From: Kaistia terrae
Lineage (GTDB): Bacteria > Pseudomonadota > Alphaproteobacteria > Rhizobiales > Kaistiaceae
Assembly: GCF_026344005.1 (NCBI RefSeq)
Contig: NZ_JAPKNH010000007.1
Location: forward strand, 124,001-188,000
Direction: 5' to 3'
Length of the DNA: 64,000 bases
Notes under the pieces: generated by a model
Seen by the model: only the letters and a program-made list of their open reading frames with translations
Told to the model about the DNA's origin: nothing
Database searches by the model: none
Translations under genes and position numbers: made by a program
Shown here: in pieces, positions 1 to 64,000 of the stretch
How the letters are laid out: the number at the start of each line of letters is the position of its first letter
Position numbering within the stretch: the first letter of the stretch is position 1

Positions 1-1
1 A

Positions 2-118
2 GCGGGCGAGATCGTGCTGACCGGAAGCCTGGTCGAAACGCGCTGGCTCAACGCCGGCGACCGGGTCGCGATCGCGATCTCCGGGCTTGGCGAGGTGACA
101 CTGACGGTTTCGGAATAG
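2..118 (+). CDS. C-terminal end of a fumarylacetoacetate hydrolase / 2-keto-4-pentenoate hydratase family protein (partial)
   Basis: Only the last 38 codons are present; the gene begins before the window. The readable tail contains GEIVLTGSLVETRWLNAGD followed by a short beta-strand stretch and a TAG stop. This resembles the C-terminus of 2-keto-4-pentenoate hydratase-type members of the FAH fold, where the VLTGSLV strand lies near the metal-dependent active site. The exact substrate cannot be told from this fragment. A family A repeat follows the stop within 20 bases. Confidence 0.6.
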   Translation, partial: AGEIVLTGSLVETRWLNAGDRVAIAISGLGEVTLTVSE

Positions 119-137
119 CGGCAGACAATGCAGCCCC

Positions 138-264
138 TTCACCTCTCCCTAAGGGAGAGGTCGACGCACGAAGTGCGGCGGGTGAGGGTTTAGGGAACCA
201 TCCGGAGAGGCCGTAAACCCTCACCCGGAGCGTCGCTCCGACCTCTCCCTCAGGGAGAGGTGAA
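138..264. repeat. Family A palindromic repeat, copy A1
   Basis: About 127 bases forming a large imperfect palindrome. Each end carries a small hairpin, CCTCTCCC-taa/tca-GGGAGAGG. The inner arms are GGGTGAGGGTTTA and its complement TAAACCCTCACCC, around a short variable centre. Five more copies occur at 1412, 4583, 8659, 14329 and 30472. It fills the gap between the partial gene and the convergent dCTP deaminase gene. Confidence 0.9.
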
Positions 265-286
265 GGAAGGGCGCTATCCGGCCACC

Positions 287-1372
287 CTACCGGAAATGTT
301 TCGAGAGCTTCAGGCCCTGGGCCTGGTAGTTGGAGCCGAGGTCGCTGCCATAGAGCTTGGCCGGGCGTTCCGACATCGTCTCGTAGACGAGACGACCGAC
401 CGTCTGGCCGTGCTCGAGGATGAACGGCACTTCATGGCTGCGTACTTCGAGCACCGCGCGGCTGCCGGCGCCGCCGGCTGCCTGATGGCCAAAGCCCGGA
501 TCGAAGAAACCCGCATAGTGAACGCGGAATTCGCCGACCAGCGGGTCGAAGGCGACCATCTCGGCGGCGTAATCCGGCGGCACATGCACGGCTTCGCGAG
601 AGACGAGGATATAGAACTGATCGGGATCGAGGATCAACTCGGCCTTGCCGCGCACCGGGATCGGCTCCCAGTAATCGAGCACGTCGCAGGCGGCGCGGCG
701 GTCGACATCGACGACGCCGGTGTGGCGCTTGGCGCGATAGCCGATGATGCCGTTCGAGCCTTCGAGGTCGATCGAGAGCAGCAGGCCGCCCGACGCGCGA
801 AACGCGCCGTCGACGAGCGGCTCGCGGGCGTTGAGCGCCGAAAGCTCCGTGTCGGTCAGGTGCGTGTCACCGCGACGAAACCGGATCTGCGACAGACGCG
901 AGCCGGTGCGGGCGACGATCGGGAAAGTGCGCGGGGAAACTTCCAGATAGAGCGGCCCCTGATAGCCGGCCGGAATCGTGTCGAAGGATTGCGCCCGGTC
1001 GGTGATGACGCGGGTGAAGATGTCGAGCCGGCCGGTCGAGGATTTCGGATTGGCCGAAGCCTGGATATCGGCCGGCAGCGCCAGCCCTTCGAGCAGCGGC
1101 ACGATGTAGACGCAGCCCGTCTCCAGCACGGAGCCATGGCTGAGATCGATCTCGTGCAGGGTGAGTTCGGCGAGGCGGTCCTTCACCAGCACGTTCGGGC
1201 CGGGCAGGAAGCTGGCGCGCACACGGTAGGCGACGGCGCCGAGGCGAAGATCGAGGCTTGCCGGCTGCACCTGATCGGCATCGAGCGGCCGGTCGATGAG
1301 GATCTGGCCGGCCGCGAGGCTGGCCCGGATCTGCTCCGCCGAAAGAATTCCGATTGCTGCCTTGTCCGTCAT
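287..1372 (-). CDS. dcd: 2'-deoxycytidine 5'-triphosphate deaminase, long alphaproteobacterial form
   Basis: Predicted dCTP deaminase (dCTP to dUTP plus ammonia), feeding cytosolic dTMP synthesis. The 361-residue protein is about twice the usual Dcd length, as in the long alphaproteobacterial form of the dUTPase/DCD family. Visible landmarks are QPASLDLRLG (36-45), NPKSSTGRLD (108-117, the conserved RSS-like motif) and GYQGPLYLEV (137-146). A second, more divergent domain follows from about residue 190. The start is ATG at 1372; the upstream gap holds repeat A2. It is divergent from metZ. The family call is firm; enzymatic activity is inferred from it. Confidence 0.85.
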   Translation of the reverse strand: MTDKAAIGILSAEQIRASLAAGQILIDRPLDADQVQPASLDLRLGAVAYRVRASFLPGPNVLVKDRLAELTLHEIDLSHGSVLETGCVYIVPLLEGLALPADIQASANPKSSTGRLDIFTRVITDRAQSFDTIPAGYQGPLYLEVSPRTFPIVARTGSRLSQIRFRRGDTHLTDTELSALNAREPLVDGAFRASGGLLLSIDLEGSNGIIGYRAKRHTGVVDVDRRAACDVLDYWEPIPVRGKAELILDPDQFYILVSREAVHVPPDYAAEMVAFDPLVGEFRVHYAGFFDPGFGHQAAGGAGSRAVLEVRSHEVPFILEHGQTVGRLVYETMSERPAKLYGSDLGSNYQAQGLKLSKHFR

Positions 1373-1411
1373 CTCACCCGTTCCCCAACTCTAGTCAGCA
1401 ATCCGTTATGT

Positions 1412-1538
1412 CTTCACCTCTCCCTGAGGGAGAGGTCGACGGCGAAGCCGGCGGGTGAGGGTTTAGGGAAGGCTCCGGTGAGGCCGTAAACCCTCACCCG
1501 GACCTTACGGTCCGACCTCTCCCTCAGGGAGAGGTAAA
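1412..1538. repeat. Family A palindromic repeat, copy A2
   Basis: Same architecture as A1: terminal hairpins CCTCTCCC-tga/tca-GGGAGAGG and inner arms GGGTGAGGGTTTA / TAAACCCTCACCC. It lies between dcd (-) and the metZ riboswitch. The variable centre and the short arm next to it (gacggcgaagccg; gaccttacggtc) differ from A1, with compensating changes that keep pairing. Confidence 0.9.
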
Positions 1539-1630
1539 GAAACCTGCGACACTCGGCTCCGAACGGTTGTCCTCCTTATCCGAACTGCCCGTTGACGCCA
1601 AGCCGCCAGAGGCATATCAAAAAACACATC

Positions 1631-1693
1631 TACCGTGGTCTATTTGAGCCGACCGGCTTGCCGCCACGTTAAACAATGTCGCTAAAAGGTCGG
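1631..1693 (+). ncRNA. SAM-II riboswitch aptamer upstream of metZ
   Basis: The stretch carries the hallmarks of the SAM-II (metA motif) RNA. P1 pairs CGTGG (1634-1638) with CCACG (1664-1668), followed by GTTAAAC and the conserved 3' GCTAAAAGG (1681-1689). The loop segment CCGACC (1649-1654) is complementary to GGTCGG (1688-1693), giving the expected H-type pseudoknot. Downstream is the SAM-cycle gene metZ, the usual context of this class. SAM binding should lower metZ expression. Identification is by eye. Confidence 0.88.
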
Positions 1694-1721
1694 TTGCCGG
1701 AAATCCGACATCCGATTTTTG

Positions 1722-1743
1722 CCCGACCTCGCGTCGGGTTTTT
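1722..1743 (+). terminator. Intrinsic terminator / attenuator between the SAM-II aptamer and metZ
   Basis: CCCGAC (1722-1727) pairs with GTCGGG (1733-1738) around a 5-base loop, followed by five T. It sits 20-40 bases before the metZ start, so it would stop transcription before the gene. Its 5' arm CCGACC (1723-1728) can instead pair with GGTCGG (1688-1693), the same bases that close the SAM-II pseudoknot. Ligand-free RNA could therefore form an antiterminator. Confidence 0.7.
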
Positions 1744-1764
1744 CTTGATCGGGATAAGAAAAGC

Positions 1765-2961
1765 ATGTCCGAAGCCAAGTCCAAACGCCCCCGCCGCCCC
1801 GCCACCGACCTCGTGCATGGTGGCGTCCTTCGATCGCAATTCGGCGAAATGTCCGAAGCGATGTTCCTGACCCAGGGCTTCGCCTACGACACCGCCGAAG
1901 CCGCGGAAGCGCGCTTCACGGGCGAGGATCCGGGCTTCATCTATTCGCGCTTCTCCAATCCCACCGTCGCGATGTTCGAAGAGCGGATGCGCCTGCTGGA
2001 GGGTGCTGCCGCCGTGCGCTCGACCGCCAGCGGCATGGCCGCCGTCACGGCCTCGCTGATGTGCATGCTGAAGGCCGGCGACCACGTCGTCGCCGCCAAG
2101 GCGCTGTTCTCGTCCTGTCTCTACGTCGTGGAAGACCTGCTGCCGCGCTTCGGCGTGCAGTCGACGCTGGTCGACGGCACCGATTTGAACCAGTGGCGCG
2201 ACGCCGTGCGGCCGAACACCAAGGCGTTCTTCCTCGAAAGCCCGACCAACCCGACGCTCGAAGTGCTGGACATCGCCGAGATCGCGAAGATCGCGCATGA
2301 GGGCGGCGCGCTGCTGATCGTCGACAACGTGTTTGCCACGCCGATCTGGCAGCAGCCGATCAAGCTCGGCGCCGACGTCGTCGTCTATTCCGGCACCAAG
2401 CATATTGACGGCCAGGGCCGCGTGCTCGGCGGCGTCATTCTTTCGGCCGATGAAGCCTATGTCACCGACCACCTGCACAATTTTCTGCGCCAGACCGGCC
2501 CGACCCTGTCGGCCTTCAATGCCTGGGTTCTGCTGAAGGGCCTGGAGACGCTGGATATCCGCGTCCGCCGCCAGACCGAGAGCGCGGCGAAGATCGCCGA
2601 CGTGATCGCCGCCCATCCGAAGATTGCGCGGCTGATCTATCCCGGCCGCGCCGACCACCCGCAGGCCGACGTGGTCAAGAAGCAGATGGGCGCCGGCTCG
2701 ACGATGATCGCCTTCGAGGTCGATGGCGGCAAGGAAGCGGCGTTCCGCGTCGCCAGCGCGCTGGAGGTCATCACGATCTCCAACAATCTCGGCGACGCCA
2801 AGAGCCTGATCACCCACCCCTCGACGACGACGCACCAGCGCCTGACCGAGGAAGCCCGCCTCGGCTTCGGCATCACGCCGGGCATGCTGCGGCTTTCGAT
2901 CGGCCTGGAGGATCCCGCCGACCTGATCGAGGACATCCAGCTGGCGCTCGATCAGGCCTGA
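1765..2961 (+). CDS. metZ: O-succinylhomoserine (or O-acetylhomoserine) sulfhydrylase
   Basis: PLP enzyme of direct sulfhydrylation: an activated homoserine ester plus sulfide gives homocysteine. The 398 residues match the Cys/Met metabolism PLP family (fold type I). ESPTNP is at 158-163, DNVFATP at 187-193, and YSGTKHIDGQGR holds the Schiff-base lysine K212. The start is ATG 1765, preceded by GGGATAAG. Transcription runs through the SAM-II riboswitch and terminator, so high SAM should shut it off. It ends in a strong terminator. MetZ is the usual name in this order, but metA in this window carries the acetyl-type residue 111, so the true substrate may be the acetyl ester. Confidence 0.9.
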   Translation: MSEAKSKRPRRPATDLVHGGVLRSQFGEMSEAMFLTQGFAYDTAEAAEARFTGEDPGFIYSRFSNPTVAMFEERMRLLEGAAAVRSTASGMAAVTASLMCMLKAGDHVVAAKALFSSCLYVVEDLLPRFGVQSTLVDGTDLNQWRDAVRPNTKAFFLESPTNPTLEVLDIAEIAKIAHEGGALLIVDNVFATPIWQQPIKLGADVVVYSGTKHIDGQGRVLGGVILSADEAYVTDHLHNFLRQTGPTLSAFNAWVLLKGLETLDIRVRRQTESAAKIADVIAAHPKIARLIYPGRADHPQADVVKKQMGAGSTMIAFEVDGGKEAAFRVASALEVITISNNLGDAKSLITHPSTTTHQRLTEEARLGFGITPGMLRLSIGLEDPADLIEDIQLALDQA

Positions 2962-2981
2962 TCGCGCTCGGATCCCTATCC

Positions 2982-3019
2982 AAAAAGCCACCGGAACGCG
3001 CCCGTTCCGGTGGCTTTTT
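2982..3019 (+). terminator. Rho-independent terminator after metZ
   Basis: Perfect stem of aaaaagccaccggaacg with its complement around a 4-base loop, ending in five T. The A/T flanks make it usable in both directions. Confidence 0.9.
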
Positions 3020-3207
3020 GACATCCGGACAAGCGCTGGAGCCGCCTCCAGATCAGAAAAGTTGCAAGATGCGCTAAATTGCGCAGTGGCGGCGCAGACA
3101 TGTCCATGATTATTGACGCCAAGTTGACTGCCGCCAAGCCAGACGCCGTTGGACTCGCTTCGATTCTTCGGATAGTTTGGAATTCATCCAGGAAGCGGGC
3201 GCTGCTG

Positions 3208-4497
3208 ATGGACTATCAATCTTTCTTCGTGGACGCGATCGACGCTCTCCACTCCGAGAAGCGCTACCGCGTCTTCGCCGATCTCGAACGCATCGTCGGT
3301 CGTTTTCCGCACGCGGTCTGGCGCTCCGAGCGCGGCGCGCGCGAAATCACCATCTGGTGCTCGAACGATTATCTCGGCATGGGCCACCATCCCGACGTCG
3401 TCCGCACCATGGCTGAAACCGCGCAGGGCCTGGGCACCGGCGCTGGCGGCACGCGCAACATCTCCGGCAACAGCCATCCGCTCGTCGAGCTGGAAGCCGA
3501 ACTGGCCGACCTGCACGGCAAGGAAGCCGGCCTCGTCTTCTCCTCCGGCTTCGTCTCCAACGACGCCGCCATCTCGACCATCGCCAAGCTGCTGCCCGAC
3601 TGCCTGATCCTGTCGGATGAGCTGAACCATGCCTCGATGATCGAGGGCATCCGTCGCTCCGGCGCGCAGAAGCGCATCTTCCGCCACAACGACCTCGAGC
3701 ATCTCGAAGAGTTGCTCAAGGAAGCCGCCCCCGGCCGCGCCAAGCTGATCGTCTTCGAAAGCGTCTACTCGATGGACGGCGACATCGCGCCGGTCTCTGG
3801 CATCTGCGACCTGGCCGAGAAATACGGCGCCATGACCTATATCGACGAGGTCCACGCGGTCGGCATGTACGGCCCGCGCGGCGGCGGCATTTCCGAGCGC
3901 GACGGCGTGATGCACCGCATCGACGTCATCGAGGGCACGTTGGCCAAGGCATTCGGCACGTTTGGCGGCTACATCACCGCCAGCCGCGCCGTGGTCGACG
4001 CCGTGCGCTCCTATGCGCCGGGCTTCATCTTCACGACGGCGCTGCCGCCGGCGATCGCCGCCGCGACGACCGCCTCGATCCGCCATCTCAAGGCCTCGCA
4101 GGTCGAGCGCGATCTGCAGCAGAAGCACGCGCAACTGACCAAGTCGGTGCTGATCCATGCCGGTTTGCCGGTGATGCCGTCCGAGACCCACATCGTGCCG
4201 CTCTTTGTCGGCAACCCGGATCTCTGCAAGCGCGCCTCCGACATGCTGCTCGAAGAGCACGGCATCTACATCCAGCCGATCAACTACCCGACCGTGCCGC
4301 GCGGCACGGAGCGGCTGCGCATCACGCCGACGCCCTGCCATGATGAAAAGCTGATCCTCGGCCTGCGCGATGCGCTGGTCGATGTCTGGCACCGCCTCTG
4401 GCTGCCGCTCGGCCGCACCGCGCCGGCCGATGCCGGCCGCATGGTCGCCAATGGCGGCAACTCGCGCTTCGACCTGTTCCCGCCCGCCGGCGGCTGA
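3208..4497 (+). CDS. hemA: 5-aminolevulinate synthase (C4 pathway)
   Basis: Condenses glycine and succinyl-CoA to 5-aminolevulinate, the first step of haem and corrinoid synthesis in alphaproteobacteria. The 429-residue protein starts [20 protein letters not shown], the canonical ALAS start. Further landmarks are [10 protein letters not shown] (81-90), [12 protein letters not shown] (211-222) and [13 protein letters not shown] with PLP lysine K247. An in-frame TTG at 3079 would add 43 residues without family similarity; ATG 3208 is preferred. The gene is monocistronic, between the metZ terminator and its own terminator. The final 30 residues ([13 protein letters not shown]...) are a variable tail. 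Confidence 0.93.
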
Positions 4498-4515
4498 ACG
4501 GATCTCCTTCGACAT

Positions 4516-4550
4516 AAAAAAGGCCCGCCGATCGCTCGGCGGGCCTTTTT
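4516..4550. terminator. Bidirectional terminator after hemA
   Basis: Stem aaaaaggcccgccga / tcggcgggccttttt with a 5-base loop (tcgct region), 20 bases past the hemA stop. A-rich and T-rich flanks on both sides. Confidence 0.92.
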
Positions 4551-4582
4551 GCTTAAGATGAAATCACTGCAGTCGCTTGCCG

Positions 4583-4708
4583 TCACCTCTCCCTGAGGGA
4601 GAGGTCGACGCACAAAGTGCGGCGGGTGAGGGTTTACGGCCTCACCGGAAAGTTCCCTAAACCCTCACCCGGAGCGTCGCTCCGACCTCTCCCTCAGGGA
4701 GAGGTAAA
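4583..4708. repeat. Family A palindromic repeat, copy A3
   Basis: Same design as A1, in the gap between convergent hemA and metA. The central segment is in the opposite orientation to A1 (cggcctcaccgg before the ttccctaaac arm). It fills the space between the hemA terminator and the metA stop. Confidence 0.9.
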
Positions 4709-4743
4709 GAGAGGCCTCTAACCCAGGAGCAAGAACCGATGGA

Positions 4744-5691
4744 CTAGGCGGCGACCTCCGCCGCCTCGCTCTGGCCGATGCGGCTGATGTCGAACGGCAC
4801 CGTCTGGTAGATGTCGTTGATCCAGTTGCCGAACAGCAGATGCGCGTTGCCCCGCCAGTTGTTGACCGGCGGCTGCGACGGATCATCCTTGCGGAAATAG
4901 CCGGCCGGAATCCCGACCTCGACCTTCGCCGCCACGTCGCGGAAATACTCGTCACCAAGCGAATTGGTGTCGTATTCGAGATGGTTGAACATGTGCAGGG
5001 CGCGATGGCGGGGGTCGGCGAGCAGACACAGCCCCGTCGCGTCGCTCTCCGCCAGCACGATCACGCCGCTGTCGCGCGGGATCTCGCTCTTGCGCACTTC
5101 CGACCAGCGCGACACCGGCACGGTGAACTCATCGGCCAATCCGCGCAGAAAGGGCGAGGCCGAAGCCGAGGCCGGAACCTGATGCGGGAAGATGCCGAAC
5201 GCCTTCGCCGGCAGATCATATTTCTGCATGCCGTGGAAATGATGCACGGCCGCCTGCGCGCCCCAGCAGATGTTGAACGAGCGATGCACATGGGTCTGCG
5301 TCCAGTCGAAGATGCGGCGCAGCTCGTCCCAGTAGGTCACTTCCTCGAACGGCATCCGCTCGACCGGCGCACCGGTGATGATGAAGCCGTCGAAGCGCTC
5401 GTCCTTCACCTCTTCCCAGGGGCGGTAGAAGGAAAGCATATGCTCGGCCGACGTATTGCGCGGGGCGTGATCGGTGATCTGGACAAGCGACAGCTCGATC
5501 TGCAGCGGCGTCGCGCCCAGCAGGCGCGCGATCTGCGTCTCCGTGCTGATCTTGTTGGGCATCAGGTTGAGCAGGCCGATCTTCAGCGGCCGGATATCCT
5601 GGCGCATCGCATCCGCCGCGCGCATGACCATGACGCCTTCGGCTTCAAGCTTGCGGCGGGCTGGCAAATCGTCGGGGATCTTGATCGGCAT
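4744..5691 (-). CDS. metA: Homoserine O-acyltransferase of the MetA family (acetyl-type residue 111)
   Basis: Activates homoserine by acylation, feeding MetZ. The 315-residue protein starts at MPIKIPDDLPARRKLE, the standard MetA start; the open frame continues 68 codons upstream through the riboswitch. The catalytic cysteine is C142 in FNICWGAQAA, and HMFNHLEYDT (232-241) carries H237 and E239. Numbering by C142 matches E. coli MetA, and residue 111 is Glu (GAPVERMPFEE) where E. coli has Gly. Published work on this family links Glu111 to acetyl-CoA and Gly111 to succinyl-CoA, so this is probably a homoserine O-acetyltransferase. It is preceded by a SAM-I/IV-like riboswitch. Confidence 0.92.
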   Translation of the reverse strand: MPIKIPDDLPARRKLEAEGVMVMRAADAMRQDIRPLKIGLLNLMPNKISTETQIARLLGATPLQIELSLVQITDHAPRNTSAEHMLSFYRPWEEVKDERFDGFIITGAPVERMPFEEVTYWDELRRIFDWTQTHVHRSFNICWGAQAAVHHFHGMQKYDLPAKAFGIFPHQVPASASASPFLRGLADEFTVPVSRWSEVRKSEIPRDSGVIVLAESDATGLCLLADPRHRALHMFNHLEYDTNSLGDEYFRDVAAKVEVGIPAGYFRKDDPSQPPVNNWRGNAHLLFGNWINDIYQTVPFDISRIGQSEAAEVAA

Positions 5692-5757
5692 TTCGGCATC
5701 GTCCTGTCTGGAAGAGCCGACGCTTTTGTGTGACTGGGTCCGTTTGGTTGCCGGATC

Positions 5758-5839
5758 GGCCACATCCTCCCTTGCGGGAGTGCCACCTTGCCCGGAAAGG
5801 CAGGTTGGCGTCGGGCGTCGGCCCAACTCTTGATGTAGC
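5758..5839 (-). ncRNA. SAM-I/IV-type riboswitch aptamer upstream of metA
   Basis: Read on the minus strand, P1 is GCTACATC (5839-5832) with GATGTGGC (5765-5758), 8 pairs with one GU. Inside come ATCAAGAG, a P2 with GTTGG/CCAAC arms, a P3 opening with CCAACCTGCC and closing GGGCAAGGTGG, and a P4 CTCCC-GCAA-GGGAG. The order and the AUCAAGAG and CAACC...GGUG joints match the SAM-I/SAM-IV superfamily, whose variants occur before methionine genes in this order. Between aptamer and start codon, GCGTCGGC (5723-5716) is complementary to GCCGACGC (5822-5815) inside P2, a possible expression switch. The sub-class is less certain than the family. Confidence 0.75.
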
Positions 5840-5980
5840 TCATGATTTATCCGAGCCAAGGCCCGTTGGCAACAGGGTCCAGCAACGGCTGCCATCGAGA
5901 CGATCGCAGGGCGCGGTCGGGATAGAGGCCTGGGATGAAACGCGAACTCAAGTGCGGGCTCGGCTTAGCCCACACGCTCG

Positions 5981-6101
5981 CCGTCATCCTCGCGAAGGCG
6001 AGGATCCATACAGCAGCGCCCTGTCCCGACAACCAAAAGTCTTCGCCACCGACGCTCAACAACCCGGATGCATGGATCCTCGCCTTCGCGAGGATGACGG
6101 C
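5981..6101. repeat. Family B repeat pair, copy B1
   Basis: Inverted pair: left arm CCGTCATCCTCGCGAAGGCG followed by aggatccata; right arm the reverse complement ending GAGGATGACGGCGG. About 60 bases lie between. Each arm also holds the small palindrome TCCTCGC-gaag-GCGAGGA. It fills the space between the metA riboswitch and the aminotransferase stop. Confidence 0.85.
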
Positions 6102-6196
6102 GGAGGGAGTCGAGACGTTTTGGGCGAAAGCCCTCAGGATGCTGGAGGTGGGTGTCTGGCAAGACCGCCGGACACCCAAGCCTGAAGCCAAAGACC

Positions 6197-7369
6197 CTAC
6201 TTCGCGAGCCAATCCGCCAGACGGCGCGTCGCTTCGCGCAGTTGGTCCGGGTTGCGGAGATAGCAGAGCCGCATGAATCCCGCCCCGCCTGCGCCAAAGG
6301 CATCGCCCGGTGCGAGACCGACATTGGCCTCATCGACCAGCTTCAGTGCGAGCTTCCGCGTGTCCGGCTCGCCGTCGACGGCGAAGAAGGCGTAAAACGC
6401 GCCGGCAGGCCGCACGAGGCGGACGCGACCCGTCTTTTCGAGGCCGGAACAGACGATCTCACGCGCTTCCTCGGCCCGCTTGCGCTGGAAATCGATGAAG
6501 GCGTCGCCCTGGTCGAGTGCTGCGACAGCCCCGCGCTGCAGGAATTTTGGCGTGCCGGAGCTCGAATACTGGATGAGGTTTTCGATCACCTGGCCGAAGG
6601 CAGGCGGCGCCGACAGCCAGCCAACGCGCCAGCCGGTCATCGCCCAGTTCTTCGACATGGTGTTGACGTAGAGGATGCGGTCGTCCGGCTCGGCGATGTC
6701 GTAGAAGGAAGGCGAGCGCTCGCCCTCATAGAAGAAGCGCGTATAGACCTCGTCCGAGACGATCCAGAGGCCCTTAGCGCGGGCGAAATCGAGGATCGCC
6801 TGAAGCTCTTCGCGTGTCGCCGTCCAGCCAGTCGGGTTGCACGGCGAATTCAGGAACAGCGCCTTCGTCCGCGGCGTGACGGCGTCGAAGTAACGGTCGA
6901 GATCGAGCGTCCAGCCGGCATTGCCATAGGTCAGCGGCACCTCGACGACCTTGGCGGCGCCGACTTCCGCGGCGGCGGCGAAATTGGGCCAGGCCGGCGT
7001 CGGCACGACGACTTCATCGCCATGGCCCGCGACCATGCGCAGCGCGATCTGGATCGCCGGCATGCCGCCGGACGTGACGAAGAAGCGCTCGGCATCGAAC
7101 GGGCGGCCATAGAGGCGCTCGTGATAGCCGGCCAGCGCCTGCCGCAATTCCGGAATTCCGCGCTGGTGGGTGTAGAAGGTCTCACCGGCCGCCAGCCCTG
7201 CCTGCGCCGCTTCGCTGATGAAGGCGGGGGTCGAGAGGTCGCCCTCGCCGACCCAGAGCGGGATCAGGCCTTCGCGGTCACGACCGTAGTTGAAGACCTC
7301 GACGATGCCGCTTTCCGGAGCTTCGCTTGCTTCCGGGCGCAGCGTATTCAATGCGGAATGGACTGACAC
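6197..7369 (-). CDS. PLP-dependent class I/II aminotransferase
   Basis: Fold type I aminotransferase of 390 residues. Landmarks are YTHQRGIPELRQALAGY (66-82), LNSPCNPTGW (173-182), VSDEVYTRFFY (204-214) and VNTMSKNWAMTGWRVGW with the PLP lysine K240. It resembles aspartate / aromatic-type aminotransferases of the AspC branch, but the amino-acid substrate cannot be fixed by eye. The start is GTG 7369, which gives MSVHSALNTLRPE. Upstream lie a 21-bp tandem repeat and the mscL terminator; it is probably transcribed alone. Confidence 0.85.
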   Translation of the reverse strand: MSVHSALNTLRPEASEAPESGIVEVFNYGRDREGLIPLWVGEGDLSTPAFISEAAQAGLAAGETFYTHQRGIPELRQALAGYHERLYGRPFDAERFFVTSGGMPAIQIALRMVAGHGDEVVVPTPAWPNFAAAAEVGAAKVVEVPLTYGNAGWTLDLDRYFDAVTPRTKALFLNSPCNPTGWTATREELQAILDFARAKGLWIVSDEVYTRFFYEGERSPSFYDIAEPDDRILYVNTMSKNWAMTGWRVGWLSAPPAFGQVIENLIQYSSSGTPKFLQRGAVAALDQGDAFIDFQRKRAEEAREIVCSGLEKTGRVRLVRPAGAFYAFFAVDGEPDTRKLALKLVDEANVGLAPGDAFGAGGAGFMRLCYLRNPDQLREATRRLADWLAK

Positions 7370-7486
7370 GCACGTTTCCAGTTTTGCAGGCGCCTGTCCG
7401 GGAGACCCAAAGTCCTTCAGATCAAGGCGCCGTTTCGGAGGATGTCGCGAATTGGCTCGACCGGGCGTTTCGAGCGCCCGACCAAA

Positions 7487-7549
7487 AGCTTCTAAAGCTC
7501 AACCAAGAGCTTCTAGATCTCAATCGAGAGCTTGTAACTCCCAACCAAG
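7487..7549. repeat. Three tandem 21-bp repeats
   Basis: Units at 7487-7507, 7508-7528 and 7529-7549, each beginning AGCTT and ending AAG or GAG, with about two thirds identity between units. They lie in the gap between the mscL terminator and the aminotransferase start. In one plus-strand frame they would read KLLKLNQ-ELLDLNR-ELVTPNQ. Confidence 0.75.
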
Positions 7550-7550
7550 A

Positions 7551-7574
7551 CAAAACGGCGGCCAAGGGGCCGCC
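7551..7574 (-). terminator. Rho-independent terminator after mscL
   Basis: GGCGGCC (7557-7563) and GGCCGCC (7568-7574) with a 4-base loop; on the minus strand the stem is followed by GTTTTG. It lies 39 bases past the mscL stop. Confidence 0.75.
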
Positions 7575-7612
7575 GCATGCTGCGCCAGATGGCGCTATCG
7601 GTATGCCGCTGA

Positions 7613-8023
7613 TTACCTCTTGGCGAGCAGGTCGCGGATTTCACGCAGCAGCGCCACGTCTTCCGGCGTCGCCACCGGAGCCGGCTCGACCGCCTTCTCG
7701 CGCTTCAGGCGGTTCATGCCCTTGACCAGCAGGAACAGAATCCAGGCGATGATGATGAAGTTGATCACCAGCGTGATGAAATTGCCGTAGGCGATGGTCG
7801 CGCCAGCCTTGCGGGCGGCTTCGAGGTTCGTCTGCGGGTCGCCAGCGAGCTGGATGAACTTGTTGGAGAAGTCGATGCCGCCCGTGATCACGCCAACGAT
7901 CGGCATGATGAGGTCGTTGACGATCGAATTGACCAGGCCGCTGAAGGCGACACCAATGATGATACCGATGGCCAGGTCCATCACGTTGCCCTTGAGGGCG
8001 AACTCCCGGAATTCCTTCAGCAT
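7613..8023 (-). CDS. mscL: Large-conductance mechanosensitive channel MscL
   Basis: Inner-membrane homopentameric channel that opens under membrane tension to release solutes on hypo-osmotic shock. The 136-residue length is normal. It opens [24 protein letters not shown], the conserved N-terminal helix and start of TM1. TM2 is [24 protein letters not shown], and the cytoplasmic helix [11 protein letters not shown] ends the protein. ATG 8023 has an AGAAGGA-type ribosome site. It is monocistronic with a terminator just past the stop. Confidence 0.95.
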
Positions 8024-8234
8024 TGAACGTTCCTTCTCGCCAGGCCGGCGTTTGCAATAATGATCAACTACAACTGCGACTATAGCGCACGTCTTCGTGC
8101 AACGGAATGTGCAGGTCGGATTGTCGATGGCCTACTCGCGCGGTACGGCGAGCTAACCATGCGGCGTCACGCACGATTGACGCCCCGCCTCGCTTGGCGT
8201 TATGAGCCACGGAACATTTTCGAAAAGAGCGCCG

Positions 8235-8627
8235 ATGTACCGAACTGTCACGCGATCGATCCAAGTGACCGTGCAGCCGAGTTTCGTCGAGGACGATTCG
8301 TCGCCCGGCGAAAACCGCTACGTCTGGGCCTACACGATCGAAATCGTCAATCTGGGGCTTGAGAACGTCCAGCTGCGCTCGCGCTTCTGGCGGATCACAG
8401 ACGGCAAGGGCCGCACGGAAGAAGTGCGCGGCGTCGGCGTCGTCGGCAAGGAGCCGTCGCTGAAGCCGGGCGAGAGCTTCGAATATACCAGCGGCTGTCC
8501 GCTTTCGACGCCCTCGGGCATCATGGTCGGCACCTATCAGATGCAGACCGAGAGCGGCGAGTTGTTCTCCGTCGAGATCCCGGCCTTCTCGCTCGACATC
8601 CCCAACGCCCGCCGCGTTTTGCATTAG
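8235..8627 (+). CDS. apaG: ApaG domain protein (CorD-type)
   Basis: Small cytosolic immunoglobulin-fold protein of the ApaG family, linked genetically to Co2+/Mg2+ handling and Ap4A, with biochemical role unsettled. The 130 residues start [37 protein letters not shown] and include the family motif [18 protein letters not shown]. An in-frame ATG at 8202 would add 11 residues; MYRxVT is the usual start. It stands alone between mscL (divergent) and repeat A4. In relatives apaG often lies near metZ; here about 5 kb separates them. Confidence 0.9.
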
Positions 8628-8631
8628 GGCA

Positions 8632-8811
8632 AGATCCATCTTCCTTGAAGCATCCTTCTTCACATCTCCCTGAGGGAGAGGTCGACGGCCAAAGGCCGGC
8701 GGGTGAGGGTTTACGGCCTCACCGGATGGTTCCCTAAACCCTCACCCGGCTCTTCGAGCCGACCTCTCCCTCAGGGAGAGGTGAAAAGTCGGGTTCGACC
8801 CAGATGGATCT
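8632..8811. repeat. Family A repeat, copy A4, inside a larger palindrome
   Basis: The family A core spans 8659-8785. It is nested in a longer unit: AGATCCAT (8632-8639) on the left is the inverse of ATGGATCT (8804-8811) on the right, and cttgaagcatcc and gtgaaaagtcgg flank the core directly. Copy A6 near 30472 has the same flanking words, so the duplicated unit was longer than the core. Confidence 0.85.
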
Positions 8812-8862
8812 CGCTCTAGTCTAGGGGCTCCGAGGTTCGCCTCGACGCGAATGCCCGCCTCC

Positions 8863-8983
8863 GCCGTCATCCTCGCGAAAGCGAGGATCCATACAGCGGG
8901 GGTTTTGGGCATTGATGGCTCGAACTCTCGGAAATTCCCGAGGCTTCGGATGGATGGATCCTCGCTTTCGCGAGGATGACGGC
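8863..8983. repeat. Family B repeat pair, copy B2
   Basis: Left arm GCCGTCATCCTCGCGAAAGC then gaggatccatac; right arm the inverse ending CGAGGATGACGGC. Same as B1 with a different central spacer. Confidence 0.85.
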
Positions 8984-9030
8984 GAGCGAGTTGCGATCAC
9001 GACGCGTCGGTAGCCAGCAAGGCATGAAGC

Positions 9031-9080
9031 GCAGCCCCGCCCCCTCGCCCGCTTGCGGAAGAGGGACGGGGTAAGGGCTC
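9031..9080. repeat. Family C repeat, copy C1
   Basis: Imperfect hairpin agccccgccccctcgcccgc / gcggaagagggacgggg. Relatives at 20152, 30861, 33429 and 43284 share the CTCTCCCGCaagcGGGCGAGGG core. It lies 13 bases past the hslO stop and may act as its transcription end. Confidence 0.65.
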
Positions 9081-9092
9081 TTACTCAGGCCC

Positions 9093-10079
9093 TCAGCCCA
9101 AGAATTCCTGCGGGTCGAAATCATACTTCGCGCCGCAGAATTCGCACGTCACCGAGATTTCGCCATCCTCGATGCTGTCCGTGATCTCTTCGGCCGAGAA
9201 GCTCGACAGCACGCCCTGGATGCGGTCGCGCGAGCACGAGCACTTTTCACGCACCGGAATCGGGTCGAAGACCCGCACGCCGCGCTCATGGAACAGGCGA
9301 TAGAGCAGCCGTTCCACCGGGACCTCGGGATCGATCAGCTCGTGATCCTGCACCGTGGAGACGAGAGAGACCGCTTCGGCCCATTCGTCCGCTTCCTCGC
9401 CATCGGCATCATGGCCTTCCGGGGCGTCGCCGCCCGGCAGGTCGCGCTGCACGCCGATGGACGCCTGCGGCAGGAACTGCACCATCATGCCGCCGGCGCG
9501 CCAGCTATGCGCCGTCCCGCCGTCTTCGCGGGTGATCATCTCGGCCACGCCAAGGCGGACGAGGGTCGGGATCTGTTCCGACTGCGCGAAATAGATATGC
9601 GCCACCTCTTCCAGGCTGACGCCGTCCAACTGGACGATGCCCTGGTAGCGGCTGCTGAACTCGCCCTGGTCGATGGTCATCGCCAGGATGCCCTTGCCGA
9701 GCAGCAGTTCGGGCTTGGACAAGCCATCCTTGTCCATCTCGGCGACCCGCTCCTTGTTGAAGCGGGCATAGGCGCGGATGTCACCCGACGTGCGGTAGTC
9801 GACCACGAGCATGTCGACCGGGCCGTCCGTCTGCGTCTGCAGCAGGAACTGGCCCTCGAACTTCAGCGACGAGCCGAGCAGCACGGCGAGCACGACGGCC
9901 TCGCCGAGCAGCTTCGACACCGGCAGCGGATAGTCGTGGCGCGCCAGCAGGGCCGACAGCGCCGGCCCCATCTGAATGGCGCGACCGCGCACGTCGAGAC
10001 CGTTGACCTCGAAAGGCAGAACGGCATCGTCGCCCGCCGGATCGATCGATCCCGGGCCCAAAGTTTCGATATCAACCAT
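9093..10079 (-). CDS. hslO: Redox-regulated holdase chaperone Hsp33
   Basis: Cytosolic chaperone activated by oxidative unfolding that releases a zinc ion. The 328-residue protein has the Hsp33 N-terminal domain (about 18-215) and the C-terminal zinc switch with C280, C282 (EKCSCSRDR) and C312, C315 (TCEFCGAKYDF). An acidic insert (GGDAPEGHDADGEEADEWAEA, about 217-237) links the parts. ATG 10079 overlaps the argF stop by one base (TGATG), so it is the third, translationally coupled gene of argD-argF-hslO. Confidence 0.95.
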   Translation of the reverse strand: MVDIETLGPGSIDPAGDDAVLPFEVNGLDVRGRAIQMGPALSALLARHDYPLPVSKLLGEAVVLAVLLGSSLKFEGQFLLQTQTDGPVDMLVVDYRTSGDIRAYARFNKERVAEMDKDGLSKPELLLGKGILAMTIDQGEFSSRYQGIVQLDGVSLEEVAHIYFAQSEQIPTLVRLGVAEMITREDGGTAHSWRAGGMMVQFLPQASIGVQRDLPGGDAPEGHDADGEEADEWAEAVSLVSTVQDHELIDPEVPVERLLYRLFHERGVRVFDPIPVREKCSCSRDRIQGVLSSFSAEEITDSIEDGEISVTCEFCGAKYDFDPQEFLG

Positions 10080-11002
10080 CAAAGCGCCTCCGGGCCGCCC
10101 AGGCACCAGGCCAGGATGCCCTTCTGTGCGTGCAGCCGGTTTTCGGCCTCGTCGAAAACGACCGATTGCGGTCCATCCATGACTTCGGCCGTCACCTCCT
10201 CGCCGCGATGGGCGGGCAGGCAATGCATGAACAGCGCATCCTTCTTGGCGCGCGACATCAGGCGGGCATTGACCTGGTAGGGCTTCAGCAGATTGTGCCG
10301 ACGCTCGGCCTCGCTGTCGCCCATCGACACCCAGGTGTCGGTGACGATGCAATCGGAATCTGCTGCCGCGTCCTCGGCATCCTCGCCGGCGATCACCTCG
10401 CCGCCATTCGTCCGCGCCCAGTCGAGCAGCTTGTGCGGCGGCGCAAGCTCCTCCGGCGTCGCGATCTTCAGGCGGAAATTGAAGCGCGCGGCGGCGTGAA
10501 CCCACGACGCCATGACGTTGTTGCTATCGCCCAGCCAAGACACCGTCTTGCCGGTGATCGGCCCGCGATGCTCCTCATAGGTGAGGATATCCGCCATGAT
10601 CTGGCAGGGATGCGAGCGGCGCGTCAGCCCGTTGATGACCGGCACGGTGGCGTTGGCCGCCAGTTCGGTCAGCGAGTCATGGTCGAGGATGCGGATCATG
10701 ATGCCGTCGACATAGCGCGACATGACGCGCGCCGTGTCGGCGATTGTCTCGCCGCGGCCAAGCTGCATCTCGGCGCCGGTCAGCATCAGCGTCTGGCCGC
10801 CAAGCTCGCGCATGCCGACATCGAAGGAGACTCGCGTACGGGTCGAAGGCTGCTCGAACACCAGCGCCAGCACCTTGCCGGCCAAGGGACCGACGCCGTC
10901 GCGCGCACCGTTGCGCGTCGACTTGATGCGCTTGGCGCCTTCCATGATCTGTCTGAGCGTGGCGGAATCAAATTCCGTCAGGTCGAGAAAATGCCGAACC
11001 AT
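10079..11002 (-). CDS. argF: Ornithine carbamoyltransferase
   Basis: Makes citrulline from ornithine and carbamoyl phosphate in arginine synthesis. The 307 residues start [19 protein letters not shown]. The carbamoyl-phosphate motif STRTR lies at 53-57, HPCQIMAD follows the middle of the protein, and [11 protein letters not shown] is the ornithine-side motif near the C-terminus. The frame extends 17 codons further up into the argD-argF gap; MVRHF is the family start. The spacing to argD is 19 bases, and the stop overlaps the hslO start. Confidence 0.95.
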
Positions 11003-11021
11003 GATGATGTGTCCCGTCCGC

Positions 11022-12254
11022 TCAGGCGGATTGCCGTGCCGCATTCGCGGCATCGGCTTCGATTGCGGAAAAGGCAGCGTCGAGCTTGTCGATCGCCGCG
11101 TCGACCTCTGCCTTGCCGATATTCAGCGGCGGCAGCAGGCGCAGGACATTGTCGCCGGCGCCAGCGACCAGCATGTTCTGGCCTCGCACCGCCGCGACAA
11201 CCTCAGGGATAGGCTTCAAGGCACGCAGGCCGATGAGAAGGCCCTCGCCACGGATCTCGTCGATCACACCCGGATGGCTATCGACCAGGCCGCCGAGGCG
11301 CTGGGTCAGATAGCGCGCGGTCTCGCGGACATGCTCGAGGAAGCCATCGGAAAGCACGGTGTCGAGCACGGCATTGCCGACCGCCATCGCCAGCGGATTG
11401 CCGCCGAAGGTGGTGCCATGCGTGCCGGGCGTCATGCCCTTGGCCGCTTCGTTGGTGGCGAGACAGGCGCCGAGCGGAAAACCGCCGCCAATGCCCTTGG
11501 CCGCCGTCAGGATGTCGGGCGCTATGCCGGTCCACTCATAGGCGAACAGCTTGCCGGTCCGGCCGATGCCGGTCTGGACCTCGTCGAAGATCAGCAACAT
11601 GCCTTCGGCGTCGCAAAGGGCCCGGAGCTCGCGCAAAAAGTCGTTCGAGAAGGTGCGGACGCCGCCCTCGCCCTGGATCGGCTCGATCATGATCGCCGCC
11701 GTGGCCGGCGTTACCGCCGCCTTGATCGCCGCCATGTCGCCGAACGGCACCTGGTCGAAGCCGTCCGCCTTCGGGCCGAAGCCGTCGAGATATTTCTGCT
11801 GCCCGCCGGCGGCCAGCGTCGCCAGCGTCCGGCCGTGGAACGCGCCCTCAATGGTGAGGATGCGGAACCGCTCGGGCTGGCCGTTGACATAGTGATAGCG
11901 CCGGGCCGTCTTGATGGCGGCCTCGTTCGCTTCCGCGCCCGAATTGGCGAAGAAGACGCGGTCGGCGAAGCTGTTCGCCACCAGCGTATCGGCAAGAGTC
12001 TCCTGGCCCGAAATGCGGAACAGGTTGGACGTGTGCCAGATCTTGCCGGCCTGTTCGGTCAGCGCCTTCACGAGGATCGGATTGGCATGGCCGAGCGTGT
12101 TCACCGCGATGCCGGCGGAGAAGTCGAGATAGGCGTCTCCGTCTCGCGTAAAGACCCAGGCCCCCTCGCCTCGCTCGAACTCGAGCGGTGCACGCGAAAA
12201 GGTGTCATAGAGGCTGGTCGAGGTCTTTTTGACGCTGGTATCGGGGGCGCTCAT
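11022..12254 (-). CDS. argD: Acetylornithine aminotransferase
   Basis: Class III PLP aminotransferase converting N-acetylglutamate semialdehyde to N-acetylornithine; in many bacteria it also serves lysine synthesis. The 410 residues carry [13 protein letters not shown] (103-115), FHGRTLATL (139-147), EPIQGEGGV (191-199), [12 protein letters not shown] (223-234) and [15 protein letters not shown] with PLP lysine K253. The start ATG 12254 has a near-ideal ribosome site AAGGAGGGG; an upstream ATG at 12278 does not. First gene of argD-argF-hslO, divergent from gcrA, an arrangement common in this order. Confidence 0.94.
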
Positions 12255-12426
12255 ATCCCCTCCTTCGGATAAAACCACGGAAACGGGTGCTCAAAAATCA
12301 AAGGTGCCACCCGAGGCCGACGCGCCGGGCAGCACCTTTATGCGTTGCCCTTATATCACGGCGGTGACGATTTGTGTCAATCAAATCGCCGCTGGATAGG
12401 GCGCCTGCCGGCTAAGCGCTTGACGA

Positions 12427-12512
12427 GACTCACGGATCGGGCGTCCGACTCAAGTTGGGGAAAACAGCCAGATCCGCCCCTCGGGAAACCCTCCGACTCT
12501 TGTCACCGAGTC
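12427..12512 (+). promoter_or_regulatory. Cluster of four GANTC (CcrM) sites before gcrA
   Basis: GACTC at 12427-12431, 12447-12451 and 12495-12499, and GAGTC at 12508-12512. GANTC is the CcrM methylation site, and GcrA acts with RNA polymerase at promoters holding methylated GANTC. A possible sigma-70 promoter, TTGTCA (12500-12505) with TATCTT (12524-12529), brackets the last site. TTAA at 12528 and 12538 is a near CtrA-type pair but with a 6-base spacer instead of 7. Confidence 0.7.
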
Positions 12513-12662
12513 ACGCTATATAGTATCTTAATTTTCGTTAAGACACGAAATATCGAGCAGGTACCTCCCCCTGACCCATGTATGGCGTTCTCGGTCGTCC
12601 GGCATTCCGGCTGACGACTGCGACAGGATTCCGGGTATCGCTCCGACCGACAAGGACACGCT

Positions 12663-13196
12663 ATGACTTGGACGGACGAACGGGTTGAGTTGCTCACGAA
12701 GCTCTGGGCAGACGGTCTGAGCGCAAGCCAGATCGCAGCCGAGCTTGGCGGCGTAACACGCAATGCGGTCATCGGTAAGGTACATCGGCTGAGTCTGTCG
12801 GGTCGCGCCAAGCCGGCGTCGACGCCGGCCGCCCGCACCCGCAAGCCGGCGACGGCGAGCAATGGACGTTCCGTGACAACGGGCCGCCCCAATCCTGTCA
12901 GGCCCCTCGTGGCCGGCAACACCGTGCTGAAGCCGATGACCCAGATCGCTCCCGAGCCGCGGCGCATGCCCCGGCCGGTCGGCTCGGACGACGTCGTCGT
13001 TCCGATCAGCCTGCACGCGACGATCCTCACCTTGACCGAGCAGACCTGCAAATGGCCGATCGGCGATCCGAGCACCGAGGATTTCCACTTCTGCGGCCAG
13101 CGCTCCAGCTCCGGCATTCCCTATTGCGAATATCATTCGCGGGTCGCTTACCAGCCCGTGCATGACCGTCGCCAGAAGAAGGCCGTCGGCGCCTGA
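12663..13196 (+). CDS. gcrA: Cell cycle transcriptional regulator GcrA
   Basis: DNA-binding partner of sigma-70 RNA polymerase that stimulates genes with methylated GANTC promoters in alphaproteobacteria. The 177 residues start MTWTDERVELLTKLWADGLSASQIAAELGGVTRNAVIGKVHRL, the diagnostic GcrA helix-turn-helix (1-45). A variable linker (about 46-110) follows. The conserved C-terminal part is TCKWPIGDP...FHFCGQRSSSGIPYCEYHSRVAY, which contacts sigma-70. The gene is monocistronic and divergent from argD. The GANTC cluster upstream suggests that its expression is tied to replication through CcrM. Confidence 0.96.
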   Translation: MTWTDERVELLTKLWADGLSASQIAAELGGVTRNAVIGKVHRLSLSGRAKPASTPAARTRKPATASNGRSVTTGRPNPVRPLVAGNTVLKPMTQIAPEPRRMPRPVGSDDVVVPISLHATILTLTEQTCKWPIGDPSTEDFHFCGQRSSSGIPYCEYHSRVAYQPVHDRRQKKAVGA

Positions 13197-13310
13197 TCGC
13201 GCCGACCCATCGCTGGTCTTTGACATCCGTTTGCCTGCGATCCGCGCCCCCGCGCTTCGCCTGAAAACGCTTCAGCGCTCCGCGCGCTGACCAAAGCCAG
13301 TTCAAAAACC

Positions 13311-13353
13311 CGGCCGTGTCGCCCTCCTCCCGAGGCGCGCGGCCGTTTTTTTT
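13311..13353 (+). terminator. Rho-independent terminator after gcrA
   Basis: CGGCCG (13311-13316) pairs with CGGCCG (13340-13345), with further GC pairing inside, followed by eight T (13346-13353). It lies about 115 bases past the gcrA stop. Confidence 0.8.
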
Positions 13354-13398
13354 GTTTTTGTCCTGGCTGTCTCGCGAGACTGGTAGCCGGGCGCGCCG

Positions 13399-14160
13399 TC
13401 AGGCCGGGCTAAATCCAAAGGTCTCGAGAAAACCGCTGGCGCCGGCGGGCGTAACCGCGATGGCGCGGCTGTCCTTCACCCGGTCGATCCAGCCTTTCCG
13501 CAGCAGATGACTGCACAGCGCTGCGCCCAGGCGGCCGGCGAGATGCGGCCGGCGCTCGCTCCAGTCGAGGCAGGTGCGGCAGAGCGGCCGGGCGCTATGG
13601 ACCACGGTAGCGCCAAGATCCTGAACCGCCCGCTTGCCCGCGCCCTTGCCCGACCGTTGGCCCGCCCCCTGGCCGAGATCGATGCCGAAATCGCACAGGA
13701 AGCGATTGCCCTCCGGCGTCACCAATCCCGCGCCATCGGCAAGACGGACCCAGTCGCGGGAAACAAGGCTGTCGGCGATGGCGACGCCAAGCCTGCCGGC
13801 GAGATGATCGTAGCAGGTGCGCGCCGCGCGCATCGCCTCGTCGCGCGGTCCGGTCGGCCGGTGCCGCTTCGGGCCCTCGGCCGAAAGCGACATCAGCGCT
13901 TCGAGCGCCGCCGCGACCGAAGGCGAAGCGAGCCGGTAATAACGATGACGTCCCTGCTTCTCGACGGCGAGGATCTGCGCTTCCGTCAGCTTGGCCAGAT
14001 GCCCGCTGGTGGTCGGCGCGCTGACGCCGGCATGAAAGGCGAGTTCGCCGGCCGAAAGCGCCCGCCCATCCATCAGGGCCGACAGCATGTTGCCGCGGGC
14101 GACATCGCCGATCAGGGCGGCGACTTCCGCGATGGTGGTGCCGGAGACGAGATTGCTCAT
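13399..14160 (-). CDS. ArsR-type winged-helix transcriptional regulator
   Basis: Predicted 253-residue regulator. An ArsR winged helix (about 1-90) is seen as IAEVAALIGDVARGNMLSALMDGRALSAGELAFHAGVSAPTTSGHLAKLTEAQILAVEKQGRHRYYRL. A C-terminal domain of about 150 residues follows, with PLCRTCLDWSERRPHLAGRLGAAL, typical of the long ArsR proteins of rhizobia. There are two cysteines in CRTC, but no clear metal site of the classic ArsR kind. The start MSNLVSG (ATG 14160) is chosen because the frame upstream only reads through repeat DNA. The effector and targets are unknown; upstream is a repeat-filled gap. Confidence 0.8.
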   Translation of the reverse strand: MSNLVSGTTIAEVAALIGDVARGNMLSALMDGRALSAGELAFHAGVSAPTTSGHLAKLTEAQILAVEKQGRHRYYRLASPSVAAALEALMSLSAEGPKRHRPTGPRDEAMRAARTCYDHLAGRLGVAIADSLVSRDWVRLADGAGLVTPEGNRFLCDFGIDLGQGAGQRSGKGAGKRAVQDLGATVVHSARPLCRTCLDWSERRPHLAGRLGAALCSHLLRKGWIDRVKDSRAIAVTPAGASGFLETFGFSPA

Positions 14161-14260
14161 GACGGCAGAATAGCCGCTCGCGCCCGCGCGGTCATCGAAG
14201 GACGTTTCGGCCACGACCGAAATGTCGGCCGGCGTCCGTGTTGGGGATTGCAGAAGCGCC

Positions 14261-14570
14261 GTGCGTCCTTCGAGACGGCTTTCTGCGAAAGCCGTCTCAG
14301 GTTGATGCACATCGAGCGGATTGCCCCTTACCTCTCCCTGAGGGAGAGGTCGGAGCGCAGCTCCGGGTGAGGGTTTAGGGAACCATCCGGAGAGGCCGTA
14401 AACCCTCACCCGCCAGCCTTTGGCTGTCGACCTCTCCCTCAGGGAGAGGTGAAGAAAGGGCATTTCGGACCGCGCCAGTGGGGAGGTTGAACACTGCCTG
14501 CTCCCTTCAATCATGTATTACGGGCCAGACCCTAGGAGGCCTCCGGAGAAGGCCGTCTCTAAGGACGCAC
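14261..14570. repeat. Family D inverted pair with a family A element inside, copy D1
   Basis: Left half 14261-14302 begins GTGCGTCCTTCGAGACGGCT; right half 14529-14570 ends with its inverse, GCCGTCTCtAAGGACGCAC. Family A copy A5 lies between them. The right half has decayed (ctaggagg, ctctaagg). The region holds no gene. Confidence 0.75.
14329..14454. repeat. Family A palindromic repeat, copy A5
   Basis: Full-length family A core with terminal hairpins CCTCTCCC-tga/tca-GGGAGAGG. It lies between the two halves of family D copy D1, which suggests insertion of one element into the other. Confidence 0.85.
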
Positions 14571-14598
14571 AGCGCTGCCGCTGCGGGAACGTGCCCCC

Positions 14599-16191
14599 TC
14601 ACTCGATCCGATCGCAGTCCCGAAGCATCGGCGGGATGAGGCCAAGGTCGCGAGCGACCATCACCAGCTTCACATCGCCAAGCGGAAAGGCGCAAACGGT
14701 GGCATCCCTCGAAATCGCCGCCGGAATCGTCCGATAGGAGCCGATCATCAGGAAGGCGATCGGCCGGTCGGCGGCCTTGGCCCAGAGCGCCGCGATGGTC
14801 TCGCGGTCCGGGTCGAGGGCCTCGAAAGCCACTCCATCCGCAGCACCGGCATAGTGGCGCAGCGCCCTTTCGACGGGCGGCGCATCGGTCAGGATCGTCG
14901 TATCGCGAACCCCCTTGTCGTGCAGGAAGTTCGCCACCGGCCGCCAATCGAACTTGCGCGGCGACACCAGCATGTCGAGCGCCTGCAGCGACAGCCCGAC
15001 GAGCAGCAGCGCCAGCGTCGCGCCGACAGCGATCCGCATGCCCCGGTCGGCCAAGAGCGACGCGACACCGGCAGCGGCGAGCAGGAGGGCTGCCGGCAAC
15101 ATGCCGATCAGATAGCGCCCGGCCGTGGCGGAAAATGCGCCAACCACCAGGAACACCAACGGCGTCAGGAAGGCAGAAACCGCCAGCATGCGATGCGTCG
15201 GTCGGTTGCGGTTGGCGATCAGGCCGATTGCCATCAACGCCAGGAAGGCGAGCGCCAGCGGCGTCGCCCAATCGGCCGGCAGGAAACGATCGACATCGCG
15301 CGGCACGACAAGGCCATAGGTCTCGCCAAAAGCCTCGCGAATGCGGGTCGCGGAGGGCAACTCGCTTTGCCATTTCATCAGCCCGACCGGCTTTTCCGCC
15401 TGTTGGCGGACGGCCGGAACGAGAAAGGAGGCGGCAGCGGCGATGCTGGCCCAGGTGACGACGATGTGCCGGATCCAGAGGCGCTTTTCGCGCGGCGCGA
15501 AGCTTTTGAAGCCGCAGGCGAACAGCGCCAGATGCTGCATGGCGACCGAAATGATGCCGGCGGGAAGCGCCAGCGCCGCGCCGATCGTACCGATGGTGGC
15601 GAGGATCGCCTGCCGGCCGGGTCGACCGCCGCCCATAAGCAGGCCCATCTGCCCGGTGATGGCGAGCGCGAGGAAGAAAAGCATCAGCGCATAGGGCCGC
15701 GCTTCCTGGCCATACTGGATGAGGGCCGGAAACAGCGCATAGAGCAGCGCCGCCGCCACCGCGCCGATCCGGCCGGAAAGCTTTTGCGCCACCAGCGCGA
15801 TGAGACCGCCGGCAAGGCTATCGAGGATGGCGGAAGGCAGGCGCAGCCAGAATTCATCCGCCCCGGCCAGCCCCAGCGCTTTCAGAATCGCGAAATAGGT
15901 CGAGAAATGACCGTTGGCGAGCCGGTCGGCGACGAGGTTCGGCCAGGTGCCGGCAATAACATCCGCCGTGATCGTCTCGTCAAACCAGAACGCCAGATGT
16001 CCCAGCGTCGAAAGCCGGATGGCAAGGCAGAGCCCGAAGGTGGCGAAAAAGATGAGAGCGCGATGATCCATCGCTTGGCGCATATCGGGCTCGCGCGCGG
16101 ATCGGTCATATGGGGCGGGATCTTGCGGGGATCGGTCTTGGCTTGGCGACTGGGCGGAAATGCTGGTTGTCCTCTTGATCGGCGCGATCAT
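14599..16191 (-). CDS. Polytopic GT-C fold glycosyltransferase (GT39/ArnT/PMT-like)
   Basis: Inner-membrane protein of 530 residues with about ten hydrophobic segments. It likely transfers a sugar from a polyprenyl-phosphate donor on the periplasmic side. The first periplasmic loop holds the acidic pair of this fold in FWFDETI (about 68-74), and YGQEARPYALML follows, as in the family 39 / ArnT-like group. The last 150 residues form a soluble C-terminal domain. ATG 16191 has GGAGG ten bases upstream; about 36 hydrophilic residues precede TM1. Divergent from cysQ. The acceptor (protein, lipid A or polysaccharide) is unknown. Confidence 0.75.
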   Translation of the reverse strand: MIAPIKRTTSISAQSPSQDRSPQDPAPYDRSAREPDMRQAMDHRALIFFATFGLCLAIRLSTLGHLAFWFDETITADVIAGTWPNLVADRLANGHFSTYFAILKALGLAGADEFWLRLPSAILDSLAGGLIALVAQKLSGRIGAVAAALLYALFPALIQYGQEARPYALMLFFLALAITGQMGLLMGGGRPGRQAILATIGTIGAALALPAGIISVAMQHLALFACGFKSFAPREKRLWIRHIVVTWASIAAAASFLVPAVRQQAEKPVGLMKWQSELPSATRIREAFGETYGLVVPRDVDRFLPADWATPLALAFLALMAIGLIANRNRPTHRMLAVSAFLTPLVFLVVGAFSATAGRYLIGMLPAALLLAAAGVASLLADRGMRIAVGATLALLLVGLSLQALDMLVSPRKFDWRPVANFLHDKGVRDTTILTDAPPVERALRHYAGAADGVAFEALDPDRETIAALWAKAADRPIAFLMIGSYRTIPAAISRDATVCAFPLGDVKLVMVARDLGLIPPMLRDCDRIE

Positions 16192-16349
16192 GGCCGCGCC
16201 GCCTCCATCTGGCAATCGGCGGCGTGTCCGGGCTACCGTGTTCGCGCGATTGCATCCACGCTTGTCGCGGGCGTCGCTAAAGGTTACGAGCCCGCAGCCA
16301 TGACGGCCGGTTGCTGCACCGTGTCCGCCGACAAGCCCCACGAGGCACC

Positions 16350-17156
16350 ATGCACCTGCTCGACGACGTCCTCTACGAAGCCCTGATCGAAACGACGCTC
16401 AAAGCCGGGCGCGTCGTCATGCAGGTTTATGACAGCGCCTTCGCCATCGAGCACAAGGGCGACGCCTCGCCGGTGACCGAAGCGGACCGCCTGGCCGAGA
16501 TCGTCATCCTCGAGGATCTCGCCCGTCTCGTGCCGGACGTTTCCGTTGTCGCGGAAGAAGCCTGTTCCGGCGGGCATATACCGACGGTTGGCGGGGCATT
16601 CTTCCTGGTCGATCCGGTTGACGGCACGCGCGAGTTCATCAGCCGCAATGGCGATTTCACCGTCAATATCGGCCTGGTGCAGGATGGTGTGCCGATCCTC
16701 GGCCTCGTCTACGCGCCGACGCGCGGCGATCTCTATGCCGGACGCGCCGGCCATGGCGCCGAACACATCTCCATCGTCGACTTCCAAAAGGGTGCGCGCC
16801 GCGCGATCCACGTCGCCGATCCGGCAAGCAATCCGCCGCGCATCCTCGCCAGCCGCTCGCATCGCACGCCGGAAACGGACGATTTCATCGCCCGCTTCCC
16901 CGGCGCGTCGCTGGTCGCGGCCGGTTCGTCGCTGAAATTCTGCCTGATGGCGGCGGGCGAGGCCGATCTCTATCCCCGCATGGGACCGACTATGCAATGG
17001 GACACGGCAGCGGGCGACGCCATTTTGCGGGCGGCGGGCGGCGCTGTCGATACGATCGAGGGCGTCGCGCTCGGCTATGGCCCGGGTGCCGGCGTCGGCG
17101 TTTCGGCCTATGCCAACCCGTGGTTTGTCGCCCGCGGCTCGCTTGCGTGGATCTAG
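16350..17156 (+). CDS. cysQ: 3'(2'),5'-bisphosphate nucleotidase CysQ
   Basis: Lithium-sensitive, Mg-dependent phosphatase that removes PAP/PAPS produced in sulfate assimilation. The 268 residues show the family metal sites: VVAEEA (E69, E70), DPVDGTREF (88-96) and QWDTAAGDAILRAAGG near 220. ATG 16350 is preceded by GAGG. It lies 159 bases before cysD, in keeping with a sulfate activation cluster, though that gap could hold a separate promoter. Confidence 0.92.
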   Translation: MHLLDDVLYEALIETTLKAGRVVMQVYDSAFAIEHKGDASPVTEADRLAEIVILEDLARLVPDVSVVAEEACSGGHIPTVGGAFFLVDPVDGTREFISRNGDFTVNIGLVQDGVPILGLVYAPTRGDLYAGRAGHGAEHISIVDFQKGARRAIHVADPASNPPRILASRSHRTPETDDFIARFPGASLVAAGSSLKFCLMAAGEADLYPRMGPTMQWDTAAGDAILRAAGGAVDTIEGVALGYGPGAGVGVSAYANPWFVARGSLAWI

Positions 17157-17315
17157 CGAAACACGACTAAATCCATCAAGTTTGCTGAAATCAGGTTGCG
17201 AGATTCGGCCGGATCGCGCCAAGGATTAAGCCAACGCTGTCGATATACGCTATGATGGTTGCTTGAGGCACGGGGGGTGCCAGACTAGGTTTCGGGCTCC
17301 AGTCCGGAGTACTTC

Positions 17316-18224
17316 ATGCCGTCACCATTGCAGCCGCATCTTCGCCGCCTCGAAGCCGAGGCTATCTTCATCCTTCGGGAGGTCGTGGCGAATTTCGACA
17401 ACCCCGTGATGCTCTATTCGATCGGCAAGGATTCGTCGGTCATGCTGCATCTGGCCATGAAGGCCTTCTATCCGGCCAAGCCGCCCTTCGCCCTGCTGCA
17501 TATCGATACGACGTGGAAATTCCGCGAGATGATCGCGTTCCGCGACGAGACCGCGAAGCGGCTCGGCATCGAACTCCGGGTCCACACCAATGCCGAGGGC
17601 AAGGCGGCCGGCATCAATCCGTTCGATCACGGCTCGTCCAACTACACCCAGGTGATGAAGACCGAGGCGCTGAAGCAGGCGCTCGACGCCGGCGGCTATG
17701 ACGCGGCCTTTGGCGGCGCGCGCCGCGACGAGGAAAAGAGCCGCGCCAAGGAGCGCATCTTCTCGTTCCGCTCGGCCAATCACGGCTGGGACCCGAAGAA
17801 CCAGCGGCCCGAGCTCTGGTCGCTCTACAACACCCGCATCCAACAAGGCGAGACGATCCGCGTCTTCCCGCTGTCGAACTGGACCGAGCTGGACATCTGG
17901 CAATACATCCTCGCCGAGGAAATCCCGATCGTGCCGCTCTACCTTTCGGCCGAGCGGCCTGTGGTCGAGCGCAATGGCCAGTTGATCATGGCGGACGATG
18001 CCCGGATGCGCCTGCTCCCCGGCGAAGTCCCGCAGAACCGCCGCGTCCGCTTCCGCACGCTCGGCTGCTATCCCCTGACGGCGGCGGTTGAATCCGACGC
18101 CGACACCCTGCCCGAAATCGTCCGCGAAATGTTCCTCGCCACCACGTCCGAGCGTCAGGGTCGCCTGATCGACCATGACGAATCCGGCTCGATGGAGAAG
18201 AAGAAGCGCGAGGGATATTTCTAA
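17316..18224 (+). CDS. cysD: Sulfate adenylyltransferase subunit 2
   Basis: Small catalytic subunit of ATP sulfurylase, forming adenylylsulfate from ATP and sulfate together with the GTPase subunit CysN. The 302 residues hold the PP-loop [13 protein letters not shown] (35-47), [18 protein letters not shown], and the C-terminal [11 protein letters not shown] typical of CysD. ATG 17316 has GGAG upstream. The stop TAA overlaps the next start (TAATG), so CysD and CysNC should be made in a coupled way. Confidence 0.96.
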
Positions 18225-20137
18225 TGGCCGATATTTTTTCCGCCCCGACCATCGCCGAGGACGAGGGCACAAGCAGCTTCCTCGCCCGACAGGACGACAA
18301 GGGCATCCTGCGCTTCCTGACCTGCGGCAGCGTCGACGACGGCAAGTCGACCCTGATCGGCCGCCTGCTGTTCGACACCAAGAAGCTTTTCGAGGACCAG
18401 CTGGTCACGCTCGAAAAGGATTCGAAGAAGTTCGGCACGGTCGGCGACGACATCGACCTTGCGTTGCTGGTCGACGGGCTCGAGGCCGAGCGCGAGCAGG
18501 GCATCACCATCGATGTCGCCTATCGCTTCTTCGCCACCGAAAAGCGCAAGTTCATCGTCGCCGATACGCCCGGCCACGAGCAATACACCCGCAACATGGC
18601 GACCGGCGCCTCGACCGCCGATGTCGCCGTGCTCCTGATCGATGCCCGCAAGGGCATTTTGACCCAGACGCGCCGGCACGCCACCATCGCCTCGCTGCTC
18701 GGCATCCGCCATGTCGTGCTGGCGATCAACAAGATCGACCTCGTCGACTACGACCGCGCCGTCTATGACGCCATCGTCGCTGCCTTCGATGCCGACGCCG
18801 ACCATTACGGCTTCGCCACCCGCGTCGCCATTCCGCTCTCGGCCCGCCGTGGCGACAATGTCAGCACGCTCAGCCCCAATACCGACTGGTATCGCGGCCC
18901 GACGCTGATCGAGCATCTGGAGAACGTCGAGCTGGAACCCGGCACCGACCGGCCGTTCCGCTTTCCCGTGCAATGGGTCAACCGACCGGATCTGACGTTC
19001 CGCGGCTATGCCGGCACGATCGCCAGCGGCACCGTCCGCCCCGGCGACGAACTGGTCGTCGCGCGCAGCGGCCAGCTGGCCAGGATCGAACGCATCGTCA
19101 CCTATGACGGCGACCTCGCCTCTGCCGGCACCGACGATGCCGTAACCCTGACCCTCGACCGCGAGATCGATGTTTCACGCGGCGATGTTCTGGTTGCCGC
19201 CGAAGCGCGGCCGGAGGTGTCAGACCAACTCGCCGCCCATCTGATCTGGATGGCCGAAGAGCCGATGCTGCCCGGCCGGCCCTATCTGATGAAGATCGGC
19301 ACCCGCACCATTGGCGCGGCGGTGACGGAACTGAAGCACCGGGTCGAAGCCGACACGCTCAAGACGCTCGCCGCCAAGACGCTGGAGCTGAACGACATCG
19401 GCTTCGCCAATCTGTCGCTTGCCGAGCCGATCGCCTTCGACGCGTACGAGGACAACCGAGCCACCGGCGCGTTCATCCTGATCGACCGCTTCACCAACCA
19501 GACGGTGGCGGCCGGCATGATCCGTTTCGGCCTGCGCCGCGCGACCAACATCCATCGCCAGGCGCTCGACATCGACAAGGCGGCGCGCGGGGCGGCCAAG
19601 GGCCAGAAGCCCGGCGTGCTCTGGTTCACCGGCCTTTCGGGCGCGGGCAAATCGACCATCGCCAATCTGGTCGAGAAGAAGCTGCACCTGATGGGGCGGC
19701 ACACCTATCTGCTCGATGGCGACAACGTCCGCCATGGCCTCAACCGCGATCTCGGCTTCACCGACGCCGACCGGGTGGAGAACATCCGCCGCGTCGCCGA
19801 GACAGCCAAGCTGTTCGTCGATGCCGGCCTGATCGTGCTGGTCTCGTTCATCTCGCCGTTCCGCTCGGAACGCCAGCTGGCGCGCGATCTGGTGGAGGAA
19901 GGCGAGTTCATCGAGATCTTCGTCGATACGCCGCTTGAAGTCGCCGAGGAGCGCGACGTGAAGGGCCTCTACAAGAAGGCGCGCGAAGGGCTGATCAAGA
20001 ACTTTACGGGCATCGACAGCCCGTATGAAGCGCCGCTGGCGGCCGATATCCATCTGGATACGACGACCGGCGACAGCGAGGCGCTCGCCGATCAGATCGT
20101 GGCGTATCTCGTCGCCAAGGGTTATTCGGCGGGTTAG
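18224..20137 (+). CDS. cysNC: Bifunctional sulfate adenylyltransferase subunit 1 / adenylylsulfate kinase
   Basis: Fusion of the CysN GTPase with the CysC APS kinase (637 residues), the NodQ-like arrangement. It activates sulfate to APS and then phosphorylates it to PAPS. The GTPase domain shows GSVDDGKST (35-43), DTPGH (114-118) and NKID (169-172), then two beta-barrel domains. The APS kinase starts near 455 with P-loop GLSGAGKST (about 469-477), [15 protein letters not shown] and FISPFRSER. The fusion couples both steps to PAPS; its toxic by-product PAP is the CysQ substrate. Confidence 0.96.
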
Positions 20138-20151
20138 CTCGTCAAGGAAGC

Positions 20152-20311
20152 AAGCCCCTCACCCAACCCTCTCCCGCAAGCGGGCGAGGGCTATTTCGGC
20201 CGCGCCCCTGCATCGACGCCGTGATTGGACGCCGTGATGGATTGCGACAGGCTGAAGGACCGGGCTCGGTGAGCCCCCTCTCCCGCATGCGGGAGAGGGC
20301 TTGGTGAGGGT
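20152..20311. repeat. Family C repeat pair, copy C2
   Basis: Two hairpins, CCCTCACCCAACCCTCTCCC with GCAAGCGGGCGAGGG at 20152-20190 and CCCTCTCCCGCATGCGGGAG with agggcttggtgaggg at 20273-20311. Together they form a larger inverted pair. They fill the gap between convergent cysNC and the next gene. Confidence 0.8.
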
Positions 20312-20317
20312 CTTCCC

Positions 20318-22144
20318 CTACTTCAGGACTTCGATCCGGACCGACTTGATGTCGACGGCGGTGCCGTCGCCGGGAATGCCCGGCTCGATCAGGACGGCGT
20401 CCGTCTCCGGGCCGCCGCGCTCCTTCGGCACCGTCCAGACCGACGAGAGCGGCGCATAGTCGGGGCCGAGCGCTCCGTCATGCCAGGGACTGAGGCTGCG
20501 GCCGTTCTGAAAGGCGAAGCGCAGCGTACTGGCCGGGTTGGTCTTCGCGCCGCGCGCCACCACGACGAGGCGGATCGTCCGCCCGGCCAAGCGTTCGTAA
20601 ACGCCGCGACCGACCGTGATCCGCGACCCCGTCGAATTCGTCGAGGATGAAACGCGTGCAAAACCGCCCTGCGTATCGCCCTCGAAGCGCACGGGATTGG
20701 CCGGCGCCGATTGGAACACGCTGGGATCGCGGCCGTCGAACAGGTTCAATGTTTCGAGAGCCAGCGCTCCAGCCGCCGCTTCCGGCGCCGGGGCAGGCGT
20801 TGCCGCTCTTGGCTCGGCCGGCGTCGAGCCGGGCTGCGCAGCCGGGGCCGGCACAGGCGTCTCCGGCGCCGCCTCGATCATGCCGGCGATATCGGTAGGT
20901 CGCGTCGAAACAGGCTCGGAAGTCTCGGCCGGGCTTGCGGTCGACGCGGGCGTCGGGCTGCGCGAGAACAGATAGACCGCGCCACCGCCACCGACACCGA
21001 GAAGCAGGACGACACCGGCGAGGATGGCGATCATCCGGCCGCTGATCGCTTCGCTCATCTCGCGCAGGCGCTCGCCAAGCCCCCGGCGTGGCTCTTCCTC
21101 GTCCAAATCGAGCCGATCCTCGTCAACCGGCTCGTCGGTGCGATCGTCGTTGCCATCGTCCGCGACCGCGACCACGACGCGATCGTCGAAGCGTTCGCGG
21201 TGATAGCGAAGCACGTCCTCCGCCGACAGCCGGTCGGGCTCGTCCCTGTCCGCGTCCAGATCGTCGTCGGCGAGCCCGTCATCGGGCGTTGCTTCCTCGT
21301 CTGGATACTGCGAGGCGTCGTCGTCCAGGTCCTCCTCGACCGTCTCGTCTTCCTCGACAGCGTCGTCTTCGTCCGGCGCCGGATCTTCCGGCGAAAGCTC
21401 GTCGTCGCGCACGTCGAACAGCAAATCGTCCAGCGTGTCGGCGCTGCCCTCGTAGGGATCTGCTGCGTCGGGATCTGTCGCGTCGGTGTCGAAATCGTCC
21501 TCGTCCGCCCGCGGCGTCGAACGTGCCTCGCCACCGATATGGACGGCCGAGCGCGCCGCGACGGGTCCTGCGGCAGTCGCTGTCGACCGCTCGCTGCCGA
21601 CCGTACTGTCGAAGGCGGCAAGCGCCGCGATGGCGGCGGCGTTGGCGTCCGGCACGGCCGGAGGCGCGATCCCGTCGCGAGTCTGGATCGTGTCCGGGAT
21701 CTTGTTCGTGTCCGGCTTGCCGGGCGTTGGCGAACCGATCTGCGACAAGGGCTGGAATCGGGGCAACTTGCGGATCGGCTCACGCGGCGGCAGCGCGATG
21801 CTGGCGGAGAACGGCGCAGGTTCGGCTGCGTCGCCGACTTCCGGTTCCAGCGCTTCGTCCGCCTCGGGTTCCGGCGTGATCAGGCTCGAAATCGCGTTCG
21901 CATCGCCGTCAGAGACAGCAGATTCGGCTTCCGAATCGGGCACTTCCTCAAGGATCGCGGAGACGACGCTGTCGAATTCCTCGATCTTGCTGTCGATCTC
22001 CTTCGGCGTCAGCGGCGGGTCATACGACCACAGCAGCCGGATCATGGCTTCGCGCGCACTGGTAAACATGCGTTCGCGACCGTCGTGATCGGACGGGTCA
22101 AGATGCGCGACGGAGCGGCGCAGGACCGTTTGAAGTTGGCTCAT
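20318..22144 (-). CDS. Single-TM protein of unknown function with acidic linker and C-terminal beta-rich domain
   Basis: Not recognised as a named family. The 608 residues start with a small helical region (1-70, MSQLQTVLRRSVAHLDPSDHDGR). A long low-complexity acidic stretch (about 70-365) follows, with runs such as DLDDDASQYPDEEATPDDG. One TM helix (MIAILAGVVLLLGVGGGGAVYLF, about 373-395) leads to a Pro/Ala-rich linker. A folded domain of about 145 residues closes the protein, with many beta-strand-like stretches (RITVGRGVYERLAGRTIRLVVVARG). The order suggests a cytoplasmic acidic half and a periplasmic sensor or binding domain. Divergent genes are absent; ppk2 lies upstream on the same strand, 130 bases away. 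Confidence 0.7.
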   Translation of the reverse strand: MSQLQTVLRRSVAHLDPSDHDGRERMFTSAREAMIRLLWSYDPPLTPKEIDSKIEEFDSVVSAILEEVPDSEAESAVSDGDANAISSLITPEPEADEALEPEVGDAAEPAPFSASIALPPREPIRKLPRFQPLSQIGSPTPGKPDTNKIPDTIQTRDGIAPPAVPDANAAAIAALAAFDSTVGSERSTATAAGPVAARSAVHIGGEARSTPRADEDDFDTDATDPDAADPYEGSADTLDDLLFDVRDDELSPEDPAPDEDDAVEEDETVEEDLDDDASQYPDEEATPDDGLADDDLDADRDEPDRLSAEDVLRYHRERFDDRVVVAVADDGNDDRTDEPVDEDRLDLDEEEPRRGLGERLREMSEAISGRMIAILAGVVLLLGVGGGGAVYLFSRSPTPASTASPAETSEPVSTRPTDIAGMIEAAPETPVPAPAAQPGSTPAEPRAATPAPAPEAAAGALALETLNLFDGRDPSVFQSAPANPVRFEGDTQGGFARVSSSTNSTGSRITVGRGVYERLAGRTIRLVVVARGAKTNPASTLRFAFQNGRSLSPWHDGALGPDYAPLSSVWTVPKERGGPETDAVLIEPGIPGDGTAVDIKSVRIEVLK

Positions 22145-22274
22145 ATCGCTCGGGTTGACCGGAAAAGAGTGAACGAACCGTTGATAACACTGCCAGAAGG
22201 CGAAACTTCGGCAAGGTTACGCCGCCTTCAGGCGCGAGTTCTGGGACCCGCCGCCTGAAGGAGGCTGTTCGTCG

Positions 22275-23417
22275 TCAGTTCTTTTTCAGAAAGCGCGGGC
22301 CGGTTCCCAGGATCAGCGGATCGGGTTCGCGCACGACATCCTTGTCGCGGCCGGGATAATCGATCTTGCCCAGCACGTGGCGGATGATGTTGAGGCGGGC
22401 GCGGCGCTTGTCGTTGGCCAGCGCGACGATCCAGGGCGACTTGTCGGTGTGCGTCTCCTCCAGCATGGAGTCGCGCGCCTTCGAATAGTCCTTCCACTTG
22501 CCAAGCGCCGCATAGTCCATCGGCGACAGCTTCCAGATCTTGAGCGGATTGTGCCGACGCTCGTGGAAGCGCTTCAACTGCATTTCCTGACCGATATCGA
22601 GCCAGAACTTGAACAAGATCGTGCCGGCATTGATCAGCCCGGCCTCCAGAAGCGGTGCCTGCTCCAGGAACACCTTGCGCTCCTCCGGTGTGCAGAAGCC
22701 CATCACCGTCTCGACGCCGGCGCGGTTATACCAGGAGCGGTCGAAGGTGACGATCTCGCCGGCGGTCGGCAGTTTCTCGACATAGCGCTGGAAATACCAC
22801 TGGCCGCGCTCGGTGTCGGACGGCTTCGGCAGGGCGACGTCGCGCGCATTGCGCGGATTGAGATATTGCCGGAGCGCGAAGATCGCACCGCCCTTGCCGG
22901 CGGCGTCGCGGCCCTCGAACACCATCACGACCCGGAGGCCCTTCTCGATGACGTGGTGCTGCAGCTTGACCAGCTCGATCTGCAGCGCGGTCAGCTCCTC
23001 TTCATATTTGTCGGATTTCATCGACTTGTCATAAGGGTAGCCGCCGGATGCAAAGGCGGCGTCGCTGACCCATTCGGGCAGGACCGGATCATCGAGATCG
23101 AAGCTGCCCAGCTTGGTTTCAATCGGTGCGGCGTCAACGGTCGGTTGCAGTTGCTTCGGCAGCGGCGCCGCCACCTTGGCGTCGTCCTTCTTGCCGTTCT
23201 TGCTGGATTTGCTGTCGTCGCTGTCCTTGGATTCCTTGCTGGATTTGGGGTCGCTGCTGTCCTTCGCAGGCTTGCTGTCCTTGGCAAGTTTGGCGTCCTT
23301 ACCAGGCTTGTCGCCCTTGCCAGGCTTGTCGTCCTTGCCGTCCTTCGGTTCGTCGAGCTTGCTCAAGTCTGCCCTCAGGTTCCTGACCTTGGGCTTCTTC
23401 TGGTCATCATTCGCCAT
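22275..23417 (-). CDS. ppk2: Polyphosphate kinase 2
   Basis: Soluble kinase moving phosphate between polyphosphate and nucleoside diphosphates. The 380 residues contain the PPK2 core with Walker [11 protein letters not shown] (168-177), [11 protein letters not shown] (226-236) and the lid motif [21 protein letters not shown] single PPK2 domain suggests the class that phosphorylates NDPs. Residues 20-85 form an unusual extension of KPGK, KDSK and KSSK repeats, rich in Lys, Asp and Ser. The gene is divergent from phoR, and a Pho-box-like site lies between them, linking polyphosphate to phosphate starvation. Confidence 0.92.
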
Positions 23418-23466
23418 GTCGATCCCGATCTCTTACATAGGAGCCGCTGCGCGTGAGATTGCCACG

Positions 23467-23495
23467 CTGTCATCTGCTTGTCCTGTACGACATGC
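23467..23495. promoter_or_regulatory. Pho-box-like site between ppk2 and phoR
   Basis: An exact CTGTCAT (23467-23473), a 4-base spacer, TTGTCCT (23478-23484), another 4-base spacer and GACATGC (23489-23495). The 11-base period and first heptamer match PhoB binding sites. It lies 72 bases before the phoR start (55 bases from the last base of the site) and 50 bases before the divergent ppk2 start. Confidence 0.5.
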
Positions 23496-23549
23496 GATGA
23501 TGAGCCGGCATAGTCATGACGGATCGGCATCTTGGGAACGGAAGACGGA

Positions 23550-24899
23550 ATGAGCGACGAAAATCGGTCCGGGATCGACGAGGAAATGCCGGGTGACACG
23601 AAGCATGGCGTGATGGCGCGACTGGTCGCCGCGCGCGCTTTCTTCGTGATGACGGGCGCTCTTCTGCTTCTCCTCGTGCTGATCGACCAGCTCAACCCGA
23701 TTGCCGCCGGCGTGCTGCTTGCCACGATGGTCGCCTTCTTCGCCGTCTTCACCCAGCGGCCCGAAATGGCGCCTGCCCGGCGAGCGATCCGTCCGGCGAA
23801 GTCGATCTGGCCCGAAACCGGCGTCAAGCGGATGGCGGACGCGCTGCCGGACCCCTGCGTCATCCTCGATCGTCGCGGTGTCGTGCGCTATGCCAACAGC
23901 CGCGCCGAGGCGACCTTTCCAATCCGGCCGGGCGATCCGCTGACCTTCCGCCTGCGTAATCCCGATTTCGTCGGCGCTTTCGACCGCGTCGCCACCGGCG
24001 GTCCGGCCGAGCGGGTCGAATTCATCGAGCGCGGCCCGACCGAGCGCTGGTATTCGGCGTGGTTCTCCGAGCTCGAGCCGGCCGGTAGCGACAATGATCG
24101 CGCCGGCTTCATCGTGCTGATCTTTTCCGACCTGACCGAGCAGCGGGTGAGCGAGAAGATTCGCGTCGACTTCGTCGCCAACGCCAGCCACGAACTCCGC
24201 ACCCCCCTCGCCTCGCTTTCCGGCTTCATTGAAACGATGCAGGGACCGGCGCGCGACGACACCAAGGCGCGCGAGCGCTTCCTCGGCATCATGCATGATC
24301 AGGCGACTCGCATGAGCCGGTTGATCGATGACCTGCTGTCGCTGTCGCGCATCGAGATGAAGGCGCATATGCGACCCGAGGCACCGGTCGACCTGACCGG
24401 CGTCATCCGCGGCGTCGTCGATGCGCTGGAGCCGCTTGCGCGCGACCTCGGCGTCACCATCGAGACCGAGCTGCCGGAGACGCCGCTGGTGGTGCCGGGC
24501 GATCGCGACGAACTGGTGCAGGTGTTCCAGAATTTGATCGAAAATGGCTGCAAATATGGAAAATTGGGCCAGCGCGTGCAGGTCACGGCGTTGTCGCCGC
24601 CCGGCGGAAGGGGCGGCCCGGTCATCACGGTGCGCGATTTCGGCGCCGGCATTCCGGCCGAACACCTGCCGCGTCTGACCGAACGATTCTACCGCGCCGA
24701 CATCCAGGCAAGCCATGCCCAGCGCGGCACGGGACTGGGCCTCGCCATCGTCAAGCACATCCTGAACCGGCACCGCGCCCGGCTGCTGATCGAGAGCCGT
24801 CCTGGGGAAGGGTCCAGCTTCACTGTCGCATTCAATACCGGATTCTCGACATCCAAGGCACCCGACCCGGATATTAAGCCAGCAAATTCATACAGTTAG
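23550..24899 (+). CDS. phoR: Phosphate regulon sensor histidine kinase PhoR
   Basis: Inner-membrane kinase that phosphorylates PhoB when the Pst transporter signals low phosphate. The 449 residues have two TM helices (about 30-70) with almost no periplasmic loop, as expected since the signal comes through PhoU. A PAS domain follows (about 85-195). The HisKA motif NASHELRTPLASL carries H214; the ATPase boxes are NLIENGCKYG, DFGAGIPAEHLPRLTERFYR and GTGLGLAIVKHI. ATG 23550 is chosen over an upstream TTG. First gene of the pho cluster; pstS has its own Pho boxes. Confidence 0.94.
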   Translation: MSDENRSGIDEEMPGDTKHGVMARLVAARAFFVMTGALLLLLVLIDQLNPIAAGVLLATMVAFFAVFTQRPEMAPARRAIRPAKSIWPETGVKRMADALPDPCVILDRRGVVRYANSRAEATFPIRPGDPLTFRLRNPDFVGAFDRVATGGPAERVEFIERGPTERWYSAWFSELEPAGSDNDRAGFIVLIFSDLTEQRVSEKIRVDFVANASHELRTPLASLSGFIETMQGPARDDTKARERFLGIMHDQATRMSRLIDDLLSLSRIEMKAHMRPEAPVDLTGVIRGVVDALEPLARDLGVTIETELPETPLVVPGDRDELVQVFQNLIENGCKYGKLGQRVQVTALSPPGGRGGPVITVRDFGAGIPAEHLPRLTERFYRADIQASHAQRGTGLGLAIVKHILNRHRARLLIESRPGEGSSFTVAFNTGFSTSKAPDPDIKPANSYS

Positions 24900-24900
24900 A

Positions 24901-24929
24901 CTGTCATAAAAGGGTGATGATACCGTCAT
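24901..24929 (+). promoter_or_regulatory. Triple Pho box upstream of pstS
   Basis: Heptamers CTGTCAT (24901-24907), GGGTGAT (24912-24918) and CCGTCAT (24923-24929), each separated by 4 bases, giving the 11-base PhoB period. A weaker fourth, CCATTAC, is at 24934. It begins one base after the phoR stop and 100 bases upstream of the pstS start (from its last base). Confidence 0.85.
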
Positions 24930-25028
24930 AGAACCATTACCTGCGGTGGCTAGGTTCCGCTCGCGTCCCGGTCGCAATGGCCGGTGCAACAGATCGCAAG
25001 TTCCGGTAACCCGTCAGGGAGACGTCAG

Positions 25029-26078
25029 GTGAAACTCAAGAACATCGCACTCGCAGCAGGTATCTTTGTCTCTGCGCTCGGCATCCACGCAGCCCAGGCA
25101 GCGGACATTTCCGGCGCCGGCGCGACCTTCCCCTATCCGGTCTACGCCAAGTGGGCGGACACGTATAAGAAGGAAACCGGCGTCGGCATGAACTACCAGT
25201 CGATCGGTTCCGGCGGTGGTATCAAGCAGATCAAGGCGAAGACCGTCACGTTCGGCGCTTCCGATGCGCCGCTGAAGCCGGAAGAGCTCGCCGCTGCCGG
25301 CCTCGTCCAGTTCCCGACCGTCATCGGCGGCGTTGTCCCGATCATCAACGTTCCCGGCCTGAAGCCGGGTGAAGTGACCCTCGACGGCCAGACGCTGGCC
25401 GACATCTTCCAGGGCAAGATTGCCAAGTGGAACGACGAGGCGATCCAGAAGCTCAACCCGTCCGTCAAGCTGCCGGAGACGGCCATCGCCGTCGTGCGCC
25501 GCTCGGATGGTTCGGGCACCAGCTTCGTGTTCACCACCTACCTTTCGCAGGTTTCCAAGTCCTGGGCTGACGAAGTCGGCGCGGCTTCGGCCGTCGAATG
25601 GCCGGTCGGTCTCGGCGCCAAGGGCAATGAAGGCGTCGCCGCCAACGTTGGCCAGACCCAGGGTTCGATCGGCTACGTCGAGTACGCCTTCGCTGCCCAG
25701 AACGGCATGTCCTACGCCAAGCTGATCAACAAGGACGGCCAGACCGTCGCTCCGGATGCAGCCAACTTCGCCGCCGCCGCTGCGAACGTCGATTGGGCCA
25801 ATGCTCCCGGCTACTACGTGATCATGACGAACGAGCCGGGTGCTACCTCCTGGCCGATCACCGCCGCTACCTTCATCCTCGTGCACGCCAAGCCGGAAAA
25901 GCCGGAAGACGTCGCATCGGCCCTCAAGTTCTTCGACTGGGCCTATGCCGAGGGCGACAAGATGGCCGAGGACCTGCACTACATCCCGCTTCCCGACTCG
26001 GTCGTGACCCAGATCAAGGCGACCTGGGCCAAGGAAATCCTTGGTGCCGACGGCAAGCCGGTCTTCACCCCCAACTAA
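25029..26078 (+). CDS. pstS: Phosphate ABC transporter, periplasmic binding protein
   Basis: Binds inorganic phosphate in the periplasm for PstCAB. GTG 25029, with GGGA upstream, gives 349 residues and a clear signal peptide (KLKNIALAAGIFVSALGIHAAQA, about 1-24) cut before ADISGAGATFPYPVYAKW. The phosphate site words SGAGATFPYP, SIGSGGG and RRSDGSGTSFVFT are present. A GTG 15 codons upstream would place hydrophilic residues before the signal. First of pstSCAB-phoU-phoB under the triple Pho box. Confidence 0.95.
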   Translation: MKLKNIALAAGIFVSALGIHAAQAADISGAGATFPYPVYAKWADTYKKETGVGMNYQSIGSGGGIKQIKAKTVTFGASDAPLKPEELAAAGLVQFPTVIGGVVPIINVPGLKPGEVTLDGQTLADIFQGKIAKWNDEAIQKLNPSVKLPETAIAVVRRSDGSGTSFVFTTYLSQVSKSWADEVGAASAVEWPVGLGAKGNEGVAANVGQTQGSIGYVEYAFAAQNGMSYAKLINKDGQTVAPDAANFAAAAANVDWANAPGYYVIMTNEPGATSWPITAATFILVHAKPEKPEDVASALKFFDWAYAEGDKMAEDLHYIPLPDSVVTQIKATWAKEILGADGKPVFTPN

Positions 26079-26162
26079 GTTTGGTCGGACGGGAGGGGGG
26101 CGCGTCGCCCCTCTCCCTCTCTCTCCAGCAAATGGCTCCCAATGCGGAACCGGGAAAACAAC

Positions 26163-27155
26163 ATGGTCGATGCTGCGATGACGGGCGTGATCAGCGCCGG
26201 CATGGATAGTGCCAAGCTGAAACGCATGCGACGGTTCCGAGCCGGGGACGCCACGTTCCGCGGATTGACGCTGGGCGCCGCGCTGCTGGTGCTGCTTCTC
26301 CTGGGCGGCGTCATCATCTCGCTGATCCACGGGTCAATCCCTGCACTTTCCACCTACGGCTTCGGCTTCCTGACCACCCAGTCCTGGAACCCGGTCACCG
26401 AGAAATTCGGCGCGATGGCGCCCATCTACGGCACGATCGTCACCTCGTTCATCGCGCTGCTGATCGCCGTTCCCGTCGGCATCGGCATCGCCATCTTCCT
26501 GACCGAGCTGTGCCCACCCTGGCTGAAGCGTCCGATCGGCGTCGCCATCGAACTGCTCGCCGGCATACCCTCGATCATCTACGGCATCTGGGGCCTGTTC
26601 GTTTTCGCCCCCTTCTTCCAGACCAACATCCAGCCCTACCTGATCTCGTTCTTCGAGCCGATCCCGATCCTCAACAGCTTCTTCGCCGGCCCGCCCTACG
26701 GCATCGGCATCCTGACCGCCGGCTTCATCCTGGCCATCATGGTGCTGCCCTTCATCACCTCGATCACCCGTGACGTGTTCGACACCGTGCCGGCGGTCCT
26801 CAAGGAAGCGACCTACGGCCTCGGCTGCACGACATCGGAAGTGGTCACCAAGGTGGTGCTGCCCTACACCCGCGTCGGTGTCATCGGCGGCGTCATGCTC
26901 GGCCTCGGCCGCGCCCTCGGCGAAACGATGGCTGTCACCTTCGTCATCGGCAACGCCCACAAGATCTCCGCCTCGATCATGGCGCCCGGCACGACCATCT
27001 CGGCCTCGATCGCCAACGAGTTCACCGAAGCGGTCGGCGATCTCTACACCTCGTCGCTGATCGCGCTCGGCCTGATCCTGTTCGTCATCACCTTCTTCGT
27101 TCTCGCCGCGGCCCGGTTGCTGCTGATGCGCATGAACGTCAAAGCCGGCAATTGA
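26163..27155 (+). CDS. pstC: Phosphate ABC transporter permease PstC
   Basis: Inner-membrane permease with about six TM helices (330 residues). The first is [19 protein letters not shown], and the EAA-type loop [25 protein letters not shown] contacts Pst[16 protein letters not shown] is the PstC family motif. Two ATG codons are possible (26142 and 26163); the second has GGGA at a suitable distance. The gene is followed at once by pstA. Confidence 0.93.
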
Positions 27156-27166
27156 GGCGCGCGATC

Positions 27167-28069
27167 ATGGCAAGCACTCTCGGCAACCCCACTTCACTCG
27201 GCAATTCCGCCGTCTCCAGCCCGACCGCCCAGGCGATCTACCGCCGTCGCCGTCGTGGCAACACCGTCCTGCTGTCGCTCTCCATCGGCGCCACCATCTT
27301 CGGATTGGCCTGGCTGGTGCTGATCCTCGGTGCACTGCTCTACCAGGGCTTCAGCGGCCTTTCGCTGGCGGTGTTCACCGAAATGACCCCGCCCCCCGGT
27401 TCGTCCGGCGGCCTGCTCAACGCCATCTGGGGCAGCCTGATCATGACCTTCGGCGGCGTCATCATCGGCACGCCCGTCGGCATCCTCGCCGGCACCTACC
27501 TGTCGGAATATGGCCGCGGCAACAAGCTGTCGACCGTCGTCCGCTTCATCAACGACATCCTGCTGGCGGCGCCTTCGATCGTCATCGGCCTGTTCGTCTA
27601 TGAAGTGGTCGTCGTCCGGATGGGTCACTTCTCGGCCTTCGCCGGTATGGCGGCGCTCGCCATCCTGGTGATCCCGGTCGTCGTCCGCACCACGGAAGAC
27701 ATGCTCAACCTGGTGCCGAACCAGCTGCGTGAAGCGGCCGCGGCGCTTGGCCTGCCGCGCTCGATCATGATCCGCCATGTCGCCTACAAGGCGGCGATGT
27801 CGGGCATCGTCACCGGCGTCCTGCTGGCGATTGCCCGCGTCAGCGGCGAAACCGCTCCCCTGCTCTTCACGGCGCTGAACAACCAGTTCTGGAGCGCCGA
27901 TCTGAACGCGCCGATGTCGTCGCTGCCGGTGACCATCTTCCAGTTCGCCCTGTCGCCCTACCCGGACTGGCAGAAGCTGGCCTGGACCGGCGCGCTGCTC
28001 ATCACCTTTACCGTGCTGGCGCTCAACATCGTCGCTCGCGCCTTCCTCAGCCCCAAGGCTCAAAAATGA
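27167..28069 (+). CDS. pstA: Phosphate ABC transporter permease PstA
   Basis: Partner of PstC in the membrane channel (300 residues from ATG 27167; a TTG at 27152 would overlap pstC). Visible family features are [55 protein letters not shown] (EAA loop) and [19 protein letters not shown]. Its stop overlaps the pstB start as ATGA, so translation should be coupled. Confidence 0.94.
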
Positions 28070-28851
28070 CCCAGACCGCGATGAACACGGCCGGCATGGC
28101 CGAGAAGATCTCGATCCGCAACCTGAAGTTCTTCTACGGCGACAACCTGGCGCTGAAGACCATCAACCTGCCGCTCTACGAGAAGAAGGTCACCGCCTTC
28201 ATCGGCCCGTCGGGTTGCGGAAAGTCGACGCTGCTGCGCGTGCTGAACCGGATGTACGACCTGTATCCGCGCCAGCACGCCGAGGGCGAAGTGATGTTCG
28301 ACGGGCAGAACGTGCTCGACCCGAACCAGGATCGCAACATGCTGCGCGCTCGCGTCGGCATGGTGTTCCAGAAGCCGACGCCGTTCCCGATGTCGATCTA
28401 CGAGAACATCGCCTTCGGCATCCGCCTCTACGAAAACCTCTCGCGCTCCGAGATGGACGGCCGGGTCGAGGCGGCGCTGACGCGCGGCGCGCTCTGGAAA
28501 GAGGTCAAGGACAAGCTGAACTCCAGCGGCCTCAGCCTTTCCGGCGGCCAGCAGCAGCGCCTCTGCATCGCCCGCACCATCGCGGTGCGGCCGGAAGTCG
28601 TGCTGCTCGACGAGCCCTGCTCGGCGCTGGATCCGATCTCGACCGCCAAGATCGAAGAGCTGATCGACGAACTGACGACCGAGTACACGATCGCCATCGT
28701 CACCCACAACATGCAGCAGGCGGCCCGCGTCTCCGACTACACGGCCTTCATGTATCTCGGCGAGCTGATCGAGTTCGACGAGACGACGAAGATCTTCACG
28801 TCGCCGTCCGACAAGCGCACCCAGGACTACATCACCGGTCGCTTCGGCTAA
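28066..28851 (+). CDS. pstB: Phosphate ABC transporter ATP-binding protein
   Basis: ATPase driving phosphate uptake (261 residues). Walker [10 protein letters not shown] (47-55), signature [15 protein letters not shown] (about 160-174) and Walker [14 protein letters not shown] are intact. The C-terminus [10 protein letters not shown] is the usual PstB end. It overlaps pstA by 4 bases and is followed after 26 bases by phoU. Confidence 0.96.
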
Positions 28852-28877
28852 GGCCGGGCCACGGGTAGGAGCACGAC

Positions 28878-29594
28878 ATGTCCGAACACATTGTTACCCG
28901 CTACGACGAAGAACTGAACGACGTCGCCCGTCGCATCGCCGAAATGGGCGGCATGGCCGAGCGGCTGGTTGATGTCGCGGTCGGCTCGCTGATGCGCGTC
29001 GACACGGCGACGGCCAAGACCGTCATCGCCGACGACAAGAAGCTCGACATCCTGCAGCGCGAATGTGAAGAGCGCGCCATCATGATCATCGCCCGGCGCC
29101 AGCCGATGGCGATGGACCTGCGCGAAGTCATCGGCGTGCAGCGGATCGCCAGCGATCTCGAGCGCATCGGCGACCTGGCCAAGAACATCGCCAAGCGCGT
29201 CATGGCGCTGGACGGCCAGTTCCAGTCGAAGCGCTTCAACACCGGCGTCGAGCACATGGCCCAGCTGTCGCTGGCCCAGCTCAAAGACGTGCTGGACGCC
29301 TATGCGACGCGCGACGTCGAGCAGGCGTATCAGGTCTGGAAGCGCGACGAAGAAATCGACGCCATGTACACGTCGCTCTTCCGCGAGCTGCTGACCTACA
29401 TGATGGAAGATCCGCGCAACATCACGTTCTGCACGCATCTCCTGTTCTGCGCCAAGAACATCGAGCGCATCGGCGACCACGCGACCAACATCGCCGAGAC
29501 GGTGCATTATGTCGTCACCGGCCAGGTCCTTGCCGAAGATCGCCCCAAGCAGGACGAATCGAGCTCGACCGCCGTCGCCTACGAGAAGAACTGA
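28878..29594 (+). CDS. phoU: Phosphate signalling regulator PhoU
   Basis: Cytosolic helical protein that links Pst transport state to PhoR, holding the kinase off when phosphate is plentiful. The 238 residues form two three-helix PhoU repeats, with the metal-binding type motifs DLERIGDLAKNIAKR in the first and NIERIGDHATNIAET in the second. A GGAG ribosome site precedes ATG 28878. Standard position after pstB. Confidence 0.95.
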   Translation: MSEHIVTRYDEELNDVARRIAEMGGMAERLVDVAVGSLMRVDTATAKTVIADDKKLDILQRECEERAIMIIARRQPMAMDLREVIGVQRIASDLERIGDLAKNIAKRVMALDGQFQSKRFNTGVEHMAQLSLAQLKDVLDAYATRDVEQAYQVWKRDEEIDAMYTSLFRELLTYMMEDPRNITFCTHLLFCAKNIERIGDHATNIAETVHYVVTGQVLAEDRPKQDESSSTAVAYEKN

Positions 29595-29610
29595 CGCCTC
29601 GTCGGTCCTT

Positions 29611-29659
29611 GAGCGTATTCGGGCGAACTGGATACCGGTTCGCGTGAAAAAGCGCGAAT
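29611..29659. repeat. Family E repeat, copy E1
   Basis: Degenerate copy: gagcgtattcgggcgaac, tggataccggttcgcgtg and aaaaagcgc. It resembles widespread Rhizobiales intergenic elements in which gCGTTTTC and GAAAACGc arms flank gcgaaccgg. Better copies are at 32211 and 37480. Confidence 0.55.
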
Positions 29660-29672
29660 AGACAAAGAGTTG

Positions 29673-29701
29673 GAGCCTTTCACCGTCGCGGTGAAAGGCT
29701 C
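29673..29701. terminator. Strong hairpin between phoU and phoB
   Basis: Perfect 13-bp stem GAGCCTTTCACCG / CGGTGAAAGGCTC with a 3-base loop. There is no T tract, so it may be an mRNA-processing or partial stop signal between phoU and phoB rather than a full terminator. The same left arm word (gagcctttcaccgt) recurs at 37430. Confidence 0.5.
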
Positions 29702-29720
29702 ACTATCGGGATAATCGTGA

Positions 29721-30419
29721 ATGACGCCACGCGTTATGATCGTCGAGGACGAGGAGGCACTGGGCCTCCTCCTCCGCTACAACCTCGAAGCCGAGGGCTA
29801 TGCTGTCGAGGTAGTGACGCGCGGCGACGACGCCGAGATGCGCCTGCTCGAAACCGTGCCGGACCTGCTGCTGCTCGACTGGATGCTGCCCGGCATATCG
29901 GGCATCGAACTGTGCCGCCGCCTTCGGGCGCGCGACGCCACCCGCACCCTGCCGGTGATCATGCTGACGGCGCGCGGCGAAGAGCAGGAGCGCATTCGCG
30001 GCCTTGCCACCGGCGCCGACGACTATGTCGTCAAGCCGTTCTCCGTGCCGGAACTGATGGCCCGCGTGCGCGCCATGCTGCGCCGCTCGAAGCCGGAAGT
30101 GATCGCCTCGCTGCTCAAGGCCGGCGACATCGAGCTGGACCGCGAAACCCACCGCGTCCGCCGCTCGGGCCGCGAACTGCATCTCGGCCCGACCGAGTTC
30201 CGCCTGCTCGAATATCTGATGAAGAGCCCCGGCCGCGTGTTTTCGCGTGAACAGCTTCTGGATGGGGTCTGGGGCCGCGACGTCTATGTCGACGAGCGCA
30301 CCGTCGACGTCCATATCGGCCGCCTGCGCAAGGCGGTCAATCGCGGCCGCGTCAAGGATCCGATCCGCACCGTGCGCGGCTCGGGCTATTCCTTCGACGA
30401 CCAGTTCGCGATGGCCTGA
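29721..30419 (+). CDS. phoB: Phosphate regulon response regulator PhoB
   Basis: OmpR-type transcription factor that binds Pho boxes after phosphorylation by PhoR. The 232 residues have a receiver domain with the acidic pocket E9/D10 and phospho-acceptor D53 (LLLLDWMLPG). Its lysine is in DDYVVKPFS. A winged helix follows (about 130-228) with PTEFRLLEYLMKSPGRVFSREQLLDGVWG. It ends the pho cluster; a repeat-rich 750-base gap follows. Confidence 0.95.
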   Translation: MTPRVMIVEDEEALGLLLRYNLEAEGYAVEVVTRGDDAEMRLLETVPDLLLLDWMLPGISGIELCRRLRARDATRTLPVIMLTARGEEQERIRGLATGADDYVVKPFSVPELMARVRAMLRRSKPEVIASLLKAGDIELDRETHRVRRSGRELHLGPTEFRLLEYLMKSPGRVFSREQLLDGVWGRDVYVDERTVDVHIGRLRKAVNRGRVKDPIRTVRGSGYSFDDQFAMA

Positions 30420-30471
30420 GGGCTTTTTGGGGCCGTCTAGAGCGGGCTGCCTCTTCTTTGAAGCATCCTTC

Positions 30472-30598
30472 TTCACCTCTCCCTGAGGGAGAGGTCGACG
30501 GCCGCAGGCCGGCGGGTGAGGATTTACGGCCTCCCCGGATGGTTCCCTAAACCCTCTCCCGGAGCTGCGCTCCGACCTCTCCCTCAGGGAGAGGTGAA
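30472..30598. repeat. Family A palindromic repeat, copy A6
   Basis: Family A core preceded by tttgaagcatccttc and followed by gtgaaaagtcgga-tccacccaggtggatc, the same flanking words as copy A4. It is the first of four repeats packed in the gap after phoB. Confidence 0.9.
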
Positions 30599-30651
30599 AA
30601 GTCGGAATCCACCCAGGTGGATCGTGATGCAGGACGGGCTGCATTCCGATC

Positions 30652-30825
30652 GTGCGTCCTTCGAGACGGCTTTCTTCGAAAGCCCCTCAGGATGAGGAAC
30701 GGGGGATTTGGCAGAACGGTCGGGGAGATCAACCTCGCGACCATTATGCCAATCCTTCCCGACTTTATGCAGCCACCGTCCTCAACATCCTGAGGAGGCC
30801 CGAAGGGCCGTCTCGAAGGACGCAC
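30652..30825. repeat. Family D inverted pair, copy D2
   Basis: Left half CGTGCGTCCTTCGAGACGGC (30652 onward) with cctcaggatgagg. Right half catcctgaggagg with CCGTCTCGAAGGACGCACC, ending near 30825. The spacer of about 85 bases holds no gene. Confidence 0.85.
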
Positions 30826-30860
30826 CACGGCGGTGCGTGAGGGCCGCGACAAAAGCCAAA

Positions 30861-30990
30861 GCAAGCCCCTCACCCAACCCTCTCCCGCAGGCGGGCGAGG
30901 GCTTTTCCGGCCGGTGTGGTGTCGGCATGGGGACCGGGCGCGATGCGCCCCCTCGCCCGCCTGCGGGAGAGGGTTGGGGTGAGGGTCTTG
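30861..30990. repeat. Family C repeat pair, copy C3
   Basis: Left hairpin CCCTCACCCAACCCTCTCCC with gcaggcgggcgaggg; right hairpin ccctcgcccgcctgcgggag with AGGGTTGGGGTGAGGG. Inverted pair as in C2. Confidence 0.85.
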
Positions 30991-31032
30991 CGCTCCCTCG
31001 ACAGCGGCTAACGCTCCCCCTCACCGCCCCCT

Positions 31033-31068
31033 CGCCGTCATCCCTGCGAAAGCAGGGATCCATACAGC
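31033..31068. repeat. Family B half-element, copy B3
   Basis: A single arm, cgccgtcatccctgcgaaag followed by cagggatccatacagc. The second arm is missing. The internal palindrome is TCCCTGC-gaaa-GCAGGGA, with both sides changed relative to B1 and B2, so pairing is kept. Confidence 0.75.
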
Positions 31069-31111
31069 CGAGGCGTCCACTTCCAGGAACGTCTCGAAAC
31101 ACATTTCGTGG

Positions 31112-31146
31112 CGAAAACGAAAACGGGCGCCAGAATGGCGCCCGTT
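31112..31146 (-). terminator. Rho-independent terminator after the NMT1-type ABC operon
   Basis: 11-bp stem AACGGGCGCCA / TGGCGCCCGTT (31122-31146), loop of 3. On the minus strand it is followed by TTTTCGTTTTC. It lies 30 bases past the binding-protein stop. Confidence 0.8.
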
Positions 31147-31175
31147 CGCGTTGAGTACCGTTAAAAAACGCCGGC

Positions 31176-32174
31176 TTACTTCAGCCCAGCCGCGTCGGTA
31201 ACCGCGTGCGTCCAGGCGCCGGTCGGCTCCTTGGTGATGACGGGCGATTCACCGCCCGCTGCCAGCAGCGTCGCGACGGTGCGCTTGTAATCGGCTTCAT
31301 TCAGCGCGCCGGTCGTGCCCTCGGTCAGCTTGTTGACCTCGCCCATCATGAACTTCTGGTGGGATTCGGTCTGCGCGCCGGTGTCGTCGTTCTCGAGCAC
31401 GATCTTGGCGGCTTCGTCGGTGTTGTCACGGGCATAGGCCCAGCCCTTCATCGAGGCGCGGACGAACTTCGCCATCTTCTCGACGAAGGCCGGATCCTTG
31501 AGCTTGTCTTCCATGACATAGAGGCCGTCTTCCAGCGTCGCGACGCCCTGGTCCTCATACTTGAAGACGATCAGCTCGCTTTCCGGAATGCCGGCGTCCA
31601 GCACCTGGCCGAACTCGTTATAGGTCATGGTCGAGATGCAGTCGGCCTGCTTCTGGATCAGCGGGTCGACGTTGAAGCCCTGCTTCAGCACGGTGACGCC
31701 ATTCGGGCCGCCATCGGTCGAAAGGCCGAGCTTGGCCATCCAGGCGAGGAACGGATACTCGTTGCCGAAGAACCAGACGCCGAGCGTCTTGCCCTTGAAA
31801 TCATCCGGCGACTTGATGCCGGTATCCTTGCGGCAGGTCAGCATCATGCCCGATTTCTTGTAGGGCTGGGCGATGTTGACGAGCGGCACGCCTTTTTCGC
31901 GCGAAGCCAGCGCCGCCGGCATCCAGGTGGTGATGATGTCAGCGCCGCCGCCGGCGATCACCTGCTCGGGGGCGATATCCGGGCCACCGGGCTTGATCGT
32001 CACGTCGAGGCCCTCGGCTTCATAGAAGCCCTTTTCCTTGGCGACGTAGTAGCCGGCGAACTGGGCCTGCGGGACCCATTTCAGCTGCAGCGTTAGCGCA
32101 TCAGCCGCATGGGCCGAGACGCTGGTCATGAGCCCCGCGGCAACCGCGAGCGCTCCAATCATAAGCTTCTTCAT
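31176..32174 (-). CDS. ABC transporter substrate-binding protein, NMT1/THI5-like
   Basis: Periplasmic binding protein of 332 residues with signal peptide MKKLMIGALAVAAGLMTSVSAHA. The family words are LQLKWVPQAQFAGYYVAKEKGFY, VTIKPGGPD and LGVWFFGNEYPFLAW. Proteins of this group bind pyrimidine-like or other small aromatic rings such as the thiamine precursor HMP. Next to hydA and preTA the likely ligand is a pyrimidine base or dihydropyrimidine; this is inferred from context. ATG 32174 has GGAGGGG. Last gene of the minus-strand transporter set. Confidence 0.85.
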   Translation of the reverse strand: MKKLMIGALAVAAGLMTSVSAHAADALTLQLKWVPQAQFAGYYVAKEKGFYEAEGLDVTIKPGGPDIAPEQVIAGGGADIITTWMPAALASREKGVPLVNIAQPYKKSGMMLTCRKDTGIKSPDDFKGKTLGVWFFGNEYPFLAWMAKLGLSTDGGPNGVTVLKQGFNVDPLIQKQADCISTMTYNEFGQVLDAGIPESELIVFKYEDQGVATLEDGLYVMEDKLKDPAFVEKMAKFVRASMKGWAYARDNTDEAAKIVLENDDTGAQTESHQKFMMGEVNKLTEGTTGALNEADYKRTVATLLAAGGESPVITKEPTGAWTHAVTDAAGLK

Positions 32175-32210
32175 TGACCCCTCCAGGTTCTTCGTTGGTT
32201 CTTGCTTAGT

Positions 32211-32256
32211 CGCGTTTTCCCCGCGAACCGGTAACCACTTCGCACGAAAACGCTCT
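32211..32256. repeat. Family E repeat, copy E2
   Basis: CGCGTTTTCcccGCGAACCGG, taaCCACTTCGcaCGAAAACGC. An imperfect palindrome in the 92-base gap between the binding protein and its upstream permease gene. Confidence 0.75.
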
Positions 32257-32266
32257 GGCCCCGCCC

Positions 32267-33409
32267 TCAGGTGCGGAAAGACGGATGCCAGAAGGTCGAG
32301 GCCCGCTCGATGAGCGCGATCACCCCGTAGAAGACGGAGCCGGCCAGGGCCGCCACCGCAATTTCCGCCCACACCATGTCGATGTTCATGCGCCCGACTT
32401 CGGTGGAGATACGGAACCCCATGCCCACGATCGGTGTTCCGAAGAACTCGGCCACGATGGCCGCGATCAGAGCCAGTGTAGAATTGATCTTGAGTGCATT
32501 GAATATGAACGGCAGCGCTTCGGGAAGCCGAAGCTTGAAGAGTGACTGCCAATAATTCGCGGCATAGGTGCGCATCAGGTCGCGCTGCATCGGTTGCGAG
32601 GCGGCAAGGCCGGTGACGGTGTTGACCAGCATCGGGAAGAAGGTCGCCACGACGACCACCGCCGCCTTGGATGGCCAGTCGAAGCCGAACCACATCACCA
32701 TGATCGGCGCGATGCCGATGATCGGCAGAGCCGAGACCAGATTGCCGACCGGCAGCAGGCCGCGCTGCAGGAACGGCACCCGGTCGACCAGGATGGCGAC
32801 GAGGAAGCCGGCGCCGCAGCCCATCACATAGCCGGCGATGACCGCCTTCAAGATGGTCTGGCGGAAATCGGCAACAAGGATCGGTACCGACGAGGTCAGT
32901 TTCAACCAGATCGCCGAGGGCGGCGGGATCAGCACGAACGGCACCTGGAGGGCGATGACGTTCACCTGCCAGAAGACCAGCAGCCAAGCGCCAAAGATGA
33001 ACGGTATGGCGAGCTTGAGCAGGAACCCGGCCGGGCCGGCGCGCGGCTTGATGGCGGAAAGCTGCGACACGAGTGCCCAGGCCAACAGCCACGACGTCAA
33101 GAGCAACGCCCAGAAGCCGGGGCCGGCATGGCCGGCGAGGCCGGGCAGCCTATCGAGAGCCAGCCATGCGCCGACGCTGGAGGCAAGCGCCAGCAGGATG
33201 GCGGTGACAGCGCTGCGCTCCGCCTTGACGGCGGCATAGGCGGCGGCGGCGAGCAACAGAATGACCACCCAGCCGCCGAGCCCTTCGCGCGGCAGCAACC
33301 GCTCGACATTGGCCGCGTCGAGCGGCAGCGCGACCGCCGCGAACAGGCCGAGAAAGGCGATCCAGGGCTGGAGATGTCCTCGATGGTTTCGAGAAATGGT
33401 GGAACTCAC
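32267..33409 (-). CDS. ABC transporter permease (SsuC/TauC type), second permease
   Basis: Polytopic inner-membrane protein of 380 residues. Several hydrophobic segments in the first 150 residues precede the standard BPD_transp_1 domain (about 165-370). The EAA loop is LMRTYAANYWQSLFKLRLPEALPFIFNALK. GTG 33409 is the start, with GAGG upstream. Together with the 315-residue permease upstream it would give a heterodimeric channel; most NMT1-type systems use a single permease. The C4 repeats fill the gap between the two. Confidence 0.85.
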   Translation of the reverse strand: MSSTISRNHRGHLQPWIAFLGLFAAVALPLDAANVERLLPREGLGGWVVILLLAAAAYAAVKAERSAVTAILLALASSVGAWLALDRLPGLAGHAGPGFWALLLTSWLLAWALVSQLSAIKPRAGPAGFLLKLAIPFIFGAWLLVFWQVNVIALQVPFVLIPPPSAIWLKLTSSVPILVADFRQTILKAVIAGYVMGCGAGFLVAILVDRVPFLQRGLLPVGNLVSALPIIGIAPIMVMWFGFDWPSKAAVVVVATFFPMLVNTVTGLAASQPMQRDLMRTYAANYWQSLFKLRLPEALPFIFNALKINSTLALIAAIVAEFFGTPIVGMGFRISTEVGRMNIDMVWAEIAVAALAGSVFYGVIALIERASTFWHPSFRT

Positions 33410-33428
33410 GCCTGCGCCTCCCGGTGCT

Positions 33429-33540
33429 CAAGCCCTCGCCCGCTTGCGGGAGAGGGTTGGGTGAGGGTCTTGCTTGCGATGCGGGTGGGGACAAGAAAGC
33501 CCCTCACCCCCGCCCTCTCCCGCAAGCGGGCGAGGGAGCC
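33429..33540. repeat. Family C repeat pair, copy C4
   Basis: CCCTCGCCCGCTTGCGGGAG with agggttgggtgaggg (33434-33468), then cccctcacccccgcc with CTCTCCCGCAAGCGGGCGAG (33499-33534). It lies within the ABC operon between two permease genes. Confidence 0.85.
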
Positions 33541-33557
33541 GACCGATATCCTGTCGT

Positions 33558-34505
33558 TCATCGGGCCATCCCCATCCGCTTGAGCACGATGCGATTGGCG
33601 AAGCCGACGATCGCCACCAGCACGGCGGCGAGGATCGAGGCGGCCAGGAGCGCTGCCCAGATTTGAACCGTCTGGCCATAATAGGAACCGGCCAGCAGGC
33701 GCGCGCCAAGCCCGGCCGATGCGCCGGTCGGCAATTCGCCGACAATGGCGCCGACAAGGCTGATGGCGATGGCGATCTGCATCGAGGTGAAGAGATAGGG
33801 CAACGAAGACGGGAAGCGCAGCTTCCAAAACGCCTGCCAGCCGGTCGCCGTATAGGTCCGCATCAAATCGAGATGCATCGGATCGGGCGAGCGCAGGCCC
33901 TTCACCATGCCGACCGTGATCGGGAAGAAGGACAGGTAGGTCGAGATCATCGCCTTGGCGAGGAAGCGCGACGTATCGGTCGAAAGGCCGAGTTGGCCGT
34001 TCATCAGGTTGTAGCCGACCACGACGATCATCGGCGCGATGGCGACAATCGGGATCGTCTGCGAGGCGACGACCCAGGGCATCAGGCTCTTGTCGAGGCT
34101 CGAGACATGGACGATGCCGACGGCGAGCAGCAGGCCGAGCAGCGTGCCGATGACGAAGCCGGCGAGCGTCGCCGAGAGCGTCACCCAGCCGTGATAGACG
34201 AGACTGCGCTTGGAATTGATGGCGTAGCCGGTGGTGCTCTTCCAGAGCTCGGTCGCGACCTGATGCGGCGCCGGCAGCAGCGGCCGCTCCATCGACATGG
34301 TGGCATCGACCATCTGGCTGATCGTCGGCTCGACCTTCTGGCGGGCAAACACATCGCGGGCGAGCTGCGCGTTCAGGAAAAACGCGCCGACATACCAGAT
34401 GGCGAGGATGGCGACGACGACGACCGTCACCGGAAAGACATGGCCGGGCTTTTTCAGAGAGCGCGGCCGGGCGGCGATGAGACCGGGGGCAACAAGCGTG
34501 GTCAT
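33558..34505 (-). CDS. ABC transporter permease (SsuC/TauC type), first permease
   Basis: Inner-membrane permease of 315 residues with TM1 at VFPVTVVVVAILAIWYVGAFF (about 23-43). A periplasmic stretch of about 70 residues follows, then the BPD_transp_1 core. EAA loop: LMRTYTATGWQAFWKLRFPSSLPYLFTSMQ. It matches the other permease closely in this loop, so the two are likely paralogues working as a pair. Its ATPase gene lies upstream beyond the oppositely oriented cupin gene. Confidence 0.87.
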   Translation of the reverse strand: MTTLVAPGLIAARPRSLKKPGHVFPVTVVVVAILAIWYVGAFFLNAQLARDVFARQKVEPTISQMVDATMSMERPLLPAPHQVATELWKSTTGYAINSKRSLVYHGWVTLSATLAGFVIGTLLGLLLAVGIVHVSSLDKSLMPWVVASQTIPIVAIAPMIVVVGYNLMNGQLGLSTDTSRFLAKAMISTYLSFFPITVGMVKGLRSPDPMHLDLMRTYTATGWQAFWKLRFPSSLPYLFTSMQIAIAISLVGAIVGELPTGASAGLGARLLAGSYYGQTVQIWAALLAASILAAVLVAIVGFANRIVLKRMGMAR

Positions 34506-34573
34506 GCGGCCACTCCCTCCCCATATCTTCCGCTAAGGTAAGGCGAAGATGTCATCAGACGAGGGGAAACGAG

Positions 34574-34993
34574 ATGAGCACGACAACCGCGACCAGGCCG
34601 ACCTGCCGGATCATCCGGCCGAACGAGAGCTATGCCGGCAAGCAGGGCTTTTCCTACCTCGACGGCATCTCGGCCCAGTCGGTGGGATCGACCGGCCTCT
34701 GCATGGTCCTGCTGACCATCCCACCCGGCGGTCGCGCCAGCGCCCACAAGCATGAGCACCACGAGACCGCGATCTACATGATCGCTGGCGAGGCCGACAC
34801 CTGGTACGGCGAGCGGCTGGAGCACCATGTCGTCGTCAAGGCGGGCGAGATGTTCTACATCCCCGCCGACATGCCGCATCTCGCTGCCAACCGGGGAACT
34901 GAGCCCTGCGTCGCGGTCATCTCCCGGACCGATCCGAACGAGCAGGAAAGCGTCGTCCTGCTGCCGGAACTGGAAAGCCTCGTGCCGCGCTGA
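34574..34993 (+). CDS. Small cupin-domain protein
   Basis: Single-domain cupin of 139 residues. The two cupin motifs are GGRASAHKHEHHETAIYMIAGE (metal ligands H58, H60 and neighbours, with E64) and GEMFYIPADMPHLAANRG (second His). A metal-binding beta-barrel is expected, acting as isomerase, dioxygenase or small-molecule sensor; no function can be assigned. It lies on the plus strand in the middle of a minus-strand transporter operon, between the permease and ATPase genes. Ribosome site GAGGGG before ATG 34574. Confidence 0.8.
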   Translation: MSTTTATRPTCRIIRPNESYAGKQGFSYLDGISAQSVGSTGLCMVLLTIPPGGRASAHKHEHHETAIYMIAGEADTWYGERLEHHVVVKAGEMFYIPADMPHLAANRGTEPCVAVISRTDPNEQESVVLLPELESLVPR

Positions 34994-35060
34994 CGGAAGG
35001 CTAACGGAGGGGTAACGCGCCGGGTGCGTGTTAACCCCCGTCCGGAACGTGCCGGTCTCG

Positions 35061-35900
35061 TCAGTCCTCATAGGAATGCCCTGCCCTCAAACCATTGCGG
35101 ACGCGGGCGGCGACCTCCAGGAATTCCGGCGTTTCGCGGATATCGAGCGTCCGGTCGCGGGGAAAACCGCAGTCGATGATATCGGTGACGCGGCCGGGGC
35201 GCGGCGACATCACGACGATCTTGGTCGAGAGGAACACGGCCTCGGGGATCGAGTGGGTAACGAAAACCACCGTCTTCTGCGTCTTGGCCCAGAGCTTCAG
35301 CAGCTGTTCGTTGAGATGATCCCGGACGATTTCATCAAGCGCGCCAAAGGGTTCGTCCATGAGCAAAAGCTCCGGCTCGACCGCCAGCGCGCGGGCGATC
35401 GAGGCCCGCTGCTGCATGCCGCCGGAAAGCTGCCAGGGATACTTCTTCTCGAAGCCGGCGAGATTGACCAGCGCGAGGTTGTCGGCAATCCGCCGTTCCC
35501 GCTCGGCCTTGGGCAGGCCCATGATTTCGAGCGGCAGAGCAACGTTCCTGGCGATCGTCCGCCACGGATAAAGGGCTGCCGCCTGAAACACATAGCCATA
35601 GGCGCGGGCCTGCCGCGCCTCCTCCGGCGACACGCCGTTGACGGTGATCGAGCCGCCGGTCGGCTGCTCGAGATCGGCGATGACCCGGAGCAGCGTGGTC
35701 TTTCCGCAACCCGATGGCCCGATGAACGAGACGAACTCGCCCCGCTTCACGTCGAGATCAATATTGGACAGCGCGTGAACCGGCCCGTCATTCGTCTCGA
35801 AAGTGAGGGAAAGCCCCCTGATATCGATGACGGATGCGGCGTTTTCGGCGTTTGGCTGACCGTCGGCTCTATCCTCGTAAGGTTTGAACACGGCGCTCAT
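35061..35900 (-). CDS. ABC transporter ATP-binding protein (SsuB/TauB type)
   Basis: ATPase of 279 residues for the NMT1-type importer. It has Walker A GPSGCGKTT (61-69), signature LSGGMQQRASIARAL (about 157), Walker B LLLMDEPFGALDE and the switch H in FVTHSIPEAV. ATG 35900 lies 7 bases after the hydA stop with GGCGGGG between, so hydA and this ATPase are co-transcribed. This ties the importer to pyrimidine ring opening. Confidence 0.9.
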   Translation of the reverse strand: MSAVFKPYEDRADGQPNAENAASVIDIRGLSLTFETNDGPVHALSNIDLDVKRGEFVSFIGPSGCGKTTLLRVIADLEQPTGGSITVNGVSPEEARQARAYGYVFQAAALYPWRTIARNVALPLEIMGLPKAERERRIADNLALVNLAGFEKKYPWQLSGGMQQRASIARALAVEPELLLMDEPFGALDEIVRDHLNEQLLKLWAKTQKTVVFVTHSIPEAVFLSTKIVVMSPRPGRVTDIIDCGFPRDRTLDIRETPEFLEVAARVRNGLRAGHSYED

Positions 35901-35907
35901 CCCCGCC

Positions 35908-37365
35908 TCAAACGCCAATCGGCATATGCTCGGGCGAACGGGTCACGGCACGCGGCGCCGTGACTTCCTTCCACTTCGAAAGGGCTGCATTCACCGCCGG
36001 GAACGGCTTGCGCTTGATGAATTTTCCACGGCCGGGCTGCGGCTGCGAGTTCTGCCCGTCCGCCCAGACGATCTCACCACGCGACAGCGTGTAGCGCGGC
36101 AGGCCGTTGACCGTGAAACCCTCGAAGACATTGTAATCAATGATGGATTTCTGGTTGGCGGCGGAAATTGTCTTCGACAGTTTGGGATCCCAGACGACGA
36201 GATCGGCATCCGAACCCGGCAGGATCGCGCCCTTCTGCGGGTAGATGTTGAGGATCTGCGCGATGTTGGTCGAGGTCGCGGCGACGAACTCGTTCGGCGT
36301 CAGCCGGCCGGTCTCGACGCCCTTGGTCCAGAGCACGGAGAGCCGGTCCTCGACACCGCCGGTGCCGTTCGGAATCTTGGTGAAATTGCCAAGGCCAAAA
36401 CGCTTCTGCTCGGTGGTGAAGGCGCAATGGTCGGTGGCGACCACCTGCAACGACCCGGCAGCCAGACCTGCCCAGAGGCTGTCCTGGTGGAGCTTGTTGC
36501 GGAAGGGCGGCGACATCACGCGGCGAGCGGCATAGTCCCAGTCGCGGTTGAAGTATTCGCCTTCATCCAGCGTCAGATGCTGGATCAGCGGCTCGCCATA
36601 GACGCGCATGCCCTTCTGGCGGGCCCGACGGATCGCCTCGTGGCTCTGCTCGCAGGAGACGTGCACGATATAAACCGGCACGCCGGCGGCGTCGGCGATC
36701 ATGATGGCGCGGTTGGTCGCCTCGCCCTCGACTTCCGGCGGCCGCGAAAAGGCATGGCCTTCGGGGCCCGTCGTGCCCTCGGCCATGTATTTCTGCTGCA
36801 GCGCCGCGACGATATCGCCGTTTTCGGCGTGCACGAGCGGCAGCGCGCCGAGTGCCGCGCAGCGCTGGAACGACGCGAACATCTCGTCGTCATTCACCAT
36901 CAAGGCGCCCTTGTAGGCCATGAAGTGCTTGAAAGTATTGATGCCTCGGTCCACCACCTTGGCCATGTCGTCAAAGTGCTTCTGTGACCAGCCGGTGACG
37001 CACATATGATAGGAATAGTCGGAAGATGCCTGCCGCGTGGCCCGGCCTTCCCATTCCTCGAGTGCCGCCAGCATGCCGGCCTCGCCCGGAATGACGAAAT
37101 CGACCACCGTGGTGGTGCCGCCGGAAAGGGCGGCGAAGGTGCCGCTTTCCCAGGTTTCAGCCGCCGTCGTGCCCATGAAGGGCATTTCCAGATGGGTATG
37201 GGGGTCGATGCCGCCGGGGATGATGTAGGCGCCCGACGCATCGACGACCGTGTCGCCGGAAAGATCCGGACCGATCGCCTTGATGGTCTCGCCTTCGATC
37301 AGGATGTCCGCTTCGTAGCTGCGATCCGCCGCCACGATCGTTCCGCCCTTGATTACCGTCGACAT
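35908..37365 (-). CDS. hydA: Dihydropyrimidinase (D-hydantoinase family)
   Basis: Zinc amidohydrolase that opens 5,6-dihydrouracil or dihydrothymine to the N-carbamoyl-beta-amino acid. The 485 residues start MSTVIKGGTIVAADRSYEAD. Metal ligands are GGIDPHTHLE (H56, H58), the carbamylated lysine in HFMAYKGALM (K152), LVHAENGD, YIVHVSCEQ and ATDHCAF. ATG 37365 has AGAGGGA; upstream codons in frame lack similarity. Second enzyme of the reductive pathway after PreTA. Confidence 0.93.
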   Translation of the reverse strand: MSTVIKGGTIVAADRSYEADILIEGETIKAIGPDLSGDTVVDASGAYIIPGGIDPHTHLEMPFMGTTAAETWESGTFAALSGGTTTVVDFVIPGEAGMLAALEEWEGRATRQASSDYSYHMCVTGWSQKHFDDMAKVVDRGINTFKHFMAYKGALMVNDDEMFASFQRCAALGALPLVHAENGDIVAALQQKYMAEGTTGPEGHAFSRPPEVEGEATNRAIMIADAAGVPVYIVHVSCEQSHEAIRRARQKGMRVYGEPLIQHLTLDEGEYFNRDWDYAARRVMSPPFRNKLHQDSLWAGLAAGSLQVVATDHCAFTTEQKRFGLGNFTKIPNGTGGVEDRLSVLWTKGVETGRLTPNEFVAATSTNIAQILNIYPQKGAILPGSDADLVVWDPKLSKTISAANQKSIIDYNVFEGFTVNGLPRYTLSRGEIVWADGQNSQPQPGRGKFIKRKPFPAVNAALSKWKEVTAPRAVTRSPEHMPIGV

Positions 37366-37479
37366 GGTGATTTTCCCTCTGGTCCCTCGGCCGACTTTGC
37401 CAGCCATTTATTCTTTTGTCCGAGGTTAGAGCCTTTCACCGTTTCGTTGAACGACGAAACGCCCTAACGCCTTGAGTGG

Positions 37480-37525
37480 TCGCGTTTTCTTCACGCGAAC
37501 CGGAATCCACTTCGCTCGAAAACGC
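37480..37525. repeat. Family E repeat, copy E3
   Basis: CGCGTTTTCttcaCGCGAAC, CGGaatCCACTTCGctCGAAAACGCC. It abuts the stop codon of the M20 hydrolase gene. Left of it are gagcctttcaccg and gtttcg/cgaaac hairpin arms (37430-37461). Confidence 0.8.
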
Positions 37526-37526
37526 C

Positions 37527-38777
37527 CTAGCCGGCGATTTCAGCGGTCTCCAGCACGGCGTGGAACAGCACGTCTGCACCGGCCGTCGCCCATTCCGGGC
37601 TGATTTCCTCGGCCTCATTATGCGACAAGCCGCCGACGCATGGGCACATGACCATGGTGGCAGGCGCAACTTTCGCCGCCCAGCAGGCATCATGACCGGC
37701 ACCGGAAATGATGTTCATGTGGCTGTAGCCGAGCCGCTCCGCCGCGCTGCGCACGCGCTCGACCAGTGTCGGGTCGAAGGTGACAGGGTCGAAATGACCA
37801 ACCGGCTCGATGGCGCAGCCGACGCCAAGCGCTTCGGCGATCTCGGCGGCTTCCGCCTCGATCCGCGCGCGCATGCCATTCAGCTTGGCGAGGTCCGGCG
37901 TGCGGATGTCGATGCTGAAAACCACTTTGCCCGGCAATACGTTACGCGAGTTGGGCGTGAAGAACATCTGGCCGACGCCGCCCACGGCACCCGGCTGGCT
38001 GTCCATCGCAACCGTCTGCACCATCTCTAGGATACGCGCCATCGCGAGCCCGGCATTGACGCGAAGGTTCATCGGCGTCGAGCCGGTATGCGCCTCGCGA
38101 CCCGTCAGCGTCACTTCAAGCCACCACAGCCCCTGGCAATGGGTGACGACGCCGATCTGCTTCGCCTCGGCCTCGAGGATCGGGCCCTGCTCGATGTGAT
38201 ACTCGAAATAGGCGTGCATCTTGCGCGCGCCGACTTCCTCGTCGCCAAGCCAGCCGATCCGCTTCAACTCATCGCCAAAACTTTTGCCGTCAGGATCCTT
38301 GCGATCATAGGCATATTCCAGCGGGATCGCGCCGGCGAACACGCCGGAGGCCAGCATCGCAGGCGCGAAACGGGCGCCCTCTTCATTGGTCCAGTTGGTG
38401 ACGACGATCGGATGCTTGGTGCGAATGCCGAGATCGTTCATCGAGCGGATGATCTCGAGCCCGGACAGAACGCCCAGCACGCCGTCATACTTGCCGCCGG
38501 TCGGCTGGGTGTCGAGATGGCTGCCGACATAGACGGGCAGCGCGTCGGGATCGGTGCCGGGACGGGTCGCGAACATCGTGCCCATCTTGTCGACGCCCAG
38601 CATCATGCCCGCCGCCTCGCACCAGGACTTGAACAGGTCGCGCCCTTCGCGGTCGCTGTCGGTCAGCGTCTGGCGATTATTGCCGCCGGCAATGCCCGGC
38701 CCGACCTTGGCCATCTCCATCAAGCTATCCCAAAGGCGTTCGCCATTGATGCGGAGATTATCGGTCGGACCGGTCAT
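37527..38777 (-). CDS. M20-family amidohydrolase, probable beta-ureidopropionase / N-carbamoyl amino acid hydrolase
   Basis: Metal-dependent hydrolase of 416 residues in the allantoate amidohydrolase / N-carbamoyl-L-amino-acid hydrolase group. Motifs: VGSHLDTQPTGGKYDGVLGVLSG (metal His and Asp), TNWTNEEGARFAPAM (Glu pair), EYHIEQGPILEAE, and the dimer-face TGREAHTGSTPM. In the island it should convert N-carbamoyl-beta-alanine to beta-alanine, CO2 and ammonia, since no nitrilase-type ureidopropionase is present. ATG 38777. Substrate preference is inferred from neighbours. Confidence 0.87.
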   Translation of the reverse strand: MTGPTDNLRINGERLWDSLMEMAKVGPGIAGGNNRQTLTDSDREGRDLFKSWCEAAGMMLGVDKMGTMFATRPGTDPDALPVYVGSHLDTQPTGGKYDGVLGVLSGLEIIRSMNDLGIRTKHPIVVTNWTNEEGARFAPAMLASGVFAGAIPLEYAYDRKDPDGKSFGDELKRIGWLGDEEVGARKMHAYFEYHIEQGPILEAEAKQIGVVTHCQGLWWLEVTLTGREAHTGSTPMNLRVNAGLAMARILEMVQTVAMDSQPGAVGGVGQMFFTPNSRNVLPGKVVFSIDIRTPDLAKLNGMRARIEAEAAEIAEALGVGCAIEPVGHFDPVTFDPTLVERVRSAAERLGYSHMNIISGAGHDACWAAKVAPATMVMCPCVGGLSHNEAEEISPEWATAGADVLFHAVLETAEIAG

Positions 38778-38933
38778 GCGTGCTATCTCTCGTTAGGAAG
38801 GCTTTCAGCCATCAGCTCGGGCAGAGTCAGGCAATTTCCGCGCCACACCCAGCCGACGAAAGATCCGACCGGACGCTCCCCCGCCTGAGCGGGGGACGCG
38901 GCAACAAGATATTGTCCCGACAACAGCTTAGCG

Positions 38934-40442
<1,509 letters not shown>

Positions 40443-40459
40443 GGTTTCCTCCGCGAGCC

Positions 40460-41782
40460 TTAATCGATCTGCTTCAGCACGCCCGAAAGCGTGTCGAAGA
40501 TCTGGTCGATGTGGCTCTTTTCAATGATCAGGGGCGGCGACAGAGCGATGATGTCACCGGTCGTCCTGACCATAAGATTGCTCTCATAGGCCTTCAGGAA
40601 AGCCTGGAAGGCACGTTTTGTCGGCGCGCCCGGGATCGGCTCCAGCTCGATCGCGCCGATCAGGCCGAGATTGCGGATGTCGATGACGTGCGGCAGGCCC
40701 TTGAGGCTGTGCAGGCCGTCTTCCCAATACTGCGCGATCTCGGAAACGCGGGTCAGCAGGCCCTCTTCCTCATAGACGTCGAGGGTTGCGAGCGCCGCGG
40801 CGCAGGCGACCGGATGGGCCGAATAGGTGTAGCCGTGGAACAGCTCGATCGTGTTTTCCGGCGCGTTCATGAACGCTTCGTAGATCTTGCTCGAAGCGAA
40901 CACGGCGCCCATCGGCACGACGCCGCTGGTCAGGCCCTTGGCGGTGGTGACGAGATCCGGAATGACGTCGAAGTAATCGACGGCGAAGGGCGTGCCGAGG
41001 CGACCAAAGCCGGTGATGACCTCGTCGAAGATCAGCAGGATGTCATGCTTGTCGCAGATCTCGCGCAGGCGCTTCAGATAGCCCTTCGGGGGAACCAGCA
41101 CGCCGGTCGAGCAGGCGACCGGCTCGACGATCAGGGCCGCGATGTTGGACGCATCATGCAGCGCGATGACCTTCTCCAGATCATCGGCGAACTCGACGCC
41201 ATATTCCGGCTGGCCGCGCGTGAAGGCGTTGTGCGAAAGGTCGTGCGTATGGCGGATGTGATCAACGCCGGTCAGCATCGTGCCGAAGGTCTTGCGGTTG
41301 CCAGAGATGCCGCCGACCGAGATGCCGCCGAAGCCGACGCCGTGATAGCCGCGCTCGCGGCCGAGCAGGCGATACTTGGTGCCGTTGCCCTTGGCGCGAT
41401 GATAGGCGAGCGCGATCTTCAGCGCCGTATCGACCGATTCCGAGCCCGAATTGGTGAAGAAGACATGGTCGAGCGGCGACGGCATCATCGCGGCGAGACG
41501 CGCGGCCAGTTCGAAGGCCTTGGGATGGCCCATCTGGAAAGCCGGCGCGTAGTCGAGCTCGGCGACCTGCTTCGAGACAGCCTCGATAATCTTCGGGCGG
41601 CCATGGCCGGCGTTGACGCACCAGAGGCCCGCCGTGCCGTCGAGGATCTGACGCCCATCCGCCGAGGTGTAGTGCATGTCCTTCGCAGCGACGAGCATGC
41701 GCGGATTCTGCTTGAACTGGCGGTTTGCCGTGAACGGCATCCAGAAGGCGTCGAGATTGTTCGAGTACTGGGCACTTGTCAT
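40460..41782 (-). CDS. Class III omega-amino acid aminotransferase (beta-alanine--pyruvate type)
   Basis: PLP aminotransferase of 440 residues. Motifs: TNSGSESVDTALKIALAYH (110-128), GRERGYHGVGFGGISVGG, LIFDEVITGFGRLG (250-263) and LVTTAKGLTSGVVPMG with PLP lysine K282. The SVDTALK wording matches beta-alanine / omega-amino acid:pyruvate enzymes. Here it should give malonate semialdehyde (or methylmalonate semialdehyde) for MmsA. ATG 41782; divergent from the XRE-cupin regulator gene with a 120-base shared control region. Confidence 0.9.
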   Translation of the reverse strand: MTSAQYSNNLDAFWMPFTANRQFKQNPRMLVAAKDMHYTSADGRQILDGTAGLWCVNAGHGRPKIIEAVSKQVAELDYAPAFQMGHPKAFELAARLAAMMPSPLDHVFFTNSGSESVDTALKIALAYHRAKGNGTKYRLLGRERGYHGVGFGGISVGGISGNRKTFGTMLTGVDHIRHTHDLSHNAFTRGQPEYGVEFADDLEKVIALHDASNIAALIVEPVACSTGVLVPPKGYLKRLREICDKHDILLIFDEVITGFGRLGTPFAVDYFDVIPDLVTTAKGLTSGVVPMGAVFASSKIYEAFMNAPENTIELFHGYTYSAHPVACAAALATLDVYEEEGLLTRVSEIAQYWEDGLHSLKGLPHVIDIRNLGLIGAIELEPIPGAPTKRAFQAFLKAYESNLMVRTTGDIIALSPPLIIEKSHIDQIFDTLSGVLKQID

Positions 41783-41884
41783 TTTTTGGGGACCCTCATG
41801 CAGCCGATTTCCATGCGCGGCCGATCATTTTTATGAACGTAGCGGCAGGGTCTTGGCCGGTCAATTCGTTGCGCCCGTTAAGAA

Positions 41885-41902
41885 TGTTCTTTATATTGAA
41901 CA
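41885..41902. promoter_or_regulatory. Palindromic operator candidate between the aminotransferase and XRE-cupin genes
   Basis: TGTTC-N8-GAACA (TGTTCTTTATATTGAACA) ends one base before the regulator start codon at 41904. It is A/T-rich in the middle. A protein bound here would block translation or transcription of the regulator itself. The half-site TTGAACAGA recurs at 46437, before the second ABC operon. Confidence 0.5.
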
Positions 41903-41903
41903 G

Positions 41904-42467
41904 ATGAACGTTTCGAATTTTGATGTCGATGTCGGCGCCCGACTGCGCGAATTGCGTATCCGGCACGGCCTGTCGCAACGGGCGCTGGCAAAGCGCGCCG
42001 GAGTCTCCAACGCGACCGTCTCGATGGTCGAGGCGAACCGGATGAGCCCGTCCGTTTCCGGCCTGCGGCAGATCCTGTCCGGCATTCCCTACAGCCTGTC
42101 GGAGTTCTTCGCCGAGGCGAGGCCGGCCGTCGAACAGGTGGTTTTCCGCGCGAATGAGCTGAAGGAGATCGCCGGCGGCAAGATCTCGTTCCGACAGGTC
42201 GGCGTTAATCTGGAGGGCCGCTCGCTGCAGATGCTGCACGAACGCTACAAGCCGGGCGCGGTTTCCGGCAAGGCGATGCTGTCGCACCAGGGCGAGGAAG
42301 CCGGGCTGATCATCCGCGGCCGGATGGGACTGGAGGTCGACGGCCAGCGTTATGAACTCAACCCCGGCGATGCCTATTTCTTCGACAGCCACAAGCCGCA
42401 CGCCTTCAAGAATATCGGGGACGAGGACCTTGAACTGGTCTCGGCCTGCACACCGCCGAGCTTCTAG
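41904..42467 (+). CDS. XRE-family regulator with C-terminal cupin (PuuR-like)
   Basis: Transcription factor of 187 residues. Its HTH_3 domain (about 10-66) reads VGARLRELRIRHGLSQRALAKRAGVSNATVSMVEANRMSPSVSGL. A cupin sensor domain follows (about 110-187) with GLIIRGRMGLEVDGQRYELNPGDAYFFDSHKPHAFKNIG. The type resembles PuuR, which senses putrescine-pathway compounds; here it adjoins the beta-alanine aminotransferase gene, so an amine or amino-acid effector is plausible. ATG 41904; the 76 in-frame codons upstream overlap the divergent gene and have no family match. Confidence 0.88.
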   Translation: MNVSNFDVDVGARLRELRIRHGLSQRALAKRAGVSNATVSMVEANRMSPSVSGLRQILSGIPYSLSEFFAEARPAVEQVVFRANELKEIAGGKISFRQVGVNLEGRSLQMLHERYKPGAVSGKAMLSHQGEEAGLIIRGRMGLEVDGQRYELNPGDAYFFDSHKPHAFKNIGDEDLELVSACTPPSF

Positions 42468-42626
42468 CTGCCGCGCACCTGCCGAACCCATTGAAATCGA
42501 GGCGGAATCGACCGAAAGTTCCGTATCGATCGCAAGACGGCGTCGCGATACGCCATGCAGACAGGCCGGTATCGGCCGGACACCCTGACGCGGGATGGCA
42601 AACAAACGGGAAAGTCGACGACCGTC

Positions 42627-43274
42627 ATGACACCTGCGAACACCGCCCGCGCCGGCCAGACAAAGAAGCGGACGCGCATCCAGGAAGAGAATGAGGAGCG
42701 CATTCTCGACGCCGCGCTCGAAATCTTCTCGACCTATGGCTTTCGCGGCGCGACGGTCGACCAGATTGCCGAGCTGGCCGGCATGACAAAACCGAACCTG
42801 CTGTATTATTTCCGACGCAAGGACGACATCTACCTCGCCATCCTGCGCCGGACGCTGGAGCTTTGGCTGCAGCCGCTGGAATCGCTTGGCCATGGTGACG
42901 ATCCGGTCACGGAAATTCGCGCCTATATCGACCGCAAGCTGGAAATCTCGCGCGAGAACCCGAAGGCGTCGCGGCTCTACGCCATGGAAATCCTGCAAGG
43001 CGCGCCGGTCGTCGGGACCATCCTCAACAGCCGGCTGAAGACGCTTGTCGACAGCAAGACGGAGGTCATTCGGCGCTGGATCGACGAAGGGCGCATGGCG
43101 CCGATCGATCCGTACCACCTGCTGTTCATGATCTGGGCGACGACGCAGCATTACGCGGATTTCGACGTTCAGGTTCGCGCCATGCTCGGCGACGAGGCGG
43201 ACGACAACCGCCACTTCGCGACGGCGACGCGGACGCTCGAGGACCTGTTCCTCAAGGGCATTTTTCGCAGCTGA
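42627..43274 (+). CDS. rutR: TetR-family regulator of pyrimidine catabolism, RutR-like
   Basis: TetR-type repressor of 215 residues closely resembling E. coli RutR, which binds uracil or thymine. Shared wording includes the HTH region RILDAALEIFSTYGFRGATVDQIAELAGMTKPNLLYYFRRKDDIY. Further matches are ASRLYAMEILQGAPVV and the diagnostic APIDPYHLLFMIWATTQHYADF. ATG 42627 is taken; an in-frame ATG at 42555 would add 24 residues. It lies between the XRE-cupin gene and convergent preA. A RutR-like palindrome stands upstream of preT at 46230. Confidence 0.9.
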   Translation: MTPANTARAGQTKKRTRIQEENEERILDAALEIFSTYGFRGATVDQIAELAGMTKPNLLYYFRRKDDIYLAILRRTLELWLQPLESLGHGDDPVTEIRAYIDRKLEISRENPKASRLYAMEILQGAPVVGTILNSRLKTLVDSKTEVIRRWIDEGRMAPIDPYHLLFMIWATTQHYADFDVQVRAMLGDEADDNRHFATATRTLEDLFLKGIFRS

Positions 43275-43283
43275 GGCGGTAGA

Positions 43284-43405
43284 AACCCTCACCCCAGCCC
43301 TCTCCCGCAAGCGGGCGAGGGAGCCGGGCGGCGCCTCTCACAAATTTACGGACTCGATCTCTGGAATCCCCTCTCCCGCATGCGGGAGAGGGGCCGGGTG
43401 AGGGA
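43284..43405. repeat. Family C repeat pair, copy C5
   Basis: CCCTCACCCCAGCCCTCTCC with cgcaagcgggcgaggg (43288-43321) and ccctctcccgcatgcgggag with aggggccgggtgaggg. It lies between convergent rutR and preA and may serve as their shared end. Confidence 0.85.
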
Positions 43406-43406
43406 C

Positions 43407-44729
43407 TTACTCTGCCGGTTCGACGACCGCGGCGGCTTGCGCCATCGGGTTGTTCTTGTGCGTCGTCCAGTTGGCATACTCGTTCGAGATCGGCATGCCG
43501 GTACGCGGATCGACGCCCTCGGTCATCTGCTCCATCGTGATGCAGTTCTCGACCGGGCAGACACTGACGCAGAGGTTGCAGCCGACGCATTCGGCGTCGA
43601 TCACTTCAAAGTGGCGCTTGCCGTCGAGCATCGAGGTGATCGCCTGGTGCGAGGTATCCTCGCAGGCGATGTGGCAGCGACCGCACTTGATGCAAGAATC
43701 CTGATCGATGACGGCCTTGGCCACGTAGTTGAGGTTCAGGTACTTCCAGTCGGTGACATTGCCGACCGCGCGGCCGACGATCTCGTCGACCGAGGTGAAG
43801 CCGTGCTTGTCCATGTATTCGGACAGGCCCGTGATCATGTCCTGCACGATGCGGAAGCCATAGGTCATGGCGGCGGTGCAGACCTGCACATTGCCGGCGC
43901 CCAGCGCCATGAATTCGACCGCGTCGCGCCATGTCGTGATGCCGCCGATGCCGGAGATCGGCAGGTCGCGGGTCTGCGGATCGCGGGCGATCTCGGCCGT
44001 CATGTTGAGGGCGATCGGCTTCACGGCCGGGCCGCAATAGCCGCCATGGCTGCCCTTGCCGTCAACCGTCGGGATCGGCGCGAAATTGTCGATGTCGACG
44101 CCGATGATCGAGTTGATGGTGTTGATCAGCGACACCGCGTCGGCGCCGCCACTATGGGCTGCACGGGCGGGATTGCGAATGTCGGAGATGTTGGGCGTCA
44201 GCTTGACGATGACAGGCATGCGCGTGTGCTGCTTGCACCAGCGCGTCACCATCTCGATGTATTCTGGCACCTGTCCGACGGCGGCGCCCATGCCGCGCTC
44301 GCTCATGCCGTGCGGACAGCCGAAATTCAGCTCGACGCCATCCGCCTCGGTCTCCTCGACCTTGGCGAGGATGTCCTTCCAGTAGTGCTCCTCACAGGGG
44401 ACCATCAGCGAGACGACCAGCGCCCGATCCGGCCAATCGCGCTTGACCTCCTTGATCTCGCGCAGATTGATCTCGAGCGGCCGATCGGTGATCAGCTCGA
44501 TATTGTTGAGGCCGATCAGGCGGCGGTCGTTGGAGTGGATCGCGCCATAGCGCGGGCCCGAGACGTTGACGACCGGCGGGTCCGTGCCGAGCGTCTTCCA
44601 GACGACGCCGCCCCAGCCGTCCTTGAAGGCGCGGACGACGTTATAGGCCTTGTCGGTTGGCGGCGCGGAGGCCAGCCAGAACGGATTCGGAGATTTGATG
44701 CCGACGAAATTGGACGCGAGATTGGCCAT
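43407..44729 (-). CDS. preA: NAD-dependent dihydropyrimidine dehydrogenase subunit PreA
   Basis: Catalytic FMN subunit that reduces uracil and thymine to the 5,6-dihydro bases. The 440 residues have the DHOD-like barrel (about 1-310), with NPFWLASAPPTDKAYNV and LNFGCPHGMSERGMG. A C-terminal two-cluster ferredoxin domain follows, with CIKCGRCHIAC and CVGCNLCVSVCPV. ATG 44729 has an AGGAGGAAC ribosome site and lies 9 bases after preT, so both subunits are made from one transcript. Confidence 0.95.
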   Translation of the reverse strand: MANLASNFVGIKSPNPFWLASAPPTDKAYNVVRAFKDGWGGVVWKTLGTDPPVVNVSGPRYGAIHSNDRRLIGLNNIELITDRPLEINLREIKEVKRDWPDRALVVSLMVPCEEHYWKDILAKVEETEADGVELNFGCPHGMSERGMGAAVGQVPEYIEMVTRWCKQHTRMPVIVKLTPNISDIRNPARAAHSGGADAVSLINTINSIIGVDIDNFAPIPTVDGKGSHGGYCGPAVKPIALNMTAEIARDPQTRDLPISGIGGITTWRDAVEFMALGAGNVQVCTAAMTYGFRIVQDMITGLSEYMDKHGFTSVDEIVGRAVGNVTDWKYLNLNYVAKAVIDQDSCIKCGRCHIACEDTSHQAITSMLDGKRHFEVIDAECVGCNLCVSVCPVENCITMEQMTEGVDPRTGMPISNEYANWTTHKNNPMAQAAAVVEPAE

Positions 44730-44738
44730 GGGTTCCTC

Positions 44739-46097
44739 CTAGGCCGCGACTGACGAGAGCGCGCGATGGATGGACTCGGCGGCAATGCGGCCGTCGGCGA
44801 CGGCAGCAACCGTCAGATCCTCTCCGGTAGCGGCGCAATCGCCGCCAGCCCAGACGCCCGGAAGCGTCGTGCGTCGCTCGTCGTCGACGCGTATCTTGCC
44901 ACCATCCAGGGCAATCGTCTCGGCCGATCCGTTCAAAGCTGCGGGAACGAGGGTCTGGCCGATGGCCTTGAACACGGTGTCGGCGGGGAGCGTGAAGGTC
45001 ACGCCCGTGCCGACCAGCCGGCCGCCATCCTCCAGCGTCTCTTCGAACTCGATACCGGTGACGCGTCCCGCCTCCGTGACGAGGCTCTTCGGCTTGGCGT
45101 TATGGCGGATGACGACGCCGTCGGTCTGGGCGAGATCCTGCTCATAGCCCGACGCGCCCATCTTCTCCTGGCCGCGACGATAGACAAGAGTGACGTCCTT
45201 GGCACCAAGACGCTTCGACTGCACGGCGACGTCGATCGCCGTCATGCCGCCGCCGACGACGACGACGCGGGCGCCGACAGGCAAGGTCGAGAGGTCCGTG
45301 GCCTGGCGCAGGTCGGCGATGTAGTCGACCGCGTCGGCAATTCCGTCGAGATCCTCGTTTTCGAGGCCGAGCGCATTCACGCCGGCCAGCCCCATGCCGA
45401 GGAAGACGGCGTCATAGCTGTTGCGCAGGTCAGACAGGCTGACGTCGCGGCCGATGGCCTTGCCGTGCTCGACGGTAATGCCGCCGATGGAAAGGACGAA
45501 ATCGACTTCCTTCTGCGCAAAATCATCCGGCGCCTTGTAGGCGGCGATACCGTATTCGTTGAGGCCGCCAGCCTTTTCGCGGGCGTCATAAATGACGACG
45601 TCGTGGCCATGCATGGCGAGGCGGTGGGCGGCGGCAAGGCCGGCTGGCCCAGCGCCGACAACGGCGACGCGCTTGCCGGTGGAGTCAGCGCGCTCAAACG
45701 GCTGCTCGCCGCGCTCGTCCATCAGGACATCGGTGGCGTAGCGCTGCAAGAGACCGATCTTCACCGGCTTGCCTTCGGCTTCCTCGCGGACGCAGGCCTC
45801 TTCGCACAATGTCTCGGTCGGGCAGACGCGCGCGCACATTCCGCCGAGAATATTTTGCGACAGGATCGTCTCGGCCGAGCCGATCGGATTGTCGGTCATG
45901 ATCTGGCGGATGAAGAGCGGGATGTCGATCGAGGTCGGACACGCCTTCACGCAGGGCGCGTCATAACAAAAGTAGCAGCGATCCGCCTCGACGACGGCCT
46001 GGTGATGGTCGAGAGGCGGATGGATATCGAGAAAATTGGCGGCATATTCGTCGGGCGAAAGACGGCCCGATGCGATCCCCGGCAGATGCGACGGCAT
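44739..46097 (-). CDS. preT: NAD-dependent dihydropyrimidine dehydrogenase subunit PreT
   Basis: Electron-entry subunit (452 residues) like GltD and the N-terminal third of mammalian DPD. Iron-sulfur ligands are CYFCYDAPCVKACP (C41, C44, C49, C53) and CARVCPTETLCEEAC (C88, C92, C98, C102). FAD binding is VAVVGAGPAGLAAAHRL (144-160) and NAD binding RVVVVGGGMTAIDVA. ATG 46097 is preceded by AGGGAGGG; an earlier ATG at 46142 lacks a ribosome site. First gene of preT-preA, with a RutR-like box 133 bases upstream. Confidence 0.94.
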   Translation of the reverse strand: MPSHLPGIASGRLSPDEYAANFLDIHPPLDHHQAVVEADRCYFCYDAPCVKACPTSIDIPLFIRQIMTDNPIGSAETILSQNILGGMCARVCPTETLCEEACVREEAEGKPVKIGLLQRYATDVLMDERGEQPFERADSTGKRVAVVGAGPAGLAAAHRLAMHGHDVVIYDAREKAGGLNEYGIAAYKAPDDFAQKEVDFVLSIGGITVEHGKAIGRDVSLSDLRNSYDAVFLGMGLAGVNALGLENEDLDGIADAVDYIADLRQATDLSTLPVGARVVVVGGGMTAIDVAVQSKRLGAKDVTLVYRRGQEKMGASGYEQDLAQTDGVVIRHNAKPKSLVTEAGRVTGIEFEETLEDGGRLVGTGVTFTLPADTVFKAIGQTLVPAALNGSAETIALDGGKIRVDDERRTTLPGVWAGGDCAATGEDLTVAAVADGRIAAESIHRALSSVAA

Positions 46098-46557
46098 TCG
46101 CTGATCCCTCCCTACCGGCCAAGCGTGGCCCTGGGTTCCCATGGTCCGGCGGACGCTCCGCCCACCGGTCGACAACTGCGCCGCGACCACCCCTCATATT
46201 TTTGATTTTTGGGGTCGCGGCTCAAAAGCTTGATCATTTGGACAAATTCCAGAAATTTCGTCAAGGCTTGATTTGAGCCATTCCAAAGTGTGCACTGCAC
46301 AAGGCGACGCCACTCGCCACGACGCGAGGGCGCGCTGGAGAAAGCTGCCTCCAAAAGGCGCAATGCGGTTCCCCGCCAGCAGACCACCCCAACCGCCAAA
46401 ATCATCAATTGCCTATTTGTTAGACAAGCCTGTTAGTTGAACAGACTCTGAGCGCATGCGCCGACCGTGGATCCCAGAAAACAACTCGAAAATCGTTGGA
46501 ATTCCGCCGCTGGCACGCGACTTGCCACTCTCTCCGCAAGCTCAATCGGAGACGACG
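46098..46557. promoter_or_regulatory. Divergent control region preT / PotABCD-type operon
   Basis: This 460-base gap holds the RutR-like box and an AT-rich patch at 46400-46440. In the patch are TTGT-tag-ACAA (46418-46428) and CTGTT-agttg-AACAG (46430-46444). The latter includes TTGAACAGA, also found in the operator before the XRE-cupin gene. No gene was found inside. Confidence 0.5.
46230..46245. promoter_or_regulatory. RutR-like operator upstream of preTA
   Basis: TTGATCA-TT-TGGACAA matches the E. coli RutR palindrome TTGACCA-NN-TGGTCAA at 12 of 14 specified bases, with the correct 2-base spacer. It lies 133 bases before the preT start, in the 460-base control region shared with the divergent ABC operon. 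A RutR-like protein is encoded 3 kb away. Confidence 0.6.
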
Positions 46558-47547
46558 ATGGCAAGACCCGCAGATCTTGAACTAGCCTCGGTCACGAAGC
46601 GCTATGGCGATACGACCGCCGTCGATTCGATCAACCTCAAGATCAAGGCCGGCACCTATTGCTGCCTGCTCGGCCCGTCTGGCTGCGGCAAGTCCTCGAC
46701 GCTTCGCATGATCGCCGGGCATGAGGCGGTTTCCGACGGCGACATCGTGCTCGGTCACGATATCGTCAACAAGCTGCCGCCCGCCAAGCGCGGCACCGCA
46801 ATGATGTTCCAGTCCTACGCCCTGTTCCCGCACCTTTCGGTGCGCGACAACGTCGCCTTCTCGCTGAAGATGAAGGGTGTCGGCAAGGTCGACCGCTCGA
46901 TCAAGGCAACCGAGGCGCTGAAACTGGTCGATATGACTCGCTATGCCGAGCGGTTGCCCGCACAGCTTTCCGGCGGCCAGCAGCAGCGCGTGGCGCTCGC
47001 CCGCGCCCTCGTCACCGATCCGCAGCTTCTGCTGCTCGACGAACCGCTTTCGGCGCTGGACCCCTTCCTCAAGATCAAGGTCCGCGCCGAACTGAAGCGC
47101 TTCCAGCGCGAGCTTGGCATCTCCTTCATCCATGTGACGCACAGCCAGGAAGAGGCGATGGCCCTCGCCGACCTGATCGTCATCATGAACAACGGCAAGA
47201 TCGAGCAGATGGGCACACCGCGCGAGATCTTTAACGCGCCCTCGACCGAATTCGTCGCCCGCTTCATCGGCGGCCACAATGTCATGCCGCTGGAAGGACG
47301 CTCGATCAGCGTCCGCGCCGACCGGCTGAGCCTTTCGCCCGGCGGCGGCGACGGCGTCGCCGCTTCAGTGCGCGAGGTCGAGTACCAGGGCACCGCCGTC
47401 TATGTGAGCCTCGCCACCGACGCCGGCATCGAGATGACCGCGATCGTGCCCGAGCGCGCCTTCTACCAGCAGCCTTTCGAGACCGGCGACACCGTGACGG
47501 TGCACTGGAATCCCGACGATATCCACGAGCTTTCTGCCTCCGCCTGA
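46558..47547 (+). CDS. ABC transporter ATP-binding protein, PotA-like
   Basis: ATPase of 329 residues in the spermidine/putrescine (CUT1/POPT) group. It carries Walker [10 protein letters not shown] (39-47), signature [16 protein letters not shown], Walker B LLLLDEPLSALDP and a C-terminal TOBE domain (about 245-325). ATG 46558 has GGAGACG upstream; an earlier frame start is not supported. First gene of a four-gene importer operon. Substrate is not shown by the ATPase; placement beside preTA suggests a compound of pyrimidine catabolism or a polyamine. Confidence 0.9.
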   Translation: MARPADLELASVTKRYGDTTAVDSINLKIKAGTYCCLLGPSGCGKSSTLRMIAGHEAVSDGDIVLGHDIVNKLPPAKRGTAMMFQSYALFPHLSVRDNVAFSLKMKGVGKVDRSIKATEALKLVDMTRYAERLPAQLSGGQQQRVALARALVTDPQLLLLDEPLSALDPFLKIKVRAELKRFQRELGISFIHVTHSQEEAMALADLIVIMNNGKIEQMGTPREIFNAPSTEFVARFIGGHNVMPLEGRSISVRADRLSLSPGGGDGVAASVREVEYQGTAVYVSLATDAGIEMTAIVPERAFYQQPFETGDTVTVHWNPDDIHELSASA

Positions 47548-47586
47548 GCGCGCGGATCACTGCAACAAACCAGAGGGGAACAGGCA

Positions 47587-48882
47587 ATGAACGACAAGAC
47601 CAAGAACGGTATCAGCCAGAGCGGTATTTCGCGCCGCACGCTGCTGAAGGGCTCGGCCATCACCGCCGGCTTCCTCGGCACCACCGCCGTGACCGGCTTC
47701 CCGGCTGTCCATGCCGATGAGCCGATCACGCTGCGCTACCTCTCGACTGCGACCAACCAGTCGGCCGCGATCGCCGCCAAGGCGAAGGAAATCACCGGCA
47801 TCAACATCGAATACGTCACGGTCACCACCGATGACGTCACCAAGCGCATCATCACGCAGCCGGACTCGTTCGACCTGGTCGACACCGAGTATTTCTCGCT
47901 GCGCAACCTGATCCCGTCCGGCAACTTCCAGGCGATCGACGCCAACAAGGTGAAGCTGGTCGACAAGCTCGCCACCGCGATCACCAAGGGCGAAGTAGAC
48001 GGCAAGAAGATCGGCCATCAGGGCACGGCGCCGCACAAGGTGCTCTACCTCGAGAAGCAGCGCGGCAAGACTTTTGCCAACGAGCAGACCGAATGGCTGA
48101 CGCTGATCCCGACGACCTACAACGCCGATACGCTCGGCATCCGCCCCGACCTTATCAAGCGCCCGATCGAGAGCTGGGCCGAACTGCTCAACCCTGAATT
48201 CAAGGGCAAGGCCTCGATCCTCAACATCCCGTCGATCGGCATCATGGATGCCGCGATGGTCAATGAAGCCCTCGGCACCGTGAAGTACGGCGACAAGGGC
48301 AACATGACGAAGGAAGAAATCGACAAGACGATCGCGACCCTGATCGAAGCCAAGAAGGCCGGCCAGTTCCGCGCCTTCTGGTCCGACTTCAACGAAAGCG
48401 TCAACCTGATGGCCTCGGGCGAGACGGTCATCCAGTCGATGTGGTCGCCGGCCGTGACCGCCGTCCGCCTCAAGGGCATCCCCTGCACCTTCCAGCCGCT
48501 CAAGGAAGGCTACCGCGCCTGGGCATCGGGCTTCGGACTGCCGAAGACGCTGAAGGGCAAGCAACTCGACGCGGCCTACGAGTTCATCAACTGGTTCCTC
48601 GACGGCTGGGCCGGCGCGCATCTGAACCGCCAGGGCTATTACGCCGCCGTGCTCGACACCGCGCAGGCCAACATGGAGCCCTTCGAGTGGGCATTCTGGA
48701 TGGAAGGCAAGCCGGCCGAGAAGGACATCCTCGGTCCGGATGGCGGCCTGCTCGAGAAGGCCGGCTCGGTCCGCGATGGCGGCTCGTACAACACCCGCAT
48801 GGGTGCCGTCGCCTGCTGGAACTCGATCATGGATGAGAACGCCTACATGATCCAGAAGTGGAACGAGTTCATCGCCGCCTGA
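47587..48882 (+). CDS. ABC transporter substrate-binding protein, PotD/PotF-like, Tat-exported
   Basis: Periplasmic binding protein of 431 residues with a twin-arginine signal, ISRRTLLKGSAITAGFLGTTAVTGFPAVHA (about 14-43). That predicts folding before export. The mature part resembles the extracellular solute-binding family 1 / PotD group (TYNADTLGIRPDLI, KAKEITGINIEYVTV, NWFLDGWAGAHLN). It is longer than E. coli PotD (348). Ligand unknown. It lies 39 bases after the ATPase gene in the same operon. Confidence 0.87.
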   Translation: MNDKTKNGISQSGISRRTLLKGSAITAGFLGTTAVTGFPAVHADEPITLRYLSTATNQSAAIAAKAKEITGINIEYVTVTTDDVTKRIITQPDSFDLVDTEYFSLRNLIPSGNFQAIDANKVKLVDKLATAITKGEVDGKKIGHQGTAPHKVLYLEKQRGKTFANEQTEWLTLIPTTYNADTLGIRPDLIKRPIESWAELLNPEFKGKASILNIPSIGIMDAAMVNEALGTVKYGDKGNMTKEEIDKTIATLIEAKKAGQFRAFWSDFNESVNLMASGETVIQSMWSPAVTAVRLKGIPCTFQPLKEGYRAWASGFGLPKTLKGKQLDAAYEFINWFLDGWAGAHLNRQGYYAAVLDTAQANMEPFEWAFWMEGKPAEKDILGPDGGLLEKAGSVRDGGSYNTRMGAVACWNSIMDENAYMIQKWNEFIAA

Positions 48883-49048
48883 TCGGCCTGACCTCCTTTT
48901 TCCCGCGGGTGGGCATCTCGCCCGCGGGTTCTGCCGCGCACCTCTCCCCTTGCCTGCCTAAACAGCCGCGCCGTCTTGAAGCAGCGAGCTTGCCCTCCCA
49001 AGGCAACCAGACGCGCCCCTCTTCCATCGACACGGAGCCCGCCCGACC

Positions 49049-49930
49049 ATGCTGGAAATGAAATCGCGCTGGGCACCCTATTGGCAGGCCGCGCCGCTCG
49101 CGATCGTGCTGCTGATCTTCTTTGTCCTGCCGCTGCTGGTCACGCTTGCCGTCAGTTTCTGGACCTATACGGGCTATTCGATCGAACCGGCCATGGTCAG
49201 CGATAATTACGCGAGCGCCTTCGACAAGTGCCTCGCCTCGCTGCCGGACCTGTGCACCACCTTCCGGACCTATCTGTCGACGCTGAAATTCTGCCTGATC
49301 GTCTGGCTGATCACCCTCGTTCTGGGCTTCACCGTCGCCTATTTCCTCGTTTTCGAGGTCAAGTCGAACAACATGCGCCTGATCCTGGCGCTGATCACGA
49401 CGATCCCGTTCTGGACCTCGAACGTTATCCGCATGATCTCCTGGATCCCGCTGCTTGGGCGCAACGGCGTGGTCAACCAATGGCTGCTCTCGGTCGGGCT
49501 GATATCCGAGCCACTCGACTGGCTGCTCTATTCCAATTTTTCCGTGGTGCTGGCGCTCGTCCACCTCAACACCGTGTTCATGATCGTGCCGATCCTGAAT
49601 TCGATGTCGCGCATCGACAAGTCTCTCGTCGAGGCCGCCTACGACACGGGCGCGTCGGGCTGGCAGACGCTGTGGAACGTCATCATCCCGCTGTCGAAGA
49701 CAGGCATCGCCATCGGCTCGATCTTCGTCATCACTGTGGTGATGGGTGACTTCATCTCGATCGGCCTGATGGGCGGCCAGCAGATCGCCTCGGCCGGCAA
49801 GGTGATCGAGAGCCAGATCAACGCGCTGCAATTCCCGATCGCCGCCGCCAACGCGGTCGTCCTCCTGGCCATCGTGCTGATGATCATCTGGACGCTGCTG
49901 CGCTTCGTCGACATTCGCAAGGAGCTCTGA
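49049..49930 (+). CDS. ABC transporter permease, PotB-like
   Basis: Inner-membrane permease (293 residues) with about six TM helices; TM1 is LAIVLLIFFVLPLLVTLAVSFWTY. EAA loop: VEAAYDTGASGWQTLWNVIIPLSKTG. The GVVNQWLLSVGLISEPLDWLLYS stretch is like PotB. It follows the binding protein after a 166-base gap and is followed after 2 bases by the second permease. Confidence 0.9.
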   Translation: MLEMKSRWAPYWQAAPLAIVLLIFFVLPLLVTLAVSFWTYTGYSIEPAMVSDNYASAFDKCLASLPDLCTTFRTYLSTLKFCLIVWLITLVLGFTVAYFLVFEVKSNNMRLILALITTIPFWTSNVIRMISWIPLLGRNGVVNQWLLSVGLISEPLDWLLYSNFSVVLALVHLNTVFMIVPILNSMSRIDKSLVEAAYDTGASGWQTLWNVIIPLSKTGIAIGSIFVITVVMGDFISIGLMGGQQIASAGKVIESQINALQFPIAAANAVVLLAIVLMIIWTLLRFVDIRKEL

Positions 49931-49932
49931 TC

Positions 49933-50892
49933 ATGACCGAAGGACGCTCCCGCACATTCTACATTCTCGCGGCGGTCTTCGCCCTCTATGTGCTGTTCCT
50001 CTACGGCCCGACCATCACCATCCTGGTGCTGTCCTTCCAGGGGCCGAACGGCGGCATGACTTTCCCGATGAACGGGGTCTCGCTGCACTGGTTCCACAAT
50101 CTGTGGGCCGGCATCGGCGTGCCCAACGTCGTCGGCGCGCTGATCAGTTCGCTGAAGCTGGGCCTCGTGGTGACGCTTGTGACCGTGGTGATCTCGGTGA
50201 TGGCGGGTTATGCCTTCCGCACCAAGTTCAAGGGCGCGAACCTGCTGTTCTTCGCAGCGATCGCCAGCTTGATCCTGCCGTCTATCGTCGTATCGCTTGG
50301 CATCGCGCTCGAGTTCCAGCTTTTCAACCAGACCATCACCGGCGTTGGAGACTATCTGGTCGAGAACTACGTCGACATCGACGCGCCAACGATATGGACG
50401 AACTTCCTCGGCAATATCGGCATCCTGATCCAGGACAATTTCCAGACCCTGATGGGCCTGTTCACCTCCGGCCTCGGCGCGCATCTGACCTGGACCCTGC
50501 CCTTCGGCCTCTTGATCATGTTCGCCGTCTTCAATCGCTTCAATCCGGCTTATGAAGAAGCGGCGCGCGATCTCGGTGCCTCGTCCTGGCAGACCTTCCG
50601 TCATGTCGTGCTGCCGATGATCCTGCCCTCGCTGGTCGGCGTGGCGCTGTTCGGATTCACGCTGTCCTGGGATGAAATCGCGCGTTCCAGCCAGACGGTC
50701 GGTTCGGTCAATACCTTGCCACTGACGCTTCGCGGCCTCACCACCACGGTAACGACGCCGGTAATCTATGCGCTGGGCACGGTCACGACCGCGGTCTCGT
50801 TCGCGGCGATCGGACTCACCATCGTCCTCATGCTGGTGGTCCAGCACCGCCGGAAACGACACGGCTCCGACGCCGGCAAGGGCACAGCCTGA
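49933..50892 (+). CDS. ABC transporter permease, PotC-like
   Basis: Second inner-membrane permease of the importer (319 residues). TM1 is FYILAAVFALYVLFLYGPTITILVLSF and the EAA loop is EEAARDLGASSWQTFRHVVLPMILPSLVG. SWDEIARSSQTVGSVNTLPLTL fits the PotC group. An insert of about 45 residues (VENYVDIDAPTIWTNFLGNIGILIQDNFQTLMG) lies between TM segments and is longer than in E. coli PotC. Start ATG 49933 with AAGGAG; translation is likely coupled to the first permease. Confidence 0.9.
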   Translation: MTEGRSRTFYILAAVFALYVLFLYGPTITILVLSFQGPNGGMTFPMNGVSLHWFHNLWAGIGVPNVVGALISSLKLGLVVTLVTVVISVMAGYAFRTKFKGANLLFFAAIASLILPSIVVSLGIALEFQLFNQTITGVGDYLVENYVDIDAPTIWTNFLGNIGILIQDNFQTLMGLFTSGLGAHLTWTLPFGLLIMFAVFNRFNPAYEEAARDLGASSWQTFRHVVLPMILPSLVGVALFGFTLSWDEIARSSQTVGSVNTLPLTLRGLTTTVTTPVIYALGTVTTAVSFAAIGLTIVLMLVVQHRRKRHGSDAGKGTA

Positions 50893-51006
50893 CAGGGAAG
50901 CCGCGCCACCGACGGCCCCAATTGTCCCAAAATTTCCGCCGCGTCCGGTCCTCCGGCGCGGCGGCGTGCATTTTAGCCACAGGCCAGATCACGCCTCGAT
51001 CCCTCT

Positions 51007-51031
51007 GGAACCATTGCCGATTTGGCTCGTT
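51007..51031 (+). promoter_or_regulatory. EcfG-type promoter of the YqjD/YqjE-like operon
   Basis: GGAAC (51007-51011), 16 bases, CGTT (51028-51031). This is the exact -35/-10 pattern of alphaproteobacterial EcfG sigma factors. The gene start follows 41 bases later. ecfG itself is 4.4 kb downstream. Confidence 0.8.
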
Positions 51032-51071
51032 CTCTGAATGGGTCGCGTTGGAATAACCAGGATGAAAGCAA

Positions 51072-51335
51072 ATGATCGCATATCAAGGATATGCCGGCTT
51101 TTGGCGGCCCGGAGACATTCTCGCCGACAAGGTTCTCTCCGATAGCCAGAAGGCGGAAACGCTGCTGCACTGGCGACGAGCCGTCGCGCGACTGGCTCCG
51201 CTTGCATCTGCCGAGGAGCGGGAAGCTTATCAAAAGCTAACCATGGAATTGTCTACCGCGCTGGCCGATATCGACAACTCGGCTCCCACACCGCATATAC
51301 TTCCCCGTAGATCTCTCAAGTCTTCGCAGACCTGA
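51072..51335 (+). CDS. Small protein of unknown function, first gene of an EcfG-type operon
   Basis: Not recognised. It has 87 residues: MIAYQGYAGFWRPGDILADKVLSDSQKAETLLHWRRAVARLAPLASAEEREAYQKLTMELSTALADI and a basic tail. The middle is predicted helical, with no TM segment and no cysteine. It has a good ribosome site (AGGA, 10 bases) and sits directly behind an EcfG-type promoter, 21 bases before the YqjD-like gene. That position supports a real gene of the general stress response. Confidence 0.7.
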   Translation: MIAYQGYAGFWRPGDILADKVLSDSQKAETLLHWRRAVARLAPLASAEEREAYQKLTMELSTALADIDNSAPTPHILPRRSLKSSQT

Positions 51336-51356
51336 GCAACCCACAGGAGTGCCAAC

Positions 51357-51662
51357 ATGGTCACCAAGACAGACGGCTCCGACCTCTCGGATCAGGTGAA
51401 GGCCATCCAGGCCGAATTGGCTTCGCTGACGGATACGATCCGTAAATTCGGCTCCGAGCATGCGAGCGCCAGCGCGGACGCGCTGCATAATGCTGCCGAT
51501 CGGGCTGGCGAAACCTTCCGCGCCTCGGCCGAGGAAGCACGCCGCCGTGGCCAGAGGGTTGCCGAAGACATCGAAGGACAGATCACCAACAATCCGGTTC
51601 CCGCCGTTCTGATCGCCGCCGGTATCGGCCTGTTCATCGGTGCGCTCATAGGCCGGCGATGA
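51357..51662 (+). CDS. YqjD/ElaB-like (DUF883) C-tail-anchored membrane protein
   Basis: 101-residue protein with a helical amphipathic N-part and a C-terminal TM segment: NNPVPAVLIAAGIGLFIGALIGRR. The GLFIGxLIGRR end is the DUF883 signature. E. coli YqjD and ElaB are stationary-phase inner-membrane proteins that bind ribosomes. Ribosome site GGAG before ATG 51357. The stop overlaps the next start as ATGA. Expression from the EcfG-type promoter at 51007 fits a stress role. Confidence 0.87.
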   Translation: MVTKTDGSDLSDQVKAIQAELASLTDTIRKFGSEHASASADALHNAADRAGETFRASAEEARRRGQRVAEDIEGQITNNPVPAVLIAAGIGLFIGALIGRR

Positions 51663-52000
51663 GTGGCCTGTTCCAGGCCCTGACAAGCGTGGCGGCAGCG
51701 GCCGCCACGCAAACCACGGTTCGGACCCTGAAAAAGGTAGGCCTCCTGGCAGTCGCGGGGGTCTTCATCATTGTTGGCGTCTGCTTCGGCGTCGCGGCGG
51801 GCTATCAGGCGCTGGCCTTCAGCTATGGCTCACTCGTCGCCAAGCTGGTCGTCGGCGGGGCGTTCCTTGTGCTCGGGCTGATCATCCTGCTGGTCGCGAA
51901 TTGGCGCAGCGGCCGCCGCCAGCAGCAGGAGGTCGGCACCACCAGCGTTGCCCTCGCCTTCGCCATGGGCCTTCTCGGAGGCCTGTCGCGCAAGCGCTGA
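51659..52000 (+). CDS. YqjE-like phage holin superfamily (Phage_holin_3_6) membrane protein
   Basis: 113-residue protein with two long TM helices (LLAVAGVFIIVGVCFGVAAGYQAL and LVVGGAFLVLGLIILLVANW) and a C-terminal hydrophobic stretch. Size, position after a YqjD-like gene and the two-helix hairpin match YqjE-type proteins. Despite the holin name there is no phage context here. It overlaps the previous gene by 4 bases, and a terminator follows. Confidence 0.75.
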   Translation: MSGLFQALTSVAAAAATQTTVRTLKKVGLLAVAGVFIIVGVCFGVAAGYQALAFSYGSLVAKLVVGGAFLVLGLIILLVANWRSGRRQQQEVGTTSVALAFAMGLLGGLSRKR

Positions 52001-52040
52001 GGCACACAGGCGCTCTAGCGGCCCTATGGCCCCGACGAAA

Positions 52041-52067
52041 CAAAGGAGCCCTCGAGGGCTCCTTTTT
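52041..52067. terminator. Bidirectional terminator between the stress operon and the sensor kinase gene
   Basis: Perfect palindrome AAAGGAGCCCTCGAGGGCTCC with TTTTT after it. It lies 41 bases past the YqjE-like stop and 57 bases past the kinase stop on the other strand. Confidence 0.88.
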
Positions 52068-52123
52068 CATGGCGGAACAGCCGGCCGATCATCCCTGCGC
52101 CCGCTCTCCATGCATCGGACAAA

Positions 52124-53938
52124 TCAAACCAGGGCGTGGCTTGAGGGGATGCAGATCTCGCACACCACTCCGCCCGGCATGAACTCGAGCGTGACGGTGC
52201 CGTCCAGCGCCTGACCGACGCTGCGCTCCAGCAGGGTGACGCCAAAGCCCGTCTTCTCGGGCTGCTGCACAAGGGGGCCGTTGGTTTCTTCCCACCGCAG
52301 GTGCAACTTGTCGCCATTGCGGATGCCCCAATTCAGCGAGATCTTGCCGCCGGGAACCGACAGCGCACCATATTTCGCCGCGTTGGTGGTCAGTTCATGC
52401 AAAGCGAGCCCGATATTCTGAACCGCATCGGGCCGGAGGCTGAGCATCGGCCCCTCGATGACTAGCTGGTCAGATCCCGGATCGATGGCCTGGCCGAGTT
52501 GGGCGTTGACCAGATCTTTCAGGATCGCGCCGTGCCATTCACGAGCGACAAGCAGATCGTGCGACGCCGCCATCGCGCGGAGGCGGGCCGAAAAGCGCGT
52601 GACGAAGGTCTGCGGATCATCCGAGCGGGCAGCTGTCTGCCGCGCCATCGCCTGGATCACGGCGAGCAGGTTCTTGGACCGATGGGTCAGTTCGCGCATC
52701 ACCAGGCGCAGATGTGCCTCCTGCTGATGTGCCTCGGTTGTATCGACGGCGACGCCCGCCAACCCCCGAACGGTACGGTCGGGGCCGAGGATAGGCTCGA
52801 TGCTGAGCTGGAAATGCCGGTCCTCGCCGCCGATCGACAAGGCGATTTCACCGTGCTGCGCCTCACCGGACGCGACCGCTGCTTTCTTCATCGCAATGAT
52901 CGGGAAGCCGCGCTCGTCCGGCCAGAATTCCTCATCCGTATGACCCAGCATTGCATCGGCGCTCAAGCCGATGGCCGGGTTGTAGACCCAGTTGTAGCGC
53001 AGGTCGCGGTCGTGGCTGAACACCATGATCGAGGAGCCGCGCAATGCCAGGTCGAAACGGGCATTGGCTTCGGCGAGGCTCGACGTGAGTGCGGACAGGC
53101 GCGTTTCGTAGTCATGGCGTTCGGTCATGTCGACGACTGCCGAGGTCAATCCGATGATCTCGCCGGCGCCGTCGCGCAGCGGCTCGATCGACAGGCGCAG
53201 ATATTGCGACGCGCCATCGTCGGTCTGAACCACGACGTTGAGCGAGGTGCCCTTGCCGCTTTCCGTCACGCTGCGTTTGGCGTCTGAGACCGATGGCGCG
53301 ACATCGGCGGGAAACAGATCGGCATCCGTCTTGCCAACCACTTCCTCCGGCGTCAGGCCGCGCCGCGGGTCGTAGGCCCAGGTGAAAACGAGATCGTTGT
53401 CCTGGTTGAAGACTGCGATGTCGGAACCGGAAAGGGCTGCCTCGAACCGCTGCTTGGTCGCCGTCAGTTCGCGTGTCCGGGCTCGGACCTTCTCCTCCAG
53501 CTCGCTTCGAATGTCGGTCAATTGCCGCATCGTATCGATATGCGCGTCGATCTCGGACTTGAGGTGACGATTGTTGCGCTCGAGAAGTCGCGGCGACGGC
53601 AGAGCGAGGAGCTCCGGCAGGACGAAGCGGATGAGAAACACGGCGACCAGCGCGCTCAACGCCGCGACGATCTCGATCATCCGGGAATAGACGGCGGGCG
53701 CCAAGAGAGGGAAAGCCGCCATCAAATAGTTGAATGCGACGCCGAGCAGCAGAAGGACGAAGGAAAACGCGACGCGCCGATAGATGGCTGGCAGGTCGCG
53801 ACGCCGCCAAAGGAAGGACAGCGCAGCCACGGCGATCGCAAGCGTGCTGAACGCAATGACCAGCCTTGGAACCGGCCGCCAGATATCTCCACCCAGCGCA
53901 TCCGACGCTTGAGAAAGGATGTTGAGCAGCCAGTCCAT
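52124..53938 (-). CDS. HWE/HisKA_2 sensor histidine kinase with three TM helices and two PAS domains
   Basis: 604 residues. TM helices lie at about 25-45, 56-79 and 87-112, followed by a coiled coil (115-160), PAS domains at about 166-272 and 295-402, HisKA_2 and an ATPase domain. The phospho-acceptor is H419 in MRELTHRSKNLLAVIQAMARQT, and the ATPase N-box is LALHELTTNAAKYGAL. Kinases of this family phosphorylate PhyR in several alphaproteobacteria; the phyR gene begins downstream of its upstream flank, 231 bases away on the same strand. It is therefore a good PhyK candidate. The signal is unknown. Confidence 0.88.
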   Translation of the reverse strand: MDWLLNILSQASDALGGDIWRPVPRLVIAFSTLAIAVAALSFLWRRRDLPAIYRRVAFSFVLLLLGVAFNYLMAAFPLLAPAVYSRMIEIVAALSALVAVFLIRFVLPELLALPSPRLLERNNRHLKSEIDAHIDTMRQLTDIRSELEEKVRARTRELTATKQRFEAALSGSDIAVFNQDNDLVFTWAYDPRRGLTPEEVVGKTDADLFPADVAPSVSDAKRSVTESGKGTSLNVVVQTDDGASQYLRLSIEPLRDGAGEIIGLTSAVVDMTERHDYETRLSALTSSLAEANARFDLALRGSSIMVFSHDRDLRYNWVYNPAIGLSADAMLGHTDEEFWPDERGFPIIAMKKAAVASGEAQHGEIALSIGGEDRHFQLSIEPILGPDRTVRGLAGVAVDTTEAHQQEAHLRLVMRELTHRSKNLLAVIQAMARQTAARSDDPQTFVTRFSARLRAMAASHDLLVAREWHGAILKDLVNAQLGQAIDPGSDQLVIEGPMLSLRPDAVQNIGLALHELTTNAAKYGALSVPGGKISLNWGIRNGDKLHLRWEETNGPLVQQPEKTGFGVTLLERSVGQALDGTVTLEFMPGGVVCEICIPSSHALV

Positions 53939-54136
53939 GTGACGGTCCTTTTGCGCCGCTGGAATCGAGGATGACCGAACGAACCGGCCCTCGCCCTACA
54001 ACAGCTCATTTGGGAGGCGCGACGCAACCTTAGCCTGGATGCGCGGCAAGCTCGCCCAGTGTCGAGGAGACAGCCAGGAGAGGCGGAAGCCGAGATCGAA
54101 GTCGATGAAAAAACCGCGGTGAGCAACGGCTCCGCG

Positions 54137-54165
54137 AAAAAGGCCCGGCTTGTGGCCGGGCCCTT
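54137..54165 (-). terminator. Rho-independent terminator after phyR
   Basis: Minus-strand stem GGGCCCGGC / GCCGGGC with loop cacaa, followed by CTTTTTCG. It lies directly after the phyR stop and separates phyR from the sensor kinase gene. Confidence 0.8.
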
Positions 54166-54168
54166 GTT

Positions 54169-54972
54169 CTAGGCGGCGATCGACGCGGTCGAGTTGAAGA
54201 ACAGCGCCTGGCTGATGGCTGCCTTCACGGTTCGCGGATCGAACGGCTTGGTCAGCAGGAATGTCGGCTCCGGCCGCTCGCCGGTCAACAGACGCTGGGG
54301 GAACGCCGTGATGAAGATCACGGGAAGCGAGAAGCCCGCCAGGATGTCCTTGACGGCATCGATCCCGGACGAACCATCAGCGAGCTGGATATCGGCAAGC
54401 ACCAGGCCGGGCTTCTCCCGGAGGGCCGCCTCGACGGCGTCGGTACGGGTGCGCGCCACGGCGGCAACCTCATGCCCCAGTTCCTGGACGATGCCGGAAA
54501 GATCCATCGCGATCAGCGGCTCATCCTCGATGATAAGAACGCGAGTGCGCGTCTGGCGATCGATTTCGGCCAGGGCTTCCGTCAGCAGCGGCTGGATGCG
54601 GTCGCTCGAAATACCCATGACAGCGGCGGCGTCTTCATCGGAAAACCCTTCCATCGTCGTCAGAAGAAGGGCCTGCCGGCTTTCCGGCGTCATGTCGGCC
54701 AGACGTTGTTGCGCGGTCATTTCCTGCCGGCTCAGGCCATCGATGGCCTCATCGCTACCCAGCTGCGTACCCGACCAGATCGCATGAAAGAGACGATAGA
54801 GAGCAATCTTGGGATGTACGCTTCGATCCACAATGCCGGGCGCGTTGACGATGGCCTGCAGGCAGGCCCGCACATAAGCATCGCCGCTGACCTGACCGCC
54901 TGTGAGAGCACGCGCGTAACGCCGCAAAAAAGGCAAATGCGGTGCAAGCGCCTGCGACAGACTTTCGGGCAT
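54169..54972 (-). CDS. phyR: General stress response regulator PhyR (sigma-like anti-anti-sigma factor)
   Basis: 267 residues: an EcfG-like sigma domain (1-135, LPFLRRYARALTGGQVSGDAYVRACLQAIV ... GFSDEDAAAVMGIS) fused to a receiver domain (143-262). The receiver has E149/D150, phospho-acceptor D194 (VLADIQLADGSSG) and lysine in LLTKPFDP. When phosphorylated, PhyR binds NepR and frees EcfG. ATG 54972 has AAGGGGG. It has an EcfG-type promoter (55007-55031), giving positive feedback. Divergent from nepR-ecfG. Confidence 0.96.
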   Translation of the reverse strand: MPESLSQALAPHLPFLRRYARALTGGQVSGDAYVRACLQAIVNAPGIVDRSVHPKIALYRLFHAIWSGTQLGSDEAIDGLSRQEMTAQQRLADMTPESRQALLLTTMEGFSDEDAAAVMGISSDRIQPLLTEALAEIDRQTRTRVLIIEDEPLIAMDLSGIVQELGHEVAAVARTRTDAVEAALREKPGLVLADIQLADGSSGIDAVKDILAGFSLPVIFITAFPQRLLTGERPEPTFLLTKPFDPRTVKAAISQALFFNSTASIAA

Positions 54973-55006
54973 AGTTTCCCCCTTCTAATCCTGATCTCGA
55001 TATCAA

Positions 55007-55031
55007 AACGTGCTCGGCGCAATTCGGTTCC
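55007..55031 (-). promoter_or_regulatory. EcfG-type promoter of phyR
   Basis: On the minus strand GGAAC (55031-55027), 16 bases, CGTT (55010-55007), followed by the phyR start 34 bases later. Exact match to the EcfG pattern. Confidence 0.88.
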
Positions 55032-55038
55032 AAAACAA

Positions 55039-55063
55039 GGAACCTTTTTTCAGGTGCTGCATT
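55039..55063 (+). promoter_or_regulatory. EcfG-type promoter of nepR-ecfG
   Basis: GGAAC (55039-55043), 16 bases, CATT (55060-55063); the -10 differs from CGTT at one base. Its -35 is only 7 bases from the phyR -35 on the other strand, giving GGTTCC-aaaacaa-GGAACC. Confidence 0.7.
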
Positions 55064-55130
55064 TGCCTCCCGACGAGACGCGCCGCAGCTAGGATCGGAG
55101 CGCAAGTTGGGCACAGCCAGGATTAGAGAC

Positions 55131-55352
55131 GTGGATAATAAAGACAGCAACGCGAAAGGCGCCGAGTTTCGCTCGGCACCCGCTGGCGTGAACAGCCAAG
55201 GCGAAAAAGAGGACTGGATCGGCCGGCAGTTGCGCCGGGTCTTCGACAATTCTCTGAGCGAACCCTTGCCGGACGACATCATGTCGCTTCTTGACCGGAT
55301 CGACGACGAACCGTCGTTGTCCGACTCAAAAGCCGACAAAGGCGCCGCATGA
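55131..55352 (+). CDS. nepR: Anti-sigma factor NepR
   Basis: Small protein that holds EcfG inactive and is titrated by phosphorylated PhyR. The 73 residues contain the NepR core DWIGRQLRRVFDNSLSEPLPDDIMSLLDRID (about 28-58) with the two short helices around EPLPDD. GTG 55131 has AGGA at the right distance; a TTG at 55107 would add 8 residues. It is 57 bases before ecfG in the same operon. Confidence 0.93.
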   Translation: MDNKDSNAKGAEFRSAPAGVNSQGEKEDWIGRQLRRVFDNSLSEPLPDDIMSLLDRIDDEPSLSDSKADKGAA

Positions 55353-55409
55353 GCCTGCGACCGCACTTCCTGCAACTGCTTCAAGGCACCAGGTGCCCCG
55401 GAGACAGAC

Positions 55410-55955
55410 ATGAAAAATGAACTGGTCGAAGCCTTGCCAATGTTGCGAGCCTTCGCACGTTCGCTGAGCGGCAATCGCGATCGTGCCGACGACCTCGTGC
55501 AGGAAACCGTCATGCGAGCCCTTGCCAACAAGGACAAGTTCCAGGTCGGCACAAATCTGCATGCCTGGCTCGTGACCATCCTGCGCAATCAATACTATTC
55601 GGAAGGACGGAAGCGCCGTCGCGAGGTCGAGGACGCCGAAGGGACACATGCTGCCCGATTGTCGGATGTCGGCGCGCAGCACGGCCATCTCGAGCTGGAC
55701 GACTTCCTGCGCGCGATGCAGCTGCTTCCGGACGAACAGCGCGAAGCGCTGGTCCTGATCGGCGCCAGCGGCTTCTCCTACGAGGAAGCGGCGGAAATTT
55801 GCGAAGTGAAGGTCGGCACGGTCAAGAGTCGCGTGTCTCGCGCTCGCGCCCGGCTGGAAGAAATCATGAGCGGAGGCGTCCCCCTGCCGCCGCCCGATAC
55901 CGCCAAGCGTTCGGCCGACGAGATCGAGCAGGCCATGGCGCTGCGCACAGGCTGA
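55410..55955 (+). CDS. ecfG: General stress ECF sigma factor EcfG
   Basis: 181-residue ECF sigma factor of the EcfG (sigma-EcfG/SigT/RpoE4) group. Region 2 is LRAFARSLSGNRDRADDLVQETVMRALANKDKFQ. Region 4 is LPDEQREALVLIGASGFSYEEAAEICEVKVGTVKSRVSRARARL. It recognises GGAAC-N16/17-CGTT. A C-terminal tail of about 25 residues (GGVPLPPPDTAKRSADEIEQAMALRTG) extends past region 4. ATG 55410 with GGAG. Strong terminator after the stop. Confidence 0.95.
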   Translation: MKNELVEALPMLRAFARSLSGNRDRADDLVQETVMRALANKDKFQVGTNLHAWLVTILRNQYYSEGRKRRREVEDAEGTHAARLSDVGAQHGHLELDDFLRAMQLLPDEQREALVLIGASGFSYEEAAEICEVKVGTVKSRVSRARARLEEIMSGGVPLPPPDTAKRSADEIEQAMALRTG

Positions 55956-55977
55956 GCGCTCCCGCCGGACGACCAAC

Positions 55978-56015
55978 AAAAAAAACCCCGCGATCCAGGA
56001 TCGCGGGGTTTTTTT
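55978..56015. terminator. Bidirectional terminator between ecfG and the DUF1328 gene
   Basis: Stem AAAAACCCCGCGATCC / GGATCGCGGGGTTTTT with a 2-3 base loop; long A and T runs on the two sides. It serves convergent genes. Confidence 0.93.
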
Positions 56016-56029
56016 CGTCCGTGTCGTTC

Positions 56030-56194
56030 TCAGGCCCGTCGCAACAGGTGCAGAACACCGGAGATCAGGAACAGCACGATAGCGACGACGAAAATGATCT
56101 TCGCAATGCCAATCGCTGTGCCGGCTATGCCGCCAAAACCCAGCACGGCAGCGACAAGCGCGACGACGAGAAACAGTATCGCCCAGTTCAGCAT
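56030..56194 (-). CDS. Small DUF1328 (YtjA-like) membrane protein
   Basis: 54-residue protein below the usual size cut-off: [19 protein letters not shown], then [19 protein letters not shown] and [16 protein letters not shown]. Two TM helices cover nearly the whole chain. The [25 protein letters not shown] wording is the DUF1328 signature. GGAGGGG stands 4 bases before ATG 56194. An EcfG-type promoter lies 47 bases upstream. The molecular role of the family is unknown; stress induction is inferred from the promoter. Confidence 0.9.
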
Positions 56195-56240
56195 CAAACC
56201 CCTCCATGGGTGGACGCGGCCTCAAACCGCTCGTCAAACC

Positions 56241-56266
56241 AACGCGCTAGCGCAGGAAGAGGTTCC
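56241..56266 (-). promoter_or_regulatory. EcfG-type promoter of the DUF1328 gene
   Basis: Minus strand GGAAC (56266-56262), 17 bases, CGTT (56244-56241). Both boxes are exact; spacer 17 is within the range of this class. Confidence 0.8.
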
Positions 56267-56303
56267 ATTCCCGAGGTAGTGGCGGCCAAGAATTCTCCGC
56301 CGG

Positions 56304-57407
56304 CTATTCGCCAGTGATATCACGGCCCGTGATGGCAATGCCGAAGCCCTGAAGGCCGACATACTGGCGCTCCTGCGACGACAGCAGGCGGATGGATCGT
56401 ACCTTGAGGTCGCGCAGGATCTGGGCGCCGACGCCGATCTCACGCCAGCGCTCCTTGCGCTGCCGCGCCGAGAAGTGCCGCTCCTCGCCATCGCCAGCGG
56501 CCGACCCGTCTGGCCGGACCACTGCCGGATCGCGGATCAGCACGAACACGCCGCGATCGGCTGCGCCGACCTTGCGCAGCGTCGTCTCCAACCATCCCTT
56601 CGAATCAGGCCCACGCGAAATCAGATCCGAAATCGGATTGGCGCGATGAATACGGACCAGCACGTCCGACTGCTCGGCCACGTCGCCGAAAACGATGGCC
56701 AGATGCTGCAGCGGATCGAACGGGGTCTCGTAGACAAAGGCGGTCGCGGTGCGGCCGCCGACGGGGACCTGGAAGCTATCGACGACCTTGACGAAGTTCT
56801 CCGTGCGGGCGCGGTAGGCAATCAGATCCTCGATCGAGATGATCTTCAGCCCGTGCTCCGCGGCGAATTCCAGGAGTTCCGGCAAGCGCTTGACCGTGCC
56901 GTCATCGTTGACGATCTCGGCCAGCACACCGGCCGGCTCCAAACCGGCCAGCCGGGCGAGATCGGTCCCCGCCTCGGTATGGCCCGAACGGATCAACACG
57001 CCGCCCTCGCGCGAAATCAGCGGGAAAATGTGGCCGGGCCGAAGGAAATCGGACGCCGTGCAATTGTCGTTGGCGAGCGCCTGGATGGTGTTGGCGCGCT
57101 CCTCGGCGGAAATGCCGGTCGTGAGCCCGACCTTGTAATCGACGGAGACGGTAAAGGCGGTTCGCATCGGATCGCGATTGTTGGCGACCATGGGCGGCAG
57201 GTGCAGCGCCTCGGCACGATCGGCGTCGACCGGCACGCAGAGGATGCCGCTGGTATGGCGAATCATGAAAGCGACCCTTTCGGCGGTCGCCTTCGAGGCA
57301 GCCATGATCAGATCGCCCTCGTTCTCGCGATCCATATCGTCGACGACGACGACCAGTTCGCCGGCAGCAATCGCGGCGACGGCTTCTTCAATCGTATTGA
57401 GGGCCAT
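56304..57407 (-). CDS. ribB: 3,4-dihydroxy-2-butanone-4-phosphate synthase with degenerate GTP cyclohydrolase II-like domain (RibBX type)
   Basis: Makes the four-carbon riboflavin precursor from ribulose 5-phosphate. The first 200 residues are a complete DHBP synthase with DDMDRENEGDLIMAA (23-37), RHTSGILCVP (50-59) and RSGHTEAGTDLARLAGL. The second half (about 205-367) aligns with GTP cyclohydrolase II but has no cysteine at all: where SECLTGD and RCDCG should supply zinc ligands it reads RIHRANPISDL. This matches the described proteobacterial RibBX variant, so a separate RibA is needed for step one. Monocistronic. Confidence 0.9.
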   Translation of the reverse strand: MALNTIEEAVAAIAAGELVVVVDDMDRENEGDLIMAASKATAERVAFMIRHTSGILCVPVDADRAEALHLPPMVANNRDPMRTAFTVSVDYKVGLTTGISAEERANTIQALANDNCTASDFLRPGHIFPLISREGGVLIRSGHTEAGTDLARLAGLEPAGVLAEIVNDDGTVKRLPELLEFAAEHGLKIISIEDLIAYRARTENFVKVVDSFQVPVGGRTATAFVYETPFDPLQHLAIVFGDVAEQSDVLVRIHRANPISDLISRGPDSKGWLETTLRKVGAADRGVFVLIRDPAVVRPDGSAAGDGEERHFSARQRKERWREIGVGAQILRDLKVRSIRLLSSQERQYVGLQGFGIAITGRDITGE

Positions 57408-57573
57408 GAACCATGTCCGTAAGCGGGGAAGATCCTGTTCTTATAAGCGATCGAGGACGGAGCGCCACTGCAAGCCCGTTCAAAACGGGTTGTCTGATGA
57501 CCCGCTGCCCCTTACCAGTATCGCCACCGTAGAGGCGGCGTTGTTCGGACGCGAACAGAGGAAGAGAACGAGA

Positions 57574-58323
57574 ATGGCAGATAATCAGCGTTTTTCCGGT
57601 CGTGGAGCGATCGTGACAGGTGGCGCTTCCGGAATCGGCTTCAAGACGGCGGAGCGGATTGTCGCCGAAGGCGGAACAGTCTGTATCTGGGATGTGGATG
57701 CAGCGCGCATCGACGCGGCCAAGGCAGCCCTCGGCCCGAAGGCGCATGGCGTCCAGCTGGACATTTCAAAGCCTGAGCAGGTCGAAGCCGCCGCCAAGAC
57801 GGCCGAATCCCATCTCGGCAAGATCGACATCATGATCTGCTCGGCCGGTATCGCCGGCAAGAACGCCCTCGTCGTCGATTATCCGATCGAGGAATGGCAG
57901 CGCGTCTTCGAGATCAACGTCCACGGCCTTTTCTACTGCAACCGCTTCGTCGCGCCGCTGATGCAGAAGAACGGCTATGGCCGCATCGTCAACGTCGCCT
58001 CGATCGCCGGCAAGGAAGGCAATCCGACGGCATCCGCCTATTCGGCGGCCAAGGCGGCCGTGATCGGCTTCACCAAGTCGCTCGGCAAGGAACTGGCCAA
58101 GGACAACATCACGGTCAACGCCATCACGCCGGCGACGATCGACACCCCGATCCTGAAGCAGGTCAGCCAGGCGCATATCGATTACATGCTGTCGAAGATT
58201 CCGATGGGCCGCTTCGGCACCGTCGAGGAAGCGGCTGCCATCCTGACCTGGCTCGCCAGCGAGGAATGCTCGTTCACCACCGGCGCCGTGTTCGACCTCT
58301 CGGGCGGCCGCGCGACCTACTGA
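57574..58323 (+). CDS. Short-chain dehydrogenase/reductase
   Basis: Classical SDR of 249 residues. NAD(P)-binding TGGASGIG is at 15-22, and D40 at the end of beta2 (CIWDVDAARI) favours NAD. The active site is S143, Y156 and K160 (SAYSAAK). The C-terminal LSGGRATY is typical. ATG 57574 follows GAAGAG. Substrate unknown. It is convergent with the kinase-enolase operon, and a terminator lies between them. Confidence 0.88.
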   Translation: MADNQRFSGRGAIVTGGASGIGFKTAERIVAEGGTVCIWDVDAARIDAAKAALGPKAHGVQLDISKPEQVEAAAKTAESHLGKIDIMICSAGIAGKNALVVDYPIEEWQRVFEINVHGLFYCNRFVAPLMQKNGYGRIVNVASIAGKEGNPTASAYSAAKAAVIGFTKSLGKELAKDNITVNAITPATIDTPILKQVSQAHIDYMLSKIPMGRFGTVEEAAAILTWLASEECSFTTGAVFDLSGGRATY

Positions 58324-58342
58324 TCGGCTCCACTCGAATTGA

Positions 58343-58384
58343 GCCTCCGGCCGGGCATATCGCGCACCGGCCGGAGGCTTTTTT
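58343..58384 (+). terminator. Rho-independent terminator after the SDR gene
   Basis: 12-bp stem GCCTCCGGCCGG / CCGGCCGGAGGC, loop of 12, then six T. It lies 20 bases past the SDR stop. Confidence 0.9.
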
Positions 58385-58388
58385 CGTT

Positions 58389-59681
58389 TCAACCGGCCTT
58401 GCGAAAGCCGAGCGCTGCCTTGCCGGCATAAACGGCATCGGCGCCAAGCGCTTCCTCGACGCGCAGCATCTCGTTCCACTTCGCCATCCGCTCGGAGCGC
58501 GAGAAGGAACCGACCTTGAACTGGCCCGCGTCCCAACCGACCGCGAGATGGACGATGGTGACATCCTCCGTCTCGCCGGAACGCGCCGAGACGATGGTGC
58601 CAAATCCGGCCTTCTTGCCGGCGTCCAGCGCCGCCTTGGTCTCGGTGATCGTGCCGGCCTGGTTCGGCTTGACCAGCACGGCGGTCGCCGAGCCCTTCTT
58701 CGCCGAAGATTCGACCCGCGCAGCGTTGGTGACGAGGAAATCGTCGCCGATCACCTGGCAGCGGTCGCCATAGCGCTCGGTGAAGGCGAGGAAGCCCGCC
58801 TCGTCGTCTTCCGCCACCGGATCCTCGATCGACAGGATCGGATAGGCGTCGAGCCAGCGGCCGAGCAGGTCGATCATGCCGCCCGTATCGAGTTCGCTGT
58901 CGTCGAGCGCCAGCTTGTAGCGGCCGTTGCGACCGAATTCGGACGCGGCGATGTCGAGCGAGATCCCGATATCAGGGCCGGGCGTGAAACCGGCGTCGGC
59001 GATCGCGCCGACCAGTTCGTCGAGCGCTTCCTCGTTCGAGTTGAAGGCCGGCCAGAAGCCGCCCTCGTCGGCGACGCCCTGCAACTTGCCGGCCTTCTTC
59101 ATGCGCACCCCGGCGGCGCGATAGACTTCGGCGGTCCAATCCAGCGCCTCGGCGAAGGAGCCGGCGCCGGGGCAGATGAGCATGAAGTCCTGCACGTCGA
59201 CACGCCGGGCCGCATGGGCGCCACCGCCAAAAATCTGGATTTCCGGCACCGGGATGCGGACTTTGTTGCCACCCGCCAGATAGCGCCAGAGCGGCTGGTC
59301 GGCGCCGGCAGCGGCCGCATGAAGGACCGCCATCGAAGTGGCGATCAGCGCGTTGCCGCCAAGGCGCCCCTTGTTCGGCGTGCCGTCGAGGGCAATCAGC
59401 GCCGCGTCGATGCCTGCCTGGTCGGAAGCGTCCATGCCGGTCAGCGCCGTGGCGATCTCCCCCTGCACCGCCGTCACCGCCCGAACCACGTCGTGGCCGC
59501 CAAAACGCTCGCCGCCGTCGCGAAGATCGACGGCCTCACCGCTGCCGGTCGAAGCGCCCGCCGGCGCAATGGCGCGGCCGATGGCGCCCGACGCCAGATG
59601 GATCTCGGTTTCGACCGTCGGCCGGCCGCGCGAATCCCAGACACGGCGGCCAAGAACTTTGCTGATTGTCGTGTCGGTCAC
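58389..59681 (-). CDS. Divergent enolase paralogue with altered active site
   Basis: 430-residue member of the enolase fold. Metal ligands and base lysine are kept: SLDIAASEFG (D243), SIEDPVAEDD (E286), IGDDFLVTN (D313), and K338 in LVKPNQAGTITET, as are E206 (ADEGG), H156 (GGAHA) and K389. Two positions differ from true enolase: QDFM has D165 where the catalytic acid Glu168 (yeast) is expected, and SARSGETED has A366 in place of substrate-binding His373. GTG 59681 overlaps the kinase stop as GTGA, so the two are coupled. It may act on a phosphorylated hydroxy acid other than 2-phosphoglycerate. Confidence 0.85.
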   Translation of the reverse strand: MTDTTISKVLGRRVWDSRGRPTVETEIHLASGAIGRAIAPAGASTGSGEAVDLRDGGERFGGHDVVRAVTAVQGEIATALTGMDASDQAGIDAALIALDGTPNKGRLGGNALIATSMAVLHAAAAGADQPLWRYLAGGNKVRIPVPEIQIFGGGAHAARRVDVQDFMLICPGAGSFAEALDWTAEVYRAAGVRMKKAGKLQGVADEGGFWPAFNSNEEALDELVGAIADAGFTPGPDIGISLDIAASEFGRNGRYKLALDDSELDTGGMIDLLGRWLDAYPILSIEDPVAEDDEAGFLAFTERYGDRCQVIGDDFLVTNAARVESSAKKGSATAVLVKPNQAGTITETKAALDAGKKAGFGTIVSARSGETEDVTIVHLAVGWDAGQFKVGSFSRSERMAKWNEMLRVEEALGADAVYAGKAALGFRKAG

Positions 59682-60682
59682 TTCAGGAGTTCCTCTTCCC
59701 ATGCGTCGCGGATGACCGCGAGAGATGTTGGCGGTGTTGCGATCAGCGGGCGCGCCACCCGGCGCACGCGGTCGCGGTCTTCGTCATTCGTGATGTATTC
59801 GGCCGGCGACTTGCCATCGACGCGCGCCAGGAAAAGGCCCGGCAGCAGGCGGGCGACCCGCGCCTCGACCTTGTCGCGAGGCTCCCAGTCGACAGCATCG
59901 AGATAGGCCCCGGCGAGCGCATCGAAACAGGCGAGGTAGGCTTCACGAGACGCGGGTACCCAGAGGCATTTCAGCAGCAACTGGTTCAGGCAAAAAGCTG
60001 GATCGAAGGCCGGGTCGCCATACCAGGCGCATTCGGCATCGAGGAAGACCGGCCCCTTCGGGCCGACCAGGATGTTCTTCGGGCTGACATCGCCATGCAC
60101 CAGCGCGATCTTGGTCGCCAGCGTTTCGCGCGACAGCGACATCAATTGCGGCGCCAGATCGGGATGGGCTTCCGCCGTCGCTTCGAGATAGGGCTCAAGC
60201 CGGATCGAGTGAAAGATCGTGTCCGTATCGAAACGAGCGGCAAGCGTGTCCGAATACGCCGTCGCGCTGTGGATGGTGGCGATCGCCCGGCCAACCGCAG
60301 CGGCGAAGACCGGATCGGCGCGGCCGGCCCGCAGTTCGGCCTTCCAGACCGGATGATCCTCCGGCCGCAGAAAGTCCATGGCGAAAGCACCGATCGACGC
60401 GTCATGCGCCAGGACATGCGGCACGGCGCCCGGCACGATGCGCCCGGCTTCCAGCAGCCATTCCACCTCGGTGCCGTTGCGCGAAACCGGCGCGCGCCAG
60501 TCGCGCGCCACGCGCATCTTTGCCAGCGCGCGCTTGACGGCGAAGGTTCGGCCTCCTGCCTCGACACGCCAGATATCCGACGCGACACCGCCGGTCAGCG
60601 GCTCCGCGAAAATCGTGTCAGGGTCGTCGACGAGCCCGGCATGCGCCAGCCACGCCGCCAGTTCGCGGTCGATTGTCTCCAC
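59678..60682 (-). CDS. Aminoglycoside phosphotransferase (APH)-family small-molecule kinase
   Basis: 334-residue kinase with protein-kinase-like fold. The ATP lysine is K50 (FAVKRAL), the catalytic loop is LVHGDVSPKNILV (HGDVSPKN 196-203) and the metal motif is FLDAECAWYGDP (D215). GTG 60682, preceded by GGGGAGG, is the best start; upstream codons in frame have no similarity. It is translationally coupled to the divergent enolase, so its product is probably the enolase paralogue's substrate. Antibiotic resistance is not implied; most APH-fold chromosomal genes act on metabolites. Confidence 0.83.
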   Translation of the reverse strand: METIDRELAAWLAHAGLVDDPDTIFAEPLTGGVASDIWRVEAGGRTFAVKRALAKMRVARDWRAPVSRNGTEVEWLLEAGRIVPGAVPHVLAHDASIGAFAMDFLRPEDHPVWKAELRAGRADPVFAAAVGRAIATIHSATAYSDTLAARFDTDTIFHSIRLEPYLEATAEAHPDLAPQLMSLSRETLATKIALVHGDVSPKNILVGPKGPVFLDAECAWYGDPAFDPAFCLNQLLLKCLWVPASREAYLACFDALAGAYLDAVDWEPRDKVEARVARLLPGLFLARVDGKSPAEYITNDEDRDRVRRVARPLIATPPTSLAVIRDAWEEELLK

Positions 60683-61056
60683 GCGTTGCCTCCCCAGGCA
60701 TCGTCTCCCTTTCCGCCCGGTCCGAAGGCCGTGCGAAGGCTCTTTGTTTAGGCGATTTGCGGATGAAATACACCGTGCCGATGTGGAAGCTGCGCGCTGG
60801 CTGGCTGACTTCCGCGCGCAGGAAATCGCCTGACATGGCGCACCGGTCCGCGCCTCGCCAAGGCGGGGCCTTACATCGGGCGCATTCGGCACCATCTCTC
60901 CTGTCGACCCTGCGTTTGTCCGGGGACGCTGTGACGGATTTACCGCAAAAAGGCGGACTCCAAAGAAAATCGACACGAAGTCACCGGGGCGTGTCTTGAC
61001 TTAAGGGCAGGCCAGTCGCATCTGCTGCGAGCGAACATTCATTCGCAAGCATATGG
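60683..61056. promoter_or_regulatory. Divergent intergenic region, kinase / TetR-RND
   Basis: This 374-base gap is unique sequence with no A to E repeat and no convincing small gene. An AT-richer patch near 60746-60775 could hold the kinase promoter. The palindrome at 61031 is listed separately. Nothing else recognised. Confidence 0.4.
61031..61046. promoter_or_regulatory. Palindromic TetR operator candidate
   Basis: GCGAA-cattca-TTCGC, ending 10 bases before the TetR start codon. The ACATTCATT centre resembles AcrR-type operators (ACATTCATGAATGT). It would let the TetR protein repress itself and the downstream RND genes. Confidence 0.5.
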
Positions 61057-61692
61057 ATGCCCATGACCGCTGTAGTCCAACCGGATCCGATCGAACTCAC
61101 GCCGCGCGAAAGCGCGCAGGATGCGCGACGTTCCCAAATTCTCGACGCCGCTCGGACCTGTTTTGCGCGCTCGGGATTTCGCGGCGCTTCGATGCAGGAG
61201 ATCTGTCTGGAGGCGAAGATGAGTCCCGGTGGGCTCTATCGCTACTTCCCGTCCAAGGAAGCGATCATCGAAGCCATCGCCCAGGACGAACGCTGCGGCG
61301 CGGCCGAACTGGTCGAGACGATGCGCGGGACCGGCCCCCTGCTTGACCGGATGATCGGCTGCGCCATGGGCTATTTCGCCTATATGCGCGATCCCGGCGC
61401 CTGCGAACTAATGGCCGAAATCAGCGCCGAAAGCCTGCGCAACTCCGAGATCGGCAAGCGCTTTGCCAAGATCGACGACAGCGTTCGCGACGTCATGCGG
61501 GAAGTTCTCACCGAAGCGATCGAGAAGGGCGAAATGCCTGAGATCGCCGATCTGGATGCCACGATCGGCGTGCTGCAGGCCGCTGTCGACGGCATCGCGC
61601 TGCGCCAGATCCATGATGCAGACCTATCACTGGACCGGGTGGAACCGCTGCTGCGGCGGCTCGTCGCCGGTCTGTTGGGAATGAAAGCCTGA
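61057..61692 (+). CDS. TetR/AcrR-family regulator of an RND efflux operon
   Basis: 211 residues with HTH at about 25-70: RRSQILDAARTCFARSGFRGASMQEICLEAKMSPGGLYRYFPSKEAIIEAIA. The ligand domain is unremarkable. It lies 65 bases upstream of the RND membrane fusion gene on the same strand, the usual layout for a local efflux repressor. ATG 61057 (MPMTAVVQ) is chosen; ATG 61063 is equally possible. Ligand unknown. Confidence 0.88.
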   Translation: MPMTAVVQPDPIELTPRESAQDARRSQILDAARTCFARSGFRGASMQEICLEAKMSPGGLYRYFPSKEAIIEAIAQDERCGAAELVETMRGTGPLLDRMIGCAMGYFAYMRDPGACELMAEISAESLRNSEIGKRFAKIDDSVRDVMREVLTEAIEKGEMPEIADLDATIGVLQAAVDGIALRQIHDADLSLDRVEPLLRRLVAGLLGMKA

Positions 61693-61757
61693 GCGGCATG
61701 ACGGCGGCGAAAGACCGCCCGTGCCTGCCTGACCAGAGGAGCCGCCGAGGCGGCTGG

Positions 61758-62978
61758 ATGAACATGAAGCGTATGACCCGTCTCGCGGCCTCGGCCGCCT
61801 TTGTCGCCGCCATCGCCGCGGGAGCGCTCGCGCTGCCCGAATCGATGTTCCCTGCCGTGGCGGAGGAGCCGAAGCCGGCTGCCGAGGCTCCGAAGCCGCC
61901 GGCCATCACCGTCGTTCCCGCCGTTCGCAAGGAGGTCGTACAGACCGCCATCGTCGTCGGCTCGCTGGTGCCGCGTGAAGAGATACTTGTCGGCGTCGAT
62001 CTCGACGGCTACCGGCTGACCGACCTCTCGGCCGAGGAAGGCGACCACGTCAAGGCAGGGCAGGTGCTGGCGCGCCTCTCGACCGACATGCTCGACGTCC
62101 AGCTTGCCCAGAACGAATCCTCGCTCGCCCGCAATGACGCGGCCATCGCGCAGGCCAAGAGCCAGATCGCGGAAGCCACCGCCATCGAGGCGATGGCGAT
62201 CGCCGCCCTTGATCGCGGACAATCCCTCAAGACCAAGGGATTTGTCGCCCAGGACGCGCTCGACGCACGCGAATCGACCGCCAAGACGGCGGCCGCCCGC
62301 CGCGACGCCGCGGCGCAGGGCCTGGCGCTTGCAGAAGCCGACAAGACCCTGACCGAGGCCCAGCGCCGCGAATTGCAACTGCGCGTCTCCAAGACGGAGA
62401 TCAAGGCCCCCACCGACGGTCTCGTGCTGTCGCGCTCCGCCCGCATCGGCGCCATCGTCTCTGGCGGCGGCGAACCGCTGTTCCGCTTGGCTGAAGACGG
62501 CGCCATTGAGCTCGAAGCGCAGGTCCCGGAAGCCGAACTGGCGCAGATCGCCGTCGGCCAGCCGGTGACCATCACCGTCCAGGGTATCCCGAACGGGATC
62601 AAGGGCACGGTACGCCTCGTCTCGCCCAAGATCGACAACACCAGCCGCCTCGGCCGCCTGCGCGTGGCGCTGCCGCCCGACGTCAAGGTCAATGCCGGAG
62701 CCTTCGCGCGCGGCACGGTTGAGCTCGCCCGGCATGAAAGCGTGACGATCCCCGTCTCGGCAGTGGTCACCACCGCTGGCGAAGCAACGGCGCAGATCGT
62801 GGTCGACGGCAAGGTGCGGACTCGGCCGATCCAGACCGGCATTTCCGGCAAGGGCCTGATTGAGGTCGTCGAAGGCATTTCCGTCGGCGACTCCGTGATC
62901 CTGCGCGCCGGCACCTTCGTGCGCGACGGCGACGCCGTCACCGCAGTCGAAGCGCCGAGCGAGGGAGCGAAGGGATGA
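61758..62978 (+). CDS. RND efflux periplasmic adaptor (membrane fusion protein)
   Basis: 406 residues with an N-terminal signal/anchor (MKRMTRLAASAAFVAAIAAGALAL). Then come a lipoyl-like half (SAEEGDHVKAGQVLARLSTDMLDVQ), a coiled-coil hairpin (about 95-175) and the second lipoyl half (TEIKAPTDGLVLSRSARIGAIVSGGGEPLF). Barrel and membrane-proximal domains follow. It bridges the pump and an outer-membrane channel. No lipobox cysteine is seen. ATG 61758 is taken; the stop overlaps the pump start as ATGA. Confidence 0.9.
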   Translation: MNMKRMTRLAASAAFVAAIAAGALALPESMFPAVAEEPKPAAEAPKPPAITVVPAVRKEVVQTAIVVGSLVPREEILVGVDLDGYRLTDLSAEEGDHVKAGQVLARLSTDMLDVQLAQNESSLARNDAAIAQAKSQIAEATAIEAMAIAALDRGQSLKTKGFVAQDALDARESTAKTAAARRDAAAQGLALAEADKTLTEAQRRELQLRVSKTEIKAPTDGLVLSRSARIGAIVSGGGEPLFRLAEDGAIELEAQVPEAELAQIAVGQPVTITVQGIPNGIKGTVRLVSPKIDNTSRLGRLRVALPPDVKVNAGAFARGTVELARHESVTIPVSAVVTTAGEATAQIVVDGKVRTRPIQTGISGKGLIEVVEGISVGDSVILRAGTFVRDGDAVTAVEAPSEGAKG

Positions 62979-64000
62979 GCTGGAACTTTTCCGCCTGGGC
63001 GATCCGCAATCCGGTCCCGCCCATTCTCCTCTTCGTCGTCCTCTGCGCCTTCGGCATCATCTCCTTCATGGGACTGCCGATCACGCGCTTTCCCAACATC
63101 GACGTGCCCGTCATCTCGGTGACGGTCACCGACGCCGGCACCGCGCCGGCCGAGTTGGAGACGCAGGTCACCAAGAAGGTCGAGGACGCGGTTGCCGCCA
63201 TCACCGGCGTCAAGCATGTCAGTTCAACCATCACGGACGGCCAATCGTCGACCGGTATCGAGTTCCGGCTCGAGGTCAACACCGACCGTGCGCTGAACGA
63301 CGTCAAGGATGCCATCGCCAAGATACGCGGCGACCTGCCCCGCACCGTCGACGAACCGATCATCCAGCGCATCGACGTCGAGAACCAGTCGATCATCACC
63401 TACGGCGCGCTGGCGCCGACCATGTCGCCGGAGCAGCTTTCCTGGTTCATCGACGACAGCGTCATCCGCGATTTGCAGGCGCTGAAGGGCGTCGGCCGCG
63501 TCGAGCGCATGGGTGGCGTGACCCGCGAAATCCAGATCCGCCTTGATCCCGACCGCCTGATGGCGCTGGGCGTCACGGCGGCCGACGTCAATCGCCAGCT
63601 CCAGATCACCAATGTCGATCTCGCCGGCGGCAAGAGCGAAGTCGGCAGCCAGGAACAGACCATCCGCACCCTTGCCGGCGCCAAGTCGATCGAGGATCTC
63701 GCCAATGCGCGGATCGTCATCTCGGGCGGCCGCGAGGTCCGTCTCGGCAATCTCGGCACAGTCGAGGACCATTGGGAGGAGCCGAAATCCTTCGCTCGCC
63801 TCGACGGCAAGCCCGTCGTCGCACTGGCGATCTACCGCGCCAAGGGCGCCAGCGATGCCTCTGTCGCCGATGTCGTCGACGCCAAGATTGCCGAAATCGG
63901 CCAGACCCATCCCGACGTCACCTTCTCGGTGATCGACAACACCGTCCACTACACCTACGGCAATTACGAAAGCGCGATGGATACCCTCTATGAGGGATCG
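62975..64000 (+). CDS. RND efflux pump inner-membrane subunit (HAE1/AcrB family), 5' part
   Basis: Open to the window end with 342 codons visible of an expected ~1,030. It begins MSWNFSAWAIRNPVPPILLFVVLCAFGIISFMGLPITRFPNIDVPVISVTV: TM1 and the start of the porter domain. The PN1/PN2 regions follow (GVKHVSSTITDGQSSTGIEF, DLQALKGVGRVERMGG). TM1 lacks the usual FIxRPVFA wording and has IRNPVPPILL, as in several rhizobial HAE1 pumps. The substrate cannot be told. Confidence 0.92.
   Translation, partial: MSWNFSAWAIRNPVPPILLFVVLCAFGIISFMGLPITRFPNIDVPVISVTVTDAGTAPAELETQVTKKVEDAVAAITGVKHVSSTITDGQSSTGIEFRLEVNTDRALNDVKDAIAKIRGDLPRTVDEPIIQRIDVENQSIITYGALAPTMSPEQLSWFIDDSVIRDLQALKGVGRVERMGGVTREIQIRLDPDRLMALGVTAADVNRQLQITNVDLAGGKSEVGSQEQTIRTLAGAKSIEDLANARIVISGGREVRLGNLGTVEDHWEEPKSFARLDGKPVVALAIYRAKGASDASVADVVDAKIAEIGQTHPDVTFSVIDNTVHYTYGNYESAMDTLYEGS

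Follow-up and report, generated by a model that had tools for sequence, protein, structure and literature searches.

The metZ leader of Kaistia terrae joins a SAM-II aptamer to a terminator hairpin that has its own 5′ arm, and in the computed fold this terminator stands beside a second hairpin, in which the 3′ strand of the aptamer pseudoknot pairs with a separate C-rich arm. Aptamer, second hairpin and terminator recur across the genus, and in Kaistia the aptamer and the terminator seem largely uncoupled. The leader was analysed within the window, a stretch of 64,000 nucleotides, and its features lie on the + strand. We tentatively read it as a SAM-II OFF switch, presumed to bind SAM, that comes from the alpha-proteobacterial stock of attenuators and was modified in Kaistia; taken whole, this explanation falls a little short of an even chance.

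A covariance search with the Rfam SAM-II model (SAM_alpha, RF00521) matched positions 1625–1705 (+) at 59.5 bits (cmscan, cut-off 36, E 7.5e-11), the only SAM-II match in the genome at E ≤ 0.001. This bears out the first-pass annotation, which had recognised a SAM-II riboswitch on metZ from the letters. The gene at 1765–2961 (+) encodes an O-succinylhomoserine sulfhydrylase, with a product above cut-off for both NCBIfam families, NF005696 (703.1 bits, cut-off 675) and TIGR01325 (559 bits, cut-off 510.05). Membership of RF00521 is supported by the score, by this methionine/SAM gene downstream, by the P1 stem, formed by 1634–1639 with 1663–1668 (Rfam alignment and MFE fold, letters checked), and by the complementarity of P2. 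In P2, the pseudoknot of the SAM-bound form, the 5′ strand is the CCGACC of the aptamer loop (C1, 1649–1654) and the 3′ strand lies in G1 (AAAAGGUCGG, 1684–1693); CCGACC and GGUCGG (1688–1693) match exactly, as had been claimed, and the duplex of 1647–1656 with 1685–1694 was computed at −13.2 kcal/mol. Besides C1, G1 has two possible partners further downstream, C2 and C3.

C3 is the CCGACC at 1723–1728, in the 5′ arm of the terminator, which had been proposed to compete with C1 for GGTCGG. Hexamers and T tract lie exactly at the claimed positions, and the three hexamers are the sole + strand copies of these strings within 1601–1800. The match was discarded as stand-alone evidence because GGTCGG followed after 10–40 nt by CCGACC is expected 0.56 times per window by chance; it was found once, at least one copy arose in 40 of 100 shuffles, and CCGACC is itself overrepresented in the window (117 copies against 65 expected). 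Whichever reading holds, a single matching hexamer is insufficient to establish an antiterminator. The leader as a whole stands above chance, since the aptamer match is accompanied by a fold of 1631–1747 with a z of −2.71 (3 of 200 shuffles equally good) and by SAM-II matches in all 14 genomes of the genus.

The terminator was confirmed between aptamer and metZ, on sequence evidence, as a hairpin at 1721–1739 (5′ arm 1721–1727, 3′ arm 1733–1739; −11.0 kcal/mol at L001, the window's locus; folds, letters checked) that runs into a tract of five U at 1739–1743. A pattern scan for terminators is not above chance when taken alone: it returned 2 sites over 2.3 kb, where 2.0 are expected. Kaistia terminators are somewhat weaker than those elsewhere (−11.0 to −16.7 kcal/mol against a median of −17.9). 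Their U run, interrupted in L008, has five residues in nine of the 11 distinct segments, six in one and three in one, against a median of six elsewhere.

The partner of G1 that the first-pass annotation had missed is C2 (CCGAUUUUU, 1712–1720), an extra C-rich arm identified from the folds, the Kaistia alignment and the checked letters. It pairs with 1685–1693 and, together with an inner stem, forms H1 (1685–1720), a putative SAM-free hairpin ending at 1720, directly before the start of the terminator at 1721. The MFE fold of the window leader contains H1 and the terminator together. Folding of the window RNA at every length, using a nearest-neighbour model that ignores pseudoknots, ligand and polymerase, revealed H1 as the optimum for transcripts ending at 1714–1728, followed at seven lengths (1729–1735) by the antiterminator G1:C3, at −16.4 to −16.8 kcal/mol against −15.4 to −15.9 for H1, a margin of at most 1.4 kcal/mol. 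From 1736 on, H1 plus terminator was optimal, reaching −26.9 against −16.8 kcal/mol for transcripts ending at 1740–1747. H1 is thus the terminator-compatible helix and G1:C3 the exclusive one. Because H1 forms first, the antiterminator would be transient at best in the window RNA, a step that we infer from the succession of optima and not from a simulation. The energy of H1 was matched by 6 of 300 shuffles in the window and by at most 14 of 300 in each of nine distinct Kaistia segments, and the sequence of its inner stem varies among Kaistia species with the pairing kept.

The same architecture was found through the genus. G1 is identical at all 14 Kaistia loci, save for one extra A in L002, C2 and C3 are both present in 14 of 14 aligned leaders, and the aptamer columns of these leaders are mostly identical. 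When the nascent helix of G1 was enforced, the terminator still folded in nine of the 11 distinct Kaistia segments. The helix was exclusive in the remaining two, the window's segment (common to L009, L010 and L014) and L007, and in both the nascent optimum is the antiterminator of the first-pass annotation; L011 and L013, which belong to the same MetZ clade as the window, do not favour it. The arms are not strictly private in L004, L005, L006, L008 and L012, because there the most stable terminator, either isolated or with G1 blocked, takes its 5′ arm from C2 instead of C3, and in L004 and L012 the best fold through the start codon with G1 free lacks H1. Covariation of the three hexamers within the genus was set aside as uninformative, since 1649–1654 and 1688–1693 are invariant in Kaistia. 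The pairing of 1688–1693 with 1723–1728 is poorly supported as the SAM-free structure of this genus, given a separate arm for G1, a terminator that coexists with its helix in most segments, and an optimum in the window that is just transient. A simple three-way switch is doubtful in Kaistia.

We tentatively prefer, at somewhat less than even confidence, a toggle of G1 between P2 and H1. With SAM bound, 1688–1693 would be locked in the pseudoknot with 1649–1654; with SAM absent, G1 and the A residues preceding it would pair with C2 as H1. The terminator would fold in both states by means of its own 5′ arm, and would most likely act as an attenuator that is largely SAM-independent or only kinetically modulated, rather than as the strict output of a G1:C3 helix. 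H1 would keep C2 off the ribosome-binding region, and SAM, by releasing C2, may allow it to pair with 1749–1754 and so reduce translation in addition to constitutive termination.

The candidate target of this last step is G3 (UCGGGA, 1749–1754), the probable Shine-Dalgarno region of metZ 10 nt before the AUG, with which C2 could pair while G1 is engaged in P2. In the window, the predicted probability of C2:G3 pairing was 0.00 with G1 free and 0.49 with G1 blocked, a mimic of the SAM-bound state. Over the genus, 13 of 14 leaders showed pairing of C2 with the Shine-Dalgarno region at a probability of 0.4 or more when G1 was blocked, and 11 of 14 gave less than 0.1 when it was free; L013 lacks this pairing, and L004 has it in both states. 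In shuffle controls, only 5 of the 14 leaders had a pairing that no more than 10 of 200 shuffles reached, and in the window C2:G3 pairing was not above shuffles (67 of 200). The total pairing of the Shine-Dalgarno region barely shifts between the two states, from 0.71 to 0.81 in the window. SAM might control translation through this pairing, a possibility at which the folds weakly hint.

RF00521 matches were found in the family (26 of 28 genomes) and the order (244 of 297 sampled genomes). Anchoring yielded 167 leaders, duplicates included (118 plus 49 more), with the weak matches L015–L017, L031 and L199–L201 excluded from the counts; anchoring failed at 8 of 57 order loci and at 18 of 80 named metZ loci, of which L081, L085, L102, L136 and L141 show recognisably SAM-II-like sequence with the anchor in variant form. 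Other Hyphomicrobiales leaders resemble those of Kaistia in the aptamer and in a pseudoknot 3′ strand complementary to the 5′ arm of the terminator. They differ in that the two hairpins are often mutually exclusive, whereas Kaistia has two C-rich arms 3′ of G1. Among 118 distinct non-Kaistia segments, a count that pools metZ with other SAM-II-led genes and ignores relatedness, the nascent G1 helix excluded the terminator in 56, was partly compatible in 19 (seven of them from Mesorhizobium), fully compatible in two (L124 and L191) and weak in two. No terminator was found in the other 39, which is an overcount, L117, L120, L131 and L140 having been scored without a terminator in one search and with one in another.

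Own G1 strands paired with own terminator arms at a mean of −9.66 kcal/mol, against −9.07 (sd 0.18) for permuted arms, a difference reached in 1 of 2000 permutations over 61 distinct non-Kaistia rows, with kinship ignored and with the clearly mispicked arms of at least L051, L053 and L073 kept in. Loop, G1 and terminator arm change together in L139, L143 and L156. The covariation in relatives on which the first-pass annotation had staked its switch is thus suggested by the leaders outside Kaistia, with kinship ignored, and within Kaistia the invariant G1 strand allows no signal. A shared-arm antiterminator is a sound description of much of the group; the idea fits the relatives and suits Kaistia poorly.

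Two kinds of leader outside Kaistia depart from the shared-arm plan. In L124 and L191, the G1 hairpin and a separate terminator are fully compatible, perhaps through independent uncoupling. At ten metZ loci (L088, L090, L099, L107, L112, L115, L119, L121, L134 and L137), three of them titled Beijerinckiaceae, a SAM-II leader was found with no intrinsic terminator, although a second search gave a doubtful one for L088. Folding of the first 75 bases gave G1 at least six downstream pairs in L090, L099, L115, L119, L134 and L137; L107, L112 and L121 fell short of this. These ten leaders may be translational.

The order-wide data favour the switch first proposed for the window, in which SAM-free RNA would be read through because 1688–1693 pairs with 1723–1728 as an antiterminator, and SAM would lock 1688–1693 and free the terminator. 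Own-arm pairing beyond permutation, the three-way co-changes and the many exclusive helices outside Kaistia all argue for it, as does the nascent optimum in the window, and the indications of transcriptional control from relatives and from Sinorhizobium meliloti metZ count against a P2/H1 toggle. Within the genus, however, the antiterminator is favoured in only two of 11 distinct segments and not even throughout the window's own clade, and H1 precedes it, leaving it optimal for just a few transcript lengths; we consider this switch unlikely in Kaistia, though a serious competitor. SAM could instead control the terminator kinetically through H1, with no G1:C3 helix, if the adjacent H1 hinders terminator folding or if H1 and its U-rich arm pause the polymerase. 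The abutting ends of the two hairpins and the presence of both arms in every aligned Kaistia leader would suit such a mechanism, which we nonetheless hold to be improbable: hindrance finds no support in the computations, which predict that the adjacent helices fold together.

Loss of regulation, leaving a constitutive terminator and an aptamer without read-out, would account for a terminator compatible with the nascent helix of G1 in nine of 11 segments, and for U runs mostly shorter than elsewhere and interrupted in L008. Yet most aptamer columns are identical across all 14 leaders and H1 is kept despite sequence change in its inner stem, which suggests selection on the leader and makes such a loss very improbable.

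A tree of MetZ proteins (31 rows, midpoint root) bears on the origin of the extra arm. L025 branches beside the 14 Kaistia rows as their sister (support 100/99 for the two together, 95/91 for Kaistia), and its leader has one hairpin arm common to antiterminator and terminator; at all 12 family loci L019–L030, the terminator with the G1 helix kept scores below 0.5 (0.03 to 0.50), including three borderline values of 0.46 to 0.50. Because of this single shared arm and these low scores, the extra arm looks derived, and the second C-rich arm is probably a Kaistia innovation, with the alignment leaving it ambiguous which of the two Kaistia arms matches the one in L025. A SAM-II attenuator with a shared arm could have gained a second C-rich arm on the Kaistia stem, giving the terminator its own 5′ arm and uncoupling it from the aptamer; the old arm would have become the ligand-free partner of G1 in H1 and, once freed by SAM, would sequester the region of metZ where ribosomes bind, placing the platform between transcriptional and translational control. 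In its entirety this scenario is a conjecture to which we assign a low probability. If the terminator is uncoupled, Kaistia and its shared-arm sister lineage form a natural before-and-after pair for a change of output with the sensor kept; otherwise, the leader simply adds to the known SAM-II attenuators.

The SAM-II riboswitch described from a Sargasso Sea metagenome belongs to the gene metX. It shares its aptamer class and pseudoknot with the Kaistia leader, and differs in that the pseudoknot hides the Shine-Dalgarno sequence, probably for translational control (PMC9373788). The premise of the first-pass annotation, that SAM-II elements are discussed mainly as translational switches, is wrong: in alpha-proteobacteria, terminators are linked to SAM-II more often than to any other class (PMC2258182). 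Nor is a transcriptional SAM-II leader on metZ new, because SAM-dependent termination has been predicted for S. meliloti metZ, which like Kaistia has an intrinsic terminator between aptamer and gene (PMC9373788). The same source describes RZ, the sRNA of ~100 nt from this S. meliloti metZ riboswitch, as more abundant in rich medium, with promoter activity changed too. In Kaistia, the pseudoknot strand probably pairs with a separate arm when SAM is absent. The S. meliloti metA leader is also similar, having a validated terminator 3′ of the aptamer for which the authors predicted no SAM response; that terminator lies between two AUG codons, with the Shine-Dalgarno sequence inside the riboswitch, whereas the Kaistia terminator precedes the metZ start (PMC9373788). 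Judged by titles and abstract openings, a literature search for Kaistia and riboswitch returned nothing on this leader, and a phrase search on transcriptional-to-translational evolution of expression platforms gave no match.

Other SAM sensors were observed in these genomes. The window carries a SAM-I/IV element (RF01725, 63.5 bits) at 5734–5841 (−), before metA (start ~5691, ORF 4744–5895, −), so that a second SAM riboswitch class lies 4 kb from the SAM-II on metZ. RF01725 occurs in seven of the 14 Kaistia genomes, exactly the window's clade in the MetZ tree, and also in the family genome G019; its downstream gene was examined solely in the window, and the element does not lie close to metZ in G007 and G011. 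Weak SAM-II-like elements of 27–32 bits, below the cut-off of 36, occur in three Kaistia genomes and in relatives (L015 (−), L016 (+), L017 (−) and L031 (+) at 1501–1574; L199–L201). Downstream of the weak element in L015–L017 lies a 25-aa ORF that carries a C-R-x-x-R-N motif close to its end, possibly marking a variant SAM sensor whose leader peptide contains cysteine.

An ATG at 1676, upstream of metZ, opens a 64-aa ORF that was rejected as a leader peptide, being present in just 6 of 14 Kaistia leaders. Further upstream, between a dCTP deaminase gene (287–1372, −) and metZ, a long inverted repeat with the ends CCTCTCCCT and AGGGAGAGG occupies approximately 1415–1537 of the window, and L010, L013 and the far end of L001 carry similar stretches.
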